This document shows positions 1 through 64,000 of a stretch of 64,000 nucleotides of DNA, piece after piece; the stretch's first letter is position 1, and every line of letters begins with the position of its first letter. The stretch comes from Asterionellopsis glacialis (taxonomy: Eukaryota > Bacillariophyta > Plagiogrammaphyceae > Rhaphoneidales > Asterionellopsidaceae): assembly GCA_014885115.2 (NCBI GenBank), contig WKLE02003470.1:1-64000 (forward strand). Direction: 5' to 3'. Position numbers and translations under genes: made by a program. Below the pieces are notes generated by a model, which worked only from the letters and a program-made list of their open reading frames with translations, did not search any database and was not told the origin of the DNA.

Positions 1-263
1 ACCGGGAAAACAGCTAACGCAGACGGTAAATGACCGGGATAAGTAGGAGTTCTTTTGCAGCATAACGGCCTTTTTGAACTAATTAAAAAAAAAGCGGAAA
101 AGCGGAAAACCTTGCAAATAACGGGGCGACATACTGGGAATAGGCTTCAAAAGAAGCTCTAAACCGAGTGTGACAAACAAAAACCTGAACAATGTTTTTT
201 TAGCTGTTTTACGAATTACCTTCAGAAAAATGCTATATACTGGGTACAATAAATGTTAATACA

Positions 264-468
264 GGGATCTGTAGAAACCATATTATTTGAGGACCGAAAC
301 GAAGCCGAAAGATTTTTCTTTCGAGTTCCGAAAAAATGTTGTATCGCATAAGGTACTGCAGTATATAATAGTATCTACTTTGTACTGTGGATCTAGTATT
401 GGGATGTGTAGAAAACATACCTTTTTAGGCCCGAAATGTTGCCGAAAGATTGTTCTTTCCAGCTCTAC
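264..468. repeat. Diverged direct repeat pair, ~65 bp units
   Basis: Positions 264-328 and 401-468 align along most of their length. Shared blocks include GTAGAAA, GCCGAAAGATT and TTCTTTC in the same order, so the pair looks like an old tandem duplication separated by about 70 bp. No coding role is visible. Confidence 0.5.
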
Positions 469-824
469 TACGTCACTAGACTACTCGGAGGAACTACAAA
501 AGGGCTTACTCCCAAAAAGTTATCGGCACTTGGTTCATCTTCACAATTTACCATTCCGAGAGGGTCTCTTTGGTCTAAGACCAAACTACAAACATCATGG
601 TTATTGGAAGCACATGTTCAACTTCACTTTTATATTTACTTCGAAACGGCCTTGCTATTTCGAAGGATCAACAGGCAGAAATTGCTTCAATGAAAAGTCA
701 ATTTTCACTTCCGCCTGAAGTTCCATTAGAATTGAACAGACATTATGGAGACTATCAACAAATCCAAAGAAGGGATCTTCAAGAACTCTTTGATACTGTC
801 ACAAGTATTTTGGATGAAGAATAA
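437..824 (+). pseudogene. Probable 3' remnant of an unrecognised gene, frameshifted
   Basis: Two overlapping frames each look coding. Frame 1 (from about 437 to about 590) reads through LLGGTTKGLTPKKL and SSQFTIPRGSLWSK. Frame 3 takes over near 580-597 and continues through LLYLLRNGLAISKDQQAEIA to a stop at 822-824, ending in an acidic tail. No splice junction joins them convincingly, so a single frameshift in a decaying or partial gene is the simplest reading. I do not recognise the family. The 3' end and the sequence after the stop recur, diverged, near 1290-1640, which suggests a local duplication. An alternative is the last exon of an intact gene whose upstream part lies outside the window. 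Confidence 0.3.
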
Positions 825-1640
825 TATGCACGTGGTAATTGATGCCTAGAAGAAACCCAAGAGTTATTCCTCTACGGACGACCCTTTGTTGATCCAGTAC
901 AGTGTTCATCTTGGAAGGACAGTTCTAGTTACATCAACGTTATAGACAACATAATATATTTATTCAATAGTAGGCATGCATATTGTACCATGTTATCATA
1001 CCATTCATGATTTTCAAATCTTCCTCAACCTTTCGAAATTTCGTCGGTAGAACAACACTTCTCTCTGGAAAGAGCGACAAAACCCAAAAATACTTGAGTT
1101 ATCTTCCTAGAGAGGACCAAAGGTTTGGAATTCTACCATTTTGTCTTTGTTCGCTTCTGTTCGTGAAGCTCAATATCTTCATTTTGTTCCTAGATGGCTT
1201 CTCTATGTGAACGATTAGTAAAACACCTTTTAGTTCCCGCACATATAGTTGCCCTCCTGAAGTCCGAGAAATACAAGAAACTGCGAGGAAAGAATCATCA
1301 AGAGAGCAAATTATGGATCTGCACAAGCCTTTCGTATGATGAATAACATGCACGTCTTTCCCATCATTCAATGGTAAATACCTAAAATCTACCAGTTATA
1401 TTCCTCTACGCACGACACCTTGTTTGATCCAGTACAGTGCTCATATTGGAAGCACAGTTCCAGTTACATCAACTTTAACAAACCTTTCATATCCGCCTAT
1501 GTTTTGCATTAACAAAACATTTCAAGAGCATTGCATGGTGTAAAAACCTATCTAGATTTTGTTATCGCAACAGACTATATAATATATTCAATAATAGGCA
1601 TCTATATATTTTTACAATGTTATCATTGAGTAAACAAAGT
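821..1640. repeat. Diverged segmental direct duplication
   Basis: The stretch 821-1010 recurs at about 1338-1635. Shared landmarks in order are ATGCACGT, TTATTCCTCTACG, GATCCAGTACAGTG, CAGTT-AGTTACATCAAC, ATAATATATT-ATTCAATA and TAGGCATG/CAT. The second copy carries extra sequence in the middle (about 1470-1570). The first copy starts at the stop codon of the remnant at 437-824, and similarity extends a little way upstream of the stop in both copies. The duplication therefore included a gene 3' end. The rest of 825-1983 holds no supportable gene. Confidence 0.55.
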
Positions 1641-1769
1641 ATTTCTCAATGTTTCCAAAATCTTTGTAATGACTTTAAATCTTTCTTAAATTGCCAAAAT
1701 TGGAAGTGGTTCATCTGTAGACCAAGATTTGATAACGCCCCTCCAACCTACAAATGAAAACCACATTGG

Positions 1770-1771
1770 TT

Positions 1772-1802
<31 letters not shown>
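1770..1802. repeat. (GTT)n microsatellite
   Basis: An uninterrupted run of about eleven TTG/GTT triplets in non-coding DNA downstream of the Mpv17-family gene. Similar GTT/CAA tracts recur through the window, both in spacers and as in-frame polyglutamine. Confidence 0.9.
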
Positions 1803-1983
1803 AACTGAAGTGACTAGAGAGGAATATTTCAAAATTTCTGCTCGTCGTCAAGTCCTATGAAAGTAGAACCACACACTTTTGTTCTGTGTAAGAAAGTTCT
1901 ACTACACTCGCAATAGTTTTATGTTTTTCCTTCCTTGTTCGCTTCTTTGTGTGTACTGAATCAATCGTTGATTCTCTTTTTTT

Positions 1984-2709
1984 TCAATGACCTTCACCAG
2001 GAAGAGAAATCCCATTCACCTTGATGAAGGAAAGAAAGGAACTTTCAAAAAAACATCCACAGTTGACGACAAGCAATTGGTGTCGGACAGGAATAAAGGC
2101 AAAGTTGAAAAGGTCAAGAGGAGTCCAAAGTGCAAGTTCAAGTCCAAGTGTTGGGATGAAATCTCGTTTGAGTTGAGACACAATCATGTCAGATGTTTCT
2201 CCATTCATATACCCCACCGAAGTAAAAAATGCTAACAATGCTAATGGATGTAAAGCAACCACCTCCAAGGCAAATTTGGTTGCCAAACGACGACTTTTCG
2301 ATATTGGTGCTATTCGGTGGGCAACTTTATCCAATCCTTCGTACCAATAATGTGCAATGGGTGCCCAAAGAACAGAACCATAAAACGTTTGTATGAATGA
2401 ACGATGCGTATCAAATTTTGTTCCTTTTTCTTCTACCCCTTGTTGTTGTGCTTCTTCTTCAGTTAGCAGACACTGACGGTCACTATTTTTAGTTTCGCTG
2501 TCGTTTAGTTCATCACGGCAGTTGTTCATTCTTTGGATAAATTTATCCTTATGCTTCCTCTCGTTTCCATACATTTCAAATTGCTGTGCCGCAAAATCTC
2601 CTGCAAACCAAAGGACAGCTGATGTTGACATTTGTGTAGTTACTGGGTATTTCTCAAGTGTCTGTGAATACAAAGCATACCATCGAACAACCCATTTGCG
2701 GATCTCCAT
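1984..2709 (-). CDS. Mpv17/PMP22-family membrane protein
   Basis: This 241-residue protein belongs to the Mpv17/PMP22 family, four-helix proteins of the mitochondrial inner membrane or peroxisome that are linked to channel activity and mtDNA maintenance. Family marks are WYALYSQTLEKYPVTTQ followed by LWFAGDFAAQQ near the N-terminus, GSVLWAPIAHYWYEGLDK in the middle, and LALWTPLDLFNFAFIPVRHQ near the C-terminus. These correspond to the family's GD-AQ, GP-HxWY-LD and W-P-Q-NF-P-R blocks. An acidic, hydrophilic insert of about 50 residues (roughly 48-100) separates the first two helices and is longer than in typical members. The gene is a single exon. E2F-like sites lie about 255 bp upstream. 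Whether it is mitochondrial or peroxisomal cannot be read from the sequence. Confidence 0.85.
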   Translation of the reverse strand: MEIRKWVVRWYALYSQTLEKYPVTTQMSTSAVLWFAGDFAAQQFEMYGNERKHKDKFIQRMNNCRDELNDSETKNSDRQCLLTEEEAQQQGVEEKGTKFDTHRSFIQTFYGSVLWAPIAHYWYEGLDKVAHRIAPISKSRRLATKFALEVVALHPLALLAFFTSVGYMNGETSDMIVSQLKRDFIPTLGLELALWTPLDLFNFAFIPVRHQLLVVNCGCFFESSFLSFIKVNGISLPGEGH

Positions 2710-2963
2710 CTTTTTTTTCTTCTTTCTCTGAAATGCTATGAGTATATCTAGGAAATCAATTTCTTTTCATTGACTGTTCTGCAGTATCAACAAAGTGAAA
2801 AATGTTGTAGTCGATTGAAATTTGTTTGTCAGCGTCGTACGATAGTTGTTGATTTTGTAGAGGTGCGCGTCAACTCATTCAACGTCTCCCTTGAGAATGG
2901 TGATTGGTCATGTCTCGATCTGACGATCGTACCAATCTCGAAAAGTTCTCGAAATCAGCAAAG

Positions 2964-2985
2964 TTTCGCGCGAAGTTGCGCGAAA
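2964..2985. promoter_or_regulatory. Clustered E2F-type sites upstream of the Mpv17-family gene
   Basis: TTTCGCGC (2964-2971) and its reverse complement GCGCGAAA (2978-2985) form an inverted repeat with a 6-bp spacer. A nested perfect palindrome, TTCGCGCGAA, lies at 2965-2974. Both arms equal the E2F/DP consensus TTTSSCGC. The spacer 2710-3135 otherwise has no supportable gene and must hold the promoter of the minus-strand gene starting at 2709. Function is inferred from motif match only. Confidence 0.45.
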
Positions 2986-3135
2986 GTTTTGTTGCCGGGA
3001 GAGCGAGCCTCTCCTCAAAACTGTTTGAACGTGGAAAATTGAGAGATTCTTCCCCTGACACATCTCACCGGTTGAAACTTGCGGTGGAATTATTTTTATT
3101 TTAAAATTCTACACTGGTCCAAAATAATGATATTG

Positions 3136-4284
3136 TCAGTCACTATAATTTTGCTCAATGTCCCATACAGCAATTTGTGTGGAAGTTTCCGAAACTACAA
3201 ATGATCTGATTGTTGAGGTTGGAGCTTTGGAACAATTTCCTCCAGTAGGATTATCAACAGTCCATTCACCCCAAATTTCATCGTCTGGAGGCACGTTCTT
3301 TGGATATCGAATAGTATGAACTTGATGCCAAAAGGGTGGATACGATGTTTCATTTACCATACCATAATTCTCCCAACAACTTCCAATTGTGGTAGCCTCA
3401 TATTGTTTCCAAGAAGAAGATTCTTGTTTTGTTGTTCCTAGTTCGTCGTCGTCGTTGTCATCAAGAAGTCCCATGAAAGGTTTGTCCACCAACAAAGTCG
3501 ACACCCGTTTGGTATCACCCAATACTTTCATTTCTAATTTCCAAACCATGCCATCATTCGAAAGTGTGATTTTAGTCTCCAATAGTTCACCAGGATAAAC
3601 TGAATGAAGCGATCCTACTGCCGCCTTTGGTATCCATGGTTTCTCACTAGTTGCCTCGTAGTGCTCTGCATCTTTATTGGTATCATGATATGTAAAAGTA
3701 TTAGGAGCAGCATCAACAACATGGATTTCTTCACGCTTATAAATGCCCATGAAATACTGTGCACCGAAATGCCATGAATCTAATTGTACCCATATTGGGT
3801 CGTACGTTGGTGGGCCGGTCGATTTAGCAAGAGCATTACCTAGCATCAATTGTGGTACAAATTGATTAAACTTTGCACCTTTAGGTTGGTATGCACCATC
3901 AAAATAAATATTAAAATAATCATAATATGTCATTGATTCTGTGTCAAAATACTCGGGAAGAGGAGGAACTTCAAATACTGATTGAAATGTTGTACCAGGA
4001 TACACGGGATACATTTTGTGTTGTAGTGTCGTCGTTGTTTTTGTTCTTCGCCCCCTTGTGTGGCCATGGCCAGTATCAAGAAGGTTAGTGGCACTGCTAG
4101 GTCCAACACACAATCGACCAAATGTGCAATCCTTAATTGTATTCAACGCTTCTTTACCGCCACCAATGGGAGGTTCAGGACCACGATAACCATAGGAAGT
4201 TTCACAGTTCGCCTTTGAATGTCGAACGAACACCACGGACGACAAAATTAAAAATAACGATTGACTCATCAGCAATCGGAACAA
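3136..4284 (-). CDS. Secreted protein of unknown function
   Basis: This is a 382-residue single-exon protein. It opens with a signal peptide (MFRLLMSQSLFLILSSVVFV, with a second possible start at Met6) and should enter the secretory pathway. The mature part contains scattered Cys and two NxS/T-type sites (NETS, NCSK), but no transmembrane helix. Aromatic-rich blocks such as IWVQLDSWHFGAQYFMGIY and YPPFWHQVHTIRYP suggest a beta-rich globular fold. I do not recognise the family. A concanavalin-like or eqolisin-type fold was considered but no catalytic signature could be assigned. It sits head-to-head, about 560 bp apart, with a small plus-strand gene. Confidence 0.75.
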   Translation of the reverse strand: MFRLLMSQSLFLILSSVVFVRHSKANCETSYGYRGPEPPIGGGKEALNTIKDCTFGRLCVGPSSATNLLDTGHGHTRGRRTKTTTTLQHKMYPVYPGTTFQSVFEVPPLPEYFDTESMTYYDYFNIYFDGAYQPKGAKFNQFVPQLMLGNALAKSTGPPTYDPIWVQLDSWHFGAQYFMGIYKREEIHVVDAAPNTFTYHDTNKDAEHYEATSEKPWIPKAAVGSLHSVYPGELLETKITLSNDGMVWKLEMKVLGDTKRVSTLLVDKPFMGLLDDNDDDELGTTKQESSSWKQYEATTIGSCWENYGMVNETSYPPFWHQVHTIRYPKNVPPDDEIWGEWTVDNPTGGNCSKAPTSTIRSFVVSETSTQIAVWDIEQNYSD

Positions 4285-4845
4285 CTTCCGGTATATGATG
4301 TGTTCCTTGACCCAATTGTACTGTGTGATTTCATTTGTGATCTGCCCACAAACAAAGTTGAAGTGATTTTTATAATCGACAGCACCTGTTTTGACTGTAT
4401 CTGGGTGTATCTTTTGATTTTGTTCTTTTTACCGTACCTATGTAGTACCTGTACATCCCTTGGCGGCAATTTTAGTCGTAGCGGGACTTTTTAAAAACCC
4501 ATATGAGTATATTGATTAGGAGTGCTACCTGCCGCCAGCGAAGCCGCCCATCGTTTCTGTCTTCTGTCAGGGCGGGCAGGCGTTTGCGTTCTCTTCTGTC
4601 TCTCTAGTAGAGAGTAAAGGTCTCTCTACTGGAGACAATTTTTCTTGATTTTCTCCCTACTCTGACTCTATGCGCGTTTCTTTGTTGTCTACCTCTTGCT
4701 CACACCATGTTGGATTGCTTGTGTTGCGCTTGACCACAACAAAGAGCCAACATTTTGATCCCACTGTAGCATTCAACACCAGAATCGTGAGCTTTGCAAA
4801 AAACTACTCTATTCAGTGTCAGACTGATTTTTCTTCCAGTTCATC
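4285..4845. other. Divergent promoter spacer
   Basis: This spacer lies between a minus-strand secreted-protein gene and a plus-strand small gene, so it should hold both promoters. It contains a short hairpin-forming stretch (CTCTCTAGTAGAGAG, about 4601-4615) closely followed by a related TCTCTCTACTGGAGAC. The 10-mer GTCTCTCTAG at 4598-4607 is shared with elements at 56193 and 60328. No other gene is visible. Confidence 0.4.
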
Positions 4846-5040
4846 ATGACGTTACCTTCAAGCGCTGCTCGGATTGTTTTGCAGAGACGAGCTATCCAAT
4901 GTTCCTTCAGTTCCGTGTTTCATCTTCGCCAAGCTGGTATGGCACAAAAAGAATCGAAACAAATGGAACGATTATTCCTAACCACCGTTGGAGTTCCTCT
5001 GGCATTCATGGGAGCAGTTGCAGGATATTGTTGGTGGTAG
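4846..5040 (+). CDS. Small single-pass protein, probably mitochondrial
   Basis: A 64-residue reading frame whose first 30 residues are rich in Arg, Ser and Ala without acids (AARIVLQRRAIQ), as in a mitochondrial presequence. It ends in one hydrophobic helix (FLTTVGVPLAFMGAVAGY) and a WW terminus. Size and layout fit small accessory subunits of respiratory complexes, such as small cytochrome c oxidase or Complex I subunits, but no family signature is decisive. An overlapping frame starting at 4794 is less protein-like. The start was chosen because the presequence begins immediately after it. Confidence 0.5.
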   Translation: MTLPSSAARIVLQRRAIQCSFSSVFHLRQAGMAQKESKQMERLFLTTVGVPLAFMGAVAGYCWW

Positions 5041-5974
5041 TTTAACAGGGCAAAAAATGGTGTAAAAAAGAGAACTCAGTTTTGATTTTTTGAAATACCG
5101 TAAAAGAGGGTATGATGTATGATATTATTACCAGGAAACCGGCTCTGTATACATGCCGTACAAAGATATAGATAGAGACATCATGAAACTAATGATTTTA
5201 GTTTCTCTCCTCAGAAGTAAGATACGATGTGAATTAAGTTTTTAATGGTTAGTTGAGTGTAGATTATTCCTTCTTTCAACTTTTGTAAGAACATTCCTAT
5301 TCTACAATCAGTCCTAGAGTCCTAATCCTCTTGGACAAGAGAACTTTTTTAGAAGATGTAGGACTATCTTCAACTCCTCTAAAAAGTCCTCGACTTCTCC
5401 AACTCCCACATGCAGGTCGGAATTGTTTTTAAATTCACAAGCAAACCGACAGACATTCGGTAACCCGTACGCATTATACGCATTCAAAATCTGGGGTGAC
5501 ATATTTTCATTTGCTTTTGGAGCCCCCTGCTTTTGGTTCCGTTGTCACTCCCATCGTTTGAAAAACACGTCTGCTTTTATTTTTCTGGGAGTAATTTTCT
5601 GTTTGTTATGAAACTATGGCTTCTGTGCTGCTGAGTATCCACGATGTGGTTCATCCGATTTGACTTCAAAAAACAGACCAATAAGAATCGGAGAATGTTT
5701 ATATAGAGATATTCAATAACGTATACGATATTTTTTCAAAAGTTCGTTTGAAAATAATTGATGTGTGAATTGAACACGATATTGCATACTTATTGAAAGA
5801 GAAACAGAATGTGCCGCAGTCCTCCGTACTAGTTGTGTGCTACAATATGAACTTTCAAGATGATTTTTTCAAGAAAAAAATTAACAGTCACTTTTTCATG
5901 GGTACTTTGAACTTTCCGACTTCATAGGAGAGTGAGATAGACATATCATACAGTACCGTACACATCTCTCCACG
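5041..5974. other. Intergenic, no gene seen
   Basis: AT-rich spacer between two plus-strand genes. It should contain the 3' end of the small gene and the promoter of the Arf-GEF gene. Short open frames on both strands lack any protein-like character. Confidence 0.5.
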
Positions 5975-8900
5975 ATGAAATCGCACTTATCGTCTTCACA
6001 GACACCCGTCAGAATGTTGGCTGAAGATGAAGACAGTATGATTAGTAGTATTGGCCAAACAAGTGCGGTCGAGATGTCTCATTACGGCTCTTCTATTCGT
6101 CGAACACCTCAATCGTTTGCTTCAAACGAATTGAAGAGTAAAGAGAACAAAGTGAATACTGCTAGTGCTACTGCATCAATGACAACAACTACGAATACAA
6201 AGACAGCTGGGATGGATGAAGCATTTCAAGTAGTGCACGCAATCCTCGAACAGGTTACTCTGAACGATTCGCCTCCTGTCAATGATGACATCCCATCCTC
6301 GAAGAAACAGAGTCCATCACCTCGGAGACGAAATAAACATGATTCTCCCAATCGGTCGATCCCAGCTTCTTCGTCCACGGTCAGTACAGGTGCTTCTAGT
6401 AAAGCATCACGTATCCCACCCATTTACGAAAACAGCACGAATGAGTCTGCCTCATCCTTGCATTCTTTAAGTTTCTCTGCAAGCAGGGACAACCGTACGG
6501 TTTCGAGCCACACAACCAGTTCCGATAGCAAGAAATCCGAAATGCTTCTTGGAGATTTGTCAACAACATCGAGCAGCTACGTCGATTCGTCAATTATCTC
6601 TGTTACAGCATCTCAAGTAAAAATGGGCCATGGGAATTTAGCTACATTATGTAATAGGACTTTGGACTCAATGGTATCTACTCAACAGGTTGCAAATATT
6701 TCAGTACCCATTAGTTTCACACCTAAATATACGCGGCCACAATCTGAAAATGGGCACGCAGATAATTCTAGTGCTGCTTTTTCACAGAATAATACTTCAT
6801 TTTGGGATGCAAAGGAATGGCACGCCAATAGTGAACTCGATGGATCGACATCATCAGGTGCAAAGAAGCGTTGGTTATCAGCACGCCGTAAACAGCGAAA
6901 AGAAAAAGGAAACTACGATGCTGTCGATCTTGACCTGGAGAGTCCTCGCAATGGTATTTCTTGTAGTTCACTTGCTGGTGGAATCGATCGCAAGGAGTAT
7001 GCCCCTCTGTCTGTTGCTCCAGATGGTCCATCTCCCCTTCCAGATACGCCGAGATCAGAAACCGAAGACCAATACAACAACAACAATGACGACGACGACG
7101 ATGTTTTATACAATAAAGACAATCGAGGTCAGCTGGAGCCGCCTACTCCTGTGCGTGCCAATACTAAACATGTCTCTACGTATGTACAGCTAAATTTCGA
7201 TACTGGAAGCATAGTTCATACGAAATCTGAGGATAATGGTTTAGAAGATGTATTCCAGCAGAAAGAGGATGACAATAATACAGAGCAAGTTATGGACGCT
7301 ATTGAAAACTCACGATCCGCAGATGAGGGTGACAGTCACTATCAAGGAGGAACTCCACAAGTGTTGGAGATACCGACTCCGAATGCACAGCCCGTGTCTC
7401 GTCCAAAAGTTTTCCAACCCATTGTTATTGCGCCTCCGACGAATCAAGATCATGCACGGATCAAGATGTTCGGATCTGAGTATGCACGCTTTCTTTCATC
7501 TACACCCTTTGCTCCAACTATTTCAAAGACAAAGATGCATGGCAGCAAAAGTTCTTACAACCGGGGTAACAAATCACCCTCTTCCTACAAAAAAGGAGGG
7601 AAGTCCTTCAACATTGAGGACGCAAACGATCATGTGCAGACTGGTGCAATTACCGATATTGTTGTGACACACGAGGATGATCTCCCTCCAAAAGGTTATT
7701 ATCGTATATCTCAAACCGGTAGCGGGCGTGATTTCATGGCGTTCCTGCAGCAAGAATCGGGCAAATTGGGAAGAAAAACAAAGAAATTGTATTTGAACAT
7801 TAAGAAGGAACCAAATTGGGATCGAGCAGCTCAACGACCTTGTGTAACATCACTTGCTTTGATATTCCCAGATAAAAATGAATTCGTCCCACCAGGATTT
7901 TCTGTTGTTCGTAGATATGGAGAAAAGCCTACAGAAGGAAGCGACGAGCACAATCCAGCTAATCTCAACTTTGGGCTATCTGATGAACCCGTGTTCTTGT
8001 GCTACCGTCGATCCCGAGAAGGTAACCCAATTACTGGTATTGTTCCACTTCAACCTGCTATGGGTGAAGCAGTTCCAGAAGGTTATACAGTACTGGAAAG
8101 GACACCTCGTAATTTTGTGGCCAATCTTCATGGCAAAGGAGGAGCTCCTGTCTTCCTTGCCTTTCGCCAACGGTTGGCGACTCTGGAGACCTTGAGACCT
8201 CTTCCCTTGGTATTATCCATTCATTATGCAGCTCCTCCAGGAAATTCTAACTCCTCACTCGCGAGTGCTTCAGCCAAAAAGAAGAAACGTCTTCGAGCTT
8301 ATTACTGTACCGGAGGCACTGTTGTTAGTTCAGAGGTTGGAAGGTTTCATATCATGGATCGCTCCACTCATTCTCTGTTAAGTCCAAGCTCTGTGTCAAA
8401 TCGACTCTCTCTAATTGAAGCATCCAGAAAACAGCACCAGTCGACAGATGCTGCGGATCTTCCCCGTAAAGGAATTCCATCTGCTAACACCTATGCTTCT
8501 AGTATCGCTTCCGATAAGAAAAACATCAAGTTTATGAATGCTCCTAACACAAGAGATATCTTTAAGACAAGAAGTGACGACAGTAGAAGCATACACAGCA
8601 GAGACAGATCTTTCAGTACTATGTCAGATCTTTCTTACTCAGAATTTGGTGACATTGCTGCTCAACCGGATGAATCAAGTTTGGCTACCTACTCAACTCG
8701 AAGGTCTGTTTTCACCCACGAAGACAGGGCATTGCAGTCATGTTTTGATGCGATGAATTTTATTCCACCTATCGAAGTTGCAGAGATTCCCAATGCAGAC
8801 AACTCATTAGTAATATTGCAGGCAAGAATTGCGGTTCTCACTCCTACATTAACAGCTTGTTACACATACCATGGGGGATCTGCTCTTGTTGCTGTAGAAG

Positions 8901-11900
8901 GTCTCACGGCGTTGTTGGAAAATACGGACTTTTTCAAGCCGGATATTGCGGTCTCGGACGAAGGGAAAAGTGACACAAGTTCCAGATTGACTTTATTAGA
9001 TCTCGCCACACAAGCTGTTTGTGATGTTGCAACATCGAGCTCACGTGAAGCAATCTTCGGTCCATGTGTCGAGTTTGTGGAGAGCGCTGTGCGGCGTTCT
9101 CAGGGTCAGTTGAACGTCAGAACCATTGGTTTTGTACTTAGGTTCTATCTGTTTGTTTTTTATTTTGGTGCAAGTGTGCCTACAGGCGGCTCTAGTTGGC
9201 CCAATAAGATCAATAGCCAGACAAATCAAGAACAGGAGGGCAATGCATCGGGCTTGCCGTACTTAGCAAGCGACGTGCCTTTACTCTTCGATGAGAACAG
9301 CATCTGTAGTTTTCTGCAGGGTGGTGCCCCCCAAGCTGCATCTCTAGCACTGAAAGAACTCACATCGCTAATTCTTAAGCGACTGGGTGAAATGAGCAAA
9401 CAAAAATGTGTCGAGAACATCGTGCAAGGTTGTATGGCAATGGTCATTTCTGCATCTGTTGAAAATACAGCTCATCAGATAGATATTTCGAATCATGTAC
9501 AGCTGGTGTTGCATCAAATTCATAGGTCTGGAGGCAGTGAACTCTTTTGGCATGATATGATGACTTCATGTGGAGTTGGATTGTTCGATAATGACCCAGA
9601 GTTGGTGCCCGAAGGGAAGCAGATCTATATTCTTTGCTTTGCGTTATTGGCTAGTCTTGTCAAGGCTGCATCTTCTAAAGTCCGAAGAGTATCTCAAGCA
9701 CATGACTTACTACCTCGTGATGTCGGAAACAAATTGCTGAATCTGGAGCTGATGTTGCATTTCTTGGAAAAGTTCGGGGAAGAAGAGTCTGCGTTGAAGT
9801 GCGATGGAAACGTATCTCAAGCTGTTCAATCAATTCAGACTATGGTGTATTCCATTCGGCGATTGGTTGTCCCATGCCTTCTGTGGAACACTGAATCTGG
9901 TCTAGAAGAAATCCGTGTTTTCCGAAGAATCATGTGCATTATCACCACACTATGGAAAACTCGATTCTATCGAGAAAATATGAAATTTGAATTAAGCCTC
10001 TTGGTTGAGCATTTTGTTGTTCATGTACTGGAAATAGGTCCCCAGTACCTTCCATTTGATCAACAGTTTAACAATAGTGGTGTGCAACCTTCTGAACTTA
10101 AATATATCTCAAATGCATTGGTGGCACAACAAATTGCCATACTGTCAGAGCTAAAGCGATGGTTTGGCGATGGACGGAATGATTTGATCGAAATCTTCCT
10201 GAACTTTGACTTAGACTATGCTCCCGATAACGAAGGGCCGACAAGGCTCATACCTGGAGCCCAACGCAAAACATGTCAAAACTTGTGTGGTGCTATTTGT
10301 AATTTTGCCGACATAGCTGGAGAGACAATATCTGATCAAATAAGAGATAGTCAAGTCACAGGTACGGCTCCGATCTCTCCAAGATCACCACAGTCAACGT
10401 CCTCTTCACCAAGAGGCCGATCATCACCAAGATCAGAAACTTTTCTAGACGACGAACGCGCTAAGGCTGCTTTGATTCGCCAAGGTGCAAGGAAATTACA
10501 GACATTATCATTTGAAACAATTGGAAGTATTGTCAAGGTAAATATCAATCTTTCTGAAATTTTCTTTATAAATCATATTCTTTCTTCTCAACCTTTGCAT
10601 TTCTTCACTTTTTCTCGTACTCTTTAGTCAATTGCAGAGAGCGCAGCCACGGGAGCTGGAAAGAACTATACGCGCCTTCTACATTCTTGGACATCTCCAG
10701 ATATTTCTGACGATAATATTTTTATTTCAGAAAGCAACGACATTGACGATGAAAACTTGTGCAAACCTCCATCGCCCCAAGTATTTTGCAGTCCCTGGCA
10801 ACCTATGCCCAGTCCCATCTCTGCTTTCAGAAGTCCAAAAACACCAGAGCAAGCAGAGCCGCTGACGCCCACTAGTCAAAATGATCAAATGTTCTCTTAC
10901 TGGCACAACGCAATTACACCAGAACGCAGAAAAATTGTGTCCGATACATTGAGCCCAATGGTTCTAAGTAACAACAATAGAAGAGATATCAGGTCCATGT
11001 CTCCCATGCGGAAGTTACAAAGTAGGGAGGACGATTCTTCAATTTCTCGATATGGGGAATCACCAGAAAGAAGGGGTAGTTCAAGTAGGCGGACAGCAAA
11101 GTCCGAACCTCGTATCCGCAGAAAGACGAAAGCGAGCCGTAAGCCTCGTACAAATAATGCTTCAAACAATCAAGAAGACCTTCACGCAAATGCAGAACAG
11201 ATTCTCAAAGTTGCCTTTGATATTGCAAAGAACAAGGGCTTAAAAAGGTGTCTTGAACACCTGATTGCATGCAAGTTCATGACTCCGTCCCCGCGAGACA
11301 TCTCTTCGTTTTTACGTATTCATCAAAATCGTTTCGATCCTGTCATGCTTGGTGACTATTTAGGAGAAGGTGGGAAGGACGAGGCAGAAACTGATTATCG
11401 GAATTTGATTCGATTCAATTATGTCAGAGCTATTTCCTTTGTGGGGATGAATGTAGAACAGGGTCTACGATACTTCCTTACTAATTGCGGATTTCGATTA
11501 CCTGGTGAGGCGCAAAAGATCGATAGAATTATGACTACATTTTCACAGTGCTATTGGGAAGACAACGCCGGAGATTTGCATCGGTGTCCGTTTAACGATC
11601 AAGACACTGTTTTCCTTCTGTCGTTTGCAATCATCATGCTTAATACTGATTTGCACAAGGCGGGAAATGGAAGTGTGAAGCAGAACCGTTCCATAAGGAA
11701 AAAGATGACCAAGCAAGATTTCTTGAAGAATCTCCAGGGGGTAGACAGCTCAGGTGATCTGGGTCAAGATTATTTATCGAATATTTATGATTCAATTGAT
11801 GCCAAACCTATTGACTTCATCAATGCCGATACCGACGATTCTCGTCAGAAAGAAGATCTATCTATCAACACCGGTTCAGATGGTGTGTACTCGTCTGTCT

Positions 11901-12940
11901 GCGCTATGCTAAGAAATGTGAAGTCGACAGAAGAGCTTCTCCGGGGGATGTCTGTTCATCATTGGCCGTTTTACTCTGTCGATGACTTTAGTAAAAGTAC
12001 TCTCTGTAGAAATGATAAGCAGTTTGCCATGGATAATCTTTCTAGAAGGGCCTTTCGGGCGACATGGCATCATTTTCATGGCGTAATAAATTCAACTCTT
12101 GACAGAGCTCACTTGGATGCACATGGAATGGAACTTGCCTTGGATGTCTTAAAATATTCCTTGGTGACTTGTATCTGCCTCAACATGCATATGGAGAAGT
12201 CTGCATTTGTAATGCAGCTCGCTAGATTCAGGTTGTTTACAGAAAGGCGTGATGGGAACATTGCGGAGCGCAATCTAACTACAGTCAAGTTGGAAGATTG
12301 GTACAAACAGTTGGAGATGGATTCTTCTGATCCAATGAACCAATCTGGCTTGTTATCTGCTCTTGATCAGATTCACTTTATAATTGAAGATTTGCGTGCA
12401 TCTCTTCAGGTAGATGCTGGTTTGATGAAGAAAATGAATCAAGTGACTCGTAGAATTCACAATGGTGGATTTCTCCTGGCTGACCCATACCGTTCCTTTG
12501 TAAGGGAGGGTGATCTGGTCAAGAAGTCAAATCGTTCTGGACGAAGCACGACATACCGATTCTTTTTGTTTTCCGATTATCTGGTTTACTCTAGGAAAGC
12601 ATCACCTACTGACACACTATTTAAAATCCATGAAGAATTGCCTCTTCATCGGATGAAACTTGTAGATTATTTCCCAGCATCTACGAAAAAGGTAAAGAAA
12701 AACGCGAAACAAACGTTTGAAATTCATCACCCTATCAAAAGCTTTATGGTTGTTGCATCATCTGTAGAGGAGAAAAAGTCATGGGTTCTAGACATTCGCC
12801 AAGCTATTGACAGGGAGAGGGAACGAAGAATTCATCTTGAAAAAGCTAGATTATCAGCATCTATGCATGCTCTTATCAATGAGGGTCGATTTGCGGAAAT
12901 TGTTCCACCTTCTGTTGATATGGGGGACGAAGAAAATTGA
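5975..12940 (+). CDS. Large Arf guanine-nucleotide exchange factor with MABP, Sec7 and PH regions
   Basis: Two exons, 5975-10537 and 10628-12940, join in phase 0 across a 90-bp intron (GTAAAT donor, CTTTAG acceptor) to give 2291 residues. Residues about 559-750 resemble an MABP beta-prism (ITDIVVTHEDDLPPKGYY, LNFGLSDEPVFLCYRR, GAPVFLAFRQR), which binds membranes. Residues about 1708-1909 are a Sec7 domain with the glutamic finger in FRLPGEAQ (Glu near 1815) and IIMLNTDLHK. It should catalyse GDP/GTP exchange on Arf. Residues about 2144-2246 form a PH domain (REGDLVKKS, YRFFLFSDYLVYSRK, KKSWVLDIRQAI). The first 550 residues are Ser/Thr-rich and probably disordered. The helical middle (about 900-1490) is unassigned. 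Sec7-PH resembles EFA6/IQSEC-type GEFs, and the MABP addition is unusual. Confidence 0.9.
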
Positions 12941-13110
12941 AAGTAAAAAAAAACAACACAGCAACATCTCTTATGATTTTGTATAACAAAATAATGTTTA
13001 TATATATGCATATTCCGAAGTATCAGTTTCTCTAGGCTACTTATTTTAGACAAGGTTTCATCACGATATGAGGGTACAGAATCTGGTACCAGTTTAACTA
13101 TACACAATTC

Positions 13111-14298
13111 TTAATCCCATTGCCTAGGATTGACTCGAACTGTCATTTCTCCATCTCTCATACCATATCCAACAATCGCCTTACATGCCAATCTCCACCG
13201 AGGAGTATCCTCTAACATTTGTTGTTCTGCAACACGCTGGGGGTTAAGTAATTCACTACCTCTTACTATAGTCACAACGCATGTTCGACACAAGCCACCA
13301 GCACCACAATTTCCACCATTTTTAGTGTCAAATCGTTGTGCCAATGGGTCATTCAACTTTACACCACGAACTAACATACCCTGTCGTAGGTTTTCACCAG
13401 CAAATAGTTCAAGTTTAGTATTAGGTTCATTTTGAGATGGTGGGTATTGAAGGTTCACAGTAATGATGGGTTTACGACGTAATCGTTTTAGTTCAAGCAC
13501 GTAATATTCGTCATGGCTAGAACTGGGTGGTGGTAAGCTACGAATCGCATCCACCGTTGCATCGTAAGATAAACATTCTGTCTTGGCAGTAAATTCTTCT
13601 TCCGATTCTGTCACAATTTGACCACCCATATTTTTCTTTTTTCGGATAATGGATACCTTCGATATTGAATCACCTGGAAGAATATCCAATCCTCCATAAC
13701 CGTCATCGTTGTAATCTGCGGGTCCGCCTGAAACTAAACCAGATATAAGTGTAATACCCAATCCATCTTCCCGTCCACCCGCAAGTTCCACGAGCGCAAT
13801 ACCTAATCCAGGATTTGTTTCAAGTCTAGGATATGTCACAATTACCTTATCGACAAATAATGTTTCTTCTGATTTCACACCCAAGGACAAATTAATTTCT
13901 TTCTCGGCTGCCTTTTGTACTAAATTTGCTGTCCATTCCTCTTCAATTTGTTCTAATGATTCTAAATTGTACTTATTTAAATCAACTTCAGGTGGACCTG
14001 CACCTTGTAAAATTTGTGTAGCAACATTCTTTGTTGTCCTACCGTACGGACCTTGTTGTGGGGATGGTGTCGATAATGCATGGCAAGAATAAAATGGGCG
14101 TCGTTGTTGTTGCTGCTGCACGGGCAAGGTGACGAGAATTGCTACACCATAGCCAAATCTTCGAATGCATGAAAAAGTCATGGACGTAATCTTCATTTTT
14201 GGGAATACACGAATCTTACTTTTGTATTGAGGGGACTGTGTGTCTTCAGGGTTGTCTATACTGTTCTTGTTTTCTCTAGAACTCAATATAAGGAGCAA
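13111..14298 (-). CDS. PDZ domain plus 2Fe-2S ferredoxin protein, likely organellar
   Basis: The open frame gives 395 residues. The start at 14196 (Met35, MKITSMTFSCIRRFGYGVAI) is more likely, because it places a hydrophobic targeting segment at the N-terminus and gives 361 residues. A PDZ-like region spans the middle (GLGIALVELAGG, LGITLISGLVSGGPAD, DILPGDSISKVS, LSYDATVDAIRSL). The C-terminal 100 residues are a 2Fe-2S ferredoxin fold. Its cluster loop is NCGAGGLCRTC, with a fourth Cys in RWRLACKAI. This suggests an electron carrier or redox sensor anchored to a partner by the PDZ. Targeting to plastid is plausible, but the leader has no clear ASAFAP motif. The gene is divergent from CHMP6 across a shared promoter region. 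Confidence 0.8.
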   Translation of the reverse strand: MLLILSSRENKNSIDNPEDTQSPQYKSKIRVFPKMKITSMTFSCIRRFGYGVAILVTLPVQQQQQRRPFYSCHALSTPSPQQGPYGRTTKNVATQILQGAGPPEVDLNKYNLESLEQIEEEWTANLVQKAAEKEINLSLGVKSEETLFVDKVIVTYPRLETNPGLGIALVELAGGREDGLGITLISGLVSGGPADYNDDGYGGLDILPGDSISKVSIIRKKKNMGGQIVTESEEEFTAKTECLSYDATVDAIRSLPPPSSSHDEYYVLELKRLRRKPIITVNLQYPPSQNEPNTKLELFAGENLRQGMLVRGVKLNDPLAQRFDTKNGGNCGAGGLCRTCVVTIVRGSELLNPQRVAEQQMLEDTPRWRLACKAIVGYGMRDGEMTVRVNPRQWD

Positions 14299-15038
14299 TC
14301 GTTCTGTTTTTTAGGAGAAAGACAACCTTTTCGTCATGTGCATGTAAAGTTTTTCTCTTGTCGGTTTTGTCTCGATTGTTTCACTATATTTAGGGTTACC
14401 TAAATTGAATTTTATTGTTTTAGTTCCTTTTGTAAACACGGAAGAAATAAGTATCTCCTAGTAACATTTCAAAAAAGAACAGTATTTATCTATAAGTGAG
14501 GATTATATAATACCTAAATTATTTGCTTTCCCATGTTGCTTTCTCACTTCTTTCTCTCACTCCTTCCCTCCCTGATTGCTTCTCCTGATTGCGATGACGT
14601 CAGCAATTTTCTCTCATTCGAGTTGAAGTTGAGCTTTTTTTCAATTTCTTGGGTGCGGGTACAGACAGACAGAAAGACTTAAGTCACTTTACATAGTTAT
14701 ATTAGTTCATACCGTTTGGGAGTGCTTTTTTACCGACCCATTGGTCGTCAACACGATTGAACCAAGAAATTTCATCTTCGCCTCAGTGCCAGCCCGGGCA
14801 CACGCAACAACAGGCAACTTCAAGAACACACAAGGCCGGAAACAGAGTAACTTTGAAGAAAACGGCAGAAGAACGAAAGGAAGGACAGATTTAAGAATTG
14901 CTGTTATCTCTCTCACGCAAGCAGAGAGCTCCTAACAAGAGATATCCTCCCGATTGATTGACGAGATACATTGAGACTTTACACAAGGCCTCCTATTCTT
15001 CATATTATATTCCATAAGAAAGTACAATAACAACAAAA
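14299..15038. other. Divergent promoter region, PDZ-ferredoxin and CHMP6 genes
   Basis: About 740 bp with no convincing gene. It must hold promoters for both flanking genes and contains the CRE-type site described separately, pyrimidine-rich CTCACTTCTTTCTCTC stretches around 14540-14575, and A-rich sequence just before the CHMP6 start. Confidence 0.5.
14595..14602. promoter_or_regulatory. CRE-type bZIP site (TGACGTCA)
   Basis: A perfect 8-bp palindrome that continues as TGACGTCAGCA, so it also matches most of a MARE-type bZIP site. CRE-like elements are known CO2/cAMP-response sites in diatom promoters. Here it lies about 400 bp from each of two divergent genes. One exact copy in 64 kb is expected by chance, so function is tentative. 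Confidence 0.3.
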
Positions 15039-15692
15039 ATGGGTGGTTCATTTAGCAGCAACAAATCAAGCAAGAAAACACCACCGCCAATTAGTGACAT
15101 TGATCGTGCTGTATTGGATTTGAAGGTATCACGTGATAAATTAACAAGATTTAAGAAAAAGTTAGAACAGGATGATGCCAAATTATTAGCCAAGGCGAAA
15201 CAAGCGAAGGATGCGGGGCAAACTACGACCGCCTTGAATTTACTAAAGTTACGTAAGCACAAACAAACTGCAGTTGCAAGTGTCGAAAATCAATTATTAA
15301 CTGTGCTTCAAATGGTGGACACTATTAGCTCCAAGGAAAACGAAAAGGATGTATTAAAGTCTATGGCTGTGGGTAAGGATGCATTACAAAAGTTACACGA
15401 AGAAACAACATTAGAAGATGTCATTGAACTGATGGATACTATTGAAGAACAAAGTGAAATGGAAAAAGAAATTTCAGCTGCCATGGGTGGTGTACCTGCA
15501 CTTTCTGTAGAAGATGAAGAGTTGGTAGAACTTGAATTAGAAGAACTTGAAAAGGCAATGGCTGGTGAAACAATTCAATTACCACAAGTACCATCTGGTA
15601 AACCATTACCCGAAACACCCACTACTGTGCCCGTCAAAACTGCTACTGCAGAGACTGCGAAATCTTCAGGACGTGTGGCAGTTGCATCTTGA
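15039..15692 (+). CDS. VPS20: ESCRT-III subunit CHMP6/Vps20
   Basis: A single-exon, 217-residue charged helical protein of the Snf7 family. It starts MGGSFSS, a N-myristoylation signal typical of CHMP6/Vps20. The basic N-terminal half (RAVLDLKVSRDKLTRFKKKL, then LLKLRKHKQTAVASVENQL) would bind membrane. The acidic C-terminal half (EDEELVELELEELEKAM) would fold back and also recruit Vps4 through its tail. In the ESCRT pathway Vps20 links ESCRT-II (Vps25) to Snf7 polymerisation during multivesicular-body sorting and membrane scission. Length matches the family. The 5' leader is A-rich (ACAATAACAACAAAA) directly before the ATG. Confidence 0.92.
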   Translation: MGGSFSSNKSSKKTPPPISDIDRAVLDLKVSRDKLTRFKKKLEQDDAKLLAKAKQAKDAGQTTTALNLLKLRKHKQTAVASVENQLLTVLQMVDTISSKENEKDVLKSMAVGKDALQKLHEETTLEDVIELMDTIEEQSEMEKEISAAMGGVPALSVEDEELVELELEELEKAMAGETIQLPQVPSGKPLPETPTTVPVKTATAETAKSSGRVAVAS

Positions 15693-15866
15693 GAGAGGGC
15701 GCAAAAACAATAGCCACGAACATTAAAAAACGGAAAGACCAGTCTACTACTTTTGTAACTGATTTCTGTTTTTTTATACTGGAAATTCTACTAAAGATTT
15801 TTGCGAAATTACTTTACAATAACGCTTTTTAAAGAACTACTGTACATACGTAATTCACACCAATAT

Positions 15867-18800
15867 CTATGCATAAATTGCTTCAGCAAATTCACGTTTC
15901 ACATAAATTTGAGTACCTGAATGGTCTAATACCTCACATACTTGTTCCTTCCATTTGGAATGTTTATCTTTGTTTGCTAGTTCAGCTAAGGCTTGATATG
16001 CGTCACCAGTTAATTTTCTAACTTTCTCTGACATTACCTTTTCCAAAGGAGAATCAAGAGACAATGATTTCTCTACGTCATTTAGTGTTGACAAACCATC
16101 ACCTTCGATAAAGCCACTTATAAATGTATCAACTACATCTACTTGTGATTTGGTATCATCAACACCCATCACAGATAACATGGATGGCAGAGGTAATCCA
16201 CAAACAAGCTTACCAGCTATAATGGCCATGCGAAGTAGGCATACACCCATTTTCAATGCTGGTGCTACACGCTTGAACCATTCCCCAGTAACTTGCAATC
16301 TCAAGGGTGGCTTTATCACTGTATAGGAATGTTGACACACAAAGTATACTTCAACCCATTTGTTCGTTATAGTGGCTGGCCTCCATGATCGCCAATCATT
16401 CTGACGCATTTCTTTGCCGTCTACACCTCCCACTAGTGGTATCACCCATACCAAACGTGGACATGGTGATTTTATACCGGCACTCAACCGTGCAAGTGCC
16501 TTGGTATGTCTACCAAGTTGTACATCTATTCTCGATATACTCTCATTGATCTGTTGGAGTAATTTCAACATTTGTGGTTCCCATATAGAAGTATTGTTTG
16601 ATGGATCAACATTGCCCTTTTGTATTTTGACTAATAATTGATATGTCGACACTGACACCTTCCCATACAAATCACTATTTGTTAAATTCTTGCTTTTGCA
16701 ACCATCAATAGCACATTGTATAGCATAATTTGGATTATTCTTGATATGTTTCACAACATGTTGTTCTAAACATGTCCTATCGATATAATGTCCACAGGAA
16801 CAAAACAATCCTCCCTGGGCTACACTTGCACACAAACAGCACGTATAGTCTGCCGTCTTTGTTGGTGACATATTCATGTCGTCAGACTTTAGAGGAGTTT
16901 CATTGGAATACTCATTCAATGTAGTAATACCTTCCCATGAATCAGGATCACGACCCTCCAATTGAGCCAACATCTTGGCAAGATCATCAATCAATTGGGA
17001 CGTTGTTGGTCTTTGTTCTGGCCAACTTTGGATGCACCGAAGAGCTAATTCTGATATCTGATCAATAATATCATCTAAATCATGCTTTAGGATCGGGTCA
17101 ATATCCAAATCTTTGAGAGATGATGGCATTTTTTCATACTTCTCTGATAAATCACCAAGATCACGATCACCAGATTGTCCTTCCTGTAAGCATCCCGTAA
17201 GGAGCTCTAGCATGGTAATTCCAAAAGAATATACGTCACATGCTGGAATATATCGTTTGGTCCCTTTACTGTACCATGGACAGATATACCCAGGTGTACC
17301 AAAAACTAACTGTCCAGATGATTTAAGTAATGTTCTTCCCACAGATGGATTGCTTTTAGTAACTACTGGGTCTTCCACAAATTTAGCCAGACCACAATCA
17401 ATAAGTTTGGCTGTATAATTAGAATCAAGGCATATATTGCTTGCCTTAACGTCACGATGATAAAATTGATATCCTGATGCACCACCCTTGTGTAAGAAAT
17501 TCAAGGATCGAGCAACTTCATACATAATTTGAATACGTCGATGACCTGATAGAAGAGATCTACCAGCATCAGATCTTAAAAATGAATCAAGTGCACCCCC
17601 CTTTAGATATTCGAAGACAAGGTAGTTCTTACCATGTATTTGACTATCTAAGCAGTACCCATGAAGAAGTACAATATTTGGATGGTGACATCGTTTGAGA
17701 GTCTACAAATTATTATAGAATATGAAAATTTCAAACAAAGAAGCACCAATTTAGATTGGTCTACATGCGTAGTTCACGCTTCCAGTATGATAAAAGTGCA
17801 ATAAAATAACTTACCGCAATCTCTCTTCGGAAACTATCTTGAACATGTTCCCTATCAACTTGTTCTCTAAGATCCAATTGTGGACATTTGACTACAAATT
17901 CATACTGGTACTCGCTATCGTATGCACGATAAACAGTGCCGTACCCACCAACTCCTAGTTTGCAATCAGAAGAAAAATTGTTAGTACAATGCATCAAATA
18001 CTCTTCAGGAAAAATCTGTGGTTCCACATCTGGTTTGTGTAGAATTTTACTCAAGCATAGACGACCCTTCATAATGTTCGTAGACATATTGTCATCTGAA
18101 GTGGTTGTATTTACTGGTGGTCTTTGGATTTCAATGTCTGGTTCGTGCTTTGTGTTTGGTAGGAAGTTTTCCACTTTTAGAGTATCCTTGAATGGATTGT
18201 CTATTTCTGTCTTTCGACTTATTGGTGTTGTTGTAGACGTGGCTATGGTTTCTGGTGTTGCTTGGCTTTCAATGTCTGTTTCAATATTTGTGTAAGGTAA
18301 GAAGTGTTCCACTTTTGAAACTTCTTCAAATGGATTGTCCATTTCTGTCTCTTGACTTTTTGGTGTTGATGTCGACACGGATGTAGTAGTACTTTGCAAT
18401 CCTAAGGGGCTTACTTTACATGGTAGATGCCATGGAATTTCTGTTGGAAGAGATGGCGTCAGTTGTTTTGGAGGAGATTTCGCGGGTTGATAATCATCTT
18501 TTGTTAGCTGCCATAATCTTGCAATGAAACTGTCTCCCATACCAATCGCAATGTTACCACTATCTATCGAAAGAGCAACTGACGTTATTCCTCCATTTTC
18601 ATGTACAGTATCATAAATTTTCTGTTGTGTGGAACGGTTTTGGATAGATTTAATCCATTTCTTTCCACTCTTCGATTTTTTCCCTATTACTCTTGTCGCA
18701 TTTGAAAATAGAAACTGTGCATAGGTTCGTCCTTCGAATGCACTGGTAGGGAAGGTAGGGAAAATATCTTCACTACTACTATCGCTTTCGAACAGATTCG

Positions 18801-19650
18801 TACTAGTCGAGATCAAAGTTACACCTTTGTCTGTGCCTTTCCAGGTCCGTATCGCACAAGGGCATCCTATAGCCCAGAGTTTGACAGTTTGATCTTTTGA
18901 ACCAGTGAAAAGGAAACGATTATCACACGACATTGCTACCGATACGACAGGACTGGTGTGTCCCTTGAAACTTTGTCTTTTGGTTCCATCAGACACCGAC
19001 CAAAGTTTGGCAGTGCAATCATTAGATGCTGTAGCAAGGAATTGATCATTTGGTGAAAAAGCTACCGAATTGATACTCCCCTTGTGTCCACGGAATCTTC
19101 TAATTTCAAGACCGGTATTGAAGTTCCAAAGTCTAACTGAAAAACCACTAGATCCTGTTACAACGAAGCATGTGTCTGTATATGACAGGGCTACCGATAC
19201 AACTGGATTATCGTGGCCTTTAAATGTTCGAATGTCCCTTCCAGTTTGGGATTCCCAAAGTTTAGCAGTCTTATCATCAGATCCAGTAACAACATAAACA
19301 GCATCACTCGAAATTGCTACAGAGCGTATTGGACCTGAATGCCCTGAAAACTTTTGTACAACACTACTTGTTTCTAAACCCCAAAGTTTGGCCGTAGAAT
19401 CATACGAACCACTCACCATGTACGGTCGATTTAAAGCAAATGCAACGGATGTAACTATAAAATTGTGGTCTGCTAGTGTACAAACCTCACTTCCAGATTG
19501 TACATCCCACAGCTTGACAGTGCAATCTTCGGATCCTGTAGCAAGAAGACTTCCATCTGGAGAGAAAGCTACAGACGTAACTGATTGTTTGTGTCCTTCA
19601 AGGGACTTGGATAATACTGTTGTTTCTGATATTGATAAAGACGTAGTCAT
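15867..19650 (-). CDS. WD40 - protein kinase - zinc-finger multidomain protein
   Basis: Exons 19650-17815 and 17702-15867 join in phase 0 (donor GTAAGT, acceptor TTGTAG, 112-bp intron) to give 1223 residues. Residues 1-265 hold six WD40 repeats (SVAFSPDGSLLATGSEDC, TVKLWDV), and a further repeat lies near 345-385. A Ser/Thr/Pro linker leads to a kinase domain (about 559-862) of the TKL/IRAK-like type: glycine loop GVGGYGTVY, Lys588, HRDVKASN (694-701), and IDCG (713-716) in place of the usual DFG, then GTPGYICP. A Cys/His cluster at about 900-975 (CCLC, CSCGH, CLEQH) looks RING-like. The last 200 residues resemble C-terminal segments of stramenopile signalling proteins but are unassigned. It is probably a signalling scaffold kinase. 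Confidence 0.88.
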
Positions 19651-19828
19651 AATCGTGATTTCTGTTTTTCTTTTTTCTTCCTTTTTTCTTTACTCAGCGA
19701 AGCCTATTTTATGAGTTCGGTTTCACAGGTTCGGGTTGTCTAAAAAATTTCAATATTGTATGCTTCATGTCTGTAATCTTGGACGTGAAGTGTCTCAGAA
19801 GGAATTAGTACACATGAACCGTACCTTG

Positions 19829-19946
19829 TACGAGTATTTAAAAAAAAAACGCGCATTTCTAGTCGTATGTATGTATGATGTATTAATACGAGTATTTTTT
19901 TTAAAAAAAACGCTCATTTCTAGTCGTATGTATTAATATGTATGAT
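19829..19946. repeat. ~60-bp tandem direct repeat
   Basis: Two adjacent copies (about 19829-19888 and 19887-19946) share the order CGAGTATTT, an A-run, ACGCxCATTTCTAGTCGTATGTAT and TATGTATGATG. Each carries a homopolymer of variable length. They lie in the spacer between the kinase gene and the MFS gene. Confidence 0.7.
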
Positions 19947-20442
19947 GGACGCAAAAAAGATTTCAAAAAAAGCCAGCACAGAGCAACTCAAAATCGCTGC
20001 GCACCCACACAAAGCCAAATCCCTAATCAATTACAGAAAGATTACTGTCAATACGTACTACATACAGACCCATCGAGAACCCGAAGAAGATTAAAAAACG
20101 GATCTATGCGCCGGACGTCATGGTGATTGATTGATGGGGATAATGACAAGACCCACCAAAAAAGACGACTGCAGCAGGCAGAGAGGACCAGAAGAGTTGT
20201 TTTAGTCTTTAAAGCTTCGCTTTTCTTTCCAGACACAAAACGAACGAACGACTCTTACGGAATGATCGATAGACTAGCTATTGCCTCCAAGGTCAAATAT
20301 AACAGTATTCTGTAAATGCCAAACACATTCTATCACCAATAGTACAGTGCCTGTTGTGACGAAAATTGATCATAGCTAGTAACAATCAGTTCTCTATATT
20401 GTCTACTGCAATCGTACTTAGAGACGAAACAATACGGAGGAT
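19947..20442. other. Intergenic, promoter side of MFS gene
   Basis: No gene seen. A half CRE (ACGTCA, 20115-20120) is present about 320 bp before the transporter start. The spacer 19651-20442 serves two divergent genes. Confidence 0.4.
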
Positions 20443-22035
20443 TTGAACAGTGTTCTTTTTAAGTTTTCTGCGCAGTTCAAAGTTATCATGTCACCTATTA
20501 ATTCATCATGCATCACTACTCCACCTTGTTTAGAAAACGAAGAGAATGAATCATCGCCACTGTTGAGAATGAAGAATCGTCACCAGAAGGAAAATGACGA
20601 AATAGAACAGACAAGAACGTCATCAACAAGCAGCACCCCGAGACTTTTTATATTTTTCTGCATTTCTATGGCATGCCGTGCATTTGAAGCTGGAATTATA
20701 TCAAGTATGATACCTGAAATCAAACATGAGTTAAATTTTGATTACAAGACAGAAGGCATCGTTGCTGCTAGTCCAGATTATGGTATTGTACCTGGTGGTA
20801 TAATGGCAATATTTGCATTTCAATGCTTTCCTGCATACAATTGTTTGGTAGTTGTCATGTTTGGTACATCCCTAGCTACGTTTGCATGTGCTGTAAGACC
20901 CTCCAAGGATAATCTTATCATGGCACGTGCTGTCGGTGGTTTCTTTTGGGCACACGCAGCTACGTTGTACCCTGTATGGATCGATCAATATGGAGGGTCT
21001 ACCGAACGACGGACAATGTGGCTGGCAGGGATGAATGTTAGTCTACTTGTAGGTATTCTAACTGGATATATTGTAGGTGGGATATGCCAATCATCATCAT
21101 CAATTACATGGGTAGAACTTTATTTTGGGGAGGGGTGTCTTATGGCTATCTGTGGTGCCATTCTTCTGACATGTTTCGATAAGAAACTAATTCAAATCAA
21201 CTGCAAGAAGAGTGAAAGTACTTGTCAGGCATCCGTTAAAAATGAGGAAGAACAAATACTACAGGGACCTTCCATTCTTTCGACACAAACAATATCAGAG
21301 GAGCTTCAACCTTCTGTATGGGAGTTACTATCTATGCTACCCAATTGTATGCCTTTTGTCTTGGCTGTCAGTATTTTGGCAATCACAGCTGGATGCACCT
21401 GCTTTGCACTTTACTTCGTAACACAAGTATGTCATGCTCGTGGGTTTGGACACCAAGAGGCTATGATTGTAGTTGCATCTGTCTTTACAACAGCTCCAAT
21501 TTTGGGGATGGTGAGTGGTTCGTGGATTACAGCTAAATTGGGTGGATACAGTCACCATACGTCTACCTTTCGTGTTGCTTTGGTAGCAGCTATAGGGACA
21601 CTTTTATCAGCAATATCTTTTGTATTCTCAAGATCTATGATTTTAAACAAGAGCAACAGTCATATCCCATTCATCGTTGCATCATGGTTATTCTTCTTCT
21701 TTGGTGCTACTCCAGCTTCAACCTTGAATGGTGTTGTTGTTTCAGCGGTACCCATGGGTGCTGCCCATGTTGCTTCGGGGATACAATTTGCTTTTATAAA
21801 TTCTGCTAAAATATTTATCCCACCTATTGGTGGGATGATTGTGGATCAAATGGGATTAATTACAGGATTTGATATGACAACCATAACATGTTCCATGGCT
21901 TTTGTCGTACTTGGTATAGCTGGTGTCATTCATACAAAATCATCATCACCAACATCATCGAACCTTCCACAAGGAGTTCCACCAATGAGAGGTGGTGCTT
22001 CAGTATGTGTAGATGGTTATAATCAAATACCATGA
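20443..22035 (+). CDS. Major facilitator superfamily transporter (Spinster-like)
   Basis: A single-exon polytopic membrane protein of 530 residues, or 515 if Met16 at 20488 is used. About twelve hydrophobic segments are split by a hydrophilic loop (around residues 245-285), the usual 6+6 MFS layout. The first helix carries MACRAFEAGIISSMIP. The loop 2-3 region and the motif DQYGGSTERRTMWLAGMN resemble Spinster/Spns-type lipid or organic-anion carriers, where ERR follows helix 4. The substrate cannot be read from sequence. The acidic, Ser-rich N-terminus (residues 17-62) contains a possible dileucine sorting signal (ESSPLL), which would suggest an endosomal or vacuolar membrane. Confidence 0.82.
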   Translation: MNSVLFKFSAQFKVIMSPINSSCITTPPCLENEENESSPLLRMKNRHQKENDEIEQTRTSSTSSTPRLFIFFCISMACRAFEAGIISSMIPEIKHELNFDYKTEGIVAASPDYGIVPGGIMAIFAFQCFPAYNCLVVVMFGTSLATFACAVRPSKDNLIMARAVGGFFWAHAATLYPVWIDQYGGSTERRTMWLAGMNVSLLVGILTGYIVGGICQSSSSITWVELYFGEGCLMAICGAILLTCFDKKLIQINCKKSESTCQASVKNEEEQILQGPSILSTQTISEELQPSVWELLSMLPNCMPFVLAVSILAITAGCTCFALYFVTQVCHARGFGHQEAMIVVASVFTTAPILGMVSGSWITAKLGGYSHHTSTFRVALVAAIGTLLSAISFVFSRSMILNKSNSHIPFIVASWLFFFFGATPASTLNGVVVSAVPMGAAHVASGIQFAFINSAKIFIPPIGGMIVDQMGLITGFDMTTITCSMAFVVLGIAGVIHTKSSSPTSSNLPQGVPPMRGGASVCVDGYNQIP

Positions 22036-23685
22036 TGGACTACACAATTGAATAATGATGTATTGCAAACAAACATTTGAATTTATGGAGAAGGTTAAAA
22101 TCGATAATACGCTTGGCTCTTGTGTTTATCTTCAAATGATGTTTTTGTTTTTAGGCGCTATATTGAAATTTGTCTATAAACTTGAAAGCTAGATATCCAT
22201 GACCACCATGTTGTAATCCTCCCTGTATTAGTAGTTAGGTGTACCGGTTGGAGATCTCAAATGACACAAAAGAGGCACTGCAGTGGACGTGGGGGTGATT
22301 CCAACCATGGTGTCCCTTCTCATTGCAATGGACTTTTTGAGAGAGAAAAATATGAGGCTCCATTACGGTGTGTCTGTCATTCAAAGATGTTGTTATAATA
22401 TTGCACAGTATTTCAGTACACTCAAATACGAAGAAATTGAAAAATCATCATGATCCAGTTTCAAAGTTTTTTGATCGTCTACATGTACAAATATGATGGA
22501 GGGCGGAGCAACAATATTGGGGAAACAATGTTGTTTTTGTTGTTGTTATTGTTGTTCTTCTTCTTCTTCTTCTTGCTGCTGCTGTGGATGGATATCCTTT
22601 TCGATTTCTTTCCACCTAGCAAAAATAGATCGAGCAATTTCATCTTTTTTCGTTCCTGTTTTTTTGTTACTTTTTCAAATGTGAAAAGAATCTTTCGTAT
22701 ATTATTTTCGTCTCTTGAGGTCCGAGGAGGCTTTCGAATCCGTAGCCAGCATCCAACAAATAATCATGGTAAGATTAAGATTCATTGTGAAATCTGATTT
22801 CGGCTGTTCTTTTTCATTCGTAACGATCCTTTTGGACCTCGTTTATTATTAGTCCGGTTCTTCATTGTCATGGTCCATTGCATTGTCATTTTTAGTTTGC
22901 TTACTTGTACTTTGACCATGACTGTGATACAGAAAAATAGAAAAAAAATTCTGTATGCACCAAAAAGAAAATTGAACCAAAAAGTGTCACTCATGTTTTT
23001 TTAGGCTCTTTAGGATTAGAGATACAAGCAGTCAGTTGCTGTCGTAGCGCATGAAAGTGCGCACACTAGAGAATTTCGCAGAACAAGATGCGCTCGGGCG
23101 ACATGTGGGATGTCGATCACTTTTATATTATTTTGGCGATCATGTTGTGTCTCTGGGGTGTATTTTTGACACCGTGATCTTGATCTAGCGTTCTCATTTT
23201 GTCCTCCAATATAATTTTCGCGGCGCCCCTATCTAAAACCACTTTTCAGTCGTTACAGAGAACTGTCGTGTGGTCCTTCCTCTCTAGTCCTAACTAGATC
23301 TCCAAGCTCAAAAGACAACAACTACTCATAGTAGATCATTGCGCCTCCATTGCCATCTTGGTAGAGAGATAATCACCCAAACATACACAAAGTGCTACTT
23401 GCAACGTTTTTTTGCAGCAAAATAGAGGAACCCAAGTAAACGTTAAGATTTCATTCACGGCAAAAGAGACCTCTATTCCAAACCAAAAATTCGCGAACCA
23501 TCTTATAAAATAAGTATCTATAGGTTAGTATACCAAACCGCTGTTAATTATTTTTCAAGAGGTGGACTCACAACTCAAAGGAAATAATAATCATAATAAC
23601 CAAAAAGGGAAACATAAACTGCAGAACTCAAAAAGAAAAAGATATCGTACTTTGTTACAACAAGACAAGAACACAAAACAACATA
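22036..23685. other. Long intergenic region, possible gene remnant on minus strand
   Basis: About 1.65 kb without a complete gene. It holds a GTT/TTC/CTG microsatellite (22533-22585). On the minus strand, short protein-like islands occur: DEIARSIFARWKEIEKDIHP followed by poly-Q/E (about 22545-22655), and QSTSKQTKNDNAMDHDNEEP (about 22855-22925) after a good polypyrimidine/CACAG acceptor. They do not connect cleanly. An E2F-like TTTTCGCGG lies at about 23216-23223, and a small stem (GGTGT-ACACC) near 23156-23172. Confidence 0.35.
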
Positions 23686-23967
23686 ATGGACGACGAGCAG
23701 GAATTAGAACGTATTCAACAGGCAAAGAATGAATTTGCTGCATCTCAATCACCACCCATAGACCCGTGTACGAATGTTCATTGTAAATATACAGGATGCG
23801 TATGCGGGACTCATTGTGGATGTGGTGTGGAAGCGAAAAAAACGGCATGGGTACGAGATATTAAAGGAGATGATGTATTAGGACAATGTGAGCCTTGTAA
23901 AGATTTTAAAGCAAGCAAGAAAAAGGCAAAACTCGAGAAAGAAGGTGCCATGGATGAATCTGCCTAA
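23686..23967 (+). CDS. Small cysteine-rich protein, metallothionein-like
   Basis: A 93-residue protein behind an A-rich leader (ACAACATAATGG). The centre holds eight Cys: six in a compact stretch (CTNVHCKYTGCVCGTHCGCG) and two in QCEPC. The CxC and CxxxC spacing is what metal-thiolate proteins use. The ends are charged and helical (Lys-rich C-terminus), so it is not a classical metallothionein. A small zinc-binding or metal-chaperone role is the best guess. There is no signal peptide or membrane segment. Diatoms rely largely on phytochelatins, so a metal-binding peptide of this type would be informative. It is isolated from its neighbours by 500-1600 bp. Confidence 0.65.
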   Translation: MDDEQELERIQQAKNEFAASQSPPIDPCTNVHCKYTGCVCGTHCGCGVEAKKTAWVRDIKGDDVLGQCEPCKDFKASKKKAKLEKEGAMDESA

Positions 23968-24452
23968 TTTTTGTTTTGGTGTTCTTATATGTTTTTGGGG
24001 GGGAGTGAGATAAGGAAACGAAAAAGAGTCATTTTGATGTAGTCATATATATTATGGTCTTAGTTTGAGTTTTAGAATTATTGGTTAAAAAATATTTTTT
24101 TCTTCCATGTTTGATGTCGAAAGTATTGTTATTTGAAAGGAGAGCGATAGCATCGTTGAAAAATGGAGAAGGGTGTATATTTTGTCTTCTCTTCATGGAG
24201 TGGTGCTACTGTAATTAATGAAAATAGACTGTAACATGGAATCGAAGTCAAAGGTCATCATTTATTTTACATTCCCTTCTTTCCCCCCCCTGTCCCATTA
24301 TATAATGAAAAAGGCAGTATAGTGTGAAGAATCTAAACTTGCACATGCTGTCCTCTCCGAATACTCAAGAATTGACAAAAATTGCTGCACCTGTAGTCTA
24401 CAAAGAAACACACTTTCTTGATATTTCAAGCTGCTTTTTAAAGTTATATTGT
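23968..24452. other. Convergent 3' spacer
   Basis: Lies between the 3' ends of the Cys-rich gene and the Rossmann-thioredoxin gene. It holds G8 (about 23996) and C8 (about 24285) runs. No gene is seen. Confidence 0.5.
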
Positions 24453-26552
24453 TTATTCTTGCTCTTCCGCCTCTAGCTCTCGAAAGGCTTCGCTATCCCA
24501 CTCTCGACCTGAAGTCAAATGTTCTACAGCCCAATCTAACTTTTTCGAGGCTGCACGACAAGTATTGCAAAAATGCATTAATGAATCAAGTTAAAGAAAC
24601 ATAAAAAAAAATTTGTCAGCCTCATGGGATATTCGAATTACAATTGTAGCATGGGGTGGCAAAGCAAACCAAGCAACAGATACACATAAAACATTCCAAA
24701 CTCACGCAATCGAGATATCGATAAGGGACTACCAAATCGTTTTCCTTCACGGAATAAAACAAAGGTAGGGACAGCATCTACATCTAATGCTTTACCAATT
24801 TCTTTACCCTTCATACCAGCTGTATTAGCCTTGGCAAAGAACAAGTCCTTGTGGTCTCCCGCCTTTTCCGTTTCCCGTGCCATGCGTGAATAGGGACTTT
24901 GTAAGTACTTACATGTACGACACCATGATGCCGACATGAATAATACACAATGTTTGTCAGATGTTAATACATGATGATTTAAATCAGATACACTATTCAC
25001 ATCCAATACATATGGATTTTGCGGTTGACTCTTCGTTTCGTCATTCCCTTGTCGTCGAATGACAGGATTAGACGTTGGTGGTGGATCATTAATCATTTCA
25101 GCATCTAAATCAATGTCATCAATGACGGGTAATCCATATCGTACATTGGCACCATTGGAATCTCTTGGCCATGATACGGATTCCCAAAAATCTGGTAATT
25201 CCCAACCACGAACTACAACACCATTATTGTTCTTATTAGAAAATAAAACATTCTTCTCCAATAAGGTTTGTACTGTTGAACCAAAGTCCTTGGGTGGGAC
25301 AATTGATTGATAGTCAGATGAAGTTACTCGACGACCAGATGATAGTTTTGATACAATATCTTTTTCACGATTTTTGACTTTGCCTGGTCCAAATATAACA
25401 CCTTCATCACCAACAAGCTTTTGTGCCATTGGTTGTGTACATAGATACCTACATTATTATAGTCGAGGTATCGCAAACAGTGAGATCATCCTACAAATCA
25501 ACAAATTATGATTCTAATTTTTGTAACTCTTACCGATGACATTGATGTCGTTGTTTCAACAAGGACAGAGCACCATTTCCTCCACCAATATGAAGCATAA
25601 AGTCATCATCATCATCGTCGACATCCATGGGTCTATTCTTTTCACTCAATCTTGCTTCATCCGTCATTGTATCTACAAGAGTATCAAATTCACCAATAAC
25701 TTCTGCAAAACCAAGTTCTAATTCACCTGTTGCAGGTGTCATGACTTGAATTGAATTATCATTACACTTTGTTCCACATGTTGTAACTAAATACACAGAT
25801 GAACCAAGTGCGGATAAGCCTCTGTTTTATACCAAATTTGAAATGAGAGGAACAATCCGTCATTATTGGAAGTACAAACACCATTCACAATAAATATGTA
25901 GCGTACCATGAGGAAAATGAGAACTAATCAATCAGCGCAGCAACAACGAAATAACCAAACATGAAACTTACTCTGCATAAAATTTAGCATAATCATTACC
26001 ACCCATAATCACAACTTTACCAGATATGAATGTTTGTCCACTACCACCAACTTTTTCAATTTTGGGTATAGCATGATGAATACCTGCCAGAGATGCCACT
26101 AATGTTGAAATAGCATCATCATCATTTACATTCGATGGAATTGTTGCTACACTATCTTTGTAAATAAACATACCATTACCTAAATCGACAAGATTGTCCT
26201 TGTTGTTGTCGTCGGCGGTAGCTTGAATGCCAACGACACGATCACCATTTGCACTTGTAGTACCAGCCAAGACTGTCATATATCCAAGTTTGGATAAAGA
26301 TTTTTTGGTAGATTTTTCTTCATCTTCTTGTTGATTCTGAAAATATTGAAGCCATGCCCATTCAGGTCCATCTACTACAGCTACGCGTTGTGTTGAAACA
26401 GCCTCCAATGCACGACCGTTTCTGTTTTGGGGTGACTTATTATTTCCAAAAAAAGTTGTTGCTCTAGATGAAGAGGTTGGGGTGACAAAACTTGCACATG
26501 TCGAACAAGATGCCAAGGCACTTAACGTTAGAATCAATTTCCGTATCATCAT
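24453..26552 (-). CDS. Plastid-targeted Rossmann-fold/thioredoxin fusion protein
   Basis: Four exons, 26552-25972, 25821-25534, 25448-24706 and 24550-24453, join through GTAAGT, GTAAGA and GTGAGT donors with matching phases (2, 2, 1) to give 569 residues. The N-terminus is a signal peptide ending in ASFVTP, the diatom plastid import motif. The middle contains KVVIMGGNDYAKFYAEGLSA-LGSSVYLVTT, a nucleotide-binding Rossmann core like that of medium-chain dehydrogenase/quinone-reductase proteins. The C-terminal 130 residues are a thioredoxin fold with active site WCRTC (Cys466, Cys469) and cis-Pro in DAVPTFVLF. A likely role is thiol-disulphide redox control in the plastid, coupled to a nucleotide-binding module. 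Exon 4 restores RLPSKKLDWAVEH. It shares a divergent promoter region with the FCP gene. Confidence 0.85.
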
Positions 26553-27385
26553 CTTGAGTAGTTGTTATTGAGATGAATATGATGTTGTGTTTCACTTTCT
26601 CGTTGTTTGTGTTCTTTCTTCCTGCAGATAAAAATCTGGACACAACAAGAGAGATACTCTTTATGTAAGATACGCTGTGAAAGTAGAGAGAGTCTGCGTA
26701 TTTTCTGTCCAACAAAAATCATGGTGTGCGGTTGACACCTGTCCGAAGTCCGAGCGAACGTCAACTTCAATCAACTTCATTGGAGTTTATTGTGAACTTC
26801 AACTGCTATTTACCTGTATTTATATGTTGGCCAAATGGTACTTATGTCTTTTGACTTTATCGTTCTTCAGACGCACAATGTTGGAAAGATACGTTCGGCA
26901 TGCTCGCCAAGGAGACCCGGACATTCGAAGAAAATGATGACGTCTTGCTTTCTTCCCAACCTGAACTTCCGGAAAGTGGCACCAAAACTACGGGAGTTTT
27001 TTTTATGATTTTTCGTAGAATAACTTTAGATTCATTCGATTCTAAGAAGTTACCGTTTGAAACCCTTTATTTCAGGGGGTCAAAATAGAGGTGTAAAATA
27101 TGACTCTAATTTGAGGGGTATTGGAGATCGTCCGTCCAACAGACAGAACACGCCGACCTTGCTCTTTCTCTCTCTTTCCAATCTCAAGGATCGCGAGAGG
27201 AAGAAACTTCAACGATGTGATGTAGACGATGTACTGTGACCTACTTTGAACGTAAATCTTTGCACGTAAAACGCCAACGTTGACCTTGCTTTGTATCGGG
27301 TGTGTGTGTCGTCACGTCGTCTCCTTTGTTTGGAGCTTTCCCCCCTTCCTTCTTTGTTTAATTTTACCAAATTACCTTTATCAAG
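26553..27385. other. Divergent promoter region, thioredoxin fusion and FCP genes
   Basis: About 830 bp serving two plastid-protein genes, with no supportable gene inside. It contains TGACGTC (26938-26944), seven bases of a CRE, about 440 bp before the FCP start, and a pyrimidine-rich TTTCCCCCCTTCCTTC just before that start. Confidence 0.45.
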
Positions 27386-28554
27386 ATGAAGACTGTTGCT
27401 GCCGTTCTTGCTCTTGCCGCTTCGGCAACTGCCTTTGCTCCTGCCACCACTGGACGCTCTTCTGTTGCTGTCCAAGAAACTAAGGCTGATCTTGAAGCTT
27501 TGGGAAAGAAGCTCAACCCTGTTGTTGGTTTCTATGATCCTCTTGATTTGGCTGGGTGAGTAAAACAGAAGGGAAGAATGGTTCTACCACCAATTTACTG
27601 ATCAATGGGAATATATCTGGGGTTAGAAGAACTGGAAATCTATCTATAAAAGATTGCTTCTGTTTGTTGGGAAAATGAGTGAATCAATTATTCATTTCAC
27701 TCACACTTTTGTTATACTGTACTTGCTTTTCCATCTTTTTGTTTTGATTTTGTATTTGCAGTCAAAACTTCTGGAACTCCCCTGAAGAATCCACCATTGG
27801 TTTCTTGAGAGAGTCCGAAATCAAGCATGGACGTATTGCTATGTTTGCCTTCGTTGGATACATTGTCCACGCTAACGGTATTACCTGGCCTTGGCCCATG
27901 CAACTTGATGGAACTCCTTTCCCCCAAGTTGACTCCGCTCCTGAAGCATGGGATGCCATTCCTGATGTTGCCAAGCTTCAAATCTTTGCCTTTGTTGGAT
28001 TCCTTGAATACGTAAGTACCTGCAAACAAAGATCGGGAGAGGTTGGATATTTTTTGGTCTTATCATGGTGAAACTTACATATTTGATAACGTTCCATTTA
28101 AACTCTTTCTTCATCTTGTTTTCAAAAGTGGCGTGAGGCTAACGCCGAGAAGCATTACATGGTTGGTGGAAAGCCCGGTGAATTCCCTGCTTTCAATGCC
28201 AAGTACATCCCTGGATCTGCCCTTAACCTTTACGATCCTTTTGGCTTCTCCTCCAATAAGACCGAAGAACAAAAGGCTGCTGGACTTATCAAGGAGATCA
28301 ATAACGGACGTCTTGCTCAACTTGGTATCTTTGGTTTCCTCTGTGAAGCAAAGGTAAGAACTCTCGTTACGACACGAAATATATTATATCTTTCATCATT
28401 TGGATATCATGTTACTAACTTTTATGTTATTTCTCGCTACTAATTATAGATTGAAGGATCCGTTCCTGCCCTCAAGGGAGTCATCCCCCACTACGATGGA
28501 GAATTCATGGCTCCTCTTGCCAAGAGCATCCTTCCAGCAGTCCCTTCTCTCTAA
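27386..28554 (+). CDS. Fucoxanthin-chlorophyll a/c-binding light-harvesting protein
   Basis: Four exons (27386-27555, 27762-28011, 28129-28353, 28450-28554) splice with GTGAGT/GTAAGT/GTAAGA donors to 249 residues. The leader MKTVAAVLALAASATAFAP is a signal peptide plus the ATAFAP plastid motif. The mature protein has the LHC fold. Helix 1 contains ESEIKHGRIAMFAFVGY and helix 3 contains KEINNGRLAQLGIFGF, which supply the Glu-Arg pairs that bind chlorophyll and cross-brace. The middle helix is KLQIFAFVGFLEYWRE. It binds chlorophyll a, c and fucoxanthin in the thylakoid antenna. The FYDPLDLAGQNFW segment before helix 1 is characteristic of a distinct FCP branch. I do not assign an Lhcf/Lhcr/Lhcx number. 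Codon use is C-ending and biased, as expected of a highly expressed gene. Confidence 0.95.
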
Positions 28555-28898
28555 ATACCATAGTGTATCCCTTTTGCATTTATCTTAATTTCTTTTAACA
28601 AATAGATCAAAGAAATTTACATAGAGAACCATGTGACTGAAAAGTGTCACCTTTTTCGTATGAAGCATTTTTGGCCGCATCCATAGCTATATAAAGTCTT
28701 TAACAAATAAATAGAAAAAGTATAGCTAGTAAAATATTGCTTTCTAAAGTTTTTAAGATTAAAGGTTGAATTATCTTGCATGAAGGGTAGAATTGTGTCA
28801 CCTTGCAGACCATACTGCAATGTGTGTATTCTGTTGCTTAGTGTGATGGATCTAGCAAGTCTAACTCTGTATTCCCCCCCTCCTCTCAACCTTTTAAT
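28555..28898. other. Convergent 3' spacer
   Basis: 3' ends of the FCP gene (plus) and the LETM1-like gene (minus). No gene is seen. Confidence 0.5.
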
Positions 28899-30323
28899 TT
28901 ATTTGTAAATAGCTCCACGAAACAAGGCACTTGGTAGGTAAGATGCTGATCTTGAATCTTGTGCACTTTCCAAGGAATTGTAACACATTAAAGCAGTCCT
29001 TGCCAAATTATCATTGTAGGCTGCTACTGCTCCTCCAGATAATCGTGCTTTAGGTTGTGTCACAACTAAATCTAACCATTCTTTCAACATGATTTTCATT
29101 TCTTCATCGGACCGTCCAATACAACCCATGAGTCGATCCGAACAGGCATCACGTAATTGCACAGTCCCCAAGGCAGATATATCCACTTGTTCCTTGACTA
29201 AAAATTCATCACATTCTTTCACTTTTTGTAAATGTGCCAAGAGTTTTTTACGTCCAAAGAAGTTAGGTAATATAGCATCTGTAGGGTTTGACTTTCCACC
29301 ATCAATAATAGTTCCTAGTCCCTTGACAATGGATTTAGGGACAAAGCATAAATTCATTTCTTGCGTAGTAAAGGCGTTGGCGTTGTCACCATTGGAAGAA
29401 GAGGAACGAAATAATAAATTATCCATGAATCGTAAAATACTGGTTGGACCATGTGTCGATTGGACTTGAGTTGTTTCTTCCACACCTTTTTTATTTGTAG
29501 TGGTGATGGATTTGGTAATGGTGGCGGTCGGGGGTGACATGAGTAATTGATAGGTCGATAATCCAATTTGATGTGTACGTTCCATGGCTCGTTGTTGTGC
29601 CTTGCGTCCAAAGAAATTTAATTTGGCCATGGCAGGCACTTGACGAGCATCACGCTCAATGTTTAGTAATGTTTGAATGACAGCATGTGATCGTGTACGT
29701 GATAAACTTTCCCATTTGGTTTCAGCACCTACCTTGGGAGGTGGTAAAAAGGGTGATGGTAACATTTCAGGGAAAAACATGATTGCATAGGGTAAAAATC
29801 GTGGTGCACCCCAACTCATAAACATGAGTTGTGTAAGTTTGGCACGGTCAGTTTTACCCTTTTGTAAGAATTGGTATTCTTCAAAGGTAATGCCACCATT
29901 TTCAGTTTTCAAACGTTCATTCATTTCCTTGGATGTTAATAAGCCTTCATTGGTCCATTGGTCCTTTAGGGATTGTTTGTATAATTTTTGTTTCGAACGA
30001 ATGGCATTGCATTGTCCATGATTAGACCACATTAATTTACATCCATCAATGGATCGGACAATTGAATCCTTGACGTAACCAACCATTTGTGATACACCAT
30101 TGCCACCGCTGGCTTCTTGTGTGGATGTACCTTGTACAACTGCAGAAGGAACACTAGTGACAGTGGTACTACTGACAGGTGTAACAAGCATATTCATATA
30201 ATTGTTGCTGTTCATATTGTTCCTCCTACCATGTCCCATCACACCAATACTTGAGGATGAAAGTAATAGCACATACCATAATGACACAAGCATCGATTTT
30301 TTATTGACGTGTCCACCAAACAT
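28899..30323 (-). CDS. LETM1-like domain protein
   Basis: The chosen start (30323, MFGGHVNKK) gives 474 residues. The upstream open frame crosses a CA microsatellite and lacks protein character. Residues 8-30 are a hydrophobic signal or targeting segment. Around residues 150-200 lies the LETM1 signature region: EEYQFLQKGKTDRAKLTQLM, then a hydrophobic stretch and FFPEMLPSPFLPPP. The C-terminal part (VQLRDACSDRLMGCIGRSDE, then LKEWLDLV) matches the ribosome-binding LETM1-like helical domain. Family members act in mitochondrial (or plastid) inner-membrane K+/H+ exchange and ribosome association. This one has a secretory-type leader, so plastid or endomembrane location is possible. A Thr/Ser-rich linker separates N-terminus and core. 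Confidence 0.72.
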   Translation of the reverse strand: MFGGHVNKKSMLVSLWYVLLLSSSSIGVMGHGRRNNMNSNNYMNMLVTPVSSTTVTSVPSAVVQGTSTQEASGGNGVSQMVGYVKDSIVRSIDGCKLMWSNHGQCNAIRSKQKLYKQSLKDQWTNEGLLTSKEMNERLKTENGGITFEEYQFLQKGKTDRAKLTQLMFMSWGAPRFLPYAIMFFPEMLPSPFLPPPKVGAETKWESLSRTRSHAVIQTLLNIERDARQVPAMAKLNFFGRKAQQRAMERTHQIGLSTYQLLMSPPTATITKSITTTNKKGVEETTQVQSTHGPTSILRFMDNLLFRSSSSNGDNANAFTTQEMNLCFVPKSIVKGLGTIIDGGKSNPTDAILPNFFGRKKLLAHLQKVKECDEFLVKEQVDISALGTVQLRDACSDRLMGCIGRSDEEMKIMLKEWLDLVVTQPKARLSGGAVAAYNDNLARTALMCYNSLESAQDSRSASYLPSALFRGAIYK

Positions 30324-31780
30324 TTTAAAAGATTTTAAGGAATCTGAACTTAAAAGCGATGTACTGATAACGTGAATGTCAAAGCAATCTATTGGAAATA
30401 CTCTGATTCTTCGACCTAAACACACACACACACACACAAGATAGATACTCGGTATACTGTAATGGTGCTGATGGATGTCGTTACTGAAGTGCTTCAAACA
30501 GACAAGATAGCACGACGATATCACAAGAAATCAATAATGTGGAGGAGATATGTGAAGAATTTGATAGGTGTGATTGGTTCACAAACATCAAAAAGATCTG
30601 TCTGGCTTCAACGTGGATGTAGAACGGTGAATAACAAGGTGAGATTCAAAAAATCATTGGCACTTTCATGCGTGATTGCGCAAGAGATTCTATGTGTGTG
30701 CTTCGCGATATCCTCAAACGTGTAGACGAACAGACTATATCTTGCCTCCATTGACCAAATCTCAAGGAAAATCGATTGACAAAACCATAGTCCTAATGTG
30801 TGCAAACGAGATGCGTAGTCTTACCCATGCAAAATAATTATCAACAAGATGGTGTTGTTATCTTGAAAAGAGGAGGAAATGCTGGTGGTCCACTTTTTGA
30901 CCAGTATATATATTTTACAATATTGTGGATGAATGTGATTAGACAGATAATTACTAGTATTCAGCAATGCCTCAAGATTCCAGTAGGTCGCAAGATACTG
31001 ACCAAAGCAACACACAAATAATTAGCGCAGTCCAGTTCACACTTTATGAGCTCATCAGATGTGTGACTACAAATTTCCTATCGAATGTAGCTCAATGACT
31101 CCAAACGTGAATCAAATAGAAATACTTCTAGAAAGACCACTAGTTTTGATGACTAGTAGACGATGCTTTAGGTAGTACTGATCAAAGCTACACCAAGAGA
31201 GTATAGTAGTTTCGTCCAGTTCACAGTTTGTGAATAGATAAGATTTGAAATCTACATTGACAATTTGGTTGATGCTCAATGTTCTTTTTAAAATATGAAT
31301 ATGTTTGACACGGTATGTTTTGGTCTGGCTGTTTTGGTCAAATACAATTTGTTTGTATTATTACAAAAATATCGTTGACCTGGTTTTAGGTCTTTCCAAG
31401 TTGTTTTTGCCACTACGAGTCACCCTTCCAATCAAACGCTATGAACCTATCGCTCTCCTCTTCGTTCTTTCCTCCCAGCATAAATCGGAAATCACGACAT
31501 GCACCATCCTCTGAAAAACACGGGATTTTCGCGCAATGAAATGTGTGGGGATATAAGCAAGCCATCATTATAATATTTTTATGGCCATCACTCAATTTTT
31601 TGTTTTTTCAATTATTGTGTTCCACAACAATCACATCGTAAAGCTATCATAAATATATTTGATCGATACTAACAAAAATGACACAACAATAATCCCCCTC
31701 TCTAGAGTCTAGTGTAATACGGTCTATTATTACTCTTACCTCCAAAACTAAACACATAATATTAGTAGTGGCAATCATAC
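30324..31780. other. Divergent intergenic region
   Basis: About 1.45 kb between the LETM1-like and deaminase starts. Two weakly similar segments (about 30990-31055 and 31165-31235) share TACTGA-CAAAGC-ACAC and GTCCAGTTCACA. An E2F consensus TTTCGCGC occurs at 31527-31534, about 250 bp before the deaminase gene. No gene is supportable. Confidence 0.45.
30420..30438. repeat. (CA)n microsatellite
   Basis: About nine CA dinucleotides in the 5' flank of the LETM1-like gene. Confidence 0.9.
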
Positions 31781-32878
31781 ATGATCGTCATTGTGCTTTC
31801 ATTCTTCACCAGAGTAAGGATGATAACGTTACGTCATTTTTGTGTTCTTCTGCTACAACTACAACTATTGTTACTACTAGTACTTGTACATCAACCCAAC
31901 GGAGTTTGGTCGTGGACGATTCAACCCAAACGATTGTGGAATCAATTACGACGTCAAGTTCTTCATCCAACTATATTAAAATTTGATTCGAACATCCTAA
32001 AGAATGATACCCAAACTGTGGATGAATACTTTATGGGTCTAGCGTTACAACAAGCCAAGAAAGCTGAACGAAAAGGTGAAGTACCTATTGGTGCTATTGT
32101 GGTTATGAAAAAATCGTCGACAGAAATAGTAAATGATACTTCTCCAATACCTACCACATTTTATGAAGTATTATCCAAGGGTTATAATCGTGTGGAACAA
32201 TATCATGATGCATCTGCTCATGCGGAAATGATGGCATTGCAACAAGCTGGATCGTATATTGGTAATTGGCGTTTAGGTAGTAGTGGTAGTAGTAATAATG
32301 GAAGTGTTGACAACAATAAGCATGAAAATTATGCTAAACAAGAAACGATATTGTATTCCACGTTAGAACCATGTCCCATGTGTTTGGCAGCATGTCAAGC
32401 CTTTCGGATTAATACCATTGTGTATGGTGCAGCGGACTTGAGATTAGGTGCGGTACAAACCCATATGAATTTGCTGGATGTGGCACCACATCCATTTCAT
32501 AACATTACCAATATTACCAGTGGTGTTTTACAAGAGGAAAGTAGTGACTTGTTACGTACTTTTTTTCGTCAACGACGACAAGAATCGAAACGACAAACAC
32601 AAGCTCAAAAAGCCAGGAAACAACAAGTTATATTGGAAAATAAACAGAAAAAGCAACAACGTCGAACTCAAGACAATATCAATAATAACAAGAAGAAGAA
32701 TAGTAAGACAGAGAAAAAGACAAACAAAAACCAGCAAAAATCTAAAAAGAACAATGATTTTCGTAAGCAGCCAAGTACCACGAAGAAGAGTACGGAAGAT
32801 GAAACAACAAAAAGGAAAAGAATACGAAGAAAAATGAAACGAATTGTATGTTTCTGGAGACGAAATGATACTAACTAA
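31781..32878 (+). CDS. tRNA-specific adenosine deaminase (TadA/ADAT2 type), organellar leader
   Basis: A 365-residue protein (352 if Met14 at 31820 is used) with the cytidine/deoxycytidylate deaminase fold. The zinc site is complete: HAEMMA (His147, catalytic Glu149) and EPCPMC (Cys198, Cys201). VPIGAIVV and the NWRLG stretch are typical of TadA/ADAT2 enzymes, which convert adenosine 34 to inosine in tRNA. An N-terminal hydrophobic run (residues 20-37, nearly all Leu) indicates a signal peptide, so a plastid enzyme acting on tRNA-Arg(ACG) is likely. The C-terminal 110 residues are extremely Lys/Gln/Asn-rich and probably bind RNA non-specifically. A low-complexity Ser/Asn insert (170-183) sits inside the domain. 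Confidence 0.85.
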   Translation: MIVIVLSFFTRVRMITLRHFCVLLLQLQLLLLLVLVHQPNGVWSWTIQPKRLWNQLRRQVLHPTILKFDSNILKNDTQTVDEYFMGLALQQAKKAERKGEVPIGAIVVMKKSSTEIVNDTSPIPTTFYEVLSKGYNRVEQYHDASAHAEMMALQQAGSYIGNWRLGSSGSSNNGSVDNNKHENYAKQETILYSTLEPCPMCLAACQAFRINTIVYGAADLRLGAVQTHMNLLDVAPHPFHNITNITSGVLQEESSDLLRTFFRQRRQESKRQTQAQKARKQQVILENKQKKQQRRTQDNINNNKKKNSKTEKKTNKNQQKSKKNNDFRKQPSTTKKSTEDETTKRKRIRRKMKRIVCFWRRNDTN

Positions 32879-33012
32879 AAAGCTAACGATATTATGTACA
32901 TCGGCAGTATATTTATTTCTCAAGCCCTCTGGTAAGATGTGTTCTGCTGCTTTCCCTTGAACTTTCTTCCACACACACCCCTTTGCAATGAAACATAGAA
33001 CCTACTAGTTCT

Positions 33013-34031
33013 TTATTTCTTTCGTTTTTTCGTTGGTCGATCACTTGATGCCCTATTGGTAGTAGTAGATGATGCAGCTCCACTAGTAGTAGTAGTAGTA
33101 GCAGCAGAAGCATTTCCACCTGCTGCCAATGAAGGATGTCGTGTTCCTACCTTTTCACGTACATATCGATCCAATTCATTCAATGTTCGATTATCTAATA
33201 CATCAACATTGATTTCAATATGTTCACTACCTAAATTTATAAGAGCTGATGGACATTTTTGTTCAATTTTCGTCATGACATGTCCTAATTCCATACCACT
33301 TAGTAGGAATATATTGGAGGCTAAATTCATTTTCTGATCCAGGGTAATGGTAGTATTAGTTGTAGTAGGGGAGGATGCTGTTCCAGTAGTACCCGAAGAT
33401 GATTTGGCAGTATCTTGATCTTTACCCTTGGAGGAAGAAGACGATTTACCACCACCACTACCGCCAGGAGTACCCTCAGGTGTACTTGGTGTATCCTTTT
33501 TACCATCACTTTTTTCAGATGCTAAATCTTCACCCGTGTCGACTAAATTTTAAAAGCGAGTTGTGAGAATTTGTTTTAAAAGTATATGGTATACCAAAAA
33601 GAATAACAGAGTTAAGATCTTAACTACAACCACACGAACATGTACACAATGAAAAATAAAAAAAAACTCCGTCCATTCATATTATTTTGTATACACTTAC
33701 CTTCATTACTAATTTTTTTATATCGATCTTCAAATCTTCGACTAAAACTTTTGGCCAAGAGCCAAAAATCACTTCCTTCCATATTGTAAGTCATACAATT
33801 ATTCCATACCAGTCGAATGTCTTGTGCACATTCATGTGCTGTCTTGTAAATGCCACGTTCTAATTTACGTTTCACGGTACCCAAATCCATCATTTTTTTA
33901 ATTATTTTAGGATAATCGTATAATTCTAATCCTCTCCAATCCACAGGTTCACGGAATGGTCCACAATCACTTCGTGACAGTAAGGAATTTACAAATTTTG
34001 TCATTCGACGCAAGGCTTCATCTTGTGACAT
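33013..34031 (-). CDS. Bromodomain plus NET-domain protein (BET-like)
   Basis: Exons 34031-33701 and 33542-33013 join in phase 1 across a 158-bp intron to give 286 residues. Residues 8-105 are a bromodomain: WRGLELYDYPKIIKKMMDLG, then VWNNCMTYN with the acetyl-lysine-binding Asn, and FWLLAKSFSRRFEDRYK. Residues about 185-250 form a NET domain (LLSGMELGHVMTKIEQKCP, EIEINVDVLDNRTLNELDRYV-type sequence). The linker is Ser/Gly/Thr-rich and the C-terminus is a basic KKRKK nuclear signal. Single bromodomain-NET proteins correspond to plant GTE and protist BET readers of acetylated histones. An E2F-type site lies about 180 bp upstream. Confidence 0.92.
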
Positions 34032-34211
34032 GATTTCTATACTGGTCTGTCAGAAGAGCTAGTTAGTTCGTTCTATCAATAAACTAAGAAGAGCTATTTG
34101 CACAGGCGGATAAGAAGCAGCAATGGATGCTTTTATTTCAACTTGTCTTGGGTCTTGTGGTTGTGTCTATCCAGAATAGTGTTGTTCACACGCAGGGCTC
34201 TCTCGGCTTTT

Positions 34212-34224
34212 TTTTGCGCCAAAA
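34212..34224 (-). promoter_or_regulatory. E2F consensus site upstream of bromodomain gene
   Basis: TTTTGCGCCAAAA reads TTTTGGCGCAAAA on the minus strand, an exact match to the classical E2F site. It lies about 180 bp upstream of the minus-strand start at 34031. The rest of 34032-34795 shows no gene. Confidence 0.45.
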
Positions 34225-34795
34225 AGAATCACGTCCAGATGCGATGCTTTCAGTACAGAGTTTTGAGATATAAGGTTAGAGTTAAACATTGATAAACCCT
34301 CGTCTGCTTTTTTACTGTTCAGATGCATTACGGGTTTATGAACTACTTATCAAAAAGCTGAAAACACTGTAGCACACAAACATGTCTCAACAGTCGTTTT
34401 TAGAATGATACACAAGCAGATGATCTTCAGTACACATGTAAAGTGTTCTATAATAGTAATTGTGAAATGTGGCTATGTACGTAGGACTACTATTGAATGC
34501 AAAAGGATATTTTGCTCCAAGTGTTCTAGTACATCAAGTATTGTGGTGAGTGATTTTTCTTGATTTTCTGTTTTTGTTTATTTTGTTTTTCTTTCATTTT
34601 TTTTAAATACACGTATATTACTTAATTTCTTGTGGATTCATCATCTACACTTTTTCTCCAACCATACCATCTGCCAAAGACCAAACCAATCATTCATCAA
34701 TGAGGATGGAGTGCTACTAGACCACAAACACGTATCCATATCCTTGACTCTTTTCTCCAGATTTTTTCCCACCCCCCACCCTTTAAAAACTTTAT

Positions 34796-37700
34796 CTAAG
34801 CCGCGTGTCTCGTAGTTAAATTGGCATTTTTCTTCATTTTTCCTTCATTACGGACTAAATTGACGTGTTGACCAATACGGTACAAGATATTGATGCACTG
34901 TTGGACAGGGAACGATCCAGCACCCAAGGCAATAGAGATACCCCAATATTTACCACTTAATCCATCTTCGGCAACATGGAATGCAATAGAGCCAAATTGA
35001 ACAATCAATACTTGTAATACAGATGTTGATACTAAAATACTCAAAAAGATAGGATTCTTTTCAATACCCGCAAAAACATTAACTAAATAAAGACACAAAA
35101 TAAAAAGTACGAGATGAGAAACTTTTTTGATACTACAAACATACGGAGACAAACCCGGAAGGCCACGAGAGACATGTATATACTTACATTCACCCTTGAG
35201 ATTACGGCAATTCACTTCATTGAAAAGTTGCATCCAAACAAAGGAATTAAAGATCAAGGTGTAGTGCACAGAGTTCTCGTCAAGTTCATCTTCCACGATA
35301 TGTCCGGCAGTAAAATCAAAGATATCAGGACCTTTGAACAACAAGGTCATGACTACAACAATTTGATAGGTAGCCTGTCCCAACATATTGGCCCACATGC
35401 GTTTGGTAATCATATGTTGTGTACGATTGACAGGTGGTTTTTTCAACAAGGCATCGACGGGAGGTTCCGATGCCAATGCTAAACTTGCCAAGGCGTCCAT
35501 TAACAAGTTGACCCAAAGTAACTGAATGGCAGCCAACGGACTTTTTTGGTAGGCAAAGGCACCTGTCAATGCTGTAACGACAGCAGCAATGTTCACTGTC
35601 AATTGGAATTGTAAGAATTTTTGAATGGAACAGTACACATTACGACCCCATTTGGCAGCCGTCACGATGGAGGCAAAGTTATCATCCAATAGAATAATAT
35701 CAGCAGCATCCTTGGCAATTTGTGTACCAGTGATACCCATGGCAAATCCAATATCGGCACGTTTCAATGCGGGTGCATCATTGGTACCATCACCCGTCAT
35801 GGCCACAACTTGACGATCGGGAAAGATAGAAATATTATCTTCTGTCTTGAGTTGTCGACAAATCTCTGTTTCGGTAAACAATGTGGATTGGTTCAATCCA
35901 TGTGCCAAGGTTAGTTTATCATCTGGTGATGATCGGGCCAAAACACGCAAGTGAGGCCAAATCTTATCAAAGACAGCTTGATCAAACTCCTTATTACCGT
36001 CGCTATCCGTCTTGTACACTTTAGCACGGAAGGCTTTGCCCTCCATCATTACATTCTCTTTCAAATTCGATGCCACCATTTCTTTTGGTGTGCCATCATC
36101 GTTGGTAACAAAGTGGAAGTCACGCAAGATACCTGCTTGATGGGCAATACTGACAGCGGTATTGGGTGAATCACCCGTTACCAAACGTACATCAATACCA
36201 GCTTCATAACACTGTTCAATCGCACGAGGGACGTCCTTACGGAGTGGATCTTCAATACCCACAACACCCACAAAGACCAAGTCAGTTTCAGCTTGAAAGG
36301 CATCTGTACCATCTGTATTTTTGATAGAAGGTGAAAGTGCTTCAAAATCAAAACCCTCTGGTAAATCACGGTATGCCAATCCCAAGGTGCGCATACCACG
36401 TCGGGCATAACTTTCGGCAATGCCCACTAATGTGTCTGATGATGTGTCATCCATATCTACAGCTGATGCATTCGAATCAATCATTTGATGACACCGTCCC
36501 AAGACAACTTCTGCAGCACCTTTGGTATACACACGGTATCCACCATTATGAGGGACAGCCCAGGACATCATTTTACGTGCGGATGAAAATTGGTATTGTT
36601 TGCCTTCACCTAAATGCTTGGCCAAATCACCCTGATTGGATCGTCCACGTGTCGTATTACGAATCTCATTGTAATCTCTGCCTAATTCATGAATCAAGGT
36701 TAACAATGCGACCTCCGTAGGATTACCAGATGCACCACTAATTTCTTTCAATTTACTGTCATCCTTGAATGTTAAAACTGTTTCATCCATGGTATCAATC
36801 GCAAGAAGGGCTGTTAAAATCTCAAGACATTCAGGAGATGCACCACCATCCATTGTTTTGATAAAGTCAGCCAAATGGACAGATGGATCTGTACACAAGT
36901 AATTCTTCATGGCCATATAAAGTGCACGAGCTGTCATTTTGTTGGCAGTCAAGGTACCTGCATAGCATTATGGTTAGTTACATGGAGAAGTAGGTAAAGA
37001 CACACACAGAGCGAGAGAAAGATAGCATTTCCATATTAGAAAAGGGTAAGCTTTTGTGTGAAAGGATGTGTATGCGTGTCATATTGATAACCAATCAAAC
37101 CAAATAAACAAAAAAAAAACAAATAACGAAAGAATCGTACCTGTTTTATCTGTACAAATAGTTGTCGCACAACCCATGGTTTCACAGGCATCTAAATGTT
37201 TGACCAAGTTTTGTTCTTTCATCATTTTATTGGAAGAGAATGCCAAGGCCAGGGTGACAGCCAAGGGCAATCCTTCTGGTACAGCAACAGCCAACACGGT
37301 AATGGCTACAATCAAGTAGTCAATTAAATTGTCTACATCTTCACCCTCAATGGCTAATCCAATAATACAAGAGGCTGCAAATGCAATGACTGCACAAAAT
37401 GTACCAACCAAACCAATTTGTTTGGCAATCATATCCAATTTGACAAATAAGGGTGATTCTTCTTCAGAATCACCCAACGTATCATCTTGATGGTCCGAGG
37501 AGTCATACACACGTGCTTGAATTTTACCTGCGACAGAATTAATACCTACAGCAATGACTACCATTTTACCAGACCCTTGCACTGCGGTGGTGCCACTCAA
37601 AATGACATCACCAGGCTTTTTGGAAATGAGTTTGGATTCACCCGTGAGGGTGGATTCATCCATTTTTAAGTCAGCAGTGGGTCCCAACAAGAGACAATCG

Positions 37701-38605
37701 GCAGGGATACTTGCCAAGGAGTGTGAATTGACCGAAAGGATATCCCCCACGACAATGTCATCATCAACGACGGATACCTGTTGTCCATCACGAATGACAG
37801 ACTTGGTATTGGTTTCATGGAGGGATCGCGTCAAACGGATAAATGCAAATTGTTTCGCATAATCGATAGAGGCTGTGATTAATACCACAATACAAACGGA
37901 ACATAAAATGGCAGCACCTTCTAACCAACATGCACCACAGGATTCACCGTCTTCTAACCCTACAGTTGTTTCCACCACAATAGATATGATGCCTAAAATG
38001 ATCAACCAAACCAAGACAAAGTCTTGTACGGCCTCCCAACACAATGACAAGAAGGAATCTAACTCCTTGTCAGCAATAGCATTGGAACCAAAGACATCTT
38101 GACGGATAGCTATTTCAGAGGGTGAAATGCCATTTTCAGGGGATGACTTTAATAGTAATGTTGCCAAGGCATTGGCAGCTACTTCAGCATTCTGCGAGGC
38201 TTCGACTGCCTGCTCGGAATGTTCATCGTGTGTTTCAGTTTCCAAACTTTGAAGATTCGTGGCCAATTGGACAATCCCACGACGTACCGAGGCTGATTCT
38301 GTAGGTGTTTCAACTAAATCTACAACATTGTCGGACGCAGATTCCGTCGCAGCAGCACCATTATCCTCCTTTAAGGAATCTAATAAAACTTTTGCCAATG
38401 CTGTACGTGTCCTTTCTTCACCAAGTTCACTAAGTTGTGTCTTTGTCACTGTAAATGCAGCTGCTGACGTGACACCCTCTGCAATGCCTGTCATTTCACG
38501 ATCTGTCACTGCTTTTTCCAAGACAGCCGCTAACGAGGTCCGTTCACTAGTTGCAGCAGCATCTGCAGCAGCACCATTGGTGCCGTTGGCAGTCGCCGAT
38601 GACAT
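34796..38605 (-). CDS. P2B (PMCA/ACA-type) calcium-transporting ATPase
   Basis: Exons 38605-37141, 36957-35188 and 35082-34796 join in phases 1 and 1 to give 1173 residues. Splicing rebuilds DKTGTLTANKMT (phosphorylated Asp486) and GEFNVFAGIEKNPIF, both family hallmarks. Other marks are LTGES in the actuator domain, PEGLPLAVTLALAFS in helix 4, and MTGDGTNDAPALKRADIGFAMG in the hinge. It exports Ca2+ from the cytosol at the expense of ATP, at the plasma membrane or vacuole. The N-terminus before the first helix is long (about 190 residues, Ala/Thr/Glu-rich), while the tail after the last helix is only about 30 residues. This arrangement matches plant ACA pumps, with an N-terminal regulatory region, more than animal PMCAs. 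Confidence 0.96.
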
Positions 38606-40330
38606 GCTAAATGGTATTATTTATGATCGTCTAACGTACGAAACTACTGTATTGGCTTGTACGCAATCAGACAGATATTCGCTTTTAAAATCTAAACCAA
38701 ATAAGAGTGACGCTTTTGAATCTTGTCGTCAATGGAATTAGGATCAATCTATGGTTGTCCCTTTTCGTATTGTCGATGCAGTCTCAGACAGCAGATGACA
38801 ATAATATCCCGTGTTCCTCCCTCTCTTGTCCTCTACTGATATGATCGTGATGACCTCAGATATCTGCAGGTGTGTATTTCTGCTTGCGTTTTTTGCTCTA
38901 ATGCTGTGTTGTCGTCTCTTGTAAAATAAAAAATATTCGCTGTGCGCCGCTGATGCGGTATGGGTAAAGAATGCTACTGTCTGTACCTACGGTATTGTTG
39001 GTTACGGGAGAAGTCTAAACACTTCCATTGGGATTGGAAGGTTCAGAGATGGATTTTATTCCATATGGGTCTACGAGACAATCATGGTACAATAGACACC
39101 AAGAAAGAAAGACTTCACGGCTAGTCTTGAATCCTAGTTTCCGAAATGTCACGCAGCTGCTGGATAGGAGGGAAGGACAGTATCTGACATTTTTTCTTGC
39201 ACGATCCGAATCCTGCACAGACAGACATCCTGCACAGAAAGTACGAAACATACTGTACTTCACGTACCTAAGAGGTACCTGGTACGGTACCTGGTACGTG
39301 AATGGCGGATCCTGTACCGGGTACCTGCAGTTCGTGAATTGACTACAACAACGCACCAGGTACGGGTACAGTCATCAGTAGTGCCTCTCTGCTGGTTTCG
39401 CAGTTACTTAACTATCTACAGTTAGTACCAGGTATTAATACATCTTTGTGACAGCAGATAAGAATAATTTTTGCATACAAAAAAATAACAGACAATGATG
39501 TGACGTATTTAAGTTGGAGAATTTTTGTAATTCTTATGATCCTTTCTAAGATCCTTAAACCAATACCTCTTGAAGGTTAATTGTCCGTTAATATCGTTTG
39601 TAGATGTTAAGTAAAGCCACTTTTCAAATTTCTAGTTTTTTATCTAAGCAATATCTTATCGCGCACTACCTCTGGTACTCTCTGCGTTGGAATTTTGAAC
39701 CGGTTTTCGTTCGAGTCATTCGACTCCTCCTCAACAGATTGGATCTTTTTCTCTTTCGACAAAAGAAAAAAAGACAAAAAAGTCATGCTTAATGATCTTG
39801 ACATGAAATGGAATGAAACATCAGAAACATCAGGTCCGCATGCAAAACGGATCAAGGCTAATAATACTCAGTGCAACGTCTTGATGGGTATTGCAGATTG
39901 GCAAGTCGGGTATACCGCAACGAACGAACCATAAGGTCAAAATATGGAATCGTAATTTTGTGTATCGTGGTCCGTTAGACCCAGTTCCGCCAATACTACC
40001 TTGTCCATCTCATAATTGGGTGGCAATGCCGCTCTTGGTAATAAGAGTTAGAAACCAAAAATTTCGCACAAAACGGCGATCTTTTCAGATTTGGGATAGA
40101 AACTGTGGGGAGCGTGAATCCAATGAACAAAACGATTTCACGGAAAACAAAAATAATAAAACTACTAAATATAGATCATGATAATCGAAGCCAAGTTCGA
40201 AATAAATCTAAAATAAATAATTTTTCACTGTAATGAGTCTAACGTACACGACTCTTTCCATGACATCCTTTCATTTCTGACAATTATGATTGCCTTGTAC
40301 TTTTTGCGTTAACAAAGGATATTTGCCGAT
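38606..40330. other. Intergenic region between two minus-strand genes
   Basis: About 1.7 kb: promoter of the Ca2+-ATPase and 3' flank of the HSP90-type ATPase gene. A cluster of GGTACC-type palindromes occupies 39261-39330. Short open frames lack protein character, and I see no gene. Confidence 0.45.
39261..39300. repeat. Nested inverted repeat built on GGTAC
   Basis: CACGTACC (39261-39268) and GGTACGTG (39293-39300) are perfect inverted arms. Between them lie AGGTACCT (39273-39280) and the tandem GGTAC-GGTACCT. Further GGTAC copies follow at 39315-39365. Confidence 0.7.
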
Positions 40331-43300
40331 TCAACCATCCAACTCAGCGAGGAAATTTGCAAGTTTGGGAAGGTACATGGTGATGTAGGACTCAGTATAA
40401 AAGCCATGCTCTTTGTTATGACCTGTTTGAGTAGTTCAAATGATTGGCATGTTAAACAAAATGATATGATGCTAGTGGAAACGAGCCACTTATTGCACAC
40501 TTCTTCACGAATATTGACTTACCTGCAGCAAGATGATGTGCAAGTTCATGCGCCATCGTAGTGAACCAGTACGAGTAACACTCACTGCTATTTTGTCGGT
40601 TTTTGGTGTAATGAAGGGAGTAGAAGAAACGAACGTTGAAGTGAAGGCTTCTATTGGAGTTGAATGCTGGAAGAATTACACGACAAGACAGATTAGTTAG
40701 ATATGAAAGCCAGTGAGGTTAGGGAACGAACCAGACACACGTACCAATTGTGGAACCAGCTGGATCATGGAAGATGCAAACGGACTTCATCTGTAGGGAG
40801 TAAATATTACACAAGGCTTCAAGCACATCGGCAAAAGTTTCAACTGCATGGAAATTTTCATGCAGGAAAGCTTCCGATTGCGGGTGTTGCCGAGAAAAGA
40901 AAACACGGACTCCTTTCCTAGTTTTTCCCGTCCGGTAAGGACCACTGAAGGGCTTGATATGCTGAGAAGGTATGACCTCACAACCCTGGTCAGGACGATC
41001 GTGACCATGTGGTATATGGGTTAGATGTGTCTCTGCGCTGTTGATACCACGAGGATTCACCTTATTCGATGTTCCAACAGTTTGCTCCAAGAGACTTTCC
41101 ATCCTTGAGTTGTCTGCTGCATCATCTTCTGGTCGTTTGGGTTGTCCATCATTCTGTCCATTCATCGAAGGATTCCCATGAACGGCTTCCGTACGAGGTG
41201 GCAACTGATGATCACCATTTGCACTCGCATCCATTCCACCAACGGGGGTATCAGCTTGAGGTTTTTTGTCCGGACTACTATTCCCCTTTCGTCCGGTCAA
41301 AGCGCGGCTCAGTCTCTTGCCGAACTTTGATTTTTTCTCTAAATCCCCTTCCTTATCGCTCTTCTTGTTGGCTTTTTGTGCCGGTGGGGGGATCTTCGTT
41401 GGTGAATCCTTTTCAATCGCTTTGCCGATCTCATTTCCTTCTGATGTATTCTTCTTTGGGTAATTTCCTTTAGCTAACTCATCAGCAACTCTTTGCAACT
41501 TTTCAAGATCGGCATCGGAGCCTAGGAGAGCCTGGATGTATTCTGGAGAACAATCAGGGAACATTTGTTGAAGAATGCATTCGAATCCATCATCATCCTC
41601 ATCTGTCGGCTTTTGCTCCTTTGTCGATTTAGTAGCTTGAGTTTGAGTTTCAGCTCGAGGAACACTTGTGGGTGCCGGCGGTTGGGGCTCGGGTGGTTCC
41701 TCCGTAAGTATGACAGGTTCCACCGGTCGTAAAATCCTATCCACGGGAAATCCTCGAGCTCGGAGCTGATCAAGTGGTGCTTCGAGCAACGACCCAATAA
41801 AGAAGGCATCCTCCAATTGACAACGTTGCAAAATCAATGCGCCAATGGCATATCCAACATCAAACCAATCGAAATCTTTTGTGACAAAAAGAACATTGCG
41901 CTGCCCCTTGGCAGCCTTGGCGCAGCAGGTAATCCGCTGATTACGAACGGATGATCCCAAAGAGTATACTGCCTTGAGATCATTGGCTTGTGCAATGACA
42001 AGATTCTTTTCTTCGAGTATTGTACTCGCGTTAGAGAGGAGGGGTCTCGACGTGATGCTAGGTGATACCAGTAAAGGTCGACGTTCATTCAAACGTTCCG
42101 CAAGTTGAAGTGCTAATGGAGTTCCCTCCTTGAATCCACCAAGTACTTCAAAATTCTTCTTGACCCCTTTGGAAATATACTTGGATCCTAACCGGCAATA
42201 GAAATCTTCAAGGTCAGACTCATGTGGTGCCTGTAACACAGGAAACATTCGTCCAAAGAAGGAATTGTCAACGATGTATATATCTACAGCGGCAGCTAAT
42301 TGTGTCTTTCGAATGCTACCACCCTTGTTACTTTCACCGTCATCATCTTCTTCGACAACCTTGTAAGCAAGAAGGAACGGAGCATTTGAAATAGCAGGTG
42401 GTACACTCTTGAAAGGTGGGTTCGCAGCTATCCGTCGAAGCAATGCACGATACTTTTCTTCGCTACCCAGAGCCCGTAGGACCTTTTCAGGGTAGAGGAC
42501 TGTTAATTGGAATAAATCGTGAGTCGTAGCTTCTGATTTGACTCCTGCAGCAGCAAGGAATGGACTAAAGTCAATAACATGAAATAAAATTTCTGTTATG
42601 GAATCATTGTTGTCCTTGTCAGTTTTACTTTTAAAGTATACATCTGTAGGTCTGTACCATTCAATCAGTTCCTGACCATTACTATTCGTAGTGATAGTAC
42701 CTTTACTTTGACAGGGGATGAAATTTTGAGATTGCAATGACTTCATTGTCCTTTGATCAAAGTCTGTACGGCTCGATAAATACTTGAAAATTTCATCAAA
42801 TAGTGCGGATACATTTGCACAGACACGTTGTTTATCCACTGCTTTTGAGTTTTGGATCGTCATTTTGGACTTGGTCACCAAGTCTAACAATTGTTGGACC
42901 AAGGAGGCCGTGTCTGGTTCTTCTGGACAACGGAATCTACTAGAGTAGAGTTTACCACTTTTCTTATCAAGATCAGGATCTAAACAGGGGAAACCCATTA
43001 CCATACAGTGTGGATTTGAAAAGCATGCACTTGGTCCACGCAATTCACGAATGGTACTCTTTGGAACCAGTGGATCAGTACGGACAGACGGTAAAAACTT
43101 GATATTCTGTGGCGACTTGTTGGTGGAGGAACGAAGCATGTTGGGTGGTGCATAATCGCGTTCATACACACCCTTGGGACCTAAATGTTTGCATACATAA
43201 TCTAAACCCTGTCTACGCAGTTCATGATCCAAGGCATCACTCGCCATATACTTTAATATAGCCGATAATGGCGGGTGTTGTTGACATCCTAAATTTTGAA

Positions 43301-46300
43301 GGAATTTACCATTCGGTGAATGTGCTAGGTTTTCATCTTCGGATGGCCATTGGAGTAAGGTTACAAAGGGGAACAAGCGTAATTCAGAACTAGGCAAATA
43401 CAATTCTGATGGTGCAAAGGTACGTGATACATCATTCTCCGCAGGCAGGTATTGTGTTCCCCGTAGTTTAGCTAAATCTTGTTTGGTAAGGACAGCTGTT
43501 CGTAGATATTCAATCAATGGTTTGGGATCACTGGACCATGACAGCGTATCTAAATTTTGAAATAAAAAGTCAATGGCTACACTTTTTCGTACTCCCAGGG
43601 CAACTAAGAATTCATCGGATACACCATTATCCTTGAGAGCAAGTGATACCTTATTGAACGATGACGATGATACACCATCAAATGCTTTTAATTCAGCAGA
43701 ATACAAATACAAATCGGCAGGATAATCAGCAGCGTATTGGGTTGGTTCTTGTGAATCAAAGGGTATACACCGTTTGGTCGCCAATAGTGTTTGTAGGTAG
43801 CTTGCAAACATGACACGTTCGGTCAGAGGTCGCTTTTGATATTCCTTACAAAGAGTAGTCAATACCAAGTTACGTTGAAGTTCATCTTCCGGCTGTCCTG
43901 CAGTCATACATTTATGAGCACTCACATAGTCGGCCCATACCTCCATGGTAAGGGAGGTGAAGAAATATTGAAAGGACTCATCATAAAAGGTACGCATTGA
44001 GGAGGATGTTCCACCCCCAATACTTTGTTGCATATGTGGTGGTAAAACTGAGTCAGGCATGGGTAGACTAGTAGATGATGATGATGATGGAAATTTCGAA
44101 TCATCAACATAGTACATGATATCTCGAAGATGAACAACAGATGACCCATCATCACCGTTGATGGGAAGGTTAGTAGTAGAATTGGTTTGTTGGAAACTAG
44201 ATAATGTTTCGTTCGAGGGAAAGAAACGCATACCATCTCGTATCGAGGGGGCATATCGTATAATGGATGAATCGATGCGATAATATTTACACCACCATTT
44301 GAAGAATCGTATCACCTTGTCTTCTTCCAATATCGTATTTGGTGATGCCACATGGGTTGTAACATCCTCAATCGAGAGTGGACGACATCGTGCAATGACC
44401 TCATGGTATTCCTTTGCATTTTCCATGACAATCGATCGTACAATATCAGTTTGATCGACAAAGATTTCCATACCACGATGTGGTAATTTTGCATCAGATC
44501 CACGACGTAATCCACCCTTGGTCAAGACGGGTGGGGATAATGAGAGGGCACGTGAAAATCCTTGTGCCAAGACAGTCCCTACCAAGGTATCCGGCGTCGA
44601 TTGTTGTGGACAAAAGGATCTCATCAAGACTATAGCGACGCGTTCTTCTTTTGACAATGGTAATGGATCACGTGGATTGAATAATTCAGCACTCCCATCA
44701 TCCAAGGTAATAGCTTCTGCTACCGTTTGTAAGGAGGATACAATTTTCTTTTTAACACCCTTGGCCATAAATCTTGCAAATCCCATAAGTGTCGAAGAAG
44801 ACGAGGATATTGTGGATGCATCGTCATCGTCGTTATCATCTCCATTGTTGTCTTCTTCGGATGTTTCTGAATTTTGACGTGATGCAGTAGTAACTGTTGT
44901 TGTTGTGTTCTTTTCTTGTTGTTCTTTTAATAATAATTCTTGTTCCAAGGCTTGTCGTTGTGGAAATCCTTGTTCCCATGCAAGTCCCAATTGTGTCATG
45001 GAATGTTCTAGGGTTAATCTCATTAAAATACCAGCAATTTCTAATAATTCAATATTATACGTACGCAAGGTTGGATCTTGAAAATCAATAGCCTCACGCT
45101 CGACTGTAGGTAATAAGGGTGCAGCTAAATGAGCAGCTAATCCTGTCGTTTGAGAAGTACGAAATCCAATAAAGATTCGTCCTGTCCCCATTTGGGGACT
45201 AAAGGACGATGTTATTTGTTTGGCAGCATTGTACTTTTTCTTTTTTCGAGTGAGAATATTTTTCTTTTTGCTACTAGAATGTCGTTTGATCAGAGTTGTA
45301 CTATTACTACCTTGTTCTGCATCGACATCCTCGTCGTCGTCATCGTCGTCTTGCTGTGCATTTAAAAATAGTTGTATATTGACTGTCGGTGGTGGTTGTT
45401 TTTTAGTTACACGTTCCATACGTTTGGCCATGTCGTGTGGAATTTTCGTTTTGGCAATACCCGAGACGTATCTTGCTTGTATGGTAGATACATCTTGATC
45501 TAATTGAACATGAAATTGATGGATGGATTCCATAATGGCACTCGTATTACTACGTGCACCACCACCACTTCGTAGGCCTGTGGATGTTTGTGATTGAAAG
45601 GTAAATAATCCCTTCGAGGAGGATGTGACTGCCCCATCATTGGACCAAAAGCTTGATTTTTGTGGTGGTTGTATCACTGTGGGTGGTTTTGTCACACTCT
45701 TGGTAATGGACAATCGTTCTTGGTCATTAACGGTGACACGTATACTTGTTAAGCATTGAGTAAAGGTAAGACTGGCACATAAAAATTTTCCAAATTCTGT
45801 CAAGTCAGGTACAGGATAGGGATCACGACTGGGTAAGACAAAGGTTGTCCATTGAGGATCGGCATTTTTGTTGGGTGCAACTCGGGTATATAAAGAATCC
45901 CCTTTCCAAATAAATGCCAAGGCTTCTGTCCCACTAATGACCAAGGGTTCTTCACAGATACTAAACATAGTATAAGCTCCTACACCAAAGGCACCAACTT
46001 TGGACACATCGGGATTGCCCTCGGCAATTTTCTTTAAGCGTGCCCAATCTTGTGTCCGAAAGGGCATACCATTGTTCCGATACACTACTTGTGTCACAAC
46101 TTCATTATGTGATCCTGCCTTTGTCGAAGAATCATTGTTCGTACTGCTGGTACTACTGGTAGTGGTACTTGTGGTAATATGTATTTCTGCTTGGGTGGCT
46201 TCGGCATCATTGGAATTTTGAATTAATTCACGATAAACTGCACCTGCCGAAGCATACCGTGCTAAAATTTTATCAATCAAGGCACGTTGATTCACTTCAA

Positions 46301-46364
46301 CGCGTGAATCACTACCGTTCGAATCGACTGTTGCACGTACGGAATCATACATTGTATTCGTCAT
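40331..46364 (-). CDS. Giant HSP90-type ATPase protein with CUE and terminal HExxH region (DUF3684/sacsin-like)
   Basis: Exons 46364-40745, 40666-40523 and 40422-40331 join in phase 1 twice to give 1951 residues. Residues 25-190 are a GHKL/HSP90-type ATP site: RELIQNSNDAEATQAEI (N-box), NNGMPF, then GAFGVGAYTMFSICEEPL, as in sacsin and the DUF3684 group. Residues about 1583-1630 are a CUE-like ubiquitin-binding motif (ILQQMFPDCSPEYIQALL). The last 160 residues, completed only by the two small exons, contain MAHELAHHLAAGHNKEHGFY. Here His1913, Glu1914 and His1917 form a zinc-protease HExxH with a further His1923. Between these lie large unassigned and low-complexity regions. It is probably a chaperone or quality-control factor, with peptidase activity possible but unproven. 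Confidence 0.88.
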
Positions 46365-47528
46365 GGTGTGATGTAGAATGGTAGTATTGTATTCTAATTC
46401 TAGAAGGGGGTTGTGTTCTGATAGCGTGTGTGTGAGAGAGAGCTAGTGACCTCTGGAGCGATAAGAGTCGCCAGTCAGTTTAGTTGTCCCCACGAACAAA
46501 CAGTCGGTGTTGTGTTTGTGTCTTTTTAAAATTTCTCTAAAGGTTGTTTCTCAAAGTCTATTTATTTTCTTTGATTGTATATTGCGTTGGTGAAGGAAAG
46601 ATGTGTCAAATCACAACTTCGACTGTGTTCAGAGCATCAACAAGAACAACGTGATGATGACCGATGACACGCAATGAAATAGAGAGATTTGGAGATGACG
46701 AGACAGGCGCGATAAAGAAAAAGTTACACGAGTGAAGGAACAGCAATGAAATTTCTTTTTTTCTTTTTTTGAATTTTTTTCAAATTGAAAAGTAAGCATG
46801 AGTTAATTTTGAAAATGATACAATTATTTACTTTTTTGTAGTAGACATTCTTGAAAATTGAGATGCATGTCTGGCTCGCTTGTGGTAATTCGTTTGTACG
46901 TAGGAATTTGTATCGGTTTTTCTTCTTGCCAAGATTATTTTTTGGAAAAAAGCTTGAATTAATAAACTACACATTTACAAAGTTCACCTACACTTTTGGA
47001 TAAAAAATTACAGTATCCGTCCTTCCTTCTCTGTTTTTCGATTGGGTTGTATTCACGCATTGGAAAAAATATAATATCTCCCCCATGAGTGCAGCTTAAT
47101 GAATACATTCATTATGAGGAGAAAAATATGAAAAATGAGGGGCGAAGGTTGGCTCACTCGTATCTACGTATTATCTACTTCTCAGTTCCGTACAGTGGAG
47201 CAAAAATAAATCAGGATATATTTATAAGGACAAGTAGTAGCCTAACTCTTTCTCTGTCATTTTTTCAAAAACAGAAAATTGCGGTGGGAGAAATAACAAG
47301 AAAACACATATCGCCGGTTCATGATCATTCCACCTTTGGCGTGCACCAGCAAAGAGTCTTTCCTGACCGTCGCTCTTTTTTCAAATCAAGAACAACAAAC
47401 AAACAAACGCTGATTTGATTCAGCAGTACCAACGCTTTTATAAAACCTCTTCTTTTGGATCAGCACCAAAGAGGACACTACGACACGACAACAAACAACC
47501 AACGACAACACCATACAGCAGTAGACGA
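46365..47528. other. Divergent promoter region
   Basis: Serves the HSP90-type gene (minus) and the DUF4126-like gene (plus). It has a GT-rich stretch near 46425-46440. The segment 47415-47528 is open in frame with the downstream gene and could be a longer N-terminus. No separate gene is seen. Confidence 0.45.
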
Positions 47529-48554
47529 ATGACTAATTTTTTGGATACCATTACAGCCACAGCTGTAAGTTTTACAGTAGCCGGTAATACTGGTATATCA
47601 CCATTCCTTACATTATTTTTAGTTGGATTGTTAGAATCATGGAATCCGTCCTTACTGGAAATGAACGAAACCATGGAAAGTTGGTTAGCCTCATGGCCCG
47701 CCTTGTTCTTGTTGGGAACTTTATCGATATTGGAATTTATAGGGAAATGTGTTCCAATCATTGATGAAATTATTGATTCCATCATGACATTTGTCATTCC
47801 CTTTATAAGTGTCCTCGGATCCTTAAGTACCATGGGACTTCTCGAAGATAGTTTAGGTATATCAGAATCCTTCAATAATTACGTCCATGATGATGAAGGA
47901 GGAGAGCAACGACGATCCTTGAGTACTGTTTCCAATGTATTGTGGATATTGAAAATAATTATTATTGTGATTGGAATTGGATTAGCTTTAGGTATGCATT
48001 TGATAAAAATGTTGGTACGATTAGTCGGTGAAGGATGGTTAACGAATATTCTTACTGTCTTGGAAGTCACCTATGTCATAATGACCATTACATTAGCAAT
48101 TTACATTAAACCAATTGCTATCCTCGTAGCATGCTGTATTGTTATGGTACGTATAATATATATATATTTATATATATATTTGTTACAGCTATCATACTTC
48201 AACAAAATGATTCTTTCTCAAAGATGAATGCTATCATACCATCCAACTCAACTCGCGTTCTTGATGCCATTTTGATTCTTTTGGTTTTTATGATAGGCTG
48301 CTACATTTTCACTCAAAAGGAAGTATTTTGATAAAGAAGATACTACCACAACAGCTCAAGGATTTATGGTTACTACTACTACATCATCATCATCATCATC
48401 GCTACCAACAAATTCTACACCTCCTGTCACAGCAACTGTTGTGGGAGAGGACAAACCTGTAGCACAACAAGATTACACTAATACAATGGAACAGGGTAAG
48501 GTTGTTGGTACAGGCAGTGGTACTGCTACTACTACAGACTATGTGAAAATGTAA
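47529..48554 (+). CDS. DUF4126-like multi-pass membrane protein
   Basis: Exons 47529-48146 and 48297-48554 join in phase 0 (donor GTACGT, acceptor GATAG, 150-bp intron) to give 291 residues. An in-frame Met at 47415 would add 38 basic/Ser-rich residues that could be an organellar leader. Matches to the DUF4126 family are NTGISPFLTLFLVGLLESW near the start and LGTLSILEFIGKCVPIIDEI for the second helix pair. About six hydrophobic helices follow, including LKIIIIVIGIGLALGMHLIK. Exon 2 adds AATFSLKRKYFDKEDTT and a Thr/Ser-rich soluble tail. Function is unknown in the family. The spliced frame is chosen over intron read-through, which runs into AT repeats. Confidence 0.8.
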
Positions 48555-48653
48555 AGCATTTGTGTAGTGTGTAGATAATAAGAAAAGAACAGAATGCATA
48601 CTTTACTTGATAGCTTGATTTGCAAGTCTCTCTTTTTTTTTTTTTAAACAAAA

Positions 48654-50573
48654 TTAAACCTTGTCCCATGAGATACGTAGTCGACCACCATGATCGCCAC
48701 CAAAACCACCACGACCATAAGCATTAGTGGATGGTAATTGTTGTAATAATTTGGGTTTGAAAGTATCGCATTGAGCATCTTTTATCCACCATTGTTCTAT
48801 ATCTTGATAACTTTTAGGATCTGACGTGACTTTTTTATTCTTGTTCTTCTTTGTAGTGGCAGTAGCAGTGTCATCATGTCCATCACCACCATCTTCATCA
48901 TGTTCATGAAGTTTGGCACATAAATCACACATACTTTTTGCAAAATGTGAAAAACTAGCTGTATGAACATTATAATACTTGGTCCACCAAAAGTAAGATA
49001 AGTACTCATGATGACGAGAACTTGCACCCCGTTTTTTGGTAGCAGTAATATCATTATCCCTTGCATTATTTTTTTCATTATTTTCAACCTCATCCTCTGT
49101 ACCATCATCTAATGAATGTAAGTACTGGGCAAGATGTTTCGGTGATGGATAATCAAATACATCAATATACGAATGAGATGGTGCAATTTGTGTATAATTT
49201 GCTTGTCCCATGACGATAGGAACTAGAGGATAATAATTATCGTCATTGTCATTATGATTCTCATGATTGTAATTGTACATGTGCGAAAAGAATTTTTCCG
49301 TCACATAATCGTTACAAAATGAATTTTCAAAGGCTAAATAAAATTTGTAATTTCGTTCCACATAATATGTGCAATTGTCATATTTGTGATCAATACCATA
49401 AGTTGTATTACATGTTCTTGGTGTGGTGGTTGTCAAGAATGGTTGATCTTGATGGTTAGTTTGATTTTCATGATTATGATTGACAATGCCCCTCATCCCA
49501 CTACATTGACCAAAAATATCCACTTGTATATATTTGGAAAGTTCCCGAACATAGTCTTCTCGTTGAGACGGTGTATTACAATTGGATACAATCCATGCAA
49601 CTTTATGGGATCGATTCGTAGCAAGATCATAAAATTGTTTTGATCTTGTAGGTAAATCATCTTGTAGAAAGGAATGTAACTCAAATTGTGGTTGTGATGC
49701 TTGTTGCTGTTGGTAAGATGACGGTGGTACTAATAAGGGCCAATAGGGTCGTTGTTGTTGTTGTTGTTGTCGTGTAACATCGAATGACATTTCTGGCTTT
49801 GGTGTAAAGTATCCATAAGGTCGTATAATATCGGAATCATATCGATAAGTCATGGTCCAATTAAAAAAGTTGGATGGTATTCTATTATAATTATATCCAT
49901 ACATGGATGGACTTTCCATTTGAAATAATATAAACCGTTGATGGGCAAGACGGTTCATAGTATCCAAGTCCTCCATAGTATGCAAATCAATCATGTGAAA
50001 TAATACAGCATCCGACTTACTTTGGTACATGGAATCCTTGGTCGCATAACAATTGGATACTGGACAATTGTACTTGAGAAATGGTTCCTGTCCAAATCCA
50101 AATTGAAAATCATGATATTTCCAATATTTGGTATAATAGTATATAATTTTAGAAGAGTTGGTTTGAGTATTTGTTGCAGTAGGTGTAGCAGTACTGTGCT
50201 TCATTGGACGATATCTTTTGGGGTTTCGAAAGTGATTGTTTCGTGTTGTTGTTTCTACCTTGAAGGATATCCAACAAAGACAAATAATCAAAAAAAGAAA
50301 AGGTACCATTACTACCATGATCCATGCCTTTGTTGCATTTGTTTTCTTTGCATATTTGAATCGTTGTCGTTTTTTATCTTCTTCTTGTTGAGATTGATAA
50401 CGATGAGTAAACTCATCTTGAGTATAATTATTATTATTATGATTATTAGAAATTATGGTTGTTCGTCGACGATTACTAGCACGAGTACGGTCCATGGCTT
50501 GATTATTATCATTCCTATAATGACTAATATACGAGAATGGTGATGGTTGAATAATAGCTTTTGGTAATGGCAT
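48654..50573 (-). CDS. GT10-family alpha-1,3-fucosyltransferase
   Basis: A 639-residue type II Golgi membrane protein. It has a basic, Asn-rich cytosolic tail, one anchor (about 84-104, WIMVVMVPFLFLIICLCWIS), a Thr-rich stem, then the catalytic region. GT10 marks are FQMESPSMYGYN, FFNWTMTYRYDSDIIRPYGY, KVAWIVSNCNTPSQREDYV and the GDP-fucose motif FYLAFENSFCNDYVTEKFF (about 412-430). It should transfer fucose from GDP-fucose to N-glycan or other acceptors in the Golgi lumen. Low-complexity inserts (poly-Q near 275, Asn/Asp-rich near 435 and 480-500, Lys-rich near 590) interrupt the domain, as elsewhere in this genome. The C-terminal CDLC/DAQCDTF cysteines may pair. Confidence 0.93.
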   Translation of the reverse strand: MPLPKAIIQPSPFSYISHYRNDNNQAMDRTRASNRRRTTIISNNHNNNNYTQDEFTHRYQSQQEEDKKRQRFKYAKKTNATKAWIMVVMVPFLFLIICLCWISFKVETTTRNNHFRNPKRYRPMKHSTATPTATNTQTNSSKIIYYYTKYWKYHDFQFGFGQEPFLKYNCPVSNCYATKDSMYQSKSDAVLFHMIDLHTMEDLDTMNRLAHQRFILFQMESPSMYGYNYNRIPSNFFNWTMTYRYDSDIIRPYGYFTPKPEMSFDVTRQQQQQQRPYWPLLVPPSSYQQQQASQPQFELHSFLQDDLPTRSKQFYDLATNRSHKVAWIVSNCNTPSQREDYVRELSKYIQVDIFGQCSGMRGIVNHNHENQTNHQDQPFLTTTTPRTCNTTYGIDHKYDNCTYYVERNYKFYLAFENSFCNDYVTEKFFSHMYNYNHENHNDNDDNYYPLVPIVMGQANYTQIAPSHSYIDVFDYPSPKHLAQYLHSLDDGTEDEVENNEKNNARDNDITATKKRGASSRHHEYLSYFWWTKYYNVHTASFSHFAKSMCDLCAKLHEHDEDGGDGHDDTATATTKKNKNKKVTSDPKSYQDIEQWWIKDAQCDTFKPKLLQQLPSTNAYGRGGFGGDHGGRLRISWDKV

Positions 50574-51836
50574 TCAAGGCGTTTAGTATACAAGGTCAAG
50601 GTCAAGACCGCGATCGAGTGAAATATTAGTGTACCAGCAAACGACAAAACGGGAAGATTGTCATTGTCACGCTGGAATATAGCTATTGTTTACAGGGCGA
50701 TAAGATTGTCAGATTTGGAGATTGTGTGTGATCTAGATTATTTTCGTACATTCTTTTGTATACCAATAGATTAGGGATATGGTTCTCGAGAAGCCGAGAA
50801 GTGAAAATCTCATCCACGACAGACGACGACTCTATTCTGTGAGCTTAGAGCATTTCATTCTTGACATACTCGTACACCAGAATCTCAACACGACACGACC
50901 TTTTTGAAGATGCAAGATTTTTACTTTTTTGTTTTTTTTTCATGTTTCTTTCATGCCAAAATTAAAAACATGGAGTGGTTTCCTTTGTTGTTGTTGTTGT
51001 TGTTGTTATTCACGTCATGATATTACTAGACGTGCAAAGGTACTTGGGAGATTTTTATTTAAAAACAAGTGTAGGTAATCAGGACCTACCAAGGAAATTT
51101 CTTTGGTTTTTCTATGGTGAATGTTATCCTAGCAGTACTGAATAATAATGTTGGAGTACAGTAGTCCTTGTCTATATTTCAGTAACAGTAGCATACAGAT
51201 CAAATTGCATGGTTCTTCAAGTACTGGCGTGTCTCTGGCAACAAAAGATCATTGTAGGATGAAACGATGCAACATGCTTGAATGGTGTTGAGTAGCAAAA
51301 AATGGTCACGGATCTCATTTTTGAGATTTGATCATCTTCCTTTTATACCGCTGTTCACATTGAATAATTTCAACCAAGGTATTTGTTAGATTAATGTACA
51401 TGTACCAGAAGTTTCACACACTTGAAATGGTGTGGTTAAGCAACAACACAGACCAAAATCAAAAGAGGTCTTGGACTGCTTCAGTCTAATAATCGTACAT
51501 ACGACGTGCGTGCCTTGGCAAGCCTTGAAGACTTTCCATACGAATCTGATACTATTGCAATCAAAATATTTTACAATGCGACCGTTACTCCAAAGGTGTA
51601 AAAGATGAAGAGTACAGTAAATAATGTTTCCTTGAGTATATCAAAAGTATTGTTGCAGATAACGTCTTAGAGAATTTACGTAGAATTAAAGCAGACTGTA
51701 TCTACCAACCTAAATCCATCTTGATCAAAGGGAAAAAACCATTCAAAAACACCTACCGGTATTTTAAAAAAAGTACCTTTTGCCACTTTGAGCAGATGCA
51801 TGCCTCTGTACAAAATGTTTCGTAGTAGATATATTT
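50574..51836. other. Intergenic region with GTT repeat
   Basis: About 1.26 kb. It holds a (GTT)n tract at about 50985-51008 and a half CRE (ACGTCA, 51012-51017). No gene is seen on either strand. Confidence 0.5.
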
Positions 51837-52894
51837 CTACATCAAGGATAAGGGGATCAAAGCCATCAAAGGGATACCATATGCTGCAAGAATCATGGGT
51901 TCTCCAGTAAGTTGTGTCAATCCGCTCAAGGCAGTTGCCCAGGAGAAAATAAGCAAGATACGGGAAAACATTTTATGAATAAGTCGGATTTGTTTGTTGG
52001 TCTTGTCAATACCAAAATCAGGATGAAGAAAAATACCACCAACCATACCAGCACCGACACAACTACCTAAAAGACCAGCACCTACAATACTATGAGCTGA
52101 TGCAAAGTGTTCTTGTCCCATATCTGTCTTGTATCGATAAACTGAATAAACTCCACCAAATGCCATAAACAAACCAACCCATGAAATCATACCATGCAGC
52201 TACATTATAATACATAATGTATAATGTCATCATTTGTGCAATACCCCCCATCCGTCACCACCACCACACAACAAAGAAAAGAAAAAAAAATTATACTATT
52301 GTGAGTACTAGAATGCTCAATATTTACCTAACCTCTTTTTTACCGAAAAAATAAATCGATCTGAAAAAAGTCGTGTAATTTTCAAGTATTACAACTTGAC
52401 AAATACAACTTACCTTGGTGTTAAGGTAACCTCCACGTTTCTTGGTAATAGCAGAGATACCCATCATACCAATCATTCCACTAGTCATGAGAAACGGGTG
52501 CCAAGAGAATTGTCCCCATTCGCCTGTTGATAATGTTCCACTGAAGAAGTAAAATAATATTCAAGTTGACTTTTAGTTGATTTTTTCTTTTTTAAAAAGG
52601 ATGCTATCTAAACGATCAACGTCAATTTGAAAGCAGCATACATTTTCAACAAGGAGACTCACGCTTTGTAACCAGCTCCCAAGGAAAATACGAGAAAAAA
52701 GACCACCATTCCGGTGTACATTGCCGTGGAAGGCGGTTTTGGCTATTGATAACAAGAAGAAAATGGGGTGCAATGACATACATACATGTTAGACGTTCCT
52801 AAAAAATGATATCACGCACGACCGTCATGAGAGTTTCTTTATTCGATGAGATGCAACTTACCTTGAACGTGCCCAAAGATCCTGGAGCGACCAT
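51837..52894 (-). CDS. Cytochrome b561-domain transmembrane protein
   Basis: Four exons, 52894-52862, 52742-52663, 52540-52414 and 52199-51837, join in phases 0, 2 and 0 to give 200 residues. The first exon encodes only MVAPGSLGTFK. The protein has about five or six helices with the four histidines expected to hold two b hemes: WHPFLM in helix 2, LHGMISW in helix 3, ASAHSIVG in helix 4 and LIHKMFSRI in helix 5. Cytochrome b561 proteins move electrons across membranes, usually from cytosolic ascorbate. This is a short, CYB561D-type form without a DOMON domain. It is divergent from the XRCC4-like gene with 367 bp between start codons. Confidence 0.88.
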
Positions 52895-53261
52895 CTTGAT
52901 TGTAACAACGCGTCTGAGTGATCCAACGGAAGCCTTTGTCCCACCGAAGAGAATTGTTTTATTTTTTTACTGCGTTGTTCTCTTGGTCGAACAATAGTTA
53001 ACCCTAACTTTATATCTTTCAGAGAACTCCATCCGACAGTTCCGGCGTGGACGCGACATACATTGCATCGATCTGAGGCATATCACAAATAATAATAATA
53101 AACATAATAACAAAACACACACACGATGGGTGTGAGATGAATGACGCCGCTCAATATCTTACTGTCACACCATTTACAGTCACTGCAAATAATTGAAATA
53201 CAGGACATGCCATGACACTCATTTTTTGTATACAATACTACAACTACTAATTATTAAAAAA
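52895..53261. other. Divergent promoter spacer
   Basis: Between the cytochrome b561 and XRCC4-like starts. It contains AATAATAATAATAA and an ACACACAC run (about 53085-53125). No gene is seen. Confidence 0.5.
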
Positions 53262-54845
53262 ATGTTTGGTACTTGTTTAGGGACACGACCAGTCACCATC
53301 CAACGCGCAACAAAATTGGATGTAACCACTATTCGTACGACTCCTGTGGTTGCTTCAACGGCTCATGCTGCTGATGATGATGATGATATTTTGGATACAG
53401 TACAAGGTTTGATGGTCCTATTTCATCCAACATCTTGTGATTCTAATTCTTCTGGCAATAATATGCCTGCAACCATGACGACTACCACAAAGAATAATGA
53501 GAATAATAATAATAATGACAGTGATGATGATGAATTGATTGTCTTGGTACAAGAGGAAGAAACACATTGTACCTATCAAGGCACTATCAAGATGAAAAAT
53601 GTCAAGGATGGGTCATGGTCAAAATCATCCTTTGCAAAGAAACAGAATCAACAAGAGTCTTCTACACCATGGGTGTTGGCTCAATGTGTATTGTGGAAGC
53701 ATCCACGGCAAGATAATGCTACCATAGACACGAAGGAACACTCCTCTACACAACGTAATGATAGGACAAATAATGATACTACTACTATCATGGTATCCTT
53801 TGTCATGAGACTGAATCATAGTCAAAAGGATGACAACAAAAATACCAAAAGTAACTGGTATATACAAATGTACATCAAGGAACGATTATCCTCTGGTTTG
53901 TATCGTCATTTATGGAAAGGTAATTTAGAACCATTGCAAAAGGAAAAGACAAATCATAGTCATGGTACAACTATGGCTCATACGAATTCCACTAATTTAG
54001 TATGCATCTTGGGACACTGTATAAATGAATCTATACAGCAAAAAATACAGTATCAAACTCAAATTTCAACCCTTACACAACAATTACAAGTATGGAAAGA
54101 TACTGCCACCAAGTTGGATACAACTCTATGGCAAAAGGAAAAAGATGACTTGTTACAACACTTTTTAATGTTGCTGAATCCATTGAAACAAAAATTACAG
54201 GATGCTACTACTAAAATACAACAGTTCGAGCAACAACAACAACAACAACAACAACAGCAACAACAACATGATAGTACTACCAAAGCAACAAGTAGTAGGA
54301 AAAAAGTAAAGTTTCAAGGAACGAATGATTTGTCATCCCCATTTAAGAATCAGAATTATGCTATGAATCAAGATAATATTGAGTATTCGATTCAAGATGA
54401 TATAGATCATAATGATCCATTTGGTTCTGAATTAGTAGAACGATTAGCTGCAGGTAAACCAATAACATGTATATCCACAAAAAAGAAAAAGAGGACATCG
54501 TTAGAAGAAGATATTGCTAATTATACCAAAAAGACGATTGGAATTCTAACTGACAAGTCATTGAAAGAAGAACTTGCACAACCTGTAGATTTAAAGCGGA
54601 AGAGATCAAGTAGAAACAACAGCAACACAGTAGCATCTGGAGACGAAACAGATGATTTCGCCCGAATACCAATCACAAAACAGAAAATGGCATGTTCCAC
54701 TACGACAAAAGACACTTTTCCATCTACCAAGTCGACCAAAAGTACAACTACTCCTGCTACTGTTGACGATGAGAACATTAAGGATAACAATAGTGGCAAT
54801 GATAGCAGTGAAACAGAATATGATAGTGATGAACCGTTGCTCTAA
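53262..54845 (+). CDS. XRCC4-like protein (tentative)
   Basis: A 527-residue single-exon protein; the start at 53262 (MFGTCLGTRPV) follows an A-rich leader. The layout is a beta-rich head (residues 20-240, e.g. THCTYQGTIKMKNVKDGSW and NWYIQMYIKERLSSGLYRH), a long helix (about 255-340), then a polyQ run and a charged tail with basic nuclear signals (KKKKR, KRKRSSR). The helix segment KDDLLQHFLMLLNPLKQKLQ resembles the XRCC4 stalk that dimerises and binds DNA ligase IV in non-homologous end joining. That resemblance is at pattern level, not a firm family match. Asp/Asn/Thr-rich inserts break up the head. Alternative: another coiled-coil nuclear protein. Confidence 0.5.
   Translation: MFGTCLGTRPVTIQRATKLDVTTIRTTPVVASTAHAADDDDDILDTVQGLMVLFHPTSCDSNSSGNNMPATMTTTTKNNENNNNNDSDDDELIVLVQEEETHCTYQGTIKMKNVKDGSWSKSSFAKKQNQQESSTPWVLAQCVLWKHPRQDNATIDTKEHSSTQRNDRTNNDTTTIMVSFVMRLNHSQKDDNKNTKSNWYIQMYIKERLSSGLYRHLWKGNLEPLQKEKTNHSHGTTMAHTNSTNLVCILGHCINESIQQKIQYQTQISTLTQQLQVWKDTATKLDTTLWQKEKDDLLQHFLMLLNPLKQKLQDATTKIQQFEQQQQQQQQQQQQHDSTTKATSSRKKVKFQGTNDLSSPFKNQNYAMNQDNIEYSIQDDIDHNDPFGSELVERLAAGKPITCISTKKKKRTSLEEDIANYTKKTIGILTDKSLKEELAQPVDLKRKRSSRNNSNTVASGDETDDFARIPITKQKMACSTTTKDTFPSTKSTKSTTTPATVDDENIKDNNSGNDSSETEYDSDEPLL
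54233..54267. repeat. In-frame CAA/CAG repeat (polyglutamine)
   Basis: About twelve consecutive Gln codons, mostly CAA with occasional CAG, in the linker of the XRCC4-like protein. Confidence 0.9.
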
Positions 54846-54925
54846 AAGAGAGTACGCTGTAATTCATAAGTAATTAAAGGTTCAGTACATCCAATTCCAA
54901 TTTTGTATTTTTATCGTTTATGAAA

Positions 54926-56179
54926 CTATACTAGACGATTATGAGTATCATGGTGTAATTGAATACCAAAGACTTCTTCTAAACTTTGACATGTTACCTT
55001 GGCAACTTCATCAATCGTTGGCATATTGACATTATCATCGTCATCATCCTTTTGCTGTCGTCGTTGTTCCTTTAACACTTGTGCAATACTTGTTACACCC
55101 TTCCCTTCAATACCACAGGGTAATATCATGGATGTATCAAAGTAATCAAGATTAGGGCACACATTGATTGCAAATCCATGTGTTGTGATCCATCGAGAGG
55201 ATGATACACCCACAGCTGCAATTTTTTTGCTACCACTGCTTTCCAAAGACAATTCATCATAATTTGGTGTATCCACCCATACACCTGTGTTTTCTTCATC
55301 ACGTGTACCCTCGATACCATAGTGATGTAACGTACGAATGACTACTTCTTCAATTTGACGCAAATACCAATGCAAGTCTTGTTGGTAATGGGGTGATGTG
55401 GAACGTTTTAAATCCAATAAGGGATATACCACAAGTTGTCCTGGACCATGCCATGTTACCTCACCACCACGTTCAATTCTATATATAGGACAACCATTCG
55501 GTGCAATGACAGGTACGGCTATATCGGACAATGCATTTACCATATCAATAGCTTTTGGTTGCCCTTGTGGTTCTTGTGAACCATTGTTGCCACCATGGTT
55601 CATTGCTGTAGCTGTAGCTGTCGTCATAATTTGTCGATCCACCGAAAGTCGTGCTGATCCAATACCACGTGATGATCTTGATAATCGTTCACGTACCATT
55701 TGAATATACCCATCATCATCATCATCATTGACATTGTTCTTATCGTCTATTTTATTTGACAAAAAGGTTAAATGATTCTCATCTGCACCTCGTCCAAGTG
55801 TATATACAGGTTCATGTTCCAACATGAGAACAATATCAGGATCATCATCTTCTTCATTGTAATTTTCTTGTCGTCGAAGTTCTAATCGTTGATTTAATAT
55901 AGTTTGCTGCCATGCCCATCCTCTTGCATAACTGATAAGTTTTTCTTGACCAGCATGATCACCATTAGTATTTGATAAAAACGAAGTACGAAGATAGGTA
56001 GTTGGACTAGTAGTAGTGGAGGAGGAGGAAGTTTGTGTTGAATAAGTACGGGTGAACATAAATGTAAGAGTACGCGTTTTGCTACTTGTACTTATTCTTC
56101 GAGACTGTGTAGCATATTCTCCAAATAATATACTAATGTTACATCTCGGAACAGACGTATTTTGTATTCGTCTCATCAT
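54926..56179 (-). CDS. LIP2: Octanoyl-[ACP]:protein octanoyltransferase, lipoate pathway (LipB/LIP2)
   Basis: The start at 56179 (MMRRIQNTSVPRCN) gives 417 residues with an Arg/Ser/Thr-rich mitochondrial presequence. An upstream in-frame Met at 56263 would add 28 residues that read less like a leader. LipB marks are HEPVYTLGRG, RGGEVTWHGPGQLVVYPLLD, GVWVD, the catalytic Lys in KKIAAVGVSSSRW, GFAINV and the catalytic Cys in ILPCGIEGKGVTSI. It transfers octanoyl groups to the E2 and GCV-H proteins, the first step in lipoylation, upstream of lipoyl synthase. An Asp/Gly/Asn-rich insert (about residues 130-200 of this numbering) splits the domain between the two conserved halves. It is convergent with the XRCC4-like gene (80 bp apart). 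Confidence 0.93.
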   Translation of the reverse strand: MMRRIQNTSVPRCNISILFGEYATQSRRISTSSKTRTLTFMFTRTYSTQTSSSSTTTSPTTYLRTSFLSNTNGDHAGQEKLISYARGWAWQQTILNQRLELRRQENYNEEDDDPDIVLMLEHEPVYTLGRGADENHLTFLSNKIDDKNNVNDDDDDGYIQMVRERLSRSSRGIGSARLSVDRQIMTTATATAMNHGGNNGSQEPQGQPKAIDMVNALSDIAVPVIAPNGCPIYRIERGGEVTWHGPGQLVVYPLLDLKRSTSPHYQQDLHWYLRQIEEVVIRTLHHYGIEGTRDEENTGVWVDTPNYDELSLESSGSKKIAAVGVSSSRWITTHGFAINVCPNLDYFDTSMILPCGIEGKGVTSIAQVLKEQRRQQKDDDDDNVNMPTIDEVAKVTCQSLEEVFGIQLHHDTHNRLV

Positions 56180-56192
56180 TTTCAACTCGCCT

Positions 56193-56210
56193 CCTCTAGA
56201 GAGACTACTC
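56193..56210. repeat. 18-bp element shared with 60328-60345
   Basis: CCTCTAGAGAGACTACTC occurs identically at 60328-60345. This copy lies 14-31 bp before the LipB start codon at 56179, so in its 5' UTR or core promoter. Confidence 0.5.
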
Positions 56211-56263
56211 AAACCGCGTTGGTGCCACAACCAGTGACTGATAGAGTCTCTGCCGTCTATCAA

Positions 56264-56952
56264 TGAATCTTCACAAAGCCCTACAGTGTAGAATCTCTAT
56301 GGAATAGTTCCTGTATACTTCTTGTTGAAATGGACCTCTTTCTCTTGACGACGCGTGTGGTGTCGTTGGGGTCACTTTTGTTCCGTCTCATTTTTTGGCC
56401 AACTCAACACGGGAACAACTTGCTTTGTCATGCTTTTTCTGTCCCCCACAAGTGTTGCCCAAAACTCACAGGGAGAAGGAGCAATTTAGAGTTAGGGCTA
56501 GTTTGAAGATGTTATGAATCATGAGTCTACCTACCGGTATGAGTTATTGTTACTAAAGACAGACAGACAGACAGACTGACTGACTGACTGACAGACTTCA
56601 TAGAAGAATGCCCGTCCGAGTCGGGCGTTGGTTAAAAAAAACGAGAACTGCCTGTCTCAAGAAAAGAATCTTTTTATTGTGACCTGCGAAGACTTTCGAA
56701 CACGCTTGTTCGTGAGTCTTCTCTCAGACACGCGTCAACCAGCAACTCATTCGCACATGTGCTTATTGCACTATTTAACTAGCATTTGTCCATTCAACAA
56801 ACGACGAGATACGATTTAAAAAGTGTCAATAGCGCTTCTCATTGAGAATACTAATTCATTTCAATATTGACAAACTACTCACGATACTATCAAGAACAAA
56901 ACAAACAAAGATTTTTCATCATTCCAGTTTTGCGAATCAAAATAATTAACGA
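56264..56952. other. Divergent promoter spacer with tetranucleotide repeat and hairpin
   Basis: Lies between the LipB and CHAT-NTPase genes. It contains a (GACA)n/(GACT)n run at about 56560-56592 and a hairpin AATGCCCG-TCCGAGT-CGGGCGTT at 56607-56629 (one T/G pair), followed by A7. Two ACGCGT sites occur, at about 56351 and 56731. No gene is seen. Confidence 0.5.
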
Positions 56953-59241
56953 ATGGCATCACCCAGGGAAAATTTCGCAAACGACGCTCGTCGACGTTCT
57001 ATTTTGACAGTGTACCAAGCTTCTCCTTTGTCCTATCAAGATTATTCAGGCAAAGAAAAAAAGTTGGATGGGATCGATCTTGAATCGGAAGAATATGCCT
57101 TACGAGAAGAACTTGCAAAATTTGATATTGATGTTGTTTGTAGATTTGCTACATCGAAACTTTTAGGTGATTTTCTTTCACAGGGGCACCAATATTTACA
57201 TTTTTCATGTCATGGTCATCCGAGATTTTTATTCATAGAAACAGAATACGGTGGATCACAACTGTTGGGTGTCGATGATAATTTAAAGGCCTGGATTAAG
57301 GCGGGTGGGAATAATTTAAATTTTGTATTTGTTTCGGCGTGTCATTCAAGAAAAGCAGGTGAAACATTCGTGGGTGCTGGCGTCGAACATGTAGTTTGTT
57401 GTGAAAAGAATGAACACTTACTTCACAATACCGCTGCCATTGTATTTTCTAGAGGATTTTATAGTAAATTGGCTAATGGCCTGACAATACAAAAGTCATT
57501 CGATCTTGCTGTTCATGATGTGATCAATTCTCATGAATTGCGTGATGCAGGGTTAGATCCCAATAAAGAAGCTGATAAATTTGCGCTCCTTCCCAAGGGA
57601 ACCAACCATGACATTATATTACCATTTGATCGAATCCCTCGCAATCAATCAATGTTAAATTTAACACGATCCTTGTCTAGATCGGAACTTGTACCAGTCC
57701 CACCTCAAATATTCATTGACCGACGAATGGACATATATCGTATTCTCAAGGCTATGTTTGCGGGAAAGTCCAAGGCACGTTTGGTACGTCTTACAGGTCC
57801 TACTGGGATTGGAAAAGTCAGCACAGCCAAATTTCTGGCCCAATACATGGATAAGAGACACATGTGGGGTGACCTTTTTTGGTTGCCCATTACGAATGGG
57901 CATGGGAAAGATGGTGCTGATATCATATCCAATTGGGACAATTTGTTTCAATTATTCCAAAATGATCAATGCCCAGCAAGTGATATGAAAACTTTGGATG
58001 CTTACAAGGATAATGTACATTCGATTCTTCATAAGCTTCATAATAGAAGAGCAACCCTCTTTATCAATACTACCAAACTTTCCATCAAGGGTGTTACGAA
58101 ATGTGGTATGTTTTTAGATGATTTGTTTGAATCCAAAAATCAAGTCAAGGTGATTGTCATTCATCGAGAAGGGGCACAAGTACTTTCTGAACATGATACT
58201 GGGTTTATTGTGACAGAAAAGGAATTTAGTCTTCCACCCTTGGACTTTTCATCCACGGTAGCCCTATTTGGTAAGAACTGTGATCATGTTACAAATTACC
58301 CAGCATTCTACAAGATGGTTTTGACGAATCGTTGTGAACTGACTTTCCGTTATATGGGCAGTGGTATTCCAGCAAATACCATCCTGGCAGCAAAGAACAT
58401 TGAGCTTTCCAAGTATAAACTTCTCCTTGAACGCAAGGGTATATTAATCGAAAATGACTTTCCAGAGGGTATGGATCCCAAAGCTATGTTTCGTCTCCTC
58501 GGCCAACGAGGTGCAAGCAGTCGACGCACTATTGGTGGGTATATGGAAGACTTTGAGCAGGAGGAGGAAGAAGAAAAGGCACCCCTTCGATCACAAGGTC
58601 AGGTCAAGAAACGGTTTGCACCATTGTTGGTCAAGGAGGGTCGAGTGTATCGTAAAAGTGTAACCACCTTTCTGCGGCATGCTGTCAAGGGCGAAAAAAT
58701 TGATGCTGTGATTTACGGAAAACATGAAAGCAAATACGTAGTCAAGGATGACAGCTGTTGGGTGGCCTGTGGTCGTGCCGCTGGAGAAGTTTATGTATTG
58801 ACAGAGAAGAATTTCCATGACTCCTACGATGTGAACAGTGGTAAAACCATCAAGAATAGTTCGACTCCACAGGCGGCTCGTCTTCGTCAAGAGGGGTTCT
58901 TGGAGTACAAGTCGATTCGTAAAGTTTGGGCTCGTAAAGTGGATGCACAAGATATGAATTTCTTCATGTACGGGAACAACAAGGATGATGAAGTATCATC
59001 CGGTGGTGAAGCCTACTTTAGAGCTCCATGGGATGAATCTATGCGTGTTGAACAAGGGGACTACCTCGTCATGCAGTATCCAGATAGAAGTGCTAGTGAG
59101 GGTATATATCGAATTGAGAGTTCAGTCTTTGGGTTTTCTTATGAAGAGGACACCGACGATCGAAAACAATGGGCTAAATATGCTTTGGCTGCCGGTGGTG
59201 TAGCTCTGTCCGCCCTGCTTGCTGTGAAAGTTCGTCGTTGA
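56953..59241 (+). CDS. CHAT-protease / degenerate STAND-NTPase / tail-anchored protein
   Basis: A single-exon, 762-residue protein. Residues 16-195 are a CHAT (caspase/separase-like) peptidase: DLESEEYALREEL, LHFSCHGHP with candidate catalytic His87, and FVSACHSRKAGETFVGAGVE with candidate Cys130. Residues about 253-450 form an NB-ARC/STAND-like module with P-loop GPTGIGKVS (Lys288) in which the usual Ser/Thr after Lys is Val. The Walker-B position reads LFINTT without Asp. After an acidic linker (EEEEEE, about 538), two similar small beta segments end in NFHDSYD and VFGFSYE. The last 23 residues are a hydrophobic helix with a basic KVRR end, a tail anchor for mitochondrial outer, peroxisomal or ER membrane. 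Cell-death or immune-like signalling is inferred. Confidence 0.85.
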   Translation: MASPRENFANDARRRSILTVYQASPLSYQDYSGKEKKLDGIDLESEEYALREELAKFDIDVVCRFATSKLLGDFLSQGHQYLHFSCHGHPRFLFIETEYGGSQLLGVDDNLKAWIKAGGNNLNFVFVSACHSRKAGETFVGAGVEHVVCCEKNEHLLHNTAAIVFSRGFYSKLANGLTIQKSFDLAVHDVINSHELRDAGLDPNKEADKFALLPKGTNHDIILPFDRIPRNQSMLNLTRSLSRSELVPVPPQIFIDRRMDIYRILKAMFAGKSKARLVRLTGPTGIGKVSTAKFLAQYMDKRHMWGDLFWLPITNGHGKDGADIISNWDNLFQLFQNDQCPASDMKTLDAYKDNVHSILHKLHNRRATLFINTTKLSIKGVTKCGMFLDDLFESKNQVKVIVIHREGAQVLSEHDTGFIVTEKEFSLPPLDFSSTVALFGKNCDHVTNYPAFYKMVLTNRCELTFRYMGSGIPANTILAAKNIELSKYKLLLERKGILIENDFPEGMDPKAMFRLLGQRGASSRRTIGGYMEDFEQEEEEEKAPLRSQGQVKKRFAPLLVKEGRVYRKSVTTFLRHAVKGEKIDAVIYGKHESKYVVKDDSCWVACGRAAGEVYVLTEKNFHDSYDVNSGKTIKNSSTPQAARLRQEGFLEYKSIRKVWARKVDAQDMNFFMYGNNKDDEVSSGGEAYFRAPWDESMRVEQGDYLVMQYPDRSASEGIYRIESSVFGFSYEEDTDDRKQWAKYALAAGGVALSALLAVKVRR

Positions 59242-59475
59242 CAGTAAGCAGTGATGAGAATCTCGGGTGTAACAAGATAGGGTTGCATAAACTTAGAAAC
59301 TGAGGAAATCCAACCCCAATGATGTAAATGAATTGTAAAAAAAGGTTTTTCATAAAAAATAATTTTAGTATACGGTACACATCTCTTTAGTATTCATTGT
59401 TCCCAATATATTGTTTTGAATTAAAAAAAAAAGATGCTGGAAATAGGGCATTTGTGTATGCTATACATCTTGCAC

Positions 59476-60064
59476 TTAGTTCAAATTCAATCCGGCAGCG
59501 GCAGGCTTGGTATCCTCTTCTTCCTTGTCTTCTTTTCCTTCCTTTTCTTTTTTTTCGGCCGCTGCCTTTTCTGCCTCTGCCAATGCCTCCTGGCCTTCCT
59601 TTAATTTCTTTGTCATGACTTCTTCCATTTCCTTCATCTTTTTAGGATCTTGCATGGTCTTTTTGGTTTGTTCGATATGTTGCTTGAATTGTGCATTTTC
59701 TGTAACTTTCTTCATGTGTGCTTGAAAGGCAGGGTCTTGCATCATTTTTTGTGCTTCTCTCATGATTTCAGGATCCTACATGATTCATTTGTGTTATTTT
59801 GTAACATCATTTTCATATACCATTCATTATCATAATCACCACCAACATTTGAAACCAAGTGTAGATTCATAATAATTTCAAAACGCATACAAAGAGTCAG
59901 ATACATGCACAAGTTTAAAAAAAAAAACTGTCAAAATGACTCAACACAAGCCGCAGATCGAGTTGATTCAACACAACCTAACACAACACAACACAACTCT
60001 TTAAAATTCTCACCTGCATATCCTTCATAAGTTGAGCGAGCATCATTGAGTTCATTTGAGCCAT
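59476..60064 (-). CDS. Small STI1/DP-repeat protein (Hop/Hip-like)
   Basis: Exons 60064-60014 (17 codons) and 59775-59476 join in phase 0 across a 238-bp intron to give 116 residues. Splicing rebuilds QLMKDMQDPEIMREAQKMMQ. The Met/Gln/Asp-Pro helical repeats (MQDPEIM, MQDPAFQ, MQDPKKM) are those of the STI1/DP domain of Hop, Hip and related Hsp70/Hsp90 cochaperones. No TPR or J domain accompanies it, so this is a minimal stand-alone version. A Lys/Glu/Ala-rich tail (about 75-116) ends in GLNLN. Diatom homologues may act as general stress proteins. The minus-strand gene ends about 235 bp from the CHAT gene, convergently. Confidence 0.8.
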
Positions 60065-61144
60065 GGTTGAATATATATATTTTTTAAATTGAAAAAAGTT
60101 ACAGTAACAATGTGTTGTGTCTGGAAATATGACGAAACTGAAGTCTTGTGGGATGTGCAGTTGTTGTTGTTATCACGGATCGTTTGTCTCTATATTTTTG
60201 ATACCCGCACAGAGATATACAAACAAAATTCAGTGCGTAGTTTGCGTTGTCCGCTGTCAATCCTGTGTATGTAAAACGTACATAAGGATATCTACGTGGA
60301 ACTTTTAGTGGCCACTGTGGAATACAACCTCTAGAGAGACTACTCCAGCTGCAGTACTTTTTCTACGTATGACTCTACTACAAGACGCTGTCCCACAGAG
60401 AATGAATCAAAATCAAATCTGACAAACGTATGCATCCATGTTGTAGCTTCAAGTTGGGGCAACCCCATATTTCTCAAATATCTGCTTTGTATTACTTTCC
60501 CGTACGGTGGAATGGGAACATTAGGGGTTATCCTTTCCAATATGCAAAAACTGGTGTTCATGGAGGAAGGTTCAAGTTCCGGGTTTCCTTGACGATTGCG
60601 GGGTCGTGTCCGGCACCGTTGGGCGACCGAGACATGCTAGCAACGGTCTGTGTATGCTGGCTCGTCTCGGACTCGCCGGCTCTATCATTCACACACCGTC
60701 CGTCCGTCCGCGTGTACGTCTCTGTGCTGCACCGTCCGTCTGTCTTTTCGGGAGGTTAGTTTCTCTAATTTTTCGATTTTTTTTGTTCACCTCGCGGCAC
60801 TGCTGCAGGATCTCTCCGTTCTAGAGAGAGATGCCCACATTTGCTACAACACGAAAGGTAGGTGTCTTATTGTCTTTGATTACGCCATCATTCTCAAAAG
60901 TCTCTTTCATGGAGCAACTGTTGGGTTTGCACAACTCCTACATTACAGTAACAATCCATATAGGAAATAACCTTTATTAGCTTTGCATAGGTTTTGGAAA
61001 AGGAAAGAGCACACGTGGTACACGCACACTTAAGAAGACTAGAGGACAAGACGTTGCAACACACCTGAAACCATCACCACCATATTTGGTGTTTGATTTA
61101 AATTTGTAAAAGGATAGTACAAATCACACACGACAAACATAAAT
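60065..61144. other. Divergent intergenic region
   Basis: About 1.08 kb. It has the second copy of the 18-bp element (60328-60345), a GC-richer patch at about 60595-60740 with CCGTCCGTCCGTCCG, and a TTCTAGAGAGAGA stretch (60820). An open frame on the minus strand (60340-60561) has no recognisable features. No gene is called. Confidence 0.45.
60328..60345. repeat. 18-bp element shared with 56193-56210
   Basis: Second exact copy of CCTCTAGAGAGACTACTC, about 265 bp upstream of the STI1-type gene start. Confidence 0.5.
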
Positions 61145-62037
61145 ATGGCATTTCGAAAACTTAAAATTCTTCTCGTAGGTCCTGTGGAATCCAAAATTGA
61201 TGTATTACAATCAAAATTAAGTTCCTTACAATCCAGCAAGGCAGGACCCTTTCATGCATGTTTTTGTGTAGGTACATTTGGATCCTCAGTCGTGGATATG
61301 CCATTGCCTGTTTATGTACAAGACTTTCATGGATCTGCACCAGTAGTAGAGAAAGAAGAACAAGATGAGCAACCAGAAGGGATTGTTTCCTTGGCGAAAA
61401 ATTTATTTTGGTTGAAAGGATCAGGAGGAGGAGGAGGAGGAGCTTCCGAATCAGAATCAGTTGCTGATATTTATGCCATTCCAATCTTGAATCAAAGTTT
61501 AGTCGTAGCTGTATGTCCACCGCGTGTACAAGTAGATACACAAAAGGCAAAACCAATCCAAGAAAAATTAAATCATGTATCCTATGTGGGGTGTGATTTG
61601 TTTTTAACGTCAGATTGGCCACAGGGTATTGAAACCGTCATACCCTCGAGTGCAACAACAACCACAACAACAAGTTACGATGCAGCAGAATTGGCCATGA
61701 GATCACGACCACGATACCATATAGCACCAGCCGTAGTCACTGCTGGCAATGATAGTGGTATGTACGTTCAATCGATGCCATTCCATCATTTACAATCTTC
61801 CTCGTCGACCCAACAAATTCGTCATGTGGGACGATTTATAGCTTTGAGTAATGTTGTACCCCCGGCAGAAGCCAAACAACGTGGCAAGGGAGGAAAATTT
61901 ATTCATGCCTTGGGTATTACACCCTTGCAAGATATGAGTATGGAAGAATTAGGTCAAATACCACCCAATACACAATCATGTCCTTATACAGATGAATCCT
62001 ATGAAAAAGATAATGCAATGGGTACCAGTTCTAGTAA

Positions 62038-62076
<39 letters not shown>

Positions 62077-63883
62077 ACAAAATTATGGCTTGTCCGAAGC
62101 TCAAGCTCGTCGTATCATGGCAGAATCCTCCTCGTCTACAGATGATCATCGATGGAAATCCTCCACCAAACGACCACGTGCCAGTGAGGAAAACAACAAC
62201 AATGACTCTAGTGCAGCAGTCGATCCAACGTGTTCTACTTTGTTTATTCATGGATTACATAAGGATGCCAGTGGTGCCTTGCAGACCGGGTCGGTAGTAT
62301 TGCTTCAAGCCTTTACCAAATATGGGATTCAAAAAGTACGACGACCACCATCATCCTCCAATAGTTATGCATTTTTAGAATTTCCATCTCATGAGCATGC
62401 CAAAACATGTTTAGAGGAAACATCGGGAGAAGTAATAGTGGCAGGAATTACATTACAATTAAAATGGGCAACAAAATCTAGTAAACAAGGTACCAATGGA
62501 CAACAACAACAACAACAATATCAACAGCAGCAACCACAACGAAAGAAACAACGATTGACGGAAGCCGAGGCCATGGATTCTTCTACCTTGTACTTTCGAT
62601 TACCACCACGTGTCTTATCTGCTGAATATAATGATACGACTGAACAATTACGACAATTAATGGAGCGGACATTAGAAAATGCGTTAGCCCAAGATGGTAG
62701 TGAAGAAGACGAAAAGGTGACAGCTGAAACAGAACCAGCACTTCAAGTCAAAGCCCGTATTATGGCAGCTACAGACAATACCAGTAGTAGTGCTGCTGAC
62801 AACAAGGATAGCAACAACGATGACGAAAACAAGGATAAGGATTTCGTACGACCACCAAGTACTAAAAATTATGGCTTTTTGGAATTTGCATCTCATGCTG
62901 CAGCTAGTATGGCATTGGCATCCTTAACAGGTAGTACAGATGGGGGGTTATTATTGGGAAAACAAAGTAACAATGGCCATACTGGTAGTAGTGGTATTGA
63001 TTTGGATAATGTGGAAACGTTATTAGAAGGAAAAGATAATTGTCGAGGTGTCGCGTTACATTGGGCCAAGGAACCACCACCACCCTTGTCCACAAAACAA
63101 CAAGAACGAAATAATAATGGTCTTGCCTTTCAACGACGTCATTTTCCACCTGACAGTCGTACCGATTGTTGGTTTTGTTTAGCCTCACCTAGTTGTGAAC
63201 GACACTTAATATCGTCTATCCATGATCAATGCTATGTCGCCATGCCCAAGGGTCCCGTCGATCCAGGACATGTCTTGTTGGTGCCAGTGACACATACATC
63301 ACGGGGTGTGTTGGGAGATGTCAAGGCAAGTGGGATTGCGGAAGAAATGGATGACTTGAAACGTAAATTACGTCAACATGCCAGGGATGTCTATGATAAA
63401 CATGTCTTTGTCTTTGAACGTGCTATTCAAACCAAGGGGGGGTACCATACACATATTCAATGTATACCCATTGACAAGGACGTATCCGGTACAAAATTAC
63501 AAGCTACCATGATGGGAATCGCCAAATCCATCCCTGGATTTGACTTGAAGGAAATTAATTCAGATTTAGCCTTGTCGGGGATTCTAAAGGGTACTGACGG
63601 TGACGATGACGACGATGGTGGTGATGGGGGATACTTTTATGCCGAAGTTCCAGTGACTGCTACAGAATTCAAGCGTTTTTTGTATAGAGATCGAGGAAGC
63701 GGTAGTACTGGTGAGAAGAAGAAACGTGCTGTCGTGCCACTACAATTTGGTAGAGAAGTTATTGCTTCCTTGTTGGGGAAACCTGATTTTGCCCACTGGA
63801 AAGCATGTGTCGTGGATGAAGAAAAGGAAACTGAATTAACTGTAGCATTTCGTGAATCGTTTGCAAAATATCATTCGGATTAA
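61145..63883 (+). CDS. CWF19-like protein (CWF19L1/Drn1) with RRM insertions
   Basis: A 912-residue single-exon protein. The N-terminus (KLKILLVGPVESKIDVLQSK, through SLVVAVCPPRV and GCDLFLTSDWPQGIE) is the CWF19L1/Drn1 metallophosphatase-like region. An RRM follows (about 362-443, STLFIHGLHKDASG and NSYAFLEFPSHEHA). A second, interrupted RRM-like segment runs from STLYFRLPP to NYGFLEFASHAAAS (about 480-600). The C-terminus holds CwfJ domains 1 and 2: DCWFCLASPSCERHLI, GPVDPGHVLLVPVTHTSRGV and the HIT-like GGYHTHIQCIPID. Drn1 cooperates with the debranching enzyme Dbr1 in intron-lariat turnover and late spliceosome steps. Low-complexity Thr (ACT repeat, 62037-62075) and Gln runs sit between domains. 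Confidence 0.92.
62037..62075. repeat. In-frame (ACT)n polythreonine repeat
   Basis: About twelve ACT codons in tandem within the CWF19-like gene, encoding a Thr run between the N-terminal region and the RRM. Confidence 0.9.
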
Positions 63884-64000
63884 AAAGAACTCATCTCAAC
63901 GACACAACGAATGTCATCATCGTTTGGAGAGCAACCTTTCTTCTAACAGACTAATTATAGAACAAATTGCATCTTGTCCTGCATATATCCAAGACAAGAC

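Follow-up and report, generated by a model that had tools for sequence, protein, structure and literature searches.

A CHAT protease domain joined to a shortened STAND-like unit, a beta module and a candidate tail anchor in a diatom protein

Identification of the gene and its domains

In a window of 64,000 nucleotides from the diatom Asterionellopsis glacialis (the whole stretch of DNA analyzed here), we identified a gene for a protein, P0001, that starts with a CHAT protease domain and continues with a shortened STAND-like unit for nucleotide binding, a beta module and, at the C-terminus, a hydrophobic helix. We think it rather probable that P0001 belongs, as a tail-anchored protein, to a modular CHAT-STAND family of diatoms, and that it most likely serves as a receptor for infection or stress acting by proteolysis. 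The features of the gene in the window are as follows.

56953..59241, + strand: whole gene, 762 codons and a stop, with no visible intron
56992..57627, + strand: CHAT/caspase-fold protease domain, residues 14-225
57211..57213, + strand: codon of the candidate catalytic His87, a conserved column, after model strand 81-86
57340..57342, + strand: codon of the candidate catalytic Cys130, a conserved column, after model strand 124-128
57694..58437, + strand: STAND-like NTPase unit (nucleotide-binding domain and helical lid), residues 248-495, with the winged-helix domain unrecognized
57796..57822, + strand: P-loop GPTGIGKVS, residues 282-290
58639..58833, + strand: beta unit 1, residues about 563-627 (model strands), conserved in the 13-member beta clade
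58891..59154, + strand: beta unit 2 with EQGDYLV...F..SY, residues about 647-734 (model strands and Foldseek)
59170..59238, + strand: C-terminal hydrophobic helix 740-758 and basic end KVRR, a candidate tail anchor (hydropathy and model)

The open reading frame lies at exactly 56953-59241 (+), encodes 762 amino acids without an internal stop, and is preceded by an in-frame TAA two codons 5' of the ATG. When 7993 candidates were scored, 10 proteins were related to P0001 at E ≤ 0.001, with identities of 34-49%, indicating strong divergence. P0002, P0003 and P0004 were 46-49% identical to it across 94-98% of the length (best E 1.1e-219), and because these three align nearly full-length, the frame did not arise by chance. 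An initial sequence-only reading had described a CHAT-type frame with His87, Cys130, a P-loop, beta segments and a hydrophobic C-terminus, and the frame and its full-length relatives confirm this description. The gene is flanked by a 25-nt direct repeat (88% identical; window positions 56193-56217 and 60328-60352), the copies of which are 4.1 kb apart.

CHAT protease domain

Evidence from homologues, the predicted structure and residue conservation supports the CHAT core with both candidate catalytic residues, as first proposed. His87 (context LHFSCHGHP) and Cys130 (context VSACHS) align with a His and a Cys of PDB 8tl0, and in the structure prediction, in which the N-terminal domain has a caspase-type fold, each lies directly after a core strand (81-86 and 124-128, respectively). 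In a family alignment of 62 rows, column 87 is His in 58 of the 60 rows with a residue there, and column 130 is Cys in 60/62. The profile check that had been suggested gave a match of P0001 to Pfam CHAT (PF12770), but the match (E 0.003, 17.5 bits) was below the curated cut-off of 24 bits. The same profile matched 11/11 aligned family members at E ≤ 0.1 (best 1.6e-13), and among the relatives, P0002 (33.2 bits) and P0012 (32.2 bits) were above the cut-off, with P0004 (23.8 bits) just below it. Judging from the sequence and the predicted structure, the N-terminus is a CHAT cysteine-protease domain with an intact His-Cys pair, and it would presumably cleave proteins. The family does include losses of this pair: in C296, a WD40 paralogue, neither CHAT unit retains the His or the Cys. 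By analogy, P0001 might be a catalytically dead pseudo-protease scaffold. We consider this very improbable, as P0001 keeps His87 and Cys130, and so does every row, the C296 units aside, that has residues in these columns.

STAND-like nucleotide-binding unit

The module that had first been read as NB-ARC-like is a STAND-like NTPase according to homology, the model and conservation, but it is shortened, no winged helix was recognized in it, and the Walker B position is occupied by Asn. In the P-loop stretch TGPTGIGKVS (281-290), residues 282-288 (GPTGIGK) form a Walker A motif, and the Lys is followed by Val. Column 288 is Lys or Arg in 55/62 rows and a gap in 2, and G282, G285, G287 and K288 are all present in 35/62. 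The Walker B residue of P0001, Asn372, is not acidic; across the 62 rows this column is Asp in 41, Asn in 8 and Glu in 6. The model and the alignment both place a helical lid with a GxP motif in P0001 (GSGIP, 469-473; helices 432-493). After the lid, the model shows only a helix at 509-517 and then disorder at 519-543, and no winged-helix domain was recognized there. Seven other rows end 1-4 residues past the core match (C853, P0025, P0026, P0028, P0038, P0041 and P0043). The NB-ARC, NACHT and nSTAND profiles gave no match to P0001 at E ≤ 10, so the profile check succeeded only at the level of the family: NB-ARC matched 5/11 aligned members at E ≤ 0.1 (best 1.2e-7), AAA_16 matched 10/11, and P0037 and P0038 exceeded the nSTAND1 and NACHT cut-offs. 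The switch of P0001 thus appears, from sequence and predicted structure, to be a shortened STAND-like unit placed directly after CHAT.

The missing Walker B acid and the Val after the P-loop Lys favor another reading, in which P0001 is a membrane-tethered regulatory protease of ordinary physiology (organelle turnover or signaling) with no immune or death role, and the STAND unit is a relic used for assembly only. The available part of one report describes the CHAT-related separase as a housekeeping protease (PMC9729208), and, among the best candidates, which were the ones scored, the genome yielded no copy of the beta-tail part besides that of P0001 except a broken relic. We nevertheless regard this reading as unlikely, since the relatives are strongly diverged (34-49% identity, n = 10) and the LRR, ankyrin/kinase, macro and WD40 parts attached to the common core, described below, look receptor-like.

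Beta module

NLR-type receptors carry a repeat sensor C-terminal to the NTPase; in P0001 this is absent, and the beta module and the hydrophobic helix are found there. The two small beta segments noted at first are present in the models, but they are rather one conserved module of their own branch. The 218-residue C-terminal part gave no Pfam match at E ≤ 10, and no solved structure matched its model at E ≤ 0.001. A Foldseek comparison of the whole C-terminal part, covering viral predicted structures only, gave five matches at E ≤ 0.001. The best was A0A7D0KZ20 (E 4.3e-12, 27% identity over 191 columns); further matches included the Orpheovirus protein A0A2I2L347 (2.2e-5) and phage proteins, one of which is named PGDYG protein (7.1e-2). 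The viral link is not selective, because only viral predicted models could appear. The PF14083 (PGDYG family) profile gave no match in the genome and was likewise silent on its controls. The likeness to PGDYG is at the level of the fold. An hhalign comparison of the module with three bacterial PGDYG-family proteins gave a weak result, with a probability of 15% and a score of 26.6; of 100 shuffles, the best reached 23.9.

An integrated-decoy model is known for plant NLRs. By the same logic, the beta module could be a captured viral or bacterial domain used as bait, so that the receptor fires when a pathogen protein binds or acts on it. The viral matches, in the absence of any solved structure at E ≤ 0.001, agree with this idea, but the comparison held viral models alone, the PGDYG profile comparison was weak, a search of viral contigs found none encoding a close relative, and a common fold does not give the direction of transfer. 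We therefore rate the bait explanation as quite unlikely.

C-terminal hydrophobic helix

The hydrophobic C-terminal helix with a basic end, also part of the first reading, is clear in five relatives but borderline in P0001 itself. No 19-residue segment of P0001 is more hydrophobic than the one at 740, four residues short of the C-terminus, and its hydropathy is 1.50; the usual limit for a membrane helix is 1.6. The model has a helix at 736-761 with a pLDDT of 46-68. Near the C-terminal end, hydropathy reaches 2.05-2.94 in P0002, P0003, P0004, P0012 and P0015. The helix is absent from P0006, P0007, P0013 and P0014, and the predicted proteins P0005, P0008 and P0009 stop before its position, so that 6/10 beta-clade members with a readable end have a membrane-type C-terminal helix. 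Outside the clade, P0023, P0036 and P0039 reach a hydropathy of 1.5 in the last 80 residues.

In a tree built on 58/62 rows (P0022, P0052, C296a and C296b were dropped as short or degenerate), all 13 proteins with the beta module cluster together (SH-aLRT 100), and nested among them is a cluster of the four that lack the helix (100). This topology would fit one loss of the helix in the beta clade, but if the cut proteins are scored as helix-less, the tree gives three changes. The analysis establishes the architecture, a conserved catalytic pair and, in part of the branch, a hydrophobic tail.

A modular family in the genome and beyond

The genome assembly (40.3 Mb, 1503 contigs), which also has a silicic-acid transporter gene (PF03842, best E 7.3e-82), a type of gene that occurs outside diatoms too, contains six further CHAT-STAND-type genes, with macro, LRR, coiled-coil or WD40 parts or a long additional region. 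Those with located features, and one relic, are listed here.

L019 2978-5554 and L020 2368-4842, - strand: macro-domain paralogues (C930 and C179) with CHAT, a STAND-like unit and a C-terminal macro domain (ADP-ribose-type module; E 6.7e-7 and 2.6e-9), the His-Cys pair being kept in both
L022 3919-8592, - strand: LRR-CHAT-STAND-type protein (C853), with weak LRR matches (E 0.0009 and 0.0019)
L024 2937-7271, + strand: WD40 propeller between two degenerate CHAT units (C296), both without His and Cys, a pseudo-protease paralogue
L018 about 3186-3661, - strand: frame-broken relic of the beta module and tail part, on contig C381

In C853, the LRRs are N-terminal to the protease, the reverse of the usual NLR order, and the frame stops just past the helical lid. 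C1350 has the core with long coiled-coil-like stretches, judged by eye, and C1358 has a degenerate core followed by a long region without a domain assignment. A CHAT part was sought on contig C381, with no match. The additional parts of the relatives are kinase, ankyrin, PDZ, LRR, UVR and IQ. Residues 1-250 of P0002, the nearest relative, form an extra N-terminal part that looks TIR-like by eye (SRIWCVCEL), a resemblance for which sequence searches of Pfam and the PDB found no support.

A profile search, in which 7997 candidates were scored, collected 50 proteins, and the three with named sources (Grammatophora oceanica, Nitzschia inconspicua and a Bacillariaceae MAG) are all from diatoms. Together with the silicic-acid transporter gene, these relatives support the diatom origin of the assembly well. 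A scan of prokaryote genomes gave 11 pattern matches, two of which encode a relative, both in Chloroflexota MAGs (L029 and L030). As for the taxonomic spread of the full architecture, similar cores thus occur in named diatoms and in two Chloroflexota MAGs, but the three named diatom relatives all fall outside the beta clade.

Because LRR, macro, coiled-coil, WD40, kinase/ankyrin, PDZ and IQ parts surround a common core, an intracellular receptor family is the likeliest use. From the module order, the tail and the genome paralogues, we assign P0001 to a probably membrane-tethered branch of this modular family.

Comparison with known systems

In L029 and L030, CHAT precedes the nucleotide-binding unit as in P0001, the SACHSR motif is common to both sides, and both are matched by the family core profile at positions 5-483 of 487. 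Their best segments are 28% and 34% identical to P0001, respectively. L029 is an EAD7-CHAT-NACHT/NB-ARC-TPR protein, and its N-terminal EAD7 and C-terminal TPRs are both unlike P0001; by eye it has a winged-helix-like region, and neither a beta module nor a membrane helix stood out in its frame.

In CED-4, Apaf-1 and plant NLRs, winged-helix domains are present and the proteases are separate, or the outputs are of other kinds. In contrast, the protease of P0001 is built in and the winged helix is unrecognized. SAVED-CHAT is activated through SAVED. The available part of the Craspase report describes a CHAT protease in CRISPR defense, with TPR-CHAT activated through gRAMP-bound RNA and its His and Cys about 7 Å apart when inactive and about 3 Å when active (PMC9729208). 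SAVED-CHAT (PDB 8tl0) and TPR-CHAT share the CHAT fold and the His-Cys pair with P0001, whereas P0001 has a STAND unit and these two do not.

According to the accessible sections of two reports, fungal NLRs bearing a CHAT protease control gasdermins, and, like P0001, they are eukaryotic and combine CHAT with a STAND NTPase in one chain (PMC12881547, PMC10197012). The same sections give them TPR, ankyrin or WD40 repeats, often beside gasdermin genes; P0001 has instead a beta module, a hydrophobic tail and a shortened STAND unit. Gasdermin was not found in the diatom genome with PF04598, a profile that was likewise silent on its control.

Proposed mechanism and implications

We infer activation by a ligand, assembly, a substrate, a membrane and an immune or death output for P0001 as follows. 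The protein would sit on an organelle or the plasma membrane and expose its whole chain, except the last few residues, to the cytosol. A ligand would be sensed by the beta module itself or by a bound partner, and the nucleotide-binding unit would change shape or self-assemble. Either event may free the CHAT active site, so that a substrate near the membrane is cut. The output would be that of an infection or stress receptor acting by proteolysis, possibly via cell death. The presence of several modular CHAT-STAND proteins in one genome suggests a diatom version of the receptor system of bacteria and fungi. More tentatively, this may be an NLR-like system of CHAT and a shortened STAND unit with exchangeable sensor parts (LRR, ankyrin/kinase, macro, WD40, PDZ, IQ and PGDYG-like), in which P0001 is the membrane-tethered branch, with a virus- or bacterium-type beta sensor, and acts as an organelle trip-wire.

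Diatom viruses and bacteria shape the flow of carbon in the ocean, and to our knowledge very little has been learned about the receptors behind immunity or regulated death in diatoms. The modular, conserved CHAT-STAND family offers concrete, testable candidates for such receptors. Photosynthetic stramenopiles would join bacteria and fungi as lineages with a CHAT protease wired to an NTPase switch, and the shortened switch and the membrane tail would be novel elements of the design. CHAT-bearing NLRs are already known in fungi, and the diatom lineage is apparently new for them: we found no diatom CHAT-bearing or NLR-type receptors in the openly accessible literature, a search with subscription journals and preprints mostly beyond its reach. 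The available part of the Seminavis robusta genome paper describes tandem LRR expansions, and the terms "CHAT", "NACHT" and "NB-ARC" are absent from its main text. For brown algae, one study deals with ROCO proteins as candidate immune receptors (PMC11378527).

Two other regions of the window were noted by eye. At 15867-19650 (-), adjoining reading frames resemble a WD40 repeat protein and a protein-kinase/zinc-finger protein and are possibly a single intron-split gene. At 40719-46364 (-), a frame of 1881 residues begins like an HSP90/sacsin-type ATPase.
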